A stretch of 32,138 bases of DNA from a virus, in the IMG/VR virus record IMGVR_UViG_3300043395_000981, positions 1 through 32,138 of that record; one strand, written 5' to 3'. Positions 1 to 32,138 of the stretch are shown here, one piece after another. The position numbers and the translations under genes were made by a program. The first letter of the stretch is position 1. Every line of letters begins with the position of its first letter. The notes below the pieces were generated by a model. The model did not search any database, was not told the DNA's origin, and saw nothing but the letters and a program-made list of their open reading frames with translations.

Positions 1-127
1 GTTATGCGTAATAAGCTATTCAATAGTTTTTCCACAAGAAATACAAGAAACTCGTGTTGAGCTTCCCCATTTATATGTGTCTTCACGATATTCGTGTCCA
101 CCATTTTCTTCGCACCACTTGTATTTC
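1..127. repeat. 127-bp terminal direct repeat, left copy
   Basis: Bases 1-127 are identical to 32012-32138, so the two ends overlap and the unique length is about 32,011 bp. An overlap of exactly 127 bp is what a de Bruijn assembler leaves when it closes a circle with its common largest k-mer of 127. An assembly overlap on a circular or circularly permuted genome is therefore more likely than a true packaged terminal repeat. The repeat cuts through a cassette ORF and an attC-like element, with no cos or packaging features nearby, which fits an arbitrary break. Confidence 0.95.
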
Positions 128-240
128 TTTTCACGTTCTTCCTGCAATAGCTTACTACGCATAACATCAGCTATACGTAATTGCTCTTTGTAGGCATCTA
201 CAATCTTTTTTGCTTCTAAGTATTCTTTTTCTGTTATCAT
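16..240 (-). CDS. Small zinc-finger-like cassette protein, 74 aa
   Basis: Not recognised. The N-terminal half is charged and helical (many E, K and A residues to about residue 40). The C-terminal half holds WCEENGGHEY and a final VSCISCGK, so Cys43, His49, Cys66 and Cys69 could bind one zinc ion. The ATG at 240 lies 45 bp from the preceding minus-strand ORF, with a core sequence of the attC-like family between them. Downstream of its stop lies the full attC-like element that crosses the contig join. It has no promoter of its own that I can see, so it probably depends on readthrough from ninG. A role as a phage accessory protein is inference only. Confidence 0.7.
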   Translation of the reverse strand: MITEKEYLEAKKIVDAYKEQLRIADVMRSKLLQEEREKKYKWCEENGGHEYREDTYKWGSSTRVSCISCGKTIE

Positions 241-261
241 AATTTTTCGTTTTTAAAGTGA

Positions 262-293
262 GCAACTACGTATAGCTGCGTTCCGTTAGCGGC
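262..293. repeat. Short attC-like core / half-site
   Basis: This stretch ends in TTCCGTTAGCGGC, the same CCGTTA core that ends the right arms of the larger elements at 633, 1010 and 32019. It begins with GCAAC. The two ends pair only weakly and the element is far shorter than the other three, so I read it as a decayed or half attC-like site. On the minus strand the stop codon of the ORF ending at 286 lies inside the core (CGCTAAC), as expected when a cassette ORF runs into its recombination site. Confidence 0.4.
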
Positions 294-486
294 TATTTGA
301 CGGACGCTTAAAAGTTTTGCTATTAAACTTATCGTTAATTTGCCTTATTCCTATCTCGTAATCCTTAATTACACTTTCCAATCGGTTAAGTTCGTCCATT
401 ACGGTTTGTATTGCGTCTTTCTCTCCAAGTTGCAACGCTACCATTAAAGCAGCTTTTTCAGTTATTGATATAAATTTCGTTTCCAT
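286..486 (-). CDS. Small helical cassette protein, 66 aa
   Basis: Not recognised. Starting at the ATG at 486 (METKFISITEKAA) gives a compact, mostly helical protein with a heptad-like stretch (MDELNRLESVIKDYEIGIRQ) that could form a short coiled coil, and a basic tail. A longer frame opens at 558, but its extra N-terminus is encoded by the arm of the attC-like element at 500-529, so I reject that start. The ORF sits between two attC-like core sequences and looks like one cassette of the array. Its function is unknown. Confidence 0.6.
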   Translation of the reverse strand: METKFISITEKAALMVALQLGEKDAIQTVMDELNRLESVIKDYEIGIRQINDKFNSKTFKRPSNSR

Positions 487-499
487 TTTGCCAAAAACA

Positions 500-633
500 G
501 CCGCTAACATTATATTGGCAAAAGCAGGGCTGATGTGCTTAAACCAACAGAAGTACACTTATTTAACTTTTGTACTGGCATCGGCAGTAGTACTTCAATT
601 CCCTGCCTTCGCCAATATTTTGCCGTTAGGTGC
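500..633. repeat. attC-like element, 134 bp, best-paired copy
   Basis: The left arm 500-529 (GCCGCTAAC, then ATATTGGCAAAAGCAGGG) is an imperfect inverted repeat of the right arm 601-633 (CCCTGCCTTCGCCAATAT, then GCCGTTAGGTGC). In the inner box 16 of 18 positions pair, the CTAAC/GTTAG cores pair, and the right side carries a 3-nt insertion. About 70 nt lie between the arms, with a further GAAGTAC/GTACTTC pairing. Read on the minus strand, the 5' core is ACCTAAC, which fits the integron consensus RYYYAAC. The 3' core GTTAGCG departs from GTTRRRY. Size and layout recall Vibrio VCR-type attC sites. Confidence 0.7.
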
Positions 634-637
634 AATG

Positions 638-850
638 CTATTCCGACACCTCGACAACCTTTAACTCGTAAGTTTTACCACGATATTGAAAACGTAACTT
701 TTCATCCAGTTGCAAAAGATGTTGAGCTACAGCACCAACAGCAGTATCGGTAACATCATGTTTTACATTGCCCCAAGTTCCGTTTTTTAGAACTTTACCT
801 GCAAAAATCTTACTCGTTAAAGGTGAGCAACCTACTTTGAAATCTGACAT
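638..850 (-). CDS. Small cassette protein resembling DUF7446, 70 aa
   Basis: From the ATG at 850 (MSDFKVGCSPLTSKIFAGKV) the protein has the pattern KVGCSPLTSKIF...GTWGNVKHDVTD and ends in a beta-rich segment (FQYRGKTYELKVVEV). This matches my memory of a small phage family (DUF7446) of unknown biochemical role; I could not check it. A longer frame opens at 886, but the extra residues read into the arm of the neighbouring attC-like element at 876. The gene is flanked on both sides by attC-like elements (500-633 and 876-1010), the clearest cassette unit in the window. Confidence 0.75.
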   Translation of the reverse strand: MSDFKVGCSPLTSKIFAGKVLKNGTWGNVKHDVTDTAVGAVAQHLLQLDEKLRFQYRGKTYELKVVEVSE

Positions 851-875
851 ATTATTTGAATTTGTGAGAAGCACT

Positions 876-1010
876 GCCTCTAACAAGGTATTGCCAAAAG
901 CAGGGTATTCTCGGTTAATTAATCGTTTGTACTTCTATTGGGCATTTGTGCAAGGCTGACATGGAGTGCATCTATTTCCCCAACTTCTTAAAGCCCCGAC
1001 CGTTATCGGC
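876..1010. repeat. attC-like element, 135 bp
   Basis: The left arm (876-905: GCCTCTAAC then TATTGCCAAAAGCAGGG) is nearly the same as that of the element at 500: CTAAC, a short variable spacer, TATTGNCAAAAGCAGGG. The right end is GACCGTTATCGGC (998-1010), sharing CCGTTA with the other right ends. The left and right arms pair poorly in the inner box, so this copy may be decayed. Its length, 135 bp, is within 1 bp of the other two full elements. Confidence 0.6.
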
Positions 1011-1014
1011 AACC

Positions 1015-1425
1015 CTAAGACAACACCTCCGAAATTTGTTCGTAATAGACAAACTTCCATTTCTTTGAATGTTCCTGAAAGCACATTACACCACCAGTAT
1101 TAGGTTTCACATACTTTACTAATAGTTGCCTTGCTGTGTGCATTTTTGATTTAATATTTTTTCCAACCAAAGAATGAAGGTATTGGTTAATTTTTGTCAA
1201 AGAATAACTTTGATCAAATGGGTTGGACTCAACAACCACTTTGTTTACGGTTGGAGTTGTAGCGTGTTCTTCACACCTATACTGCCATTCTTGTTTAGCT
1301 GTTGGGCTATCTTTTTTAGCTTTGTTTTTTAGCTTAACTTGCATTGTCGCTATGTTAGGGCACTTGCAATTATTACCGCTTTTTTTATCGCAGTAATGAA
1401 GTTTTTGAATGTTTGCTATGTTCAT
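1015..1425 (-). CDS. Cys/His-containing cassette protein, 136 aa
   Basis: Not recognised. The N-terminal third carries Cys12, Cys20, Cys22 and Cys50 plus His53 (KLHYCDKK, NCKCPN, YRCEEHA), the layout of a zinc-binding module. The rest is lysine-rich with aromatic beta-like segments near the end (KWKFVYYEQ). The ATG at 1425 overlaps the stop of the 31-aa ORF upstream by ATGA, so translation is probably coupled. Its stop codon lies about 5 bp from the attC-like core at 1002-1010. It is the first full ORF of the array after ninG. Nucleic-acid binding is possible but unproven. Confidence 0.7.
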   Translation of the reverse strand: MNIANIQKLHYCDKKSGNNCKCPNIATMQVKLKNKAKKDSPTAKQEWQYRCEEHATTPTVNKVVVESNPFDQSYSLTKINQYLHSLVGKNIKSKMHTARQLLVKYVKPNTGGVMCFQEHSKKWKFVYYEQISEVLS

Positions 1426-1517
1426 TTTATTGATTTTAAGTTATTAATTCCGAAAGAAGGGCAGCCGATAACAGCACCTAAACAAGATGGCGGGGTTTCT
1501 TTTTTCAAATCTTTCAT
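1422..1517 (-). CDS. 31-aa linking ORF between ninG and the array
   Basis: MKDLKKETPPSCLGAVIGCP begins this 31-residue peptide. The start codon overlaps the ninG stop (ATGA at 1514-1517) and its stop overlaps the next start (ATGA at 1422-1425). Two exact ATGA junctions in a row argue that it is translated as part of a coupled operon. The codons for AVIGC contain GTTATCGGC, the core sequence found at attC-like ends, so the peptide may be a by-product of a cassette inserted next to ninG. No function can be assigned. Confidence 0.55.
   Translation of the reverse strand: MKDLKKETPPSCLGAVIGCPSFGINNLKSIK
1464..1495. repeat. Unpaired attC-like arm at the ninG edge of the array
   Basis: GCCGATAAC (1464-1472) followed by AGCACCTAAACAAGATGGCGGGG has the same plan as the left arms at 500 (GCCGCTAAC...GCAGGG) and 876. 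No matching right arm is found before ninG. It could be the surviving half of a site or the place where the first cassette joined the phage operon. Confidence 0.4.
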
Positions 1518-2068
1518 TGTAACTCCTTTATTTTGTTTCTATAAGTTTTAATCAACTCTTTTACTTCGGGAATGGTATAATGCCTTGGAACTTGTTTAAG
1601 TGCCTCTAATGCCTCAAATCGCTCTATTCCGATCCTCTTTATCAACCCCTCGCGGTAGGCGATCAAATTGCCGTGCAAATCTCGGTTATCATGTACCGAT
1701 TGCCCATGCACGTTATCTTCATGAAATCGTAGGTTTGGATAAGCACCCGTTGAATAGTAGTGACCTGCGTCGTACTTCCCTTTCAATGGCCTGCCAGAAC
1801 TTATACACAGCTCGTTCTTATCCCTCATGCGAATGTACGTGTTAAACACCTTCTGACATATCTGAATGTAGTCCGAAAGCGTCATTAACTTATCCTTCGT
1901 CTTTGCCTTCCATTCCCTATGATCTTTCTTTTCCTTAAGTTCCCGTGCCGCCTTATTCTTTTCTGCTACTTTCAAGGCGTAGGCAACTTTGCAATCGTAT
2001 TGGTCGCACGTTGGCTTCAATGAACTGGAGGCCGTGAACAATTTTGAGCACACTTTACATCTAGGCAT
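1514..2068 (-). CDS. ninG: NinG/Rap-family recombination protein
   Basis: 184 aa. Lambda NinG (Rap) is a structure-specific endonuclease that cuts recombination intermediates such as Holliday junctions and D-loops. The N-terminus carries a Cys cluster (Cys4, Cys7, Cys21, Cys26: PRCKVCSKLF ... PTCDQYDCK), followed by a charged helix. Then comes the family core with LCISSGRP, YDAGHYYS, LRFHEDNVHGQ and DLHGNLIAYREGL. Length and motif order fit NinG well. The ATG at 2068 has an excellent TAnnTTTG promoter just upstream. It opens the last transcript of the early strand and leads into the cassette array. It probably works with RecT and the exonuclease encoded further upstream. Confidence 0.9.
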   Translation of the reverse strand: MPRCKVCSKLFTASSSLKPTCDQYDCKVAYALKVAEKNKAARELKEKKDHREWKAKTKDKLMTLSDYIQICQKVFNTYIRMRDKNELCISSGRPLKGKYDAGHYYSTGAYPNLRFHEDNVHGQSVHDNRDLHGNLIAYREGLIKRIGIERFEALEALKQVPRHYTIPEVKELIKTYRNKIKELQ

Positions 2069-2099
2069 ACGCGGGTTTCGGTTGGTGTTTTCATTTCAA

Positions 2100-2132
2100 C
2101 AAATATAAAGTATTTTTTATACATCATTCAAA
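2100..2132 (-). promoter_or_regulatory. Bacteroidetes-type promoter for ninG and the array
   Basis: On the minus strand TATATTTG (2107-2100) matches the -7 consensus TAnnTTTG, and TTTG (2132-2129) lies 21 nt upstream as the -33 box. The gap between ninG and the membrane peptide is AT-rich. This would start a transcript through ninG and the cassette ORFs, none of which shows a promoter of its own. Confidence 0.65.
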
Positions 2133-2167
2133 TAAATTCGACCAATCGCGCTATTTGTTCGATGAAA

Positions 2168-2281
2168 TTACTTCCACAACCTCGAAACCTTACGCACGAT
2201 GAAAGCCACAATAAAAGTAAAAGCGAACACCGAAGCTATTAACCCGAATAACCCGGCGTAGATGATTAGTAGGTCGTTCAT
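2168..2281 (-). CDS. 37-aa single-helix membrane peptide
   Basis: MNDLLIIYAGLFGLIASVFA begins this 37-residue peptide, which continues with a hydrophobic stretch and ends in basic residues (VRKVSRLWK). This is one transmembrane helix of about 25 residues with a positive, probably cytoplasmic, C-terminus. Its ATG overlaps the stop of the DUF6633-like gene (ATGA at 2278-2281), indicating translational coupling. No family is recognised. A small membrane peptide at the end of a replication operon could act on the host envelope or exclude other phages, but this is speculation. Confidence 0.6.
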   Translation of the reverse strand: MNDLLIIYAGLFGLIASVFAFTFIVAFIVRKVSRLWK

Positions 2282-3021
2282 TGGTCCTCGTTTTTAAGTT
2301 GTTCCGATACTTCCATAAATCTGCACGACAAGTAATCGTTGACCGCGAAAAATTCCATGTCGTTGTAAATTCTGAAAATAACACCTCCGTTTTCCCTTGT
2401 CGGTAGTTTATCCCATTCTTGTAAAAATAATTGACCTAAATCCATTTTCCGTTCGGTTTTGACGGGTTCGGGCGTCTCTTTGATTGAAAGTTTGTCGCTC
2501 ACCTCCTTCAAAATTTCATAAACTGGACCCGTTTGGACCACTTCGTAGATGTTCGCGGCGTGTTCGTTGTCTCGTTTGCGTGCGATGACCTTATCTCGCT
2601 GCTCACAAAACAAGCGCAGCATCGCAAAAATTTTGGTTTGATCCATCGAATATTCGATCTTGCCCAGTTGCAAGCTGCGGGCCATCTTGAAAAACACTGC
2701 GTAGTCCTCAATCCGTAGCATGTAGAACTCATTTGATTCGACAAGGTCTTCAGCACAGGTAACGATCTGATCACTTGACATGTTGACGTGAAGATTCAGC
2801 ACCGATGTGAATTCACTCAACAACCTCGTGAGCATCGTAATGGTCGTTGGCTTGTCGATCTTGCGAAGACGGGCGATACTCGGTGTTTTGGCTTCCAAAC
2901 TTTGCTCTAAGGATGTCGGAAACTTCGGCTGTCCGCACAGCATGCTGTTGATGTACTTTTGAACCTGCGCCACTTCCGGTGACGGACTTGCACTCGGCAA
3001 GGATGTTTGATAATTGTCCAT
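2278..3021 (-). CDS. DUF6633-like replication-module protein, 247 aa
   Basis: The middle of the protein (about residues 45-150) has the pattern I associate with DUF6633 of Bacteroidetes phages and mobile elements: PSIARLRK, MLTRLLSEF, MSSDQIVTCAEDLV, DYAVFFKMARSL, GKIEYSMDQTKIFAMLRLFCEQRD. Its position right after the initiator suggests a helicase-loader or replisome role, but no ATPase motif is present and this is inference. The C-terminal part is acidic. The start at 3021 gives a 209-bp out-of-frame overlap with the initiator gene. Later ATGs (2943, 2835) would shorten the overlap, but the conserved-looking region begins before 2835, so part of the overlap is probably real. Confidence 0.65.
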   Translation of the reverse strand: MDNYQTSLPSASPSPEVAQVQKYINSMLCGQPKFPTSLEQSLEAKTPSIARLRKIDKPTTITMLTRLLSEFTSVLNLHVNMSSDQIVTCAEDLVESNEFYMLRIEDYAVFFKMARSLQLGKIEYSMDQTKIFAMLRLFCEQRDKVIARKRDNEHAANIYEVVQTGPVYEILKEVSDKLSIKETPEPVKTERKMDLGQLFLQEWDKLPTRENGGVIFRIYNDMEFFAVNDYLSCRFMEVSEQLKNEDQ

Positions 3022-3850
3022 TTATTTGTGTTAATTTGGTGATTTTTTGATTGAATTGTGACCACTTGCCGAAGTTTCCAAGGACGTACTTCCACGCGCT
3101 CATGATCTTCTCGTGGTCGGTGTTGTTAGATACCACGTTGTCGCGCTTGTGCCTTTCGTTCACTTGGTAAAGTAGCTGCCTTGCGATCATTGACAAGGCA
3201 CCGCGCTCCGATGCGTTGGCGTAATATCCGATCGAATGAATTTTAGTCAGGTGTTCGGACCAAGCCGATTCCATTTCCACCACCGGCCATTCACTTTTCT
3301 TTTTTGGCGCAACTTTTTTCTTTTCTGAATTTTCAGTTTTTTGAAAAGTTGGTTCTTCATGGGGTGGGGTTGGATCAGATTCTAATTTTTTACCCTCCAC
3401 ATCAGAGCCAAATTTTTTTGGCTCAATAATGTTTGTGGTTTGTGGTTTGTGGTTTGTGGTTTTAGAATATGTCAAGTGCTTCGTCAAGTGGTTTGCAAGT
3501 GCTTTGTCAAGTGCTTTGTCAAGTGCTTTGTCAAATTTTGATAGGGCAATAATATTACACTGATACTGATTTCTTGATTTGACAACGATTTCAACGAATC
3601 CCCACTCGACCAACTCGTCGAAGACTTTTTTGTACGTGTTATGGCTTTTGCAACTCATGCCCGCCATGCACTCGGTCGATGTGATCTGAAACTGCGGAAC
3701 CCATCCGAGCCGGTTATTGATCTCGATGAGGAAAACGTACAGGGCCGTGTGACTAGATGTAACCTTGCCGCAGTTCTCAAAAGCAAAATCAAACCATTGT
3801 CGGGTCAAGTCGTATCCGTTTGGTTTTTTCATGGGCATAAAAAAATCCAT
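2813..3850 (-). CDS. Phage replication initiator, winged-helix type
   Basis: 345 aa. Residues about 10-110 (YDLTRQWFDFAF..., TALYVFLIEINNRLGW, MSCKSHNTYKKVFDELVEWG) look like the winged-helix domain of phage initiators that bind origin repeats. The middle is low complexity: KALDKALDKALA and NHKPQTTN are encoded by tandem DNA repeats at 3431-3535, then a Lys/Pro/Glu linker. The C-terminal half (about 190-280) is helical and may contact the loader or helicase, as in lambda O or DnaD-like proteins. ATGs also exist at 3838 and 3832. The first, at 3850, lies inside an inverted repeat, so the true start is open. The gene has its own -7 box at 3941. Confidence 0.75.
   Translation of the reverse strand: MDFFMPMKKPNGYDLTRQWFDFAFENCGKVTSSHTALYVFLIEINNRLGWVPQFQITSTECMAGMSCKSHNTYKKVFDELVEWGFVEIVVKSRNQYQCNIIALSKFDKALDKALDKALANHLTKHLTYSKTTNHKPQTTNIIEPKKFGSDVEGKKLESDPTPPHEEPTFQKTENSEKKKVAPKKKSEWPVVEMESAWSEHLTKIHSIGYYANASERGALSMIARQLLYQVNERHKRDNVVSNNTDHEKIMSAWKYVLGNFGKWSQFNQKITKLTQINGQLSNILAECKSVTGSGAGSKVHQQHAVRTAEVSDILRAKFGSQNTEYRPSSQDRQANDHYDAHEVVE
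3431..3535. repeat. Iteron-like tandem repeats, candidate replication origin
   Basis: Two repeat blocks lie inside the initiator gene. At 3431-3458 GTTTGTG occurs four times head to tail. At 3471-3529 a 12-bp unit GTCAAGTGCTTT occurs five times (two copies with one change each, one copy 11 nt long), plus a partial copy GTCAA. An AT-rich tract with T and A runs lies at about 3298-3350. Iterons inside the initiator gene beside an AT-rich tract is the arrangement of the lambda origin within gene O. Confidence 0.6.
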
Positions 3851-3893
3851 TCAGCCGTTCGTGGTTGCAGCACTACTAGGCGAATGGATTTTT
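3841..3893 (-). promoter_or_regulatory. 12-bp perfect inverted repeat over the initiator start
   Basis: AAAAATCCATTC (3841-3852) and GAATGGATTTTT (3882-3893) are perfect inverted repeats separated by 29 nt. In the minus-strand transcript the second arm contains the first ATG of the initiator and runs into a U tract. It could act as an attenuator-type terminator, a start-codon-masking hairpin, or a protein operator for initiator autoregulation. The position strongly suggests control of replication gene expression. Confidence 0.5.
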
Positions 3894-3933
3894 AATGAGT
3901 TCTTTTAATCGGACTGCAACCCCGATGTGAACG

Positions 3934-3941
3934 CAAACATA
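3934..3941 (-). promoter_or_regulatory. -7 box upstream of the initiator gene
   Basis: On the minus strand TATGTTTG matches TAnnTTTG exactly. I see no good -33 TTTG at the usual distance. Its place in the gap between the lipoprotein gene and the initiator suggests a promoter whose leader of roughly 80-90 nt would include the inverted repeat at 3841-3893. Confidence 0.4.
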
Positions 3942-3949
3942 GAAACAAA

Positions 3950-4195
3950 TCACCACGGCTCCACGCCGCTTGCGCAGAATCTTGTCGACAAGTTATTATC
4001 GAAGTACTCAGGCATTGAAACCTCCACGACCTTCGAAATACCTGAGCACTCCGATTCGATGGTTAGGTAATAACGCCCGAACTGATCTTCCGTTTTATTG
4101 GTAATCAGTCCGCATGTGCAGGTGTCGGGTTCCTTTTCCTTTTTACAGGATGTCATTAGCGCGAGGGCTAATAGGGCAATGGTGATCTTTTTCAT
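3950..4195 (-). CDS. Small phage-encoded lipoprotein, 81 aa
   Basis: MKKITIALLALALMTSCKKE is a clear lipoprotein signal peptide: basic start, hydrophobic core, and a lipobox ending in Cys17. The mature part is about 65 residues, charged just after the cysteine (KKEKEPD), with Cys27, Cys29, Cys50 and Cys74 that may form disulfides. Expressed in the early block between the methyltransferase and the initiator, it should be anchored in the host envelope. Phage lipoproteins in this position often block superinfection or injection. That role is inferred, and no family is recognised. Confidence 0.75.
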   Translation of the reverse strand: MKKITIALLALALMTSCKKEKEPDTCTCGLITNKTEDQFGRYYLTIESECSGISKVVEVSMPEYFDNNLSTRFCASGVEPW

Positions 4196-4204
4196 GGGGT
4201 AAGG

Positions 4205-5014
4205 TTATGAAAGATTAGTCCACAATGTGGGTGCGTATTTTTCAATCTCGGACTTAGCAAATCCATGCTCTTTGATGTCCTGTTTGATTTGCTTTTCAGA
4301 TAGTAGCCATTTATTTGCCTCTGTACAAAACTCCTTCTTGATCTCAAATCCAAATCCCTTTCTATTAGCACGTTCGGCGGCTACTAGGGTTGATCCACTG
4401 CCGGCACAAGGATCAATAACTACATCACCTTCATCTGTAAATATCTCAATTAATGTTTTGAGTAGTTCCACGGGCTTTTGTGTGGGGTGTATTTTAACGC
4501 TTTCGCTATCTCTCGGCCAATCCATGCAGTTGAATATCATTTTGCCATTATTTCTGAACTTGGGTAGCTTATCTCGGTAAAGAATCAACCCATATTCGCA
4601 GTTGCCTACAACCTTCATATTTGCCTTTAGAACCTGAGCTGAAAAGTTTTTTCTGAAAACTAGGTTGATATAGTTATTCAATCCATATCTTTTGGCTAAT
4701 TCAATCAAATACATTTGTTGGTCAAAAGCGCAGAAAATAATCATACAAGGCGCATCATTCTTTTCTTTCGGCTCTTTCTTTAGCATAGTGCTACAAAAGT
4801 GCATAAACTCAGCGGGTCTGAAATCTTCATCAGTATCAAAAAAAGACTTCCCTGCTAATTCACTTTCACCATTTGAATTGTCCCCGTCTTTATACCATGC
4901 AGGGTTAGATGCATACGCATTGTTTCCAAGGTTATATGGAATGTCAGCTATTATCAATTGTGCCTTAGGTATAGCGTATGATTTGTAATTTTGAAAATGG
5001 TCCCTGTATATCAT
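4205..5014 (-). CDS. Site-specific DNA methyltransferase, beta-type motif order
   Basis: 269 aa. Motif IV appears as DIPYNLG (residues 24-28 and on), a variant of DPPY. The SAM-binding motif I, DPCAGSGST, is near residue 201, preceded by HPTQKPVELL near 176. Motif IV before motif I is the order of beta-class amino methyltransferases, which modify adenine N6 or cytosine N4. The most likely roles are protection of phage DNA from host restriction or gene control. No restriction partner is next to it. By eye the gene is richer in A and T than its neighbours, which suggests later acquisition. Confidence 0.88.
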   Translation of the reverse strand: MIYRDHFQNYKSYAIPKAQLIIADIPYNLGNNAYASNPAWYKDGDNSNGESELAGKSFFDTDEDFRPAEFMHFCSTMLKKEPKEKNDAPCMIIFCAFDQQMYLIELAKRYGLNNYINLVFRKNFSAQVLKANMKVVGNCEYGLILYRDKLPKFRNNGKMIFNCMDWPRDSESVKIHPTQKPVELLKTLIEIFTDEGDVVIDPCAGSGSTLVAAERANRKGFGFEIKKEFCTEANKWLLSEKQIKQDIKEHGFAKSEIEKYAPTLWTNLS

Positions 5015-5016
5015 AG

Positions 5017-5505
5017 TTACTTCGAATTTTCAATCGTTTCAAGTTCCCTTTGAAGTGCCGCGATTTGCTGTTTGATCTCCTCTGCGCGGTGGTTGATTTC
5101 ACGGGCGAATTTCCAAGCATCAGGCTCTAGGTTTCGGTCAACTTCCTCTATTTTTTCCGCGCCATCCCAAGCCATATAAAAATTACCACATTTACCAAAC
5201 ACAACTCTTGTAACCCAAATTTTCTCATTATCACTCACCTCCATCACCCGTTCTTTGAATCCTCCGATGTTTTCAAGGTCGTCAGCGTGAATGATGGCTA
5301 CGGGGTGGGTGAAGACGGATGGATGGGTGTCAGTAACACACACTTTGCCATTCATATTGGATGATTCTACACGCCCAGGAAAATCAAAACTTATCGGATA
5401 ATTGTTATTATTGTTTATTCCGATGACCTCCCCTACACTTCCATCCAAGTGGTAAACAGTATCGCCAACCTTGGCATTTCTGAAATCTGAATTTAACTCT
5501 TTCAT
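5017..5505 (-). CDS. Hypothetical early protein with C-terminal coiled coil, 162 aa
   Basis: Not recognised. From the ATG at 5505 (MKELNSDFRNAKVGDTVYHL) the first third has a small beta-domain look (VGDTVYHLDGSVGEVIGI, then an Asn-rich turn). The middle holds VMEVSDNEKIWVTRVVF, and the last 35 residues form a charged helix (EEIKQQIAALQRELETIEN) likely to be a coiled coil. A longer frame opens at 5607 but would overlap the DnaA-like gene by about 90 bp, so I prefer 5505. It lies 2 bp from the methyltransferase start, in the same operon. Confidence 0.65.
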   Translation of the reverse strand: MKELNSDFRNAKVGDTVYHLDGSVGEVIGINNNNNYPISFDFPGRVESSNMNGKVCVTDTHPSVFTHPVAIIHADDLENIGGFKERVMEVSDNEKIWVTRVVFGKCGNFYMAWDGAEKIEEVDRNLEPDAWKFAREINHRAEEIKQQIAALQRELETIENSK

Positions 5506-5515
5506 TTGACTTAAT

Positions 5516-6043
5516 TTATTTGTTTGTTTGATTTGTGAGCCTGTTGTAAACCTTCGCAAGTCGGCCATCTCCTTGCTGTTCAAATATAGTGCATAAGTGC
5601 CGAACACATGGAACGATCAAAGCATCTTCAACCGAAATGAGTTCGTCAATCTTCTTAACCGCGTGCAAGATAGTGGAATGGTTGTAACTCATCCCGTTTA
5701 CCGATGTCATTTGACCCAGCGTGTACCTTGTCGTGTTTCGAAGTGCCCAAAACATAATCATGCGGGCCGTTGCGTAGTTTCGAATGCGTCTTTTCTTCAT
5801 CCACGTTCGACTGCTCCCGAAGTACTGCTCAACCACACTAATGATTAGTGTCAACTTATTGTGGTCAGCTATTCCTGCAGGAATTTCGCCTCTCTTATGG
5901 AATAGGTGCGCGTCATTCATTGAAACCGCGATGTATTTCTTGCCATCGAAATAAAGCATCATGGCCCGTGGTAACTGCGATTCGTACACAGCCACCTCCC
6001 CGACAGCTATCAAAGTGTTGGGGTCGATGTCCTCGATCTTCAT
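5516..6043 (-). CDS. DnaA domain IV-like DNA-binding protein
   Basis: 175 aa. Residues about 83-130 match the C-terminal DNA-binding domain of DnaA: a basic helix KKRRIRNYATARMIMFWALR, then TLGQM and the signature SYNHSTILHAVKKI, equivalent to the DnaA box-binding DHSTV segment. There is no AAA+ ATPase part. The first 75 residues form an unrelated domain (VYESQLPRAMMLYFDGKKYI). Such a protein could bind DnaA boxes in the phage or host origin to recruit or block host replication. Its start at 6043 overlaps the stop of the upstream small gene (ATGA at 6040-6043). Confidence 0.8.
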   Translation of the reverse strand: MKIEDIDPNTLIAVGEVAVYESQLPRAMMLYFDGKKYIAVSMNDAHLFHKRGEIPAGIADHNKLTLIISVVEQYFGSSRTWMKKRRIRNYATARMIMFWALRNTTRYTLGQMTSVNGMSYNHSTILHAVKKIDELISVEDALIVPCVRHLCTIFEQQGDGRLAKVYNRLTNQTNK

Positions 6044-6246
6044 AGTTCACCCCCTATTCCTTTTTGCAAGAACTCGTTGATAGGTTTGCGGGCCTTCTTG
6101 CAGATTTTCACAAGCATGCCATATCGTATTGTCTCCGGGTTGTGGTAATACTTCGAAGCGGTTGGGTAGCTTACTTTCATTTTGTCACCAAACGCTTGAA
6201 TGGTTCCGTAGTGGAAGTCGATGAGTTGTTGTATTGGGTGTTTCAT
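6040..6246 (-). CDS. Small probable HTH protein, 68 aa
   Basis: The pattern IQAFGDKMKVSYPTASKYYHNPETIRYGMLVKICKKA resembles a Cro/CI-like helix-turn-helix (AFGDKMKVSYPTASKYY as the helix pair), although the match is weak and short. It could be a small regulator of the early operon or a DNA-binding accessory of the neighbouring DnaA-like protein. The ATG at 6246 overlaps the exonuclease stop at 6243 (ATGA), and its own stop overlaps the next start the same way. Confidence 0.6.
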   Translation of the reverse strand: MKHPIQQLIDFHYGTIQAFGDKMKVSYPTASKYYHNPETIRYGMLVKICKKARKPINEFLQKGIGGEL

Positions 6247-6956
6247 TTGAAAAGATTGTTATTCATCCACTCGCGGGCTTCCGTGACCCGTTGGTAGATT
6301 CGGTTAATATCGGATTCATTTCGCTCAACGTGGATGGTGTACACGCGATCTTTTAACGGGATGTCGTCATACTTTCCAAGCTTATCAATTTCTTCGCAGG
6401 CTTCAATGAAGTCGGGATGGTTGTCATCGATCAATCCCATCTTCCAATGAAGTTTGCGTTTTTCGTCGTTCAGTAGCGTGTCGGGTGTGTCAACCAAACA
6501 ATAAGCAAGCGTTGCGGATTTTGCACCCGTTAACGCCATATAACCCATCAGTTGCCAGTAGTACAGCTTGTTCATATCCTTGCCACGGGTGCGGAAGTAG
6601 GTGAAGATATCCCACGAACTTTTGATGTCGATAATCTTGTCGGCATTGTCAATCGATGCGCCTTGGAATAGGTCGGGCGTGCCTTTGATGTAGTCGTTTG
6701 ACAAGTGCTTTTCATTCTTGGTGAAAAACTCCTTATTCACGCGGCTAAACAAAGTGATGGAATCTTCTTCTACTTGGTTCCCTTTGGAAATGTACTTGTT
6801 GAAGATTTCCGTTTTGCGACCATACACCTCGGACACATACACATCGATCAAATGTGTTTTCGTTGTTTCTGAAATTACTTCGGACTTGGATCGAGCCTCA
6901 GTCATCAGATGCCCCAATGAGGAGCATCTGAATTTGATTGTGTCAGCGTTATTCAT
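6243..6956 (-). CDS. YqaJ/lambda-Exo-type PD-(D/E)XK exonuclease
   Basis: From the ATG at 6956 (MNNADTIKFRCSSLGHLMTE) the protein has 237 aa. It carries the nuclease core: E63/E64 in the preceding helix, GTPDLF with Asp95, then KIIDIKSSW with Asp110 and Lys112, followed by YYWQLMGYM with Gln135. This is the layout of YqaJ/RecE-like exonucleases, which resect 5' strands for a single-strand annealing partner. The partner is the recT gene two genes upstream in the same operon. The longer frame from 7013 runs into the coiled-coil gene. The 6956 start overlaps that gene's stop by 8 bp. Confidence 0.85.
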   Translation of the reverse strand: MNNADTIKFRCSSLGHLMTEARSKSEVISETTKTHLIDVYVSEVYGRKTEIFNKYISKGNQVEEDSITLFSRVNKEFFTKNEKHLSNDYIKGTPDLFQGASIDNADKIIDIKSSWDIFTYFRTRGKDMNKLYYWQLMGYMALTGAKSATLAYCLVDTPDTLLNDEKRKLHWKMGLIDDNHPDFIEACEEIDKLGKYDDIPLKDRVYTIHVERNESDINRIYQRVTEAREWMNNNLFK

Positions 6957-7926
6957 TGATGAATGATTTGATTCGTTCGTGTTTTGCTTTCGCGGCTTTT
7001 GACTTGAATTCAAAGCTATCCAACAATGCGTTCAGTTGTGACAACATTTCGACGAACTTGGGTTTATCGCCCATCTTTAGCATATTTTCAGCCTTTTCAC
7101 GTTCTTCGGCTTCCGCACGTTCCGCAGCTTCACGCGCCTCTTTGGCTTCACGCTCGATGCGCTCGCGTTCTTCACGCTCTTTGCGTGCTTGCGCCTCCAA
7201 TGCTTCGCGTTCTTTGCGCGCTGCCTCACGTTCTTCTGCCAGTCGTTTTTCTTCGGCCTCACGTTCCGCTTTGCGTTGCGCTTCCATTGCTTCGCGCTCC
7301 CGTTTAATTTCTGCTTCACGTTGTTCCGCCTCTGCCTTTAGCCGGATGTTTTCAAGTCGCTGCGCTTCGCGTTCTTCGGCCTCCGCCTTTTCACGGGCGA
7401 TGCGATCTTCTTCGGCTTTGCGTTCAGCTTCAATCTTGGCCGCATGAGCAACCTTCACGCCTTCGAGGTAGTTTGACCACACATCTTCACTCATTTCAGC
7501 GAGACCAATAGGCTCAACACCACCATAAGCAGACAACAAGTCCATGCGCATCGCTCGGCGTTCTTCTTTTTGCTGCTTTTCAAGATTGACAAAATGAAGT
7601 TCAATCGCTTCCAGTTTCTGCTCGATGCCTTGTGAAGCAAATAGCTGGGCGTTCTTCCATCCATCCACAAAGCGACCTCCTTTGAGATAGAAGTCTTTGA
7701 GTTCTTTGTGAATGGCCGCAGTACCGGTGCGGACCTTTACGTAATCCAAACGCAATCGTTTGGCTTCGGCGCAAGTTTCCTTCGTGATTTCTTTTTGCAC
7801 AACCTCGTTGAAGCGGGCTTCAAGTTCGGTCATTTTCTCCAGCATTGGCTTGAATGCTTGTTCGATTTCTTGTGCACGGGTTTCAGTTAGTCCGTACTCG
7901 TTTGGGTTTAATGCAATGTTTGTCAT
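6949..7926 (-). CDS. Long coiled-coil protein of the recombination operon, 325 aa
   Basis: Residues 1-115 form a helical domain (LTETRAQEIEQAFKPMLEKM, LRLDYVKVRTGTAAIHKELK, FYLKGGRFVDGWKN) that I recall from phage proteins adjacent to RecT. Residues about 155-290 are almost wholly Ala/Glu/Arg/Lys heptads, a single long coiled coil. The last 40 residues form a small domain. It lies between recT and the exonuclease, so a scaffold or anti-nuclease role in recombination is plausible but unproven. The opposite strand shows long artefact ORFs because of the biased codons. Confidence 0.75.
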   Translation of the reverse strand: MTNIALNPNEYGLTETRAQEIEQAFKPMLEKMTELEARFNEVVQKEITKETCAEAKRLRLDYVKVRTGTAAIHKELKDFYLKGGRFVDGWKNAQLFASQGIEQKLEAIELHFVNLEKQQKEERRAMRMDLLSAYGGVEPIGLAEMSEDVWSNYLEGVKVAHAAKIEAERKAEEDRIAREKAEAEEREAQRLENIRLKAEAEQREAEIKREREAMEAQRKAEREAEEKRLAEEREAARKEREALEAQARKEREERERIEREAKEAREAAERAEAEEREKAENMLKMGDKPKFVEMLSQLNALLDSFEFKSKAAKAKHERIKSFINE

Positions 7927-7933
7927 TGGTTTA

Positions 7934-8782
7934 TTAATTGTTTGGGGTTAATGATTCAATTTTGTCCACAAAATCCGTGGCAATTTGGTCGATGATCTCT
8001 TTCGACAACTGACCGCGAAGGGTATTCACTTCGTCAATCGTTGTGCAGTCGGCAAGCATCAGTTGAGCGCGTTCGACCTCCTTGTCAATGTCAGTTCCGG
8101 TAACGTCGATATACTCAACATCGCTGCCCGTGTCATTCTTGATGATCGCTTGGTCAACTACCATTGCGGTTTGCATTTCAACCGAAAGCATGCCCCAAGT
8201 GGATAGCGTGTTTTTGAGCACGGTCTTTTTGGCCATCTTGTCGAAGTCATCTTTCCATGGGCCGGTGTTGAATGATTTGGAAAAACGCTTCCCGTGGGCA
8301 ACTACTTTCTCAATGGGCCAATAGTCGAATTTTTCAAAGCCGTTGAGCATTTTGAAGTAGGCGCAATATCCCACGATCTTGCCAGTGCCAACAATGCTCA
8401 TTTCAGCATCTAGGACCTCGGTTAATGCGTTCCAAGATTTGAACTGATTTTCATACACCTCCACCACGTTAATGCGAAGGTATTGGCCCGTGCGTTGCGC
8501 CAGTTCAATCAAACCTTTGTAGCCGATTTGAAACTGCGCTTTTCCCGAATAAGGCACGATCCAAGCCTTGCCCAATGAATTATTCAATGGAAGGTCAAGA
8601 ACGGCAGCAGTAGCCGCGCAGTTGTAGATACTTGCCGCATCTGCTTTCGCAAGTAGGTTGTTGTTGGTAACGATCTGCAGAACCGATGTGATGAACTGCG
8701 GTGCGCGCTTTCCAAGTAGTTCTTGGAATTTCTTTTGTACGGAATCTTGCGCGAAAAATTCCTTTGTGGTTAAATTACTCAT
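7934..8782 (-). CDS. recT: RecT-family single-strand annealing protein
   Basis: 282 aa. RecT proteins coat single-stranded DNA and pair complementary strands. Family features include AAVLDLPLNNSLGKAWIVPY, AQFQIGYKGLIELAQRTGQY, VVEVYENQF, KWWP-like FDYWPIEKVVAHGKRFS, then PWKDDFDKMAKKTVLKNTLS. Order and spacing match RecT and the length is typical. The ATG at 8782 overlaps the upstream gene's stop by 8 bp. The exonuclease two genes downstream supplies the resected substrate. Confidence 0.93.
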   Translation of the reverse strand: MSNLTTKEFFAQDSVQKKFQELLGKRAPQFITSVLQIVTNNNLLAKADAASIYNCAATAAVLDLPLNNSLGKAWIVPYSGKAQFQIGYKGLIELAQRTGQYLRINVVEVYENQFKSWNALTEVLDAEMSIVGTGKIVGYCAYFKMLNGFEKFDYWPIEKVVAHGKRFSKSFNTGPWKDDFDKMAKKTVLKNTLSTWGMLSVEMQTAMVVDQAIIKNDTGSDVEYIDVTGTDIDKEVERAQLMLADCTTIDEVNTLRGQLSKEIIDQIATDFVDKIESLTPNN

Positions 8783-9158
8783 ATCCTATTACTACATAAT
8801 TGGTTACACTTTTTTTCTCTTTGAACCGATCGACGAAAACGTAATGGGCCGAAATGGTCACGTCGTCAATCCACCGATCATCTTCGATTTCTTTGTCGTG
8901 GCGGACCATTATTTCCAAGGTAAGGAAGCCCGTTGGAATGTACTCGATGTGGGTATAGGTAGATCGAAGTATCTCACGCCACTCATCTGCCGAACGTAGA
9001 GCCATTACCTCACGAATGGTTTTGATTGCAAACTCCTTTTCGCCCTCAGTCATGTGGCGATAGGCAGGGGCTTTGGGTGACATTACCGAGTGGATGTATT
9101 TCGCCCAATCATTGAACGAAGGTTGCTCGGTAGTGGTTGTGGATTGGATTCTAAGCAT
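8775..9158 (-). CDS. Hypothetical early protein, 127 aa
   Basis: Not recognised. A polar N-terminus (STTTTEQPSF) leads into a helical middle (MTEGEKEFAIKTIREVMALR) and a beta-rich end (EYIPTGFLTLEIMVRHD, ISAHYVFVDRF). It overlaps recT by 8 bp and the first early gene by 8 bp, so it is a firm member of the early operon. No catalytic motif is visible. Confidence 0.65.
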   Translation of the reverse strand: MLRIQSTTTTEQPSFNDWAKYIHSVMSPKAPAYRHMTEGEKEFAIKTIREVMALRSADEWREILRSTYTHIEYIPTGFLTLEIMVRHDKEIEDDRWIDDVTISAHYVFVDRFKEKKSVTNYVVIGYE

Positions 9159-9399
9159 TCTCCACCTCCTGTTCGTTATCTTCGTGGTCGTTTACAAGGT
9201 CTTGGAGTAGCTGTAAGGCTTTGCAGGCGAATTTGAGGGCCTTGTATTCGCGCGCAAATGCTTCGAGGGCTAATTCATAACCCATTGTGCTTTCGCCCAT
9301 TGACTTGCGGACAGCGATCTCTTTAGTGCAGTTTAGAATTTGTTGCTTAGTGTGGTCGCGCATAGATTCGACGAGCAGGATTTTCTCTGAATTTTTCAT
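9151..9399 (-). CDS. First early gene, small helical protein, 82 aa
   Basis: Not recognised. It is helical throughout (KILLVESMRDHTKQQILNCT ... AFAREYKALKFACKALQLLQ), with an acidic tail (NDHEDNEQEVENA). It is the promoter-proximal gene of the early transcript, about 38 nt from a strong promoter, so it should be made first and in high amount. Early takeover or anti-host functions are common at this position, but nothing in the sequence proves one. Confidence 0.65.
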   Translation of the reverse strand: MKNSEKILLVESMRDHTKQQILNCTKEIAVRKSMGESTMGYELALEAFAREYKALKFACKALQLLQDLVNDHEDNEQEVENA

Positions 9400-9436
9400 G
9401 TGAATGATTTTTTTGTGTTACATTTGTTGAACGGCA

Positions 9437-9467
9437 CAAATATAGAACAAGTTTCTTTTATAGCAAG
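9437..9467 (-). promoter_or_regulatory. Strong early promoter (minus strand)
   Basis: On the minus strand CTTG (9467-9464), a one-base variant of the -33 TTTG box, is followed after exactly 19 nt by TATATTTG (9444-9437), a perfect TAnnTTTG -7 box. The region is AT-rich with T runs. Transcription would start about 30 nt before the ATG at 9399 and read the whole early block. Confidence 0.75.
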
Positions 9468-9495
9468 TTTTTTTTATACTTTTTTCAAAGATATT

Positions 9496-9978
9496 TTGGA
9501 AAGTTTTGAGAATCAAATAAATATCCATTACAAAAAGTGGCTGAAATTTGCCAAAAAATTATCGAATGAGGATGAGGCGGTGGATATTTTGAACGATTTA
9601 TTGGAGAAACTTTTAACCCGTTACAGGGATAAGGTGGAAGAACTATCCAAAAGGGGCGAAGTTGACAAGTACGTGTGCAGGGGGATAATGAACAAGGCAC
9701 TCGACAGGCGGAGAACCTACCGAATGGTTGAGTTGAAGATTGACCTAGTTGACCAAGGCAGCGATGCGATGGAAGTGGAGGCAAAGATGCAGCTAATTGA
9801 ATCGGGTCTGCGGTCGCTGACGTACGGGGATCGCGCTTTGATACGTTACGAACTGGCGAATGTGGGAACGATTAAGCAGCTAGCAGTTGAGATAGGCGAG
9901 GACCCCGAATACCTCCGCCAAAAATTGCACCGAGCAAAACAAAGATTGAAGGAAAATATATGGCATTTAGAGCAGTAG
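9496..9978 (+). CDS. Sigma-70-like / ECF-type regulator, start uncertain
   Basis: About 160 aa from the TTG at 9496. The N-terminal part (HYKKWLKFAKKLSNEDEAVD ILNDLLEKLL) resembles sigma region 2. RGIMNKALDRRRTYR follows, then a C-terminal helix-turn-helix like sigma region 4 (LTYGDRALIRYELANVGTIK, then QLAVEIGEDPEYLRQKLHRA). An open frame extends back to a GTG at 9400, but that stretch contains the divergent early promoter and is unlikely to be coding. No ATG exists in the usable part, so TTG is my best guess. As the first gene of the rightward block it may switch on late transcription. Confidence 0.65.
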   Translation: MESFENQINIHYKKWLKFAKKLSNEDEAVDILNDLLEKLLTRYRDKVEELSKRGEVDKYVCRGIMNKALDRRRTYRMVELKIDLVDQGSDAMEVEAKMQLIESGLRSLTYGDRALIRYELANVGTIKQLAVEIGEDPEYLRQKLHRAKQRLKENIWHLEQ

Positions 9979-10445
9979 TACCGGCAGACGTTCAAGCGCA
10001 ACGGATGAAGATTTGCGAGGCGTGCAAGTGGTTCAAGGATTCGACCAAATCCTGCGGCACACTCATCACCCAAGCGTTTAAGGACAGGGTGGGCGAAGTT
10101 GACGCGGTGGAGGTCAAGGGTAACGTAGTTCGCCACTACCGAAAACCGATCAAACTTTGTGGCTGTTACATGCCAGCAAAGACCGAACTCGCTTGGGCAT
10201 CGTGTCCTGCGGAGAAATGGGGCACGTTTGGGCTTGGTCACAAGGAACTGGCTCGGTTAAAAACAATAGCCTTGGAACTCAAACGCACGGGCAGACTTGA
10301 ACTCGGATCGGAGAAAGCGATCATGTTCAAACTTTACCTTTCTAAGTTGACAGGCAAGAACGTAGAACTCACGAATTGTCCTAGTTGCATCAATGATCTT
10401 TTGGAGTTATCTTTGTCAGCAACAGCAGAAATCGAAATCGAATAA
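9960..10445 (+). CDS. Cys-rich zinc-binding protein, 161 aa
   Basis: Cys19 and Cys22 (MKICEACKWF), Cys32, Cys67 and Cys69 (LCGCYMP) and Cys82 (SCPAEKW) make one or two zinc sites in the first half. This C..C...CGCY...CP..KW pattern recurs, in my memory, in small proteins of Bacteroidetes phages, without known function. The second half is helical with one more Cys pair (NCPSC). It overlaps the sigma-like gene by 19 bp. A role in gene control or virion assembly cannot be decided. Confidence 0.65.
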   Translation: MAFRAVVPADVQAQRMKICEACKWFKDSTKSCGTLITQAFKDRVGEVDAVEVKGNVVRHYRKPIKLCGCYMPAKTELAWASCPAEKWGTFGLGHKELARLKTIALELKRTGRLELGSEKAIMFKLYLSKLTGKNVELTNCPSCINDLLELSLSATAEIEIE

Positions 10446-10460
10446 ACAAATAATAAACCA

Positions 10461-10736
10461 ATGAAGAAACCACACATCAAAATCGTTGATTCCATCGCCC
10501 GACCATTCAGAGGTCAGGGATCAGCACGCCGCGTAAAGGGTTACCGCGTTCAACTCGTGGCGGCCAACGGCGAAATCCTGCAAATATCGGAGCAACTCGA
10601 ATCGGTGGCATCCGTTAAAAAACATATCCTTGCGATTGGAAGGGTATTCGCCATCGCAGCAGCGTGGGAACTCTGGTCAGTTGTGAAGGTAGTTGACGAA
10701 ACCAAGGATAAAGTTTGGAAAAACCCTTTACCATGA
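10461..10736 (+). CDS. Small protein with YegP/DUF1508-like motif, 91 aa
   Basis: The segment KGYRVQLVAANGEILQISEQ LESVASVKKHILAI resembles one copy of the YegP (DUF1508) beta-beta-beta-alpha unit: a hydrophobic strand, NGE turn, SE.. strand, then a helix. The N-terminus is basic. The last 30 residues differ from that family (WELWSVVKVVDETKD). The function of YegP-like proteins is not settled. The gene follows the zinc protein by 15 bp, and its stop overlaps the next start (ATGA at 10733-10736). Confidence 0.6.
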   Translation: MKKPHIKIVDSIARPFRGQGSARRVKGYRVQLVAANGEILQISEQLESVASVKKHILAIGRVFAIAAAWELWSVVKVVDETKDKVWKNPLP

Positions 10737-11014
10737 CCTACATCCACACACCCACGGGCCAAATAGTCGAGGCTGTTCAATGGAAAAAGACGAACTTCAA
10801 AGATGTTTGGGCCTTGACAAACGGGCAGGTGCAGCAGTCAAAGACTGGCGTCATGGGCATGCGCGTGAAGGGAGGCTATTGGCCGATTGAGTTTGGCGAA
10901 TGGGTGATCAAAACCAAGGATGGAGACTTGCACGTTCATTCCGATCGCTATTTCGATGGGCATTATCGGGTCTTGAAATGCGATTCCGTCACCGATGAAA
11001 CACCAATAAAATAA
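10733..11014 (+). CDS. Small conserved-type phage protein, 93 aa
   Basis: From the ATG at 10733 (MTYIHTPTGQIVEAVQWK) the protein ends with FGEWVIKTKDGDLHVHSDRY FDGHYRVL. This resembles a widespread short phage protein whose C-terminus reads GDWVV...GE.Y.c.pd.F...Y. The function of that group is unknown. An ATG at 10715 also fits the frame, but the overlapping ATGA junction with the upstream stop favours 10733. It is the last gene before the palindromic operator at 11029. Confidence 0.6.
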   Translation: MTYIHTPTGQIVEAVQWKKTNFKDVWALTNGQVQQSKTGVMGMRVKGGYWPIEFGEWVIKTKDGDLHVHSDRYFDGHYRVLKCDSVTDETPIK

Positions 11015-11028
11015 GGGAAAGTTACTTA

Positions 11029-11045
11029 TTTAGAATCATTCTAAA
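11029..11045. promoter_or_regulatory. Perfect 17-bp palindrome, operator-like
   Basis: TTTAGAAT-C-ATTCTAAA is a perfect inverted repeat (8-1-8) in the 45-bp gap before the small terminase gene. It fits the PerR-type pattern TTAnAATnATTnTAA (the Bacillus consensus is TTATAATnATTATAA), and Fur-family sites share this layout. A host Fur or PerR protein, or a phage regulator, could bind here and control the late operon. No clear TAnnTTTG box lies beside it. Confidence 0.55.
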
Positions 11046-11059
11046 CAACGAAAATCAAC

Positions 11060-11437
11060 ATGGATACCTTAAAAGCAAAAATGGTACAGGCACTTGCCCA
11101 AACATACGGCAGGGTAACAGATGCCGCGAAGATCGTGGACATTGACAGGACCACTCACTACCGATGGTTAAAGGAAGATGAAGAATATAGGACCGCTGTG
11201 GAGAGCGTTGGTGAAGTTGCCTTGGATTTTGTCGAGGGAAAATTGTTCGAGTTGATTGAAGGGGCGGAACGGGAGGTAATGACCGAAGCAGGACCGATCA
11301 TGTTGAAGGAGACACCTAACCCAACCGCCTGTATCTTCTACTTAAAGACCAAGGGGAAAAAACGCGGCTACGTTGAACGTCAAGAGATCACAGGCGCCGA
11401 TGGAGGTGCAGTAACAATAGTACTCAGCGATGTTTAG
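11060..11437 (+). CDS. terS: Terminase small subunit
   Basis: 125 aa. The N-terminus has a helix-turn-helix of terminase small subunits (YGRVTDAAKIVDIDRTTHYR WLKED). A helical oligomerisation region follows (VALDFVEGKLFELIEGAERE), then NPTACIFYLKTKGKKRGYVE, the motif typical of phBC6A51-like small terminases. It recognises phage DNA for packaging and loads the large subunit. Its partner gene lies about 11.5 kb away on the opposite strand, instead of next to it. It overlaps the tail chaperone gene by 8 bp. Confidence 0.82.
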   Translation: MDTLKAKMVQALAQTYGRVTDAAKIVDIDRTTHYRWLKEDEEYRTAVESVGEVALDFVEGKLFELIEGAEREVMTEAGPIMLKETPNPTACIFYLKTKGKKRGYVERQEITGADGGAVTIVLSDV

Positions 11438-12086
11438 AAGATTAACCGAAGTGCTCACGAAGCCTTGGAAAACTAAGAAGGTGCAAACCGAAGGGAAGGT
11501 TTACACTATTCCCGTTTCCTTTTCTCAAGTAACACTTGGGCAATACATCAAATGGCAGAAGGCGCAGAACGATGCGCAGAAATGTGCTGCAGCGATGGGT
11601 GTTCCGGTGGATGAAGTGATGAAGATTCAGGCGCAGGATGTTCGGACCATTGTGGATTCATTTTCACTTGTGATCGAAAACGAATCCCAACGCCACAAGA
11701 AGATCATTCATTTGAACGGGCGCAAGTACGGATTCATTCCAAACCCCACACGGATATCTTTTGGCGACTATGTGACACTTGACGACTTCAACCGCGTGAC
11801 CTTCGAACAAAATGACTGGGAATATCTCGCAAAAATGATGTGTGTGCTCTTTCGGCCCGTGACCTTCACGATCAACGACAACTACCGCATCGAGCCGTTC
11901 AAAGAAGAAATGCTGACCGAGAACCTTCCCGACATTCTATCGATGTCAATGGCCGACGTGAATGGTGCGCTGCTTTTTTTTTCGACATACGAAGCAGACT
12001 TATTGATCGCTTCCCGAAGATTTTTGACGGAAGTATCGAACGAGTTGAGGAAGGAGAAGAACCCACACCCGATGACTTCGATTTAA
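11430..12086 (+). CDS. Tail assembly chaperone, short (G-like) form
   Basis: 218 aa in the zero frame. The N-terminus is a small beta domain (KVQTEGKVYTIPVSFSQVTL GQYIKWQKAQ), followed by helices and FGDYVTLDDFNRVTFEQNDWEY. The position upstream of tail genes and a T9 slippery run near the end match tail chaperones of the lambda G/GT type, which are made as a short form and a frameshifted long form and which coat the tape measure during tail assembly. No family is certain; the call rests on context and the frameshift. The zero frame continues for 35 codons past the slip site. Confidence 0.65.
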   Translation: MFRRLTEVLTKPWKTKKVQTEGKVYTIPVSFSQVTLGQYIKWQKAQNDAQKCAAAMGVPVDEVMKIQAQDVRTIVDSFSLVIENESQRHKKIIHLNGRKYGFIPNPTRISFGDYVTLDDFNRVTFEQNDWEYLAKMMCVLFRPVTFTINDNYRIEPFKEEMLTENLPDILSMSMADVNGALLFFSTYEADLLIASRRFLTEVSNELRKEKNPHPMTSI

Positions 12087-12259
12087 CCAAATGGGGATGG
12101 CTGCACGTGTATATGTCAGTGAGTGGACGTGACTTTACAAGGTTCGAGCAAATAAGCACAATAGCAGCGGAGGAGGTGTTTACTTACATGAGTTACTTAA
12201 TGGACCACAACCAATATGAGCAGTATCGCGCAAATCAGTTACAACGTCGTTATAGATAG
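11430..12259 (+). CDS. Tail assembly chaperone, -1 frameshifted (GT-like) form
   Basis: Slipping -1 on T TTT TTT (11975-11981) joins the first 184 codons to a second frame that is open from 11840 to 12259, giving about 276 aa. The added part is acidic (RVEEGEEPTPDDFDLTKWGW) and then helical (FTRFEQISTIAAEEVFTYMS YLMDHNQYEQY). This second frame has no good start of its own before its conserved-looking part, and its end overlaps the next gene by 44 bp. A true indel or a sequencing error in the T9 run is the alternative. Confidence 0.6.
11975..11981 (+). other. -1 ribosomal frameshift heptamer
   Basis: T TTT TTT in the zero-frame phase X XXY YYZ, inside a run of nine T (11974-11982). Both the P-site and A-site tRNAs can re-pair after a -1 slip, which makes this an ideal slippery site. 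Confidence 0.6.
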
Positions 12260-13937
12260 GCTCCGAGCATTCGCAACGGGCCACCAAATGATCAATTCGT
12301 TTTCGCACGGGCAGATTTCGCTCGTGGATTTACCGAAGGATAAAGAGTACCCTGCGATGCATGTTGTTCCGGGTCAAGTGTTGATTGATCGCGGTCAACG
12401 CCAGTTCACTTTTGACGTGGTGTTCTTTGACAAACCACGATCCAAGGAAGATGAAAGCGACTACCAAAAGGAAGTGATCAGCGATTGCGTGCGGCTTGCA
12501 GAGGACCTATTGTATGAAATCAAAAACGGAAATGTTTTGTTTGGAAAGGACGTGGATGTTCAATACAACAACACCATCGATCCGTTCATGGAGGGATTTG
12601 CTCAGGTGGTTACGGGCGTCACTTTGTCGGGCATTCAGATCACCGTCCAAAACGGGTGGAATGCGTGCGATATTCCTGCTACCTATTCACCGGGCGCAGG
12701 TTCAGGTTCAGGTGGCAGCGGTTCGGGTTCAAGTGGAATTGTTTTGAAAGTGAATAGCGTGAACAACGCGATTCAGAATGTGCTCAACCTTGTCAATGGT
12801 AACAACATCACAATAACCGACCTAGGAGATGGCCGCGTTCGAATAAGCGCAACGGGTGGTGGTGGAGGTGGTGCAGACTGGGGATCGATTGGTGGAGATA
12901 TTGACGACCAAACCGATTTGATTGCGCGTTTGGATGCCATTATCGCATCGGTATCAAACGAGGCAACAGCACGTGTCGCAGGTGACTCGGCAAACGCGAG
13001 CGCGATAAGTTCGGAGGCAACAGCACGGGCGAATGCTGACACCACACTCCAAACCAACATCAACAACGAAGCTACAGCGCGAGCGACCGCTGACAATGCT
13101 TTGCAAAGCGACATTGACCAAGTAGCTGCGAACCTAGCGACCGAAACCACGGCTCGCATGAATGGTGACGCTACTAATGCATCTGACCTTACTGCTCACG
13201 TGAATAACGTGAGTAACCCTCACAACACTACCAAAGCGCAGGTGGGTTTGGGTAATGTACCCAACGTCGACGCAACGACCACGGTTAACATATCTGATTC
13301 AACTAATAAGCGGTTTGTCACCGATGCGAATTTAACCAAGATCAACGCGATTGATCAAGCGGTTTCAACGGCTGAAAAAGCTTCGTGGAATGCTAAAGAA
13401 CCAGCCATTACCGCTGGAACTACGGCGCAATATTATAGAGGTGACAAGACCTTTCAAACGCTAGATAAAACGACGGTTGGTTTGGGTAATGTTGACAATA
13501 CTTCCGACCTCAATAAACCGATTTCGACGGCAGTGCAAGCGGCGTTGAATGCGAAGTATGGGGTATTTCGCACATTGAGCACATCAATCACTCTCGCGGG
13601 GTCAAGTGGCGATAGGTTTTACACAATTCAGTCAAGTGCTAATAGCGGAACCGAGAGCGCAGTCACCATGTCGGCCGAGCACGCTATGACCATAACGGAG
13701 ATTCGCGTCAGGACTACCAACACGCAGCCATCAACAGGTTCGCTTGTGTTTACGTTGCGTCGAAATGGAGCGGATACCACGCTTGTCTTGACCATCGCGG
13801 CCAACGCAGCAGCAGGCGTTTTCACAGCGACGGGATCAATCGCTATTGCGGTGGGTGATCTGATTTGTTTGAAAATTCGCAACAACGCAACAGCTACGTC
13901 GGCCAATATTGCGCAGATATCAGTAGTGTACCAATGA
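12216..13937 (+). CDS. Tail-terminator-like domain fused to a tail fibre
   Basis: 573 aa. Residues 1-150 form a compact domain (VVIDRLRAFATGHQMINSFS, YPAMHVVPGQVL, FTFDVVFFDKPRS, SDCVRLAEDLLYEI) with the look of a tail terminator/completion protein. A Gly/Ser linker (residues about 160-176) follows, with a second GGGGGG linker near 226. Next come repeated EATAR..A.. units of fibre type (about 250-310) and the fibre motif HVNNVSNPHNTTKAQVGLGN, repeated as VGLGNVDNTSDLN. A beta-rich C-terminus may contact the host. Fusion of these two roles is unusual. The next gene starts inside its stop (ATGA at 13934). Confidence 0.7.
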   Translation: MSSIAQISYNVVIDRLRAFATGHQMINSFSHGQISLVDLPKDKEYPAMHVVPGQVLIDRGQRQFTFDVVFFDKPRSKEDESDYQKEVISDCVRLAEDLLYEIKNGNVLFGKDVDVQYNNTIDPFMEGFAQVVTGVTLSGIQITVQNGWNACDIPATYSPGAGSGSGGSGSGSSGIVLKVNSVNNAIQNVLNLVNGNNITITDLGDGRVRISATGGGGGGADWGSIGGDIDDQTDLIARLDAIIASVSNEATARVAGDSANASAISSEATARANADTTLQTNINNEATARATADNALQSDIDQVAANLATETTARMNGDATNASDLTAHVNNVSNPHNTTKAQVGLGNVPNVDATTTVNISDSTNKRFVTDANLTKINAIDQAVSTAEKASWNAKEPAITAGTTAQYYRGDKTFQTLDKTTVGLGNVDNTSDLNKPISTAVQAALNAKYGVFRTLSTSITLAGSSGDRFYTIQSSANSGTESAVTMSAEHAMTITEIRVRTTNTQPSTGSLVFTLRRNGADTTLVLTIAANAAAGVFTATGSIAIAVGDLICLKIRNNATATSANIAQISVVYQ

Positions 13938-14431
13938 TAGAAGATTTCGCACAACGGGTGATAGAACGGGCGCAACGCAACCTTGGGGCAACGCGAACGA
14001 TCAACGGCAAGAAGGTTCGCCGTGTATCTTCTGGCACGCTCAAAGATTCGTTGACGTTTACGATCAATTACAAGGCTCGTTCGACCGAAATTTTGTTCGG
14101 GCCAAGCGGAAAGGCGAAGTACTACGGAGATATCATTGAAGAGGGTCGCAAGCCCAACAGCAAGATGCCACCGATCGGCCCCATAATGGACTGGATGAAG
14201 CAGAAGCCCGTTCGACTTCGCGGCCCGAAAGGTGGGTTTGTTAAAACCACTCCCGAAGGTTTGAGGTCGGCAGCGTTCGCAATCGCAAAGGCCATCGGGA
14301 AGCGGGGTATAGTGGGTATTCACTTTATGCGTGATGCAATAGAGGAGGAGTTACTAGCAGCGGGCGAGGATTTTACAAACCAATTAGTGAAAGATTTACA
14401 AATTAAAATAGATACAATCGAATGGCGATAA
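13934..14431 (+). CDS. HK97 gp10-like minor tail/connector protein
   Basis: 165 aa from the ATG at 13934 (MIEDFAQRVIERAQRNLGAT). The pattern of an N-terminal helix, SSGTLKDSLTF, then FGPSGKAKYYGDIIEEGRKP and a long C-terminal helix FMRDAIEEELLAAGEDF fits the HK97 gp10 group, which sits at the head-tail or tail-terminator region. A longer frame opens at 13865 inside the preceding gene and is rejected. The ATGA overlap supports the chosen start. Confidence 0.7.
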   Translation: MIEDFAQRVIERAQRNLGATRTINGKKVRRVSSGTLKDSLTFTINYKARSTEILFGPSGKAKYYGDIIEEGRKPNSKMPPIGPIMDWMKQKPVRLRGPKGGFVKTTPEGLRSAAFAIAKAIGKRGIVGIHFMRDAIEEELLAAGEDFTNQLVKDLQIKIDTIEWR

Positions 14432-15762
14432 CAATTCATCAACAGCCCTCAAAACATAGCGCGATAGGTTCTAAACTCGTTATCATAGGCAGTTCAACTA
14501 ACAGCGGAAACAGCGGGTTTATGTATGCGGTCAACTATACAAATGGTTTTGCTGACGCCTTTATGTACGTTGCGCCAAATCCCCACGGGCGATTGGTCTT
14601 TGATCCAACGCATTTGATTAAGCCATATATGCGCAACAACCAAAGGCTTCAAGATTGGAGTGATACGGATAGTGTTCACTCTATTGCTGCGGATCCAATA
14701 GGTGTAACCGAAACACCACAGGATAACTATATGTTGGCGAGTGGATTGCTTCAAAATAGTATTACCATTGAAGAGGCTTGGAACGTGGATGGAGTGTTGA
14801 CCATAAATGCAGGTAGTCAACAAACATTGGCATTCTACACGTACAACGCTCAGTTGTCGCTTCAAAAAGGATTGAACTATGACTACCTACAAGACATCGG
14901 TTATCAAGATGGATTGCAAAGCAGAATAATGAGCGATCGGTTGCCGTCAACGCATTTTTGGACCGACGCGGCAGCGAATGGATTGGGTGGTGACTACATT
15001 TATATTCCCGCCTATGAAAGCGATTGGGGTCAATGGTCAATACGTCAAACGGACATCGACAACATTGTGGACGCACCCAAAGTTCGTTTGAGTTTATTGC
15101 CAAACTCAGGACCTCCCGTTCAAATTGTTTTGGACTTGAACAACGGATTCGACACCTACAACAACTGCGGGTTGTGGCCTGCCAATATCAACGCTTCGCC
15201 TATCGCGGGAATACCAAAGCCACAAGATTATCCAAATTGGAAAGCGATCTATTTTCAAGTGCTAAATGATGCTGAGGACATTATCAGCCAATCCTACATC
15301 ATGTACAACGCGGCACGCTTCGGTCAATGCTACAACGATGAACCCAAAATCCGTTTGGCGTGGGTCGGGCGTCGTGGTGGTTGGGAGTATTTCAACTTTT
15401 GCCAAAACTCTTTTGAGGAATACGCGACCGAAAAGAAGATTGCGCACCGAGCCATTGGAAACTACGGTGATGTAGCTGACGGAGCGCCTTTCTCATTCAA
15501 TTCATTCGATGAATCCGAAATTGTCACCGACATGGCCGTGCAGAAGTTTGTCAACGCTTCATCCGATTGGGTGCAAGATGGAGAACGTGAATTTTTGAAA
15601 GGACTATTTTTGTCCAAGCAAGTACACTGGGTTCAAGATGATGGATCACACATTCCCGTGATAGTTCAATCCGATGGCTACCAAGTCAAGAAAGTGTACG
15701 GACGCGGCCCGCTTTTCAAACTCGATATCAAAGTGAAAATCGCACAAGAACAATTCAATTAA
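14422..15762 (+). CDS. Large structural tail protein, 446 aa
   Basis: Beta-rich and aromatic, with no signal peptide. Notable segments are MYAVNYTNGFADAFMYVAPN, PTHLIKPYMR, RLAWVGRRGGWEYFNFCQNS, which I associate with tail proteins of Bacteroidetes siphophages placed before a large tail-tip protein, and a C-terminal YGRGPLFKLDIKVKIAQEQF. A distal-tail or baseplate role is likely from position. It overlaps the upstream gene by 10 bp and is 1 bp from the next. Confidence 0.65.
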   Translation: MAITIHQQPSKHSAIGSKLVIIGSSTNSGNSGFMYAVNYTNGFADAFMYVAPNPHGRLVFDPTHLIKPYMRNNQRLQDWSDTDSVHSIAADPIGVTETPQDNYMLASGLLQNSITIEEAWNVDGVLTINAGSQQTLAFYTYNAQLSLQKGLNYDYLQDIGYQDGLQSRIMSDRLPSTHFWTDAAANGLGGDYIYIPAYESDWGQWSIRQTDIDNIVDAPKVRLSLLPNSGPPVQIVLDLNNGFDTYNNCGLWPANINASPIAGIPKPQDYPNWKAIYFQVLNDAEDIISQSYIMYNAARFGQCYNDEPKIRLAWVGRRGGWEYFNFCQNSFEEYATEKKIAHRAIGNYGDVADGAPFSFNSFDESEIVTDMAVQKFVNASSDWVQDGEREFLKGLFLSKQVHWVQDDGSHIPVIVQSDGYQVKKVYGRGPLFKLDIKVKIAQEQFN

Positions 15763-15763
15763 A

Positions 15764-18730
15764 ATGGTATTACTGACCTGCACACTAGACAACGGAGATA
15801 GCTTGGTTCTTGACCTTTACGGCAGCGAAAAGGTTGCCATGAACTTTGCCTTTACCGAACCCGCGAAACTTGAAACAAGCGGCAGTTTTTCGCAGGTATT
15901 CAGAATTCCCGGCACGGATCGAAACCTTGCTTTCTTCGGACTACTGACCAATGCCAATGTGGTAACGGATTTCTCGTTCCACAAAAAAGTCAAAGCGGTG
16001 TTGACCGTTGACACTATTCCCGTAAGTGTTGGCCACGTGCAGGTACTTCGCGCGTATCTAATCCGAGGTACGTATTCAGAGATCGAGATAAATTTTTACG
16101 CGGAAACACCCGACCTCACGAGGGCGATTGGTAGTCTTATGTTTTCGGACGTTGACTGCTCGGACTTGGAGCATGATATGACACTCGACAACGTTGTGAA
16201 TGGTTCAGCAAATGGTGAATGGGTGTATTCACTTTGCGACCGAGGCTACAAATTAAGCGAGCAAGGAGAGGTGGGTACGCGGCCAATCGTATCAACGACG
16301 AATCCGATATACCCCAGCGAGATGACTTTGATGCTGCAGGAGTATTGGCTATTTGACAAGATCATTCGATCGGCGGGATTCACTTATGAACTACTCGATA
16401 TTCAGCCTAAGATGGAGGCGGTGTATGTTCCATGGTTAAATTCGAAGTGGAATAAGGCCACAACGACACCCGCGCAATACTTATTCAGCGCTTACCTCAC
16501 TTCAAATCTTTCAGTTGGCGCAAATGCATCGGTTGACGTTACGGGATTGACCGAAACGCTCGACGCGAATGGTGACTTGAACGCAACCACGGGTGTTTAT
16601 ACTGCTCCATTCACGGGGTGGTTTACGTTTCGTTTGTGGGCAACCAACGACCCAACGGCATCGAGTGGCATTGCCTCGAATTACAGGCGAATGAGGCTTG
16701 TGGATAACGTGACCAATGTTGTTCTTTATTCGCAGCAAACGTCACCCACCAACGGAACAATCACCCGAAACCTTCAGTCAAGTGAAGTTACCCTGCTACT
16801 GGATGAAGGTCAACAAGTGATCATGGAGGTTTACAACCAAGCTGCGGGCAGTTTCCTTTCAGGCGGTGATCTTGCCACGGGAACAGGGTGGGCGTTGACC
16901 AACACATCGGATGCGCTCGCGGGATTGACCTTTGATTTTTCGAAGAACGCCCCGAACGTTAGGCAGATCGATTTCATCGTTGACGTGTTGAAAAAATACA
17001 ACATGGTGGCCGTGCCTGACCGAAATATTCCAACCAAAATCCTATTCCAACCATTTGGTGACTACATCGGAAGCGGGGCGGTTGACGATTGGACTGAAAA
17101 ACTCGATTTGAAAAAAGACATTGTAATCAGCCCAACCACCGACTACCAACAAAAGCAACTGACTTTCACATACACCAAGGGCAACGACGCTGCATCTGAG
17201 TTATTCAACAAAGAAGGTAAGCGGGTGTATGGTGACTACAAGATTGATGGATTTACTATTGACCCAACGGACCATCCAAACGACTTCGCGCAAGGTTCAA
17301 ATGTCGTGCAACTCACGGCTCAATCTACCCCTTGTAACACGGTCAACGGAACGGGTGTTGTGATTGCGAAGTTCGTGGACGCGGCGGGAGAGTTCAACGA
17401 TCCAGGCCTGCGGTACCTATACCCATCGGCATCTACCAACATGATCGCGTTATACAATGAAGTGTCGGGAGCAGGCGAACTTGTGAATGGCATCAACTGC
17501 CCATGCCACTATTCGACAGCAGACGCGAATGTGGATGATGAAGATTTGAACTTCGCACCCGAAACCCCACTACATTTGATCGTGGCCAACCCGTTCAACA
17601 ACCTATTCAATCAGTATTACAGGCCATATCTCAATGAACTATATTCACCGAGCGCACGTCGCATGACTGCGTTCATGAATTTGAACATCAACGACATTAT
17701 TTCGTTTCGTTTCAGCGACAAGATTTGGATAATCGATTCATGGTGGAGACTACTTTCTATCTCGAATTATGAGATAGGTCAAAACGAAAGCGTGCAATGC
17801 GAGTTCATCAAATTGATCGATAGTCAAGTGGACTGCGACTTCACCCCGACATCCATCACAACGGGCGGCATCGTTCAGTTTACGGGATTGGATGGAGAGA
17901 CGGGATTTGGTAACGAAGATTGCTGCGTGCGTTACGGCTACAACTGGAACCCATCAACGTCTAAGTGCTATGCGTTTGGAGGCGGAACGGGCCGACCCGA
18001 CAGGCCCAACGGAGTGACTACCGAAATCACGGGCGGAAACATGGGATTGGCGTTCGATCAAAGTGCGCAGGCCGCGAGGTATTCACTCGTTATGACGAAC
18101 CGGTCCGAGGTTTCACCCGATTCTTTATTCGGCATGTTCGCAGGTTCAAATATCACGATTGAAGATGGCAACCCCCATGCTCTTATGGTGGGTGAAAATC
18201 TCTTTTTGAAACGCAATAAAAACGGCGGAGTGGTACTCGGTAAAAACACACGGGCGGTACACGGAGGCTTGCACCTTGGAGGCGGGTGGATGAATAACGA
18301 CTATTCCAAACCTGCGGGCCAATCTCAGTACGGCGTGATCCAATACACGGGTGAGGGTAATTTCGTTGACAATACTTCGACCATTCCAATTTTGATCGAG
18401 GGTTATGAGCATTTGAATACCGACGACGACGTGGTTTTGAACTGCGTGCTTAGCGTGTCGGTGATGCAATGGAACCCAGCGACAAGTGTTGTTGAAGATA
18501 CACGCATCGCTCAGTTCGCTTTTGCTGCATTCAAGGTAGCGGGCGAATCCAAGAAGTCAACGATCAACAAACAATTCGATTTTGGCGGGTTGCACGCGAT
18601 CGATCTGACCATTGATAACACAACTAACACCGACGAGTTGAGATTCGCTATCACAATGGGCGGAGGTGGCCACCCCTACAACAACATGAAGATTGCAGCT
18701 ACTTTAATCTACACTCAGATCAAACAATGA
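15764..18730 (+). CDS. Large tail-tip / baseplate protein, 988 aa
   Basis: The longest protein of the phage. Residues 1-130 (AFTEPAKLETSGSFSQVFRI PGTDRN) are the opening I recall from Bacteroidetes phage tail-tip proteins. A jelly-roll-like carbohydrate-binding insert follows around 250-370 (TGVYTAPFTGWFTFRLWATN). The region 400-690 includes VDVLKKYNMVAVPDR and SDKIWIIDSWWRLLSISNYE. The last 270 residues are beta-rich and may form the receptor-binding end. No endopeptidase motif is visible. It precedes the tape measure, the reverse of the usual order. The next gene starts in its stop (ATGA at 18727). Confidence 0.7.
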   Translation: MVLLTCTLDNGDSLVLDLYGSEKVAMNFAFTEPAKLETSGSFSQVFRIPGTDRNLAFFGLLTNANVVTDFSFHKKVKAVLTVDTIPVSVGHVQVLRAYLIRGTYSEIEINFYAETPDLTRAIGSLMFSDVDCSDLEHDMTLDNVVNGSANGEWVYSLCDRGYKLSEQGEVGTRPIVSTTNPIYPSEMTLMLQEYWLFDKIIRSAGFTYELLDIQPKMEAVYVPWLNSKWNKATTTPAQYLFSAYLTSNLSVGANASVDVTGLTETLDANGDLNATTGVYTAPFTGWFTFRLWATNDPTASSGIASNYRRMRLVDNVTNVVLYSQQTSPTNGTITRNLQSSEVTLLLDEGQQVIMEVYNQAAGSFLSGGDLATGTGWALTNTSDALAGLTFDFSKNAPNVRQIDFIVDVLKKYNMVAVPDRNIPTKILFQPFGDYIGSGAVDDWTEKLDLKKDIVISPTTDYQQKQLTFTYTKGNDAASELFNKEGKRVYGDYKIDGFTIDPTDHPNDFAQGSNVVQLTAQSTPCNTVNGTGVVIAKFVDAAGEFNDPGLRYLYPSASTNMIALYNEVSGAGELVNGINCPCHYSTADANVDDEDLNFAPETPLHLIVANPFNNLFNQYYRPYLNELYSPSARRMTAFMNLNINDIISFRFSDKIWIIDSWWRLLSISNYEIGQNESVQCEFIKLIDSQVDCDFTPTSITTGGIVQFTGLDGETGFGNEDCCVRYGYNWNPSTSKCYAFGGGTGRPDRPNGVTTEITGGNMGLAFDQSAQAARYSLVMTNRSEVSPDSLFGMFAGSNITIEDGNPHALMVGENLFLKRNKNGGVVLGKNTRAVHGGLHLGGGWMNNDYSKPAGQSQYGVIQYTGEGNFVDNTSTIPILIEGYEHLNTDDDVVLNCVLSVSVMQWNPATSVVEDTRIAQFAFAAFKVAGESKKSTINKQFDFGGLHAIDLTIDNTTNTDELRFAITMGGGGHPYNNMKIAATLIYTQIKQ

Positions 18731-18918
18731 TAGAAGGTTTTGACAAACAAACGATAACACGTTGCCGAAAGCTAGTTGAAGGTGGACTATTCCCAACCGA
18801 TGAGTTCAAGGCAAAGCACAATAAGCACATCCCCGCGTGGATGTTGTTTACCTATTGGGCGTGCATGGTCTTATGGGTGTGCGCCATTGCATTAATCACA
18901 TGGAGGTGTTATGGCTAA
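18727..18918 (+). CDS. Small membrane-anchored protein, 63 aa
   Basis: The first 35 residues are polar and basic. One transmembrane helix follows (residues about 37-58, starting PAWMLFTYWACMVLWV). The start overlaps the tail-tip stop (ATGA) and the end overlaps the tape measure start by 8 bp, so it is tightly coupled to tail genes. Its role is unknown. A membrane peptide in the middle of a tail operon is unexpected. Confidence 0.65.
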   Translation: MIEGFDKQTITRCRKLVEGGLFPTDEFKAKHNKHIPAWMLFTYWACMVLWVCAIALITWRCYG

Positions 18919-20698
18919 AGATTTTCAAGTCAAGTTAACGGTTGACGCCAGCGGGGCGGTCCAAAACATGGATCAGTTCACCGCTGAAGTTGAGGCGGTC
19001 AATAATGCAACGGTCAACCTTAAAAAGGAATTGCGGGCCATTCAAATGGAGTTATCCAACATGGACCCCAATGACGCGAAGTTTGATGAGTTATCAGCCA
19101 AAGCGGGTGAATTAAAGGACAGGATTAACGACGCAGCGGAGGCCATCAGTGCAAATGCCGGTAATGCGTTTGAAAGTTTAGGTAACAATGCAGGAAATCT
19201 CGCTAGTCGCTTGTTGTCATTGGACTTTGAGGGTGTCGGTCAGTCTGCACGCGGCATGGCGTCGAGCGTTAAAAACATTAACTTAAAGTCGCTCACCGAT
19301 GAGGTGGGTGGCGCGATCAAAGGTTTTGCATCACTTGGAAAGGCGTTATTAGCAAACCCTATATTTCTCATCGGCGCCGCTATCGCTGCGATCATTGTCA
19401 ACTTCCAAGAACTCAAAGGGCTTGTTGACGGGGTTTCGAGTTCGCAAAAGGAATCGCTAGAACTTGCTCAGGCGAATGCAGATGCGGCACAAAGGCAACT
19501 CGACCTTATTGGGCAATCGGAAAATATACTTCGGTTACAAGGCAAGAGCGAAAAAGAGATATTGCAACTGAAGATGGCCCAAACACAAGCGGCCATTGAC
19601 GAACAAAAGATCGTCATTGCAGGTCTCGAATCTATACAGCAGTCACAAATACAAGCAGCCGAACGGAACAAAGGCTTTTTGATGGGTATTCTGCAATTCA
19701 TCACCGCACCACTTCGGATGTTGGCGCTCACGATCGATGGCATCGGTCAAAACCTTGTAAATTTGGGTGTGCTTGAAAAGGGGTTTGGCCTCACGCAAAT
19801 GATGGATGAGGGTGTGAACTGGCTTGCAAACCAAGTGTTCGACCCCGAAGCCGTGAAGAAAGAAGGTGACGCCACCATTCAAGCGGCCAAGGATAAGCTG
19901 TTGGCATTGGAGAACCAACTCGCGGGCCATCAGTTGTCGGTGCGCAAAATCAATTCAGATGCGGCCAAAGCACAAGCGGAAGCCGACAGGTTAGCGGCAG
20001 AAGAAAAAAGGGTTCGAGATCAGCAAGCGGCCAACCAACAACTGACCGATATTAAGGCCCGAAATGATGCAGAAATTCAACTCGCAACAGCGCGGGGTGA
20101 TGGGCTTATTCGTGTCGAGCAAAACACGCAATCACAACTCAGCAAAGTAGTTGCCGAGGCCGAGGCACAACGTCAAGCGGAGCGTGCGCGGAATATCGAA
20201 TTTGCCAAACAAAATGCAGCCAACGGATTGAACGCGCTCGCTGCTTTGAACGAAGCATTCAGCGGGCAGTCAAAGAAGCAACAGGAGGCAGCGTTTAAGC
20301 GTCAAAAGGCGTTGAACATCGCGCAGGCATTGATCAACACCTACCAGTCAGCGACAGCGGCGTATGCGTCTCAGATCATTCCGGGCGATCCATCGTCACC
20401 CATTCGCGCAGCCATCGCCGCAGGTATTGCCGTGGCAAGTGGTTTGGCGCAAGTTAAGAAGATAAGTTCCACAAGATTCGAAGGCGGTGGATCATCAGGT
20501 GGCGGTGGTGCTTCTGGAGCAGGATCAATCGGTGGCGGTGCTAACACTCAGTCGGGCGTGCCTACGTTCAATCCTATTGATACGAATTTCTTGGGCAATA
20601 GACCACCGCAAACCGCACAGGCGTATGTACTTGCAGGCCACGTGAGCAACGCACAGGATGCGAATGAAAAAGTAAAGAACCTCGCACGACTTGGATAA
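18911..20698 (+). CDS. Tape measure protein
   Basis: 595 aa. Long helical stretches at residues 20-90 (VNNATVNLKKELRAIQMELS) and about 330-430 (AAKAQAEADRLAAEEKRVRD), hydrophobic segments around 145-165 (LLANPIFLIGAAIAAIIVNF) and 255-285, and a Gly/Ser-rich segment near 525-545 are typical of tape measures, which set tail length and pass into the host membrane. A rule of about 0.15 nm per residue predicts a tail near 90 nm. No muramidase or peptidase motif is seen. It lies after the tail-tip genes instead of before them. Confidence 0.85.
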   Translation: MAKDFQVKLTVDASGAVQNMDQFTAEVEAVNNATVNLKKELRAIQMELSNMDPNDAKFDELSAKAGELKDRINDAAEAISANAGNAFESLGNNAGNLASRLLSLDFEGVGQSARGMASSVKNINLKSLTDEVGGAIKGFASLGKALLANPIFLIGAAIAAIIVNFQELKGLVDGVSSSQKESLELAQANADAAQRQLDLIGQSENILRLQGKSEKEILQLKMAQTQAAIDEQKIVIAGLESIQQSQIQAAERNKGFLMGILQFITAPLRMLALTIDGIGQNLVNLGVLEKGFGLTQMMDEGVNWLANQVFDPEAVKKEGDATIQAAKDKLLALENQLAGHQLSVRKINSDAAKAQAEADRLAAEEKRVRDQQAANQQLTDIKARNDAEIQLATARGDGLIRVEQNTQSQLSKVVAEAEAQRQAERARNIEFAKQNAANGLNALAALNEAFSGQSKKQQEAAFKRQKALNIAQALINTYQSATAAYASQIIPGDPSSPIRAAIAAGIAVASGLAQVKKISSTRFEGGGSSGGGGASGAGSIGGGANTQSGVPTFNPIDTNFLGNRPPQTAQAYVLAGHVSNAQDANEKVKNLARLG

Positions 20699-20711
20699 CT
20701 ATATTTGACCT

Positions 20712-21701
20712 ATGGAAAAGAAAAAGAAAATAATCTTCGACCTCAACGAACTAGAGGATATCGGAGTGTACGCAATTTCGATCGTAAAGAACCCAGCCAT
20801 CGAAGCGGGTTTTGTTGCGTTGTCAGCGCACGATGTGAAATTGAAAATTGACGAAGAACGCCGAATGATTTACGGCCCCGTTCTCATCCCCAACAAAGAG
20901 ATTTTGCGCATTGACGAAAAGGGGGAGGAATATTTCATCGAGTTCCCCGAACCGACTATTCGTAAGGCACAGGAGCAGTTCTTCAAACAAATGCGCCAAC
21001 AGCAACACACTTATGAACATCAGTTCAGCATCGATGGGTTGACAGTTGTCGAATCGTGGATCAAAGAAGGTCCAAGCGACAAATCGGTGCAACTTGGGAT
21101 GGACTACCCCGAAGGCACGTGGTTTGTAGGTTCAAAGGTTGACAATGCCGACGCATGGGAGAGGGTCAAAAAAGGCGAAGTAACAGGGTTCAGCATCGAG
21201 GGAAAGTTCTCCGAAAAAGATGCGGAGTTGTCACGGGAACAAAAGGCCGTGCTTGCCGTTGATTTGTTACTAAAGCGGTTTGATGCCATCCTGAGCAAGC
21301 AGGTGGAAAAGTATTGGGGTGTTGAAAAATCAATCGGTTGGATTAAAGAAAACTTATCCATTGACGTAACGGGCGAAAAAGGCAAGTTGGAAATTCCAAT
21401 GACCAACGAAACGTTTTTGCAAATCGAAAAAAACGCACCCGAAAGCGTGTTGTTTGACCTTGGATTGCGTGTGTGGGCAACGATGAATGAGATAATCGAA
21501 GAAGAAAACCAATACGGGGATAAGAGGGAACTACTTGAAAAAGACAAAAAGATATGGTTACTTCCGCCATACATGCTTAAGTTTGTTCCGAAAGGCCACG
21601 AATTGTACGGGTTGTTCGGGGAAAAAACAACAGCACGAGAAGGCATGGATGATGACACCCGTTTCGGTGTAACGGCCTACGGAATTTTGAAAGACTTTTG
21701 A
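20712..21701 (+). CDS. XkdF-type prohead protease with C-terminal extension
   Basis: 329 aa. Residues about 15-170 match the XkdF group of putative phage serine proteases: YAISIVKNPAIEAGFVALS, MIYGPVLIPNKEILR, TYEHQFSIDGLTVVESWIKE, GTWFVGSKVDNADAWERVKK, GEVTGFSIEGKF. The His and Ser in HQF and GFSIEG are candidate catalytic residues. The last 120 residues (from about 210) form an extra domain of unknown role. It should process the scaffold and capsid, whose genes lie about 2.6 kb downstream beyond the reversed terL. Confidence 0.8.
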   Translation: MEKKKKIIFDLNELEDIGVYAISIVKNPAIEAGFVALSAHDVKLKIDEERRMIYGPVLIPNKEILRIDEKGEEYFIEFPEPTIRKAQEQFFKQMRQQQHTYEHQFSIDGLTVVESWIKEGPSDKSVQLGMDYPEGTWFVGSKVDNADAWERVKKGEVTGFSIEGKFSEKDAELSREQKAVLAVDLLLKRFDAILSKQVEKYWGVEKSIGWIKENLSIDVTGEKGKLEIPMTNETFLQIEKNAPESVLFDLGLRVWATMNEIIEEENQYGDKRELLEKDKKIWLLPPYMLKFVPKGHELYGLFGEKTTAREGMDDDTRFGVTAYGILKDF

Positions 21702-21725
21702 GCAAATCATAAACCACAATAAATA

Positions 21726-22838
21726 ATGGCAACCATTGACACCCTTGTCCGCTTAGGACTGCCGCTATCGTTCGATCAACACGATGGCATCTTCGTAGAA
21801 TCAAAACGCATTGACCCAGTGCTCACTGAGTTCTACGAATACCGAACCAACCCCACGACACGACGCCGCGAGAAAACACTTGTTGAACGCACGCTCACTC
21901 CACAAGTGACTATCCCTACGCGGCCTATCAAAATGATGGCGTTGAATTTTTTGTCTGAGCAAATTTCGGCATGGAATTATCAGGTCGTTTCTGAGAATCA
22001 CATTCGAAAAGAAGGCAACACTCGCATATTGACCACAGGACCGCTTGCAGGTCAAGAAGTACGCTTCGATGGTGGTGATATCATTATCGAAAACGGAGTG
22101 ATGCGCCGCGAATACGACAGCCCGTACACCAACGTGGACCGCACAGGTCAACCCGCGCAGGTCGTTACGCTTCGTGTGCGTGAACGCCACCGCTTTGTGA
22201 TGCGTCAAGTCAGCGGAACCAACGTGACCGAAACGCACAAGGATTCGTTTGTCAATACTTCAAAGGTATTCACCAAGGATCAGATCGAAGCAATGGGATT
22301 CTCAGGCCAACTACTTGCCGACTACACTTCACATGAGTTTACGTTGACCCGACCAAACGAAGCCACGCACTTATTGAATGTATCGACCGATTTGGAGCCA
22401 ATGGGAGAGGGCATGTATTGGCCGAATGCCTATTTCAACGGACGCGATGAATCCACTTTTAACTTCCGATCGCTCATTCCGCATTACGCAACGTCAACAC
22501 CGGACTTTGTTTTCAGAATCCGAGCTTACGACACCTCGACAAATGCAGACTATCCTGCACCAAACTATGCGGGCATGGGTAACTTCGGTAAGTGCCTTGA
22601 CATCGCGTTCGAAAATGAGGACGTGAAACCCGTTCGCGTGATATTTGGTGACGCTCAGTGGACCGAAATCCACGACGACGTGGATGAACTGGTAATCATT
22701 TTCAAGTCGGAAACATCGCGCGCAGCCATTGGCATGGCAATCGAGTATAAGCCGCTCGATGGAAAGAAAGTTGAACACGAAATGTACATCAACTGCTTGA
22801 CAGGTGAGCGTACTTTGAATATCTTTGATCTTGGTTAG
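21726..22838 (+). CDS. Probable virion protein of unknown type, 370 aa
   Basis: Not recognised. Soluble, mixed alpha/beta, with long charged strands (ERHRFVMRQVSGTNVTETHK) and no membrane segment or signal. Its size, codon use like its neighbours, and position between protease and capsid genes suggest an abundant structural protein, perhaps a head decoration or second capsid-related protein. It ends 30 bp before a strong terminator. Mass spectrometry of virions would decide its role. Confidence 0.6.
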   Translation: MATIDTLVRLGLPLSFDQHDGIFVESKRIDPVLTEFYEYRTNPTTRRREKTLVERTLTPQVTIPTRPIKMMALNFLSEQISAWNYQVVSENHIRKEGNTRILTTGPLAGQEVRFDGGDIIIENGVMRREYDSPYTNVDRTGQPAQVVTLRVRERHRFVMRQVSGTNVTETHKDSFVNTSKVFTKDQIEAMGFSGQLLADYTSHEFTLTRPNEATHLLNVSTDLEPMGEGMYWPNAYFNGRDESTFNFRSLIPHYATSTPDFVFRIRAYDTSTNADYPAPNYAGMGNFGKCLDIAFENEDVKPVRVIFGDAQWTEIHDDVDELVIIFKSETSRAAIGMAIEYKPLDGKKVEHEMYINCLTGERTLNIFDLG

Positions 22839-22868
22839 TAAGGTTTAGTGATATACACGGTAGTTAAA

Positions 22869-22903
22869 AAAAGCCCCCAGCCAAACGTGGTTGGGGGCTT
22901 TTC
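22869..22903. terminator. Bidirectional intrinsic terminator
   Basis: A GC-rich stem AAGCCCCCAGCCA / TGGTTGGGGGCTT (22871-22883 and 22888-22900, one G-T pair) with a 4-nt loop is flanked by A and T runs on both sides. It separates the converging 370-aa gene and terL and can stop both transcripts. Confidence 0.9.
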
Positions 22904-22905
22904 AT

Positions 22906-24228
22906 TTACACATACCAATACTTCCCCGTGGACTTATTGACTTCAAAAAACATTCGCATCATAACCGCATCAGCGTAGTCAGGAGAGCGATTTAACTTCG
23001 ATTTGATTTCATCCTTTGAACTGACAGCGCGTTTTTTATCCTCCTTCGTCCTATCCCTTACTAAGTCGAGTTCCTTTATCAGTTCGTCACGCTTCGAGTT
23101 GTCGTGAATGTACACTTTGTTGTCACGGACCATGGACGCCAGTTTGAAATAACACTCCGCTTTGAGGTTAGAATAATGCATCGAATCCTTTGCGCTTGAC
23201 CCGTTGTTAAACTCCTTGCATCGAAGTATTCCCGCCACGCCAATACCGAGGCCATCAGCATCTACAATAACATTGTTTAACCGAACCCCGTACTCCGTTG
23301 CAAGCACTCGAATGATATCAGCTACCTCATGCGGGTACTTGTGGTTGTATTCAAAAAAACGAATGAGGTGCAACCCCTTCCACAAACAAATCACGGTCCT
23401 ATCGTTGCCCATTGCCGCAGGATCGCACGTTATGTAGCCATCGCCACTTGCCTCAACGTCCTTTGTAAACATCTGAAGCATCGATTGGGTGTCGAATAGT
23501 AGGTCGGGCGAATCATCATAATCCCAGTCACCGAGGGCCAATCGCTTATAGTCACGTTCGCTCAGTGATCTCAAAGTTTCTTCGTACACATCGCGGTTCT
23601 TCATCAGCGTATTGTCGCTCAAAAGAGCAGGAATGAAGATGCGTTCGGGCCTTAATTTACCCGTTCGGTATGGGTCGTAATATTCGTTGTACAAATACCC
23701 CTTCGATGGGTTGCAGGTCATGAGTATTTTGGGCTTTGGCTGCTCTCGATCACCGATTAAGTTCAAGCGAATACGTGATCCAAGAAGTTCGAGACCACGG
23801 CCAGGCACTTGTTGCGCTTCATCCACAAACGCATCGGCACACTCGTAACCACCGAGGTACGAATATTCGGGGTCCGATGGCAAGTACTGAATTTCTTTGA
23901 ACACGATCTGACTTCCGTTTGAAAAAGTGAACACGAAATCCTGCGCGTTGAACGAATAATCAACCCCATCTTTCAACTTCATCAGCCCAACTATTTGCCA
24001 AAACGTGTTGAGCGTGGTTTGTCTAATCGCTTTCAACTCGCTTCGAATGATCAACCCGCGTGTGTTTGGATAAAGTAGCCTTCGAGCGATTTGCCAATAA
24101 CATCCAAGGAATGTTTTTCCGCCACTTGCCGCGCCCCCGTAAAGCACGTGGGTGTAATCGGTTGACCAATGCAAAGCCTTCAATGCTTGTTGCTGTTTTT
24201 CGCTCAGTTCTATTTTGATTTTCTCCAA
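22906..24228 (-). CDS. terL: Terminase large subunit
   Basis: 440 aa. The ATPase domain has Walker A GGAASGGKT (residues 31-39) and Walker B ADAFVDEAQQ (Asp136, Glu137), with the coupling motif near LMTCNPSKG (169-177). The nuclease domain has YITCDPAAMGNDRT (Asp269) and VIVDADGLGIG (Asp323, Asp325), with a late SPDYADAV. It translocates DNA into the prohead and cuts it. It is the only packaging or structural gene on the minus strand and lies far from terS. The frame has no ATG at the right place; TTG at 24228 gives the normal N-terminus. Confidence 0.93.
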   Translation of the reverse strand: MEKIKIELSEKQQQALKALHWSTDYTHVLYGGAASGGKTFLGCYWQIARRLLYPNTRGLIIRSELKAIRQTTLNTFWQIVGLMKLKDGVDYSFNAQDFVFTFSNGSQIVFKEIQYLPSDPEYSYLGGYECADAFVDEAQQVPGRGLELLGSRIRLNLIGDREQPKPKILMTCNPSKGYLYNEYYDPYRTGKLRPERIFIPALLSDNTLMKNRDVYEETLRSLSERDYKRLALGDWDYDDSPDLLFDTQSMLQMFTKDVEASGDGYITCDPAAMGNDRTVICLWKGLHLIRFFEYNHKYPHEVADIIRVLATEYGVRLNNVIVDADGLGIGVAGILRCKEFNNGSSAKDSMHYSNLKAECYFKLASMVRDNKVYIHDNSKRDELIKELDLVRDRTKEDKKRAVSSKDEIKSKLNRSPDYADAVMMRMFFEVNKSTGKYWYV

Positions 24229-24259
24229 ACTTTTATCAATGTTTTTTTATACGATACCA

Positions 24260-24267
24260 CAAATATA
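24260..24267 (-). promoter_or_regulatory. -7 box for terL
   Basis: On the minus strand TATATTTG matches TAnnTTTG exactly, about 32 nt before the TTG start of terL. The -33 region reads TTTT at 19 nt, a weak match. So terL has its own promoter and is probably controlled apart from the other late genes. On the plus strand TAAGTTTT (24275-24282) could serve the scaffold gene, but this is weaker. Confidence 0.5.
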
Positions 24268-24297
24268 CGGCCCCTAAGTTTTAAGAAAAAAGAACAC

Positions 24298-24882
24298 ATG
24301 AGTATCAAAGCAAAAATTCAGGAAGTTCTCGACAAATGGAAAGTCCAGTTGAGCGTCGAAGAACCCAAAAAAGTGGAACTTGCGGCTACGGCAAAAGCGG
24401 CTGACGGCTCTGAGATCGGAACACCCACAGCGTTCGAAGTTGGCGCCGAAGTGTACGTTATGATCGAAGATGCACCACAGGCAGTTCCCGATGGAGAAAT
24501 CGCAATGGAAGATGGCAGCATTGTCGTTGTGAAAGATGGCAAGATCGAATCCATCACACCGAAGGCCGAAGAAATGTCAAGCGATGTTCTTGCAGCGTTT
24601 GAAAAGTTGGCCGAGCGTGTTAGCGTTTTGGAAGGAGCCAACGCAGCGCAAGCCACAGAGCTTTCAACGGCCAATGAAAAGATCACCGAGTTGACAGCCA
24701 AACTTTCAGCAGCCGAAAAGAAAGCGGTAGATGCTGAAAAGAAAGTGGTGGAACTTGGAAAGCAAGCGGCCACTGCATCCGTAAAGGATAAGGCTGCCGT
24801 GGAACTGAAAAAGGAAAAAGAAAAGCAACCAAAAGATTTTTCACGCATGACCTACGTGGAGCGTGTGTTGAACCAAAACTAA
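24298..24882 (+). CDS. Scaffold / capsid assembly protein
   Basis: 194 aa from the ATG at 24298 (MSIKAKIQEVLDKWKVQLSV). A small beta domain (VGAEVYVMIEDAPQ, GEIAMEDGSIVVVKDGKIES) is followed by a long Ala/Lys/Glu coiled coil (FEKLAERVSVLEGANAAQAT to KVVELGKQAA) and a basic C-terminus ending YVERVLNQN. This composition and the position just before the major capsid gene are typical of scaffolds, which guide prohead assembly and are then cleaved by the protease. The longer frame from 24169 overlaps terL and is rejected. Confidence 0.75.
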   Translation: MSIKAKIQEVLDKWKVQLSVEEPKKVELAATAKAADGSEIGTPTAFEVGAEVYVMIEDAPQAVPDGEIAMEDGSIVVVKDGKIESITPKAEEMSSDVLAAFEKLAERVSVLEGANAAQATELSTANEKITELTAKLSAAEKKAVDAEKKVVELGKQAATASVKDKAAVELKKEKEKQPKDFSRMTYVERVLNQN

Positions 24883-24905
24883 CAACAAAAAAGTAACAAA
24901 AAAAG

Positions 24906-25799
24906 ATGGCAACTACCACTAATTTAACAACCACATACGCTGGCGAAGTAGCCGGTGAATGGAACCTGAAGGCATTCCTTGCAGGTGAAACATTGCAGCA
25001 CATTACCGTAAAGGAGAACGTTCCCGGCAAATTGAAAGTTCGTCGCATCACCGACAATGCAACCACTTTCGCAGACCAAACATGTTCATTCACCCCGACA
25101 GGCACTGTTGATTTGGATGAGCGCACGTTGACCCTTGTTGACCTTGCCATGCAACGCGAGTTGTGTAAGGTGACGTTCTACCAAGATTGGGAAGCATTGG
25201 CTGCTCAAAACGGCAACATTGGTTCAGTATCTGAGGCACTTGTTGCAACAATGGCAGGCAACATCGGAGCAATTAATGAGACCATGATTTGGCAAGGTGT
25301 TGCGGGTGCAGGTGCTTACGATGGTTTTGAAACCTTGTTTGCTGCCGATTCAACCGTGCTTGACGTTGCTTCGCCTGCTGCCATCACCGCATCCAATGTT
25401 GTGGCTGAAATCGCAAAGACTGTTGGAACACTTCCAGTGCGCGTGCGTCGTGCATCTGAGAAACCAAAGTTGTATGTTGCATCCAACGTGGCCGAAGCCT
25501 ACCGCAATGCGCAGGCAACACTTGGAAACGGAACATTTTTCCAAGCGGGTGGCCCTGTGTCAATGACTTGGATTGGTCAGTACGATATCGTTGAGTGCCC
25601 CGGTATGAGCGACAACACAATGGTGTTTGCACAAGCCTCGAACTTGTGGTTCGGTACCAACAAAACAAGCGACATGAACAATATTCAGTTGCTCGACATG
25701 CAGAACGTGACTGGTGACAAGGTAGTTCGTTACTCTGCTGACTTCTTCGGAGCAGTGCAGTACGGACGTGGTAACGAAATCGCGTTCTACACGGTCTAA
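24906..25799 (+). CDS. Major capsid protein
   Basis: 297 aa. It follows the scaffold gene by 23 bp and is followed by a strong terminator, as expected for the most abundant virion protein. Features that fit an HK97-fold capsid of Bacteroidetes phages include the N-arm and E-loop region (ITVKENVPGKLKVRRITDNA), a spine helix (SEALVATMAGNIGAINETMI WQG), and the P-domain and A-domain stretch (KPKLYVASNVAEAYRNAQAT) with a late FFGAVQYGRGNEIAFYTV. Its identity rests on this pattern and on context. No other gene here fits better. Confidence 0.82.
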   Translation: MATTTNLTTTYAGEVAGEWNLKAFLAGETLQHITVKENVPGKLKVRRITDNATTFADQTCSFTPTGTVDLDERTLTLVDLAMQRELCKVTFYQDWEALAAQNGNIGSVSEALVATMAGNIGAINETMIWQGVAGAGAYDGFETLFAADSTVLDVASPAAITASNVVAEIAKTVGTLPVRVRRASEKPKLYVASNVAEAYRNAQATLGNGTFFQAGGPVSMTWIGQYDIVECPGMSDNTMVFAQASNLWFGTNKTSDMNNIQLLDMQNVTGDKVVRYSADFFGAVQYGRGNEIAFYTV

Positions 25800-25821
25800 C
25801 CCAACTTTGACAATAACCGAG

Positions 25822-25852
25822 AAAACGCCATCCGATTGTGGTGGCGTTTTTT
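25822..25852 (+). terminator. Intrinsic terminator after the major capsid gene
   Basis: AAAACGCCA (25822-25830) pairs perfectly with TGGCGTTTT (25842-25850), with an 11-nt loop and a run of six T. It would end or reduce the capsid transcript before the tail tube gene. Confidence 0.85.
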
Positions 25853-25871
25853 CTAAAAACACGAAAATAAA

Positions 25872-26438
25872 ATGGCATGTATTTTAACAGCAGGACGAGA
25901 ATTACCATGTAAGGAATACAGCGGTGGCGTCAAAGAAGTTTTGTTCATCGGTTCAAATCAATTCTACGACTTCAAAGGAGCGTTGACTATCGATGGAACC
26001 AACGACAACATTACAGCAATCGCAGGATCAGCAGACACGTTTCAGGCGTTTCGCTACGATTTGAAGCCCGGTGCAGGAAACACCTTCATCGAGACCATCG
26101 AGGCGAACGAAGAGGGCGGAATCGCTTACTCGCAGGAACTCAATATCTCTTTGAACGGGTTTTCCAACACTTGGAGAAAGGAATTGATTTTGCTTGCACG
26201 CAATCGCCGCCTTTTGATCGCAGTGCGTGACAGCAATGAGAACTTGTGGCTCATGGGCTACGACAACGGAGCCGAGGTAACAGGCGGTTCACACGATCGC
26301 GGTGCGGTCCTCAGTGACTTCACAGGATCGAAGTTGACATTCACGGCAATGACAACAAAGCCAGCGTATGCTTTCGCAGCATTCACAACGAATCCATTTG
26401 ACAACTTCTCAGCGGTTGAAGTTAGCCCTTCATACTAA
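25872..26438 (+). CDS. Major tail tube protein
   Basis: 188 aa. The order of elements (MACILTAGRELPCKEYSGGV KEVLFIG, then TFQAFRYDLKPGAGNTFIET, AYSQELNISLNGFSNTWRKE, LILLARNRRLLIAVRDSNEN LWLMGYDNGAEVTGGS) is the beta-barrel layout I know from Bacteroidetes phage tail tube proteins. Length is normal for a siphovirus tube. The gene is enclosed by two intrinsic terminators, as if expressed as a separate, abundant message. It lies in the head module instead of with the other tail genes. Confidence 0.75.
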   Translation: MACILTAGRELPCKEYSGGVKEVLFIGSNQFYDFKGALTIDGTNDNITAIAGSADTFQAFRYDLKPGAGNTFIETIEANEEGGIAYSQELNISLNGFSNTWRKELILLARNRRLLIAVRDSNENLWLMGYDNGAEVTGGSHDRGAVLSDFTGSKLTFTAMTTKPAYAFAAFTTNPFDNFSAVEVSPSY

Positions 26439-26462
26439 TGTGATTTGGTTTATTTTGTTTGA

Positions 26463-26492
26463 AAAGAGGGTGGGTAATTGCCCACCTTTTTT
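26463..26492 (+). terminator. Intrinsic terminator after the tail tube gene
   Basis: GGTGGG (26469-26474) pairs with CCCACC (26481-26486) around a 6-nt loop. The stem is extended by flanking A-rich and T-rich arms and followed by a run of six T. A TAAATTTG sequence at 26495 resembles a -7 box for the next gene but leaves almost no leader. Confidence 0.8.
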
Positions 26493-26509
26493 CTTAAATT
26501 TGACACGAC

Positions 26510-26899
26510 ATGGTATATCTCAATTTCGATCAAGCGGATCAAACAGCTTACTTCACACTTGATGAAGGTCGGCAGTACTTTTCCACTACCTTCACGCATT
26601 ACTTGTGCGTTCTTTGTTTCGGTGATGGCACAGTCCAACAGGCTGAAATCGCACTGGCGCAAGTACTCGATGTTGTGAACGAAAACCAACGCGCAACGGA
26701 GGTCACAATGACAACCGAAGGGCTGACCAATGCGGGAGAATATCAGTACTACATATACGGACAAAATTCATCAACCAACATCAACCCGAACCATTCATCG
26801 GTTGTTGGCCTTGTGGAGAAAGGCACTTTGATCATCCGAAATCCTGACAGCAATTTTGCACCTATCGCAGGACAAAACGAATTTATCACACTTGACTAA
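26510..26899 (+). CDS. Hypothetical structural-type protein, 129 aa
   Basis: Not recognised. Beta-rich (MVYLNFDQADQTAYFTLDEG, NAGEYQYYIYGQNSSTNINP, GLVEKGTLIIRNPD), with an Ig- or BppU-like look. No signal peptide is present. It follows a terminator and ends 1 bp into the portal gene start. A small head or tail decoration protein is possible. Confidence 0.6.
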   Translation: MVYLNFDQADQTAYFTLDEGRQYFSTTFTHYLCVLCFGDGTVQQAEIALAQVLDVVNENQRATEVTMTTEGLTNAGEYQYYIYGQNSSTNINPNHSSVVGLVEKGTLIIRNPDSNFAPIAGQNEFITLD

Positions 26900-28677
26900 T
26901 GAGCGAACAAAATAAAATAGAGGTCAAAGGAAACAAAGCAATGCAGGTCATGCTTGCTCAGTACCAACCCGTGGCAGCAGTTGAGAACTACGACCGCAAG
27001 GGATGGCTGTCTTACGGCTCGGACAACCTTTATCCTCAGTATTTGAAGAGCCTTGCAAAAACTTCGCCCGTTCATGGTGCGCTAGTGAAAGGTATTGCCG
27101 ACATGATAGCGGGTAAATCGATAACCGCCACAAGTGTAATTGACCAAGGCAAGATGAAGGTGTTGAAGGTTGACAGGGTGTGGAGATCGATTTGCAACGA
27201 CATCGAAATGTATGGAGGGTTCTACATCGAGCGTATCAAAACACTCGACCGCCAAGGCATCGCCCGTGTTGAACACTTGCCTTTTGAAAATTGCCGTTTG
27301 TGGGTAGATGATGAGTTCAATATTTGCGGTGTTTACTACTCACGCGACTGGAGCCAAGCCAACAAAAAGATCAACAAACCAAGGCCCATTCCGATCGCAA
27401 AAAAGGACAGCGAAAACGCATCCGACGTTGTTATTTCGTTTGCAGATGAAACCACGAGCAGCCTATATCCTGAGCCATCTTATCAATCTGCAATCAACTA
27501 CATTGAACTTGACCGCAAGATTTCGCAGTTCCACGTCAGTAATGTGATGAACGGGTTTTTCCCTTCGACGATTATATCGCTATTCAACGGAGAACCTGAC
27601 CCCGTTGATAAGCAACAAATGCAGTCGTACTTTAACAAGCAAACGGGCGCCGAGAATGCGGGTCAAATCATGCTTTTATTCAACGAAGCAGGCTCAACAC
27701 CTCCAACGATTGAATCATTCGGGCTTACCGATGCCGATAAAATGTACGAATCCCTTGCGCGTCAGGCAACGGAGAAAATAATGGTGGGGCATCTTGTCAC
27801 AACACCGCTTATCTTCGGTATTCGTGGCGAGGGGACTGGGTTCTCATCCAACACCGATGAGTTAAGACAAGGGTTCAAAATCTTCACCGAAAACGTGATC
27901 GAGGTGTATCGAAAGAAAGCACTCGATGTATTGTCGGAAGCGACCGAAATCTACACTTTCCAAGTCACACCGAACAGCTACTTCATTGATGATCCAAAAC
28001 CCGTTGAAAAGCCGGCAACTCAGTTGTCAAAACACGACATGACCGACGATGATGAGGACGCATGGCTCAACCACTTGTATGAGCGCGGTGAAACCATTGA
28101 CGAAAATGAGTGGGAACTAGATGAAGATTTGAGTGGAGAGGCGGGAGACGTTGAAGCCGAAGAACGTATTCAAAAGGAAATCGAAGCAAAGAACCAGGGC
28201 GCCGTTGAAATGTACAAGGCATACGCCAACCCCGACGCCAAAAGCGAAATGGATGGAGGTATTTACAAAGTTCGTTATGGTTATCCGACCAAATTCAGCG
28301 ACAATTCACGCCGTTTTTGCAAGGCAATGGCCGAAGCCGCAAGCGCGGGTGTTGTGTACAGGTACGAGGATATCATTCGCATGGGTAATGAGGGCGTGAA
28401 CGGAGGTTTTGCACCTGCGGGAGAATCTTCATACTCCATCTTCCTTTACAAAGGCGGGGCGAACTGCCACCATTTTTGGTCGCGCAAAGTTTACCGCCGA
28501 AAGCGTGACGCGAAAGGCAAGATTTTGAAGAACGAAGGATTGAAGAACGACGAGCGAATCAGTCAATCGCAGGCGAATAAAGCCGGCTTTGACTTCAAGG
28601 ATTCGCAGTACTGGAGAAAAGCATCGACACGACCTATTGACATGCGTGACAAAGGCTATAAAACACCCCAAAAATAA
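26899..28677 (+). CDS. Portal protein with extra C-terminal domain
   Basis: 592 aa. Residues about 25-370 are portal-like: VENYDRKGWLSYGSDNLYPQ YLKSLAKTSPVHGALVKGIA, DIEMYGGFYIERIK, LYPEPSYQSAINYIELDRKI, GFFPSTIISLFNGEP, LIFGIRGEGTGFSSNTDELR. The portal is the dodecameric ring through which terminase pumps DNA. From about residue 455 a second domain begins (GIYKVRYGYPTKFSDNSRRF CKAM, FAPAGESSYSIFLYKGGANC HHFWSRKVYRR). I recall similar sequences as C-terminal parts of other Bacteroidetes phage head proteins, so this looks like a fusion. The portal lies downstream of the capsid gene, contrary to the usual order. Confidence 0.8.
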   Translation: MSEQNKIEVKGNKAMQVMLAQYQPVAAVENYDRKGWLSYGSDNLYPQYLKSLAKTSPVHGALVKGIADMIAGKSITATSVIDQGKMKVLKVDRVWRSICNDIEMYGGFYIERIKTLDRQGIARVEHLPFENCRLWVDDEFNICGVYYSRDWSQANKKINKPRPIPIAKKDSENASDVVISFADETTSSLYPEPSYQSAINYIELDRKISQFHVSNVMNGFFPSTIISLFNGEPDPVDKQQMQSYFNKQTGAENAGQIMLLFNEAGSTPPTIESFGLTDADKMYESLARQATEKIMVGHLVTTPLIFGIRGEGTGFSSNTDELRQGFKIFTENVIEVYRKKALDVLSEATEIYTFQVTPNSYFIDDPKPVEKPATQLSKHDMTDDDEDAWLNHLYERGETIDENEWELDEDLSGEAGDVEAEERIQKEIEAKNQGAVEMYKAYANPDAKSEMDGGIYKVRYGYPTKFSDNSRRFCKAMAEAASAGVVYRYEDIIRMGNEGVNGGFAPAGESSYSIFLYKGGANCHHFWSRKVYRRKRDAKGKILKNEGLKNDERISQSQANKAGFDFKDSQYWRKASTRPIDMRDKGYKTPQK

Positions 28678-29228
28678 TGGCAGAAGTACTACTCATATCA
28701 GCGGACTACATTTACCAAAACACACCGACCAATGATTCGGTGGAATCCGCAAAAATATTCCCGTTCATTCGTTTGGCGCAGGATAAATACATTGAGCCTG
28801 CGCTAGGAACCGACCTTTTGAATAAATTAAAGAACGATGGCGCGGGCGTGTCGGGCAATTACTTGATACTTCGTGACGAATACGTGCGGCCTGCACTTTG
28901 TTGGTTTGCGTACCAAGAAATGCTCCCATCGCTAAACTACAAAATCGATAACGGATCGATCGCGCAACACAACTCGGAGAACACAACCGCAGCGGGATTG
29001 AGCGAAATGAACGCACTTGTCGAGCAAGCGAAAGGCAACGCTCGGTACTACGATGGCCGGCTCAAAGATTACTTGTGTCACAATTCAAGTTTGTTCCCCG
29101 AATACTCGACGAACAGCGGTTCGGATATTTCGCCCACACGCAAGGCGCTCAACATGTTTGAGTTCACGGGTAACAACCATGAAATGCGCCGCGATAACCT
29201 TCCAAATTATAGGAGGTTTTTGAAATGA
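28677..29228 (+). CDS. Head-tail connector (HK97 gp6-like / DUF6712-like)
   Basis: 183 aa. A mostly helical protein with the opening LLISADYIYQNTPTNDSVES and FIRLAQDKYIEPALGTDLLN KL, then YLILRDEYVRPALCWFAYQE MLPSLNYKI. This pattern is typical of connector or adaptor proteins in Bacteroidetes phages (my memory links it to DUF6712). It should dock below the portal. TAATG links the portal stop to its start, and its stop overlaps the next ORF (ATGA at 29225-29228). Confidence 0.72.
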   Translation: MAEVLLISADYIYQNTPTNDSVESAKIFPFIRLAQDKYIEPALGTDLLNKLKNDGAGVSGNYLILRDEYVRPALCWFAYQEMLPSLNYKIDNGSIAQHNSENTTAAGLSEMNALVEQAKGNARYYDGRLKDYLCHNSSLFPEYSTNSGSDISPTRKALNMFEFTGNNHEMRRDNLPNYRRFLK

Positions 29229-29335
29229 GCAAGAAACCCAATTACAAGCTAAAGGATCGTATCTTAGCGCAGAAAATCAACCGTATCATAAAACTTTCAA
29301 AAGAGAATGAGAACAATTCAAGCACAAAAAAATGA
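29225..29335 (+). CDS. 36-aa basic peptide
   Basis: MSKKPNYKLKDRILAQKINR begins this 36-residue, strongly basic peptide. The ATG overlaps the connector stop (ATGA) and the ORF overlaps the next gene by 29 bp, which supports coupled translation. Function unknown; a DNA-contacting or assembly peptide is possible. Confidence 0.5.
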   Translation: MSKKPNYKLKDRILAQKINRIIKLSKENENNSSTKK

Positions 29336-29579
29336 CAACGCTTGCATCGTGGTAGATGCTTTCGGCAACGAGTACTTCCGCCTTGGTAATCACGTGGCGC
29401 AGGAGCCTGTTATCCAGTTGCCATCGCGCAATAAACCAAACGTGGATATTGAGGCCGTGGAGTTTACCGAAGATGAGGACGTGAAGATCGACGAATCGGT
29501 TTACATCCAAGATGACAACAACATCATTTTCGACTTGATCGTGGGGCCGCGTCCGAAAAACATAAAACGTAGAAAATGA
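29307..29579 (+). CDS. Small acidic protein, 90 aa
   Basis: Not recognised. It has a short beta-like opening (DNACIVVDAFGNEYFRLGNH), then an acidic middle (VEFTEDEDVKIDESVYIQDD) and a basic tail (RPKNIKRRK). Its stop overlaps the next gene's start (29576-29579). It sits between the head-connector genes and the lysis genes. A structural or regulatory role cannot be told from sequence. Confidence 0.6.
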   Translation: MRTIQAQKNDNACIVVDAFGNEYFRLGNHVAQEPVIQLPSRNKPNVDIEAVEFTEDEDVKIDESVYIQDDNNIIFDLIVGPRPKNIKRRK

Positions 29580-29899
29580 GAGTTCGGACTGCACTGGCAC
29601 TTGTATTGTTTAGTATGGCCACATCGGTTGTAGGCAGTCAAATGCTCGTGCTTATTCCCGACGAAATAAAAGCCACCAACACTTGGATGCTGTGTGATGC
29701 GGTTTCCAAGATCATGTTCATTGGTGCCTTTTGGTTAGAAGCCAAAGGAGCCATAAAACATATCCTTTTCGGCTGTTTGTTGATTGCGCTCAACAACCTG
29801 CTTGATGAGTTGTTCTTTGACCCGTTATTGTACGGATTGAATGAACTTATACTCCTGCTGATTATTACTATTTACGCCACCTTCAAAATTTATGAATGA
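29576..29899 (+). CDS. Three-helix membrane protein of the lysis region
   Basis: 107 aa with about three to four hydrophobic segments: residues 5-28, 44-60 (SKIMFIGAFWLEA region), 62-78 (HILFGCLLIALNNLL) and 88-104 (ELILLLIITIYATF). It lies directly before the holin-like gene, overlapping it by 8 bp. It could be a holin, an antiholin or another lysis-timing protein. No family is recognised. Confidence 0.6.
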   Translation: MRVRTALALVLFSMATSVVGSQMLVLIPDEIKATNTWMLCDAVSKIMFIGAFWLEAKGAIKHILFGCLLIALNNLLDELFFDPLLYGLNELILLLIITIYATFKIYE

Positions 29900-30212
29900 A
29901 ATTACAACTGAACTTTCGGCATTCATTACAAAAAGTAGCGCATTTATCGCGGCAATCGCGGTGGGTGTGGTAGCTAAAATATCAACCGAAATTCTTATGA
30001 AGCGAAAATTGAATATGCTCCAATGGTTAGGTATCGTTGGCATCAGTGTGTTTTTTGGCTATCTCACAGCCGTGTATTGTTCGAACAACCAAATGGACAA
30101 CCAAGGCAAATGGCTGGTACCTCTTGCCACTTTGTTCGGCGAAAAAATCATGATCTACCTAACCACTCACTACAAGGCTATTCTGCACAAGATCATTAAT
30201 CCGACAAAGTAA
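29892..30212 (+). CDS. Holin-like membrane protein, 106 aa
   Basis: Two hydrophobic segments lie at about 17-33 (AFIAAIAVGVVAKI) and 43-64 (MLQWLGIVGISVFFGYLTAV). An amphipathic end contains a possible third (KWLVPLATLFGEKIMIYLTT), and the C-terminus is basic. Size, layout and position upstream of the endolysin match phage holins, which open the inner membrane at lysis. Its stop overlaps the next start by one base. Confidence 0.7.
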   Translation: MNEITTELSAFITKSSAFIAAIAVGVVAKISTEILMKRKLNMLQWLGIVGISVFFGYLTAVYCSNNQMDNQGKWLVPLATLFGEKIMIYLTTHYKAILHKIINPTK

Positions 30213-30745
30213 TGAGCGACAAAAAGAAGGGCAAATTTTGGCAGTTTCTCAAAGAAAAAGTACAGCCGGTTATCGGTGACGCGGTTTCTATTGTAGGTGA
30301 TGTGACGGGTATAGAAGCCATCGAAAAAGTTGGCGATCTACTTAATCGACGCAGGGATGAAGATGCGAAAATTGCGGCACTTGCCGAAGAATTTGAGATG
30401 AAGCGAATGGAGTTCGAAATGGAACTTCACCGCATGGAACTCGAAGCATTCAAAATCGAGGTTGAGGACAAGCAGTCGGCACGTTCACGCGAGGTTGAAT
30501 ACCTAAAGGCCACGGGCGGTAAGCGCGATTGGCTGATGGGTTCTGCGGTCATCATCGCCTTGCTCATGTACGTGGGCGCGTTTGCGTTCCTTGCGTTCGG
30601 TCCGATTGTTCCCACGGAGAAAAAGGACCTATTCAACATGGGCATCGGTCAGGTATTCACGTTCGCGGGCATGGTGTTCGCTTATTACCTTGGAACCACC
30701 CGTAGCTCACGGATGAAGGACGAAACGATTTCACGAATGAAATGA
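30212..30745 (+). CDS. 3TM-holin-like protein with coiled coil, 177 aa
   Basis: The N-terminal part is basic and amphipathic (FWQFLKEKVQPVIGDAVSIV GDVTGIEAIEKV). Residues about 50-100 form a charged coiled coil (EEFEMKRMEFEMELHRMELE). Two membrane segments follow (about 108-130 and 145-160), separated by GPIVPTEKKDLFNMGIGQV. This is the layout of the 3TM holin group of phages and gene transfer agents. With the two preceding membrane proteins it makes a three-gene membrane cluster. Confidence 0.65.
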   Translation: MSDKKKGKFWQFLKEKVQPVIGDAVSIVGDVTGIEAIEKVGDLLNRRRDEDAKIAALAEEFEMKRMEFEMELHRMELEAFKIEVEDKQSARSREVEYLKATGGKRDWLMGSAVIIALLMYVGAFAFLAFGPIVPTEKKDLFNMGIGQVFTFAGMVFAYYLGTTRSSRMKDETISRMK

Positions 30746-30749
30746 AATA

Positions 30750-31094
30750 CTATTGATCGCTCAGGCTTTTGATAAAAGCCATCATGGATAGCTGCTGCTG
30801 TGTGTTTATTTGTTCGGTTCTGCGACGAATAATATATCCTTTTGAATGATTATTTGTTGGAAACCAAACAGGAGCATCTGAACTTTGCCAATACATTTTA
30901 GGAGCATACTTTAATCTTGGTCTGCTTCCGGGAAATGTAAATTCCAAAACTAGATTTTCTGATTTTGTAAATCGCAACGCTCTAACATAGTCAAGTTTTA
31001 CAATAGCGCCCCATATCTTTTTTTCATTGAAATCAACTCTCCAAATATCCCAATTATTGACTTCGGTCCATGCTTTTTTGTTATCGTGTCTCAT
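30750..31094 (-). CDS. Reversed accessory gene (moron) in the lysis region, 114 aa
   Basis: Not recognised. From the ATG at 31094 (MRHDNKKAWTEVNNWDIWRV) it is rich in Trp and aromatics and beta-like (KIWGAIVKLDYVRALRFTKS ENLVLEFTF), with a helical end. It lies on the opposite strand to all lysis genes, fits tightly between them (4 bp from one stop, 21 bp from the endolysin ATG), and by eye is richer in A and T than its neighbours. These are the marks of a moron: a gene added late that may act against host defences or other phages. Its own promoter is not clear. Confidence 0.65.
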   Translation of the reverse strand: MRHDNKKAWTEVNNWDIWRVDFNEKKIWGAIVKLDYVRALRFTKSENLVLEFTFPGSRPRLKYAPKMYWQSSDAPVWFPTNNHSKGYIIRRRTEQINTQQQLSMMAFIKSLSDQ

Positions 31095-31115
31095 GTGTAA
31101 TTTTTTTTGCAATAT

Positions 31116-31556
31116 ATGAAAAGAATCAAAGTTTCCGAAGATTTCTACCTCGACGAGTTCATCGACCCCGTAATTTACGCAAAATGGGGCGAAAGATCAA
31201 TCCAATTCATCGATCACAGGATAATCCTTGCAGCGCAGTTCGTTCGTGAAAAAACGGGTCGTTCGGTGACCATAAACAACTGGGCAAAAAAAGGACGTTT
31301 CAAAGAAAGTGGCCTTCGAAGATTTGACACGCGCACCGGTGCTTCAATGTCACAACACAAATTTGGCCGTGCCATCGACATAAAGGTTTCGGGAATGACG
31401 CCGCGTGAGGTTTTTGCCATTGTCAAGGCGCACGAAGATTACTTGATCGAGAACCAAATAATCACGACTATCGAATCTTTATCCATGACACCAACGTGGC
31501 TGCACCTTGATTGCAGATTTACTGGCCTTGATCGGTTTTTAATTGTGGAGCCGTGA
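31116..31556 (+). CDS. M15-family peptidase endolysin
   Basis: 146 aa from the ATG at 31116 (MKRIKVSEDFYLDEFIDPVI). The metallopeptidase signature is complete: SQHKFGRAIDIK gives the zinc ligands His81 and Asp88, and TPTWLHLD gives His130, with a possible catalytic Glu near 120. M15 enzymes cut the D,D or L,D bond of peptidoglycan stem peptides. Length is normal for a single-domain enzyme with no cell-wall-binding part, as is common against Gram-negative hosts. It should act after the holin opens the membrane. Confidence 0.88.
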   Translation: MKRIKVSEDFYLDEFIDPVIYAKWGERSIQFIDHRIILAAQFVREKTGRSVTINNWAKKGRFKESGLRRFDTRTGASMSQHKFGRAIDIKVSGMTPREVFAIVKAHEDYLIENQIITTIESLSMTPTWLHLDCRFTGLDRFLIVEP

Positions 31557-31608
31557 GGTGAAGATAGGAATAAAGCGCCATCATTTCTTCGTCTGTTGGT
31601 TTTTCCAT
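31519..31608 (-). CDS. Possible 29-aa ORF antisense to the endolysin end
   Basis: MEKPTDEEMMALYSYLHLTA begins a 29-residue frame lying partly under the 3' end of the endolysin gene on the other strand. It is preceded by an A-rich leader. Too short to judge; it may be the last, cut-down ORF at the edge of the cassette array. Confidence 0.25.
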   Translation of the reverse strand: MEKPTDEEMMALYSYLHLTAPQLKTDQGQ

Positions 31609-31670
31609 TTGTTTGTGTGTTTTACCCTCCACTGGGCGCGGGTGAAAGCACTATAAACTTGCGTCTATTT

Positions 31671-31685
31671 ACGAGTTAGTTGCCA
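31671..31685. repeat. Unpaired attC-like core at the far edge of the array
   Basis: ACGAGTTAGTTGCC carries the GTTAG core and GCC end seen in attC-like arms. On the minus strand the stop of the broken ORF (TAA at 31678-31676) lies in the core (CTAAC), as for the ORF at 286. No matching partner arm was found down to the endolysin gene. I see nothing else definite in 31609-31670. Confidence 0.35.
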
Positions 31686-31973
31686 TTTTTAGACAACACC
31701 TTAAACGTTGGATAATTCTTTGGAATATTCCACCCTAATCCTAAATAGACAGAGTAATAACCCCAGCAAACACCAAGTCCACGCACTTTAATAATTTCGC
31801 AAGTTACACACACGCCAAACAAATAAGGAGTTAATGCGAAATCTTCCTTGTTTGTCCTTGTATCTTGAAAGCCACCAATAAAACGGCAACTAACACGGGT
31901 TTGGCAAAATAGCCGTTTCAGTGCTTTTATTTGACTTTTGTTCTTCTATCATCATTTGTGCTGTATTAGACAT
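31676..31973 (-). pseudogene. Decapitated or frameshifted cassette ORF
   Basis: A frame with no ATG is open from 31945 to the stop at 31676, and its translation looks like a real protein (CRFIGGFQDTRTNKEDFALT PYLFGVCVTCEI, VCWGYYSVYLGLGWNIPKNY). The only nearby ATG, at 31973, lies in another frame and gives just 27 residues (MSNTAQMMIEEQKSNKSTET) before a stop at 31890. Either an indel broke the gene, or recombination at the attC-like site (31885-32019) removed its start. The family is not recognised. Confidence 0.5.
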
Positions 31974-32019
31974 TTGTAATTCTATTTCGGCTACTTCGGC
32001 AATGCTTTACCGTTATGCG
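31885..32019. repeat. attC-like element, 135 bp, across the contig join
   Basis: The left arm (31885-31915: GGCAACTAAC then TTTGGCAAAATAGCCG) pairs with the right arm (31988-32019: CGGCTACTTCGGCAATGC then CCGTTATGCG). Twelve of 15 inner positions are complementary and the CTAAC/GTTA cores are at the ends. The loop is about 72 nt. Length matches the elements at 500 and 876. The contig join (base 32012 = base 1) falls in its right core. Confidence 0.6.
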
Positions 32020-32138
32020 TAATAAGCTATTCAATAGTTTTTCCACAAGAAATACAAGAAACTCGTGTTGAGCTTCCCCATTTATATGTGTCTTCACGAT
32101 ATTCGTGTCCACCATTTTCTTCGCACCACTTGTATTTC
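32012..32138. repeat. 127-bp terminal direct repeat, right copy
   Basis: Identical to bases 1-127; see the left copy. When closed into a circle this copy should be dropped. Confidence 0.95.
32027..32138 (-). CDS. Partial second copy of the zinc-finger-like cassette gene
   Basis: This is the 3' part of the gene at 16-240, seen again only because the two contig ends overlap. It is not a second gene. Confidence 0.85.
   Translation of the reverse strand, partial: KYKWCEENGGHEYREDTYKWGSSTRVSCISCGKTIE

Follow-up and report, generated by a model that had tools for sequence, protein, structure and literature searches.

The locus considered here raises the question of whether an imperfect hairpin lying between small genes of a viral genome (500–633), proposed in the first-pass annotation to be an attC recombination site of an integron, is indeed such a site, and what the array of genes around it would then represent. 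The window, that is, the whole stretch of 32,138 nucleotides analysed, comes from an IMG/VR virus record, and all knowledge of the phage derives from metagenomic assembly. Because its first 127 bases are identical to the last 127, the window is the complete, circular-mapping genome of a tailed phage (32,011 bp plus a 127-bp end overlap), which contains genes for terminase, portal, tape-measure, RecT, and NinG (Pfam, PHROG). No host is on record, and Bacteroidota are inferred as hosts from the family to which the attC and attI sequences belong. The best explanation of the locus, which we hold with considerable confidence, is an attI-like site followed by five mobile cassettes with inverted genes, belonging to a mirror-oriented phage pool and handled in trans by a recombinase of the host, with recombination itself inferred. 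Elsewhere in the genome, a 12-nt tandem repeat, TGTCAAGTGCTT, was observed at 3470–3542 within the ORF 2813–3850 (− strand), where it encodes ALDKALDKALDK.

The array begins at 31,660, crosses the origin, and ends at 1,495; it contains short minus-strand ORFs and lies between a peptidase gene (31107–31556, + strand) on one side and ninG on the other. Read along the + strand, an attI-like site is followed by five cassettes, each formed by a body and then an attC, the last attC being truncated at ninG (Table 1). Reading the array in the direction of its genes, which would place a "truncated last attC" at its right end, was also considered and was dropped because the conserved boundary found there, TAAC followed by TYGTAAATANACGCA, is the Bacteroidota attI motif on the other strand.

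Table 1. Features of the cassette array and the adjoining gene, in array order along the + strand (R1, covariance model; positions refer to the window).
Feature	Position	Strand	Description
attI-like site	31660–31677	+	TGCGTCTATTTACGAG, then crossover, then TT; crossover between G31675 and T31676
Cassette 1 (attI-proximal)	31676–32012	+	body 31676–31894 with short minus-strand open frame, plus attC C
attC C	31888–32018	+	R1 87.2 bits, E 1.6e-20; spans the origin (32012–32018 = 1–7)
Cassette 2	2–285	+	minus-strand ORF 16–162 (48 aa; frame open to 240), plus attC D
attC D	159–291	+	R1 45.5 bits, E 8.8e-10; fold z −6.5/−4.6
Cassette 3	286–625	+	minus-strand ORF 286–486 (66 aa, no confident family), plus attC A
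attC A	502–631	+	R1 92.3 bits, E 7.9e-22; site first annotated at 500–633
Cassette 4	626–1002	+	minus-strand ORF 638–850 (70 aa, DUF7446; Pfam PF24233 E 2.8e-17), plus attC B
attC B	878–1008	+	R1 53.2 bits, E 9e-12; right arm diverged, degenerate
Cassette 5	1003–1495	+	minus-strand ORF 1015–1425 (136 aa, no family), plus truncated attC arm 1464–1495 beside ninG
ninG	1514–2068	−	adjoins the array, co-directional with cassette genes; Pfam NinG E 2.9e-49; PHROG 171

The sites were recognized with a covariance model (R1) trained on eight bacterial attC sites only and aligned over 133 columns. The structure of this alignment comprises 20 pairs, with 94.4% of cells paired and changes on both sides in 11 pairs; none of 500 shuffles equals it, and slid structures collapse. 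In the window, R1 detects exactly four sites, with E-values between 8e-22 and 9e-10 and all of them on the + strand, and, leaving out attC A read backwards (17.7 bits), the next-best match reaches 14.4 bits. All four fulfil the attC criterion of R''/R' cores, complementary L''/L' arms, and unequal spacers, and one of them, attC D, lies beyond the three described previously (500–633, 876–1010, and 31885–32019). A separate bipartite weight matrix assigns 33.7 bits to attC A and 24.6 to attC C, the best score in 40 Markov genomes being 7.7. Moreover, R1 has matches in 162 of 395 Bacteroidota genomes sampled (E <= 1e-4), with long arrays. A blastn search of attC A against an isolate-phage collection gave no match, and the only isolate phage scored with R1, Polaribacter P12002L, yielded marginal values of 19 and 16 bits, none of them convincing.

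By its sequence, the hairpin at 500–633 is a genuine integron recombination site, its recombination being inferred, and the covariance model together with comparative evidence upholds the attC reading for the other two intervals that had been put forward. The inner arms do match at 16 of 18 positions (ATATTGGCAAAAGCAGGG, L'', 512–529, against the reverse complement of CCCTGCCTTCGCCAATAT, L', 601–618), and the conserved cores correspond to GCTAAC and GTTAGG as the outer cores of attC A. The 3-nt asymmetry reported between the arms is also real, but it does not consist of an unpaired insertion; instead, the spacers differ in length, the one that follows R'' having 3 nt (ATT) and the one that precedes R' having 6 (TTTGCC), an asymmetry that is likewise seen in most of the bacterial sites aligned. 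The suggestion that unpaired bases of attC direct strand choice is plausible, being argued from known integron biology and without strand data. The string common to two left arms, CAAAAGCAGGG, occurs in the window only at 519–529 and 895–905, no T tract follows, and the unit does not seem to be a known non-mobile repeat, since it has no Rfam match and sits at different positions in other phages.

Folding had been proposed as a check, with failure against shuffled controls as a refutation. With minimum-energy folding under DNA parameters, 500–633 performs better than shuffles (z about −1.9) and attC D clearly so, whereas 876–1010 and 31885–32019 fold no better than shuffled sequences. Minimum-energy folding with these parameters is a poor test for attC and was uninformative at two of the four sites; the failure of both intervals was overruled because the covariance model and the comparative evidence support them.

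A hallmark of integron cassettes is that their start, TTRRRY behind the crossover G, can pair with the R'' of the attC they carry. This hallmark is fulfilled in four of the five cassettes, over lengths ranging from 9 bp to 19 of 20 positions. The start of cassette 2, GTTATGCGTAGTAAGCTATT, is complementary at 19 of 20 positions, that of cassette 1, GTTAGTTGCC, pairs through 10 exact bp plus 4, that of cassette 3 through 10 bp and then 3 beyond one mismatch, and the start and R'' of cassette 5 (GTTATCGGC/GCCGATAAC) are complementary over 9 bp. The match is only partial for cassette 4 in the window, and it is closer in a relative (L331), where it is exact over the core. The truncated arm of cassette 5, ATAACAGCACCTAAACAAGATGGCGGGG, resembles by eye the sequence ATAACAGCAGTTTGGCAAAATGGCGGG in Arcicella (L109). 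Viral relatives of the cassette 5 protein were searched for and none were found, and the searches made for cassettes 1 and 5 returned no known relatives.

At its other end, the array is delimited by a motif, TAACTYGTAAATANACGCA, that likewise forms the end of the array in many otherwise different viral contigs and that reads on the other strand as TGCGTNTATTTACRAG and then TT, with a gene start usually within about 110 nt. Scanning 84,980 genomes for TAACTYGTAAATANACGCA yielded 19 matches, mostly in Bacteroidota, and in several of these a gene and, after it, an attC-bearing cassette end follow the motif. A tyrosine recombinase gene lies roughly 80–310 nt upstream of the motif in Arcicella, Rhabdobacter, a Sphingobacteriales MAG, and a Flavobacteriaceae MAG. 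At every locus where the motif was found near attC (11 viral and 8 bacterial), the two share a strand. From its position next to recombinase genes, the motif is inferred to be the attI of a Bacteroidota integron platform, and the site of the window qualifies as attI by its match to this motif, its function being inferred only. The other component of a complete integron, an intI gene beside attI, is missing, as no PF00589 match exists anywhere in the complete window genome.

The closest solved structure to the Bacteroidota recombinase is the integron integrase of Vibrio cholerae (2A3V, E 1e-32). Unlike this integrase, the Bacteroidota enzymes lack about 42 residues, which appear as an alignment gap, and possess an N-terminal extension of about 85 residues; in addition, an ssb gene stands beside the recombinase gene in the two cases checked. 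They score 165–209 bits with TIGR02249, under the cut-off of 265, and they do not contain the additional domain specific to IntI, so that neither criterion of the IntI family is fulfilled. The ssb gene directly precedes the recombinase gene in Arcicella (L133, ssb 915–1259) and Rhabdobacter (L136, 300–641), and a fragmentary SSB-like ORF lies before the recombinase in the Sphingobacteriales MAG (L121), an adjacency which suggests that single-stranded DNA handling is coupled to cassette recombination. The recombinases of L131 (414–1910, −), L132 (1020–2873, −), and L133 (1249–2319, +) carry an N-terminal module, present once to three times, that has a motif of the G..WS...K.W.V type and no Pfam model match. 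Judged by eye, this module resembles the HARP annealing domain, and a HARP-like module would suit a single-stranded, folded attC substrate. The interval between recombinase and attI in L121 (+ strand, about 1350–1715) contains several near-identical palindromic repeats, AATACAATAAAACGCAATGCGTATTTTGTATT, and the attI unit is duplicated there, 44 nt apart; both could possibly be regulatory or accessory integrase sites. Two attI-like sites were also observed in some Bacteroidota contigs (G027:C404, with L154 and L109; G321:C44, with L156), and thus one genome may run several platforms. Such a platform, with a recombinase devoid of the IntI-specific segment and with ssb beside it where checked, would likely escape a search based on the integrase.

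Comparison with other phages indicates that the cassettes come and go as units. A NinG-based search retrieved relatives (L003–L008) that each carry different small genes in the slot after ninG, and in L003–L006 and L008 these genes end at a boundary resembling TAAC and then T.GTAA. L003 is 87–92% identical to the window on both near flanks, with alignments ending at window positions 31646 and 1510, and lacks all five cassettes. A strictly empty phage slot was searched for among the relatives and not found. In L003, L005, L006, and L008, the slot after ninG is occupied by a single unrelated gene whose 3' end coincides with the attI boundary, no attC being detected, and these genes are perhaps fixed former cassettes that have lost their attC. 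It was also observed that the start of the slot gene overlaps or adjoins the ninG stop in several of these four phages.

The DUF7446 gene of cassette 4 is present in 12 further viral loci. The segment 625–959 of the window is common to L331, L332, and L336 at 90.7% and begins at the crossover G; on its attI side it is joined to attC A in the window and to an attI-like sequence, GGACAAATATGCGAG, which differs from that of the window, in L331. Since the common unit consists of the body plus the attC 5' of the gene, the polarity of the unit is fixed without recourse to a model. The presence of cassette 4 in L331 and the absence of all five cassettes from L003 fulfil the expectation that cassettes are gained or lost as units at a crossover between G and TT. 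In addition, attC A is 94.6% identical in a phage contig (L108) in which it adjoins a different body. Two further observations concern the distribution of cassette genes: the DUF7446 gene of cassette 4 has a counterpart of 76% identity in a viral contig of 324,744 bases (L334), which suggests that this gene reaches jumbo-phage-sized genomes, and a phage contig of 32,610 bases (L107) contains several attC sites and a cassette gene that by eye is PAPS-reductase-like.

In known integrons, the cassette gene is typically, though not absolutely, co-directional with the attC located at its 3' end. This arrangement is not found in the window, where all cassette genes are on the − strand and the attI and attC sites are on the + strand. 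In a first set of cassettes, scored by the longest ORF in the body, gene and attC share a direction in all 15 bacterial cassettes, and the gene opposes attC in 43 of the 44 viral cassettes. A larger set, which overlaps the first, was extended by a pattern blind to gene direction and scored with nhmmer (46 viral and 25 bacterial loci); in it, bacteria (Bacteroidota) show 53 forward and 0 reversed genes, whereas viral contigs show 73 reversed, 2 forward, and 2 ambiguous, that is, 73 of 75 scorable genes reversed (Fisher p 4e-34, uncorrected for relatedness). No locus of the larger set has attCs on mixed strands. As for the two forward viral genes, the product of one (L187; 360 aa) reads as a subunit of a restriction system, and we infer that this contig may be bacterial rather than viral; the other is a 41-codon frame (L196) that is probably due to chance.

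The orientation bears directly on the possibility that the phage merely captured a piece of a bacterial array by homologous or illegitimate recombination, for instance through the phage RecT or NinG, and that this piece is inert for want of an integrase. The absence of an integrase from the window, the degeneration of one attC and the truncation of another would fit such an origin, as would the occurrence of attC A with a different body in L108, expected from homologous exchange between sites, and Qi et al. (PMC9892861) consider that integron components may have reached phages through off-target homologous or illegitimate recombination. However, none of the 53 scorable bacterial cassettes has the phage orientation, so simple capture does not yield the phage arrays. 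Moreover, cassette 4 is joined exactly at the crossover to different partners, namely attC A in the window and, in L331, an attI-like site, and phages whose flanking sequences differ retain the attI motif at one and the same end of the array. Capture is an unlikely origin of this array.

Phage attC sites mostly cluster apart from bacterial ones, and DNA methyltransferases are abundant among the viral cassettes. On a tree of 150 attCs (70 viral and 80 bacterial), host and virus labels change 13 times, compared with a mean of 50 (minimum 42) when labels are shuffled, which means that the pools are largely, not fully, separate. Matches to N6_N4 methyltransferases were obtained for 11 of 72 viral cassette ORFs and matches to C5 methyltransferases for 4 (15 of 72 together), in addition to several other methylase matches. 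In 53 bacterial cassette ORFs, N6_N4_Mtase was matched once, and others match AAA, caspase, S_4TM, AIPR, PIN, and SocA domains. A contrast between defence in bacteria and counter-defence in phages can be inferred from these names, and from family names only.

According to the mechanism that we favour, the tyrosine recombinase of a host integron platform would act in trans on the attI and attC sites of the phage during infection, and circular cassettes would be inserted or removed at the G/TT crossover. The genes, inverted relative to those of host cassettes, would be read towards attI and, consequently, could be transcribed from the phage operon ending at ninG rather than from a promoter on the attI side. 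That their transcription comes from ninG is inferred, and so is the selection for reading from the ninG operon that could have given rise to the mirror orientation. In this lineage, the outcome would be a mirror-oriented, methyltransferase-rich phage cassette pool swapped at a fixed site beside ninG. The attC family, the attI motif, the lack of a recombinase gene, the presence or absence of cassettes, their boundaries, the mobility of cassette 4, and the inversion are read from the genomes themselves; the enzyme in trans, the transcription, the selection, and the counter-defence function are inferences. The cassettes could alternatively be mobilised by a tyrosine recombinase encoded by the phage and not by the host, and a PF00589 protein is in fact encoded in 2 of 27 viral records searched (L128 and L129); nevertheless, none was found in the complete window genome or in most attC-bearing records searched, many of which are fragments, and this reading appears very improbable. 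Finally, that the sites are non-mobile intergenic palindromes, such as terminators or REP-like elements, which resemble attC by chance can practically be discarded, for it has in its favour only that the minimum-energy folds of two of the four sites are no better than shuffled and is opposed by the covariance E-values (8e-22 to 9e-10) with compensatory changes and by the cassette-specific complementarity without T tract or Rfam match, a model built from bacterial sites alone having ruled it out.

Phage attC clusters without an integrase (CALINs) are already known (Qi et al. 2023, PMC9892861); five of six phage attC sites tested in that study were recombined by IntI1, and the arrays had the typical orientation, one phage having attC sites of divergent directions. 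Like those CALINs, the array of the window has attC-bounded phage cassettes, DNA methyltransferase cargo in its pool, and no integrase gene. Unlike them (PMC9892861), it is closed by an attI-like site, its relatives have a conserved landing site beside ninG, its attC sites belong to the Bacteroidota-integron family, and genes are inverted with respect to attC across dozens of viral contigs. With sedentary chromosomal integrons of the Vibrio VCR type, the phage arrays share an attI, the G/TT crossover, R''-L''-L'-R' sites, and cassette starts that pair with their own R'', whereas the gene is on the other strand and attC is at the gene 5' end. IntI1 can insert cassettes at genomic attG sites, outside integrons, and in the phages cassettes likewise land outside integrons; however, attG is a generic genomic site and the phage site is a near-exact copy of the Bacteroidota attI motif. 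Treponema integrons depart from standard integron polarity in that the integrase gene is reversed. In contrast to these reverse integrons, it is the gene inside each cassette that is reversed in the phage arrays, which have no integrase; the term "reverse integron" has been used in PMC4909258 and PMC6557892. Within Bacteroidetes proper, the single complete integron reported by IntegronFinder 2.0 (PMC9024848) is that of Salinibacter ruber. In the open-licence PMC papers searched, we found neither phage arrays with attI and mirror orientation nor the Bacteroidota recombinase platform described; preprints and subscription journals were outside this scope, and priority is, thus, unsettled.

Integrons are usually viewed as bacterial gene-capture machines and phage attC clusters as occasional acquisitions. 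We consider it reasonably likely, with less assurance than for the locus itself, that phages of Bacteroidota possess landing sites resembling attI together with a mirror-oriented cassette pool of their own, swapped between phages by host integron recombinases, and that gene orientation would function as a code which, at the same recombination sites, separates a phage pool (counter-defence, read from the phage operon) from a bacterial pool (defence and other functions, read from the attI side). If phages do keep an attI and a dedicated mirror pool, one machine would serve both sides of the phage–host arms race, and a single exchangeable slot could explain the renewal of phage anti-restriction genes.

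Follow-up and report, generated by a model that had tools for sequence, protein, structure and literature searches.

Does a phage of the Bacteroidota expose its late genes to an iron or peroxide sensor of its host? The question is raised by a 17-bp palindrome just upstream of the gene for the small terminase subunit (terS), which a first-pass annotation had described as a Fur/PerR-type site standing alone in front of terS. The stretch of DNA that we analysed, hereafter the window, comprises the 32,138 bases of an IMG/VR virus record. Its two ends (1-127 and 32012-32138) are identical over 127 bases, so that it is probably a complete genome from a circular assembly. The portal protein matches Nonlabens and Bacteroides phages (distant relatives), and, among terS relatives whose genome is named, the best come from Pedobacter and a Flavobacteriaceae bacterium; the host is therefore in all likelihood a member of the Bacteroidota. 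A DNA search of the phage collection with the palindrome region returned no match.

The early genes (RecT, exonuclease, methyltransferase) point leftward and are faced by a rightward operon, which begins with a sigma-factor-like gene and runs through terS on into the tail and head genes (Table 1). The sigma-factor-like protein had no Pfam match at 0.01, and its counterpart in a sister phage is 99% identical; the terS product also matches Pfam HTH_28, with a score barely above the cut-off. Further along, the large terminase gene (22906-24228) lies on the minus strand within the otherwise rightward operon. PHROG 24921 is divided over two ORFs, 20712-21701 and 24169-24882, as though an insertion had split a head gene, and the sister phage is colinear across this region (20712-24882). 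A strong hairpin with A and T runs alongside (22869-22902) sits between convergent genes and is likely a two-way terminator.

Table 1. Features of the window around the palindrome and terS.
Feature	Position	Strand	Basis
Sigma-factor-like protein, 192 aa, first in the rightward operon	9400..9978	+	phrog_1740 RNA polymerase sigma factor, E 9.9e-7
Putative Bacteroidota-type promoter TTG-N20-TATCTTTG, nearest upstream of terS	10385..10415	+	Consensus scan
Conserved non-coding element, ~48 bp, core CACCAATAAAATAAGGGAAA at 11001-11020	about 10975..11022	+	Gap-free alignment of phage loci
Perfect palindrome TTTAGAATCATTCTAAA, Bacteroidota Fur-box sequence	11029..11045	.	Exact position, single copy, Fur-box identity
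terS, terminase small subunit, 125 aa, HTH	11060..11437	+	PHROG terminase small subunit families, best E 2.5e-9
Gene after terS, 218 aa	11430..12086	+	phrog_32199, unknown function

The palindrome was found exactly where it had been reported, with 8-bp arms around one centre base, and the PerR pattern that it was said to fit, TTAnAATnATTnTAA, is matched without a mismatch. It lies in the 45-bp gap between the stop codon of ORF 10715-11014 and the terS ATG, and ends 14 nt before that ATG. The description of the site as solitary holds within this gap but needs qualifying, since the core of a conserved element ends only 8 bp upstream of it. A scan of the window at up to 3 mismatches gave no second match to the palindrome (next best, 4 mismatches).

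The simplest explanation is chance, that is, an AT-rich palindrome that spells a Fur box and is functionless in this phage. Palindromes of this size (8+1+8 type, spacer 0-1) are expected about 1.3 times per window and two were seen, the second (ACACTAATGATTAGTGT) at 5835-5851 within ORF 5516-6043, so palindromy by itself was rejected as evidence. It also favours chance that reading by eye can take in many windows and many motifs, a practice bound to produce some perfect fits. Against it stand the expected number of exact copies per window, about 0.002-0.004 for the PerR pattern and about 1.5e-5 for the 17-mer, and the placement of the site in a 45-bp gap ahead of the late operon.

A literature search for the word returned a single paper, on Riemerella anatipestifer, also a member of the Bacteroidota; the Fur box of this species is given there as ATTTAGAATTATTCTAAAT, and purified Fur gel-shifted DNA with such boxes (PMC5609570). 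Within the 17-mer, the palindrome agrees with this consensus at every one of the 16 fixed bases, and beyond it at one of the two outer bases, the consensus being that of R. anatipestifer and perhaps not that of the phage host. The two cases share the 17-bp core and the arrangement as a single palindrome near a start codon; they differ in that the R. anatipestifer boxes stand at iron genes and come with gel shifts, whereas the predicted box in the window stands before packaging and tail genes. As a caution, P. gingivalis Fur is described as not binding the E. coli box.

We counted 16 sites of the exact word TTTAGAATNATTCTAAA, spread over 12 of 198 Bacteroidota genomes, and none of a mirrored control palindrome of the same composition in the same 198. 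The neighbours of these host sites include a TonB siderophore receptor with two boxes, feoAB (feoA/feoB), sufS, a HutX-like heme protein, an ABC binding protein, two heme oxygenases and two hemA/AraC pairs, the second of each of the last two being assigned by sequence likeness only. When all sites are considered, some have neighbours without an obvious iron role. The 10 neighbour proteins that were scanned had been selected by eye for a likely role in iron metabolism or as partners of such genes, and hence give no measure of the share of iron genes. At a further Bacteroidota site, a FUR-family gene (Pfam FUR, E 9.7e-32) starts 12 nt downstream; its best NCBIfam model is a Fur, with a score below the model cut-off. 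At those host loci that we regard as regulated targets, the box either lies at the core promoter or has its end 8-34 nt upstream of the start codon, and the 14 nt in the window fall within that range. These observations support the exact word as a Fur-family operator in Bacteroidota, and the palindrome, judged by its letters, is a good candidate for a Fur-type operator.

The annotation of the site as Fur/PerR-type thus stood as regards the family, through the identity with the Fur box, the 16 sites against none and the iron-gene neighbours, but Fur and PerR were not separated. The window fits the PerR box exactly, and the sequence does not tell the two regulators apart here. The difference lies in the neighbouring host genes, which indicate iron and heme rather than peroxide defence. 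Catalase, peroxidase and Dps were seen in none of the 11 proteins scanned beside host sites, a sample of the neighbours chosen as likely iron genes. Fur fits better than PerR as the reader of the palindrome, although PerR may be the reader.

Conservation among relatives gives a different picture. The sister phage (30,440 bases) aligns with the window in pieces that are 75-93% identical (83-93% for the long ones) and is similar on both flanks of 10970-11430, yet its terS and leader are of different origin, so that this segment appears as a cassette swapped between the two phages. The sister terS leader has no palindrome, and the best match in the whole sister genome has 4 mismatches. Neither did we find a match at up to 3 mismatches within up to 400 bp upstream of any of 86 terS relatives (all 80 viral loci and 6 of the 10 from genomes, shorter upstream stretches being used as they were, such as that of L025 with less than 40 bp), and the palindrome is absent from all 15 relatives that carry the conserved element beside terS. 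The first-pass annotation had proposed conservation among relatives as a check, and had regarded its idea as lost if the site was neither conserved nor bound by host regulators; the first half of this is what was found. The palindrome is lineage-specific at the terS locus, and because the sister is alike around a differing terS, the site came with, or arose in, the terS cassette of this lineage. Absence from every relative examined also counts in favour of a chance origin. No exact copy of the word was present in 20 named phages, mostly of Bacteroidota, and at 3 mismatches the totals were no higher than those of the control in several of the 20. Near matches were seen in Muminvirus (within a gene), Cellulophaga phi10:1 and phage 6H.

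The element upstream of the palindrome is, by comparison, widely shared. It aligned without gaps between the window, L208 and 15 other phage loci, the latter selected as homologous from 31 stretches found. Homologous small genes lie before it, and after it come, in most cases, terS-like genes and the next late gene, with a different gene first downstream at some loci. The upstream genes differ, and their ends join the element in varying reading frames, so that what is kept must be the DNA itself. We regard it as a candidate late promoter or packaging (cos/pac) site. A consensus scan found no Bacteroidota -33/-7 promoter in the 45-bp gap before terS.

With such an element alongside, the palindrome could also be the target of a phage protein, such as TerS or a late regulator, or part of a cos/pac site. 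It adjoins terS, which encodes a helix-turn-helix protein, and together with the element it occupies a position typical of packaging sites, as in lambda-like phages. In two other viral contigs (L152 and L423), moreover, the word lies 89 nt upstream of a terS-like gene. We nevertheless consider this explanation very unlikely, given that none of the element-sharing relatives has the palindrome, that the word precedes quite different genes in other phages and that it also occurs at host iron genes.

The distribution of the word in other viral contigs bears on both chance and function. A scan for the exact word gave at least 120 stretches, and one for the mirrored control gave 58. Among the matches listed, 117 of the 122 sites of the word fall between genes, compared with 13 of 59 for the control (Fisher p 2e-25), where genic and intergenic are called from mechanical ORFs of at least 60 aa. 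The longer form CTTATTTAGAATNATTCTAAA, also present in the window, has at least 120 viral matches and occurs in 2 of 395 Bacteroidota genomes, counts that are not rates because the two collections differ in size. Portal, large and small terminase, tail tube and HNH proteins flank the word (111 of the 345 listed flanking proteins were scanned), which indicates that many of the carriers are real phages. The 18 carrier records that we chose for having the word hold 1-4 sites each at up to 2 mismatches, and the control has 2 in total.

In one group of carriers, the word has the large terminase gene on one side and, on the other, a homologue of the gene that follows terS in the window, a placement like that of the palindrome in the window. 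The product of this window gene is homologous to that of L106:5026-5715 (BLASTP, 28% identity over 176 columns, E 2e-21), where the palindrome precedes the start of the gene by 44 nt. A second group of carriers includes L134 (1653-1669), L088, L097, L102, L109 and L130, some with the flanks AC...GTGGCC. A neighbouring protein in this group matches Pelagibacter phages, outside the Bacteroidota, to which the Fur reading may not extend, and two Pelagibacter-phage relatives that we checked have no exact site.

That the word recurs non-randomly in other phages goes beyond what the first-pass annotation proposed. Such a concentration between genes speaks against chance, and a meaningless palindrome in the window is in our judgement an unlikely explanation. 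Since the word is commoner than chance between the genes of many phages, iron may be a signal that phages read. We found no FUR-family protein in 20 phage records (the window, the sister phage and the 18 carriers) with a search that matched in control genomes. This favours a host regulator over a phage one, and the ligand of the palindrome is likely a host protein.

How such a protein would act can be approached through the spacing between the word and the next promoter, defined as TTG followed by TAnnTTTG (the Bacteroidota -33/-7 type). Full promoters follow the word in 17 of 239 flanks among the matches listed, against 0 of 114 control flanks, and in the viral matches listed their distances from the word fall into clusters at 35-36, 45-48 and 54-57 nt. 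After the offsets had been clustered by flank similarity, which removes kinship roughly, the 15 cluster-level offsets of up to 75 nt (the limit set) gave a Rayleigh R of 0.88 at a period of 10.5 bp, a value that 20,000 uniform draws never reached. Of the 17 strict cluster-level offsets, two (79 and 82) exceed the 75-nt limit and do not share the phase, and a looser set without the demand for a -33 element (43 offsets) gave R 0.36 and p 0.004. In a further group, which lacks the -33 element, the -7 box follows the palindrome by 15 nt, in the same phase. An RNA hairpin or terminator was also considered for the word and rejected, as the 17-mer folds at -2.2 kcal/mol and the word is often upstream of a promoter in other phages.

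Helical phasing is typical of activators. The word could therefore be a true operator whose user on the phage side is an activator, be it Fur acting positively, a paralogue such as PerR or another host regulator, that would contact RNA polymerase from one face of the helix, with the site in the window as a relocated or reduced version. The promoter distances in helical steps, the group with the -7 box at 15 nt and the lack of promoters in control flanks all speak for this, and they make activation more likely than repression in those other phages, which we count against a repressor reading. On the other side, no such promoter lies downstream of the palindrome in the window, the two offsets past the limit and the looser set weaken the phasing, and the clusters may have a common ancestry. 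Host sites lie at the core promoter or the start codon in the manner of a repressor, and it is these that the arrangement in the window (14 nt) resembles, not the phased viral sites. For the window we hold an activator to be rather unlikely, though a competitor to repression.

We prefer, at slightly less than an even chance, to see the palindrome as a host Fur operator that was taken up into the leader of terS and the late operon and would act on late transcription. A metal-loaded dimer of host Fur would bind the palindrome and keep late transcription low, either by blocking initiation or as a roadblock to read-through from upstream; falling iron would then release late transcription. If the conserved element is the late promoter, the palindrome would lie at the transcription start region, the usual place for a repressor. 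If transcription came instead from the promoter-like site at 10385-10415, bound Fur would be a roadblock. We propose repression because of where the palindrome lies, with its end 14 nt from the terS start codon and with 8 bp between it and the core of the possible late promoter upstream. Against this reading count the lack of conservation, the 20 named phages without an exact copy, the lack of a -33/-7 promoter in the gap and the host sites that have no iron gene beside them. What we say of Fur binding in this host, of the sign of its effect, of which element serves as the late promoter and of any gain to the phage is inference, and the case for a function of the palindrome in this phage is thin.

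Two known systems offer partial parallels. The phage-borne stx1 promoter contains a Fur box (PMC5552940), and the likeness is that of a host Fur operator in a phage genome, with expression of a phage-borne gene that follows iron. That box belongs to a cargo gene in an enterobacterial phage, whereas in the window it precedes terS and a structural operon, in another phylum and with another promoter type. In Alphaproteobacteria phages of several lineages, CtrA boxes occur in promoter regions, with binding and reporter data, and a coupling of the lytic cycle to host state termed 'lytic deferment' was proposed (PMC9437464). The likeness is that of sites of a host master regulator placed in phage promoter regions; the CtrA sites form dense clusters, whereas the window has a single candidate site. 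Clustering of the CtrA type within one intergenic region was not seen, with one site in the window and one to four in each of the 18 carriers chosen for the word.

A literature search that covered both the sequence and Fur boxes of late phage promoters found no report of this kind, and we know of no case in which a host iron sensor controls phage packaging and tail genes. With the present case, the reading of host regulators by phages would come to include iron, structural genes and a further phylum. Growth in sea water, in lakes and in animal hosts is limited by iron, which, if such control is real, would directly gate phage production in Bacteroidota. A broader proposal, bold and on balance doubtful, is that perfect host Fur boxes, in helical phase with the host-type promoter, were acquired independently by many unrelated Bacteroidota phages at early, packaging and tail promoters, so that Fur, perhaps also as an activator, times lytic gene expression to cellular iron. 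Fur also sets the level of TonB receptors, through which phages may enter. Phages that read Fur would thereby sense whether neighbouring cells can be infected, in parallel to CtrA-dependent lytic deferment.
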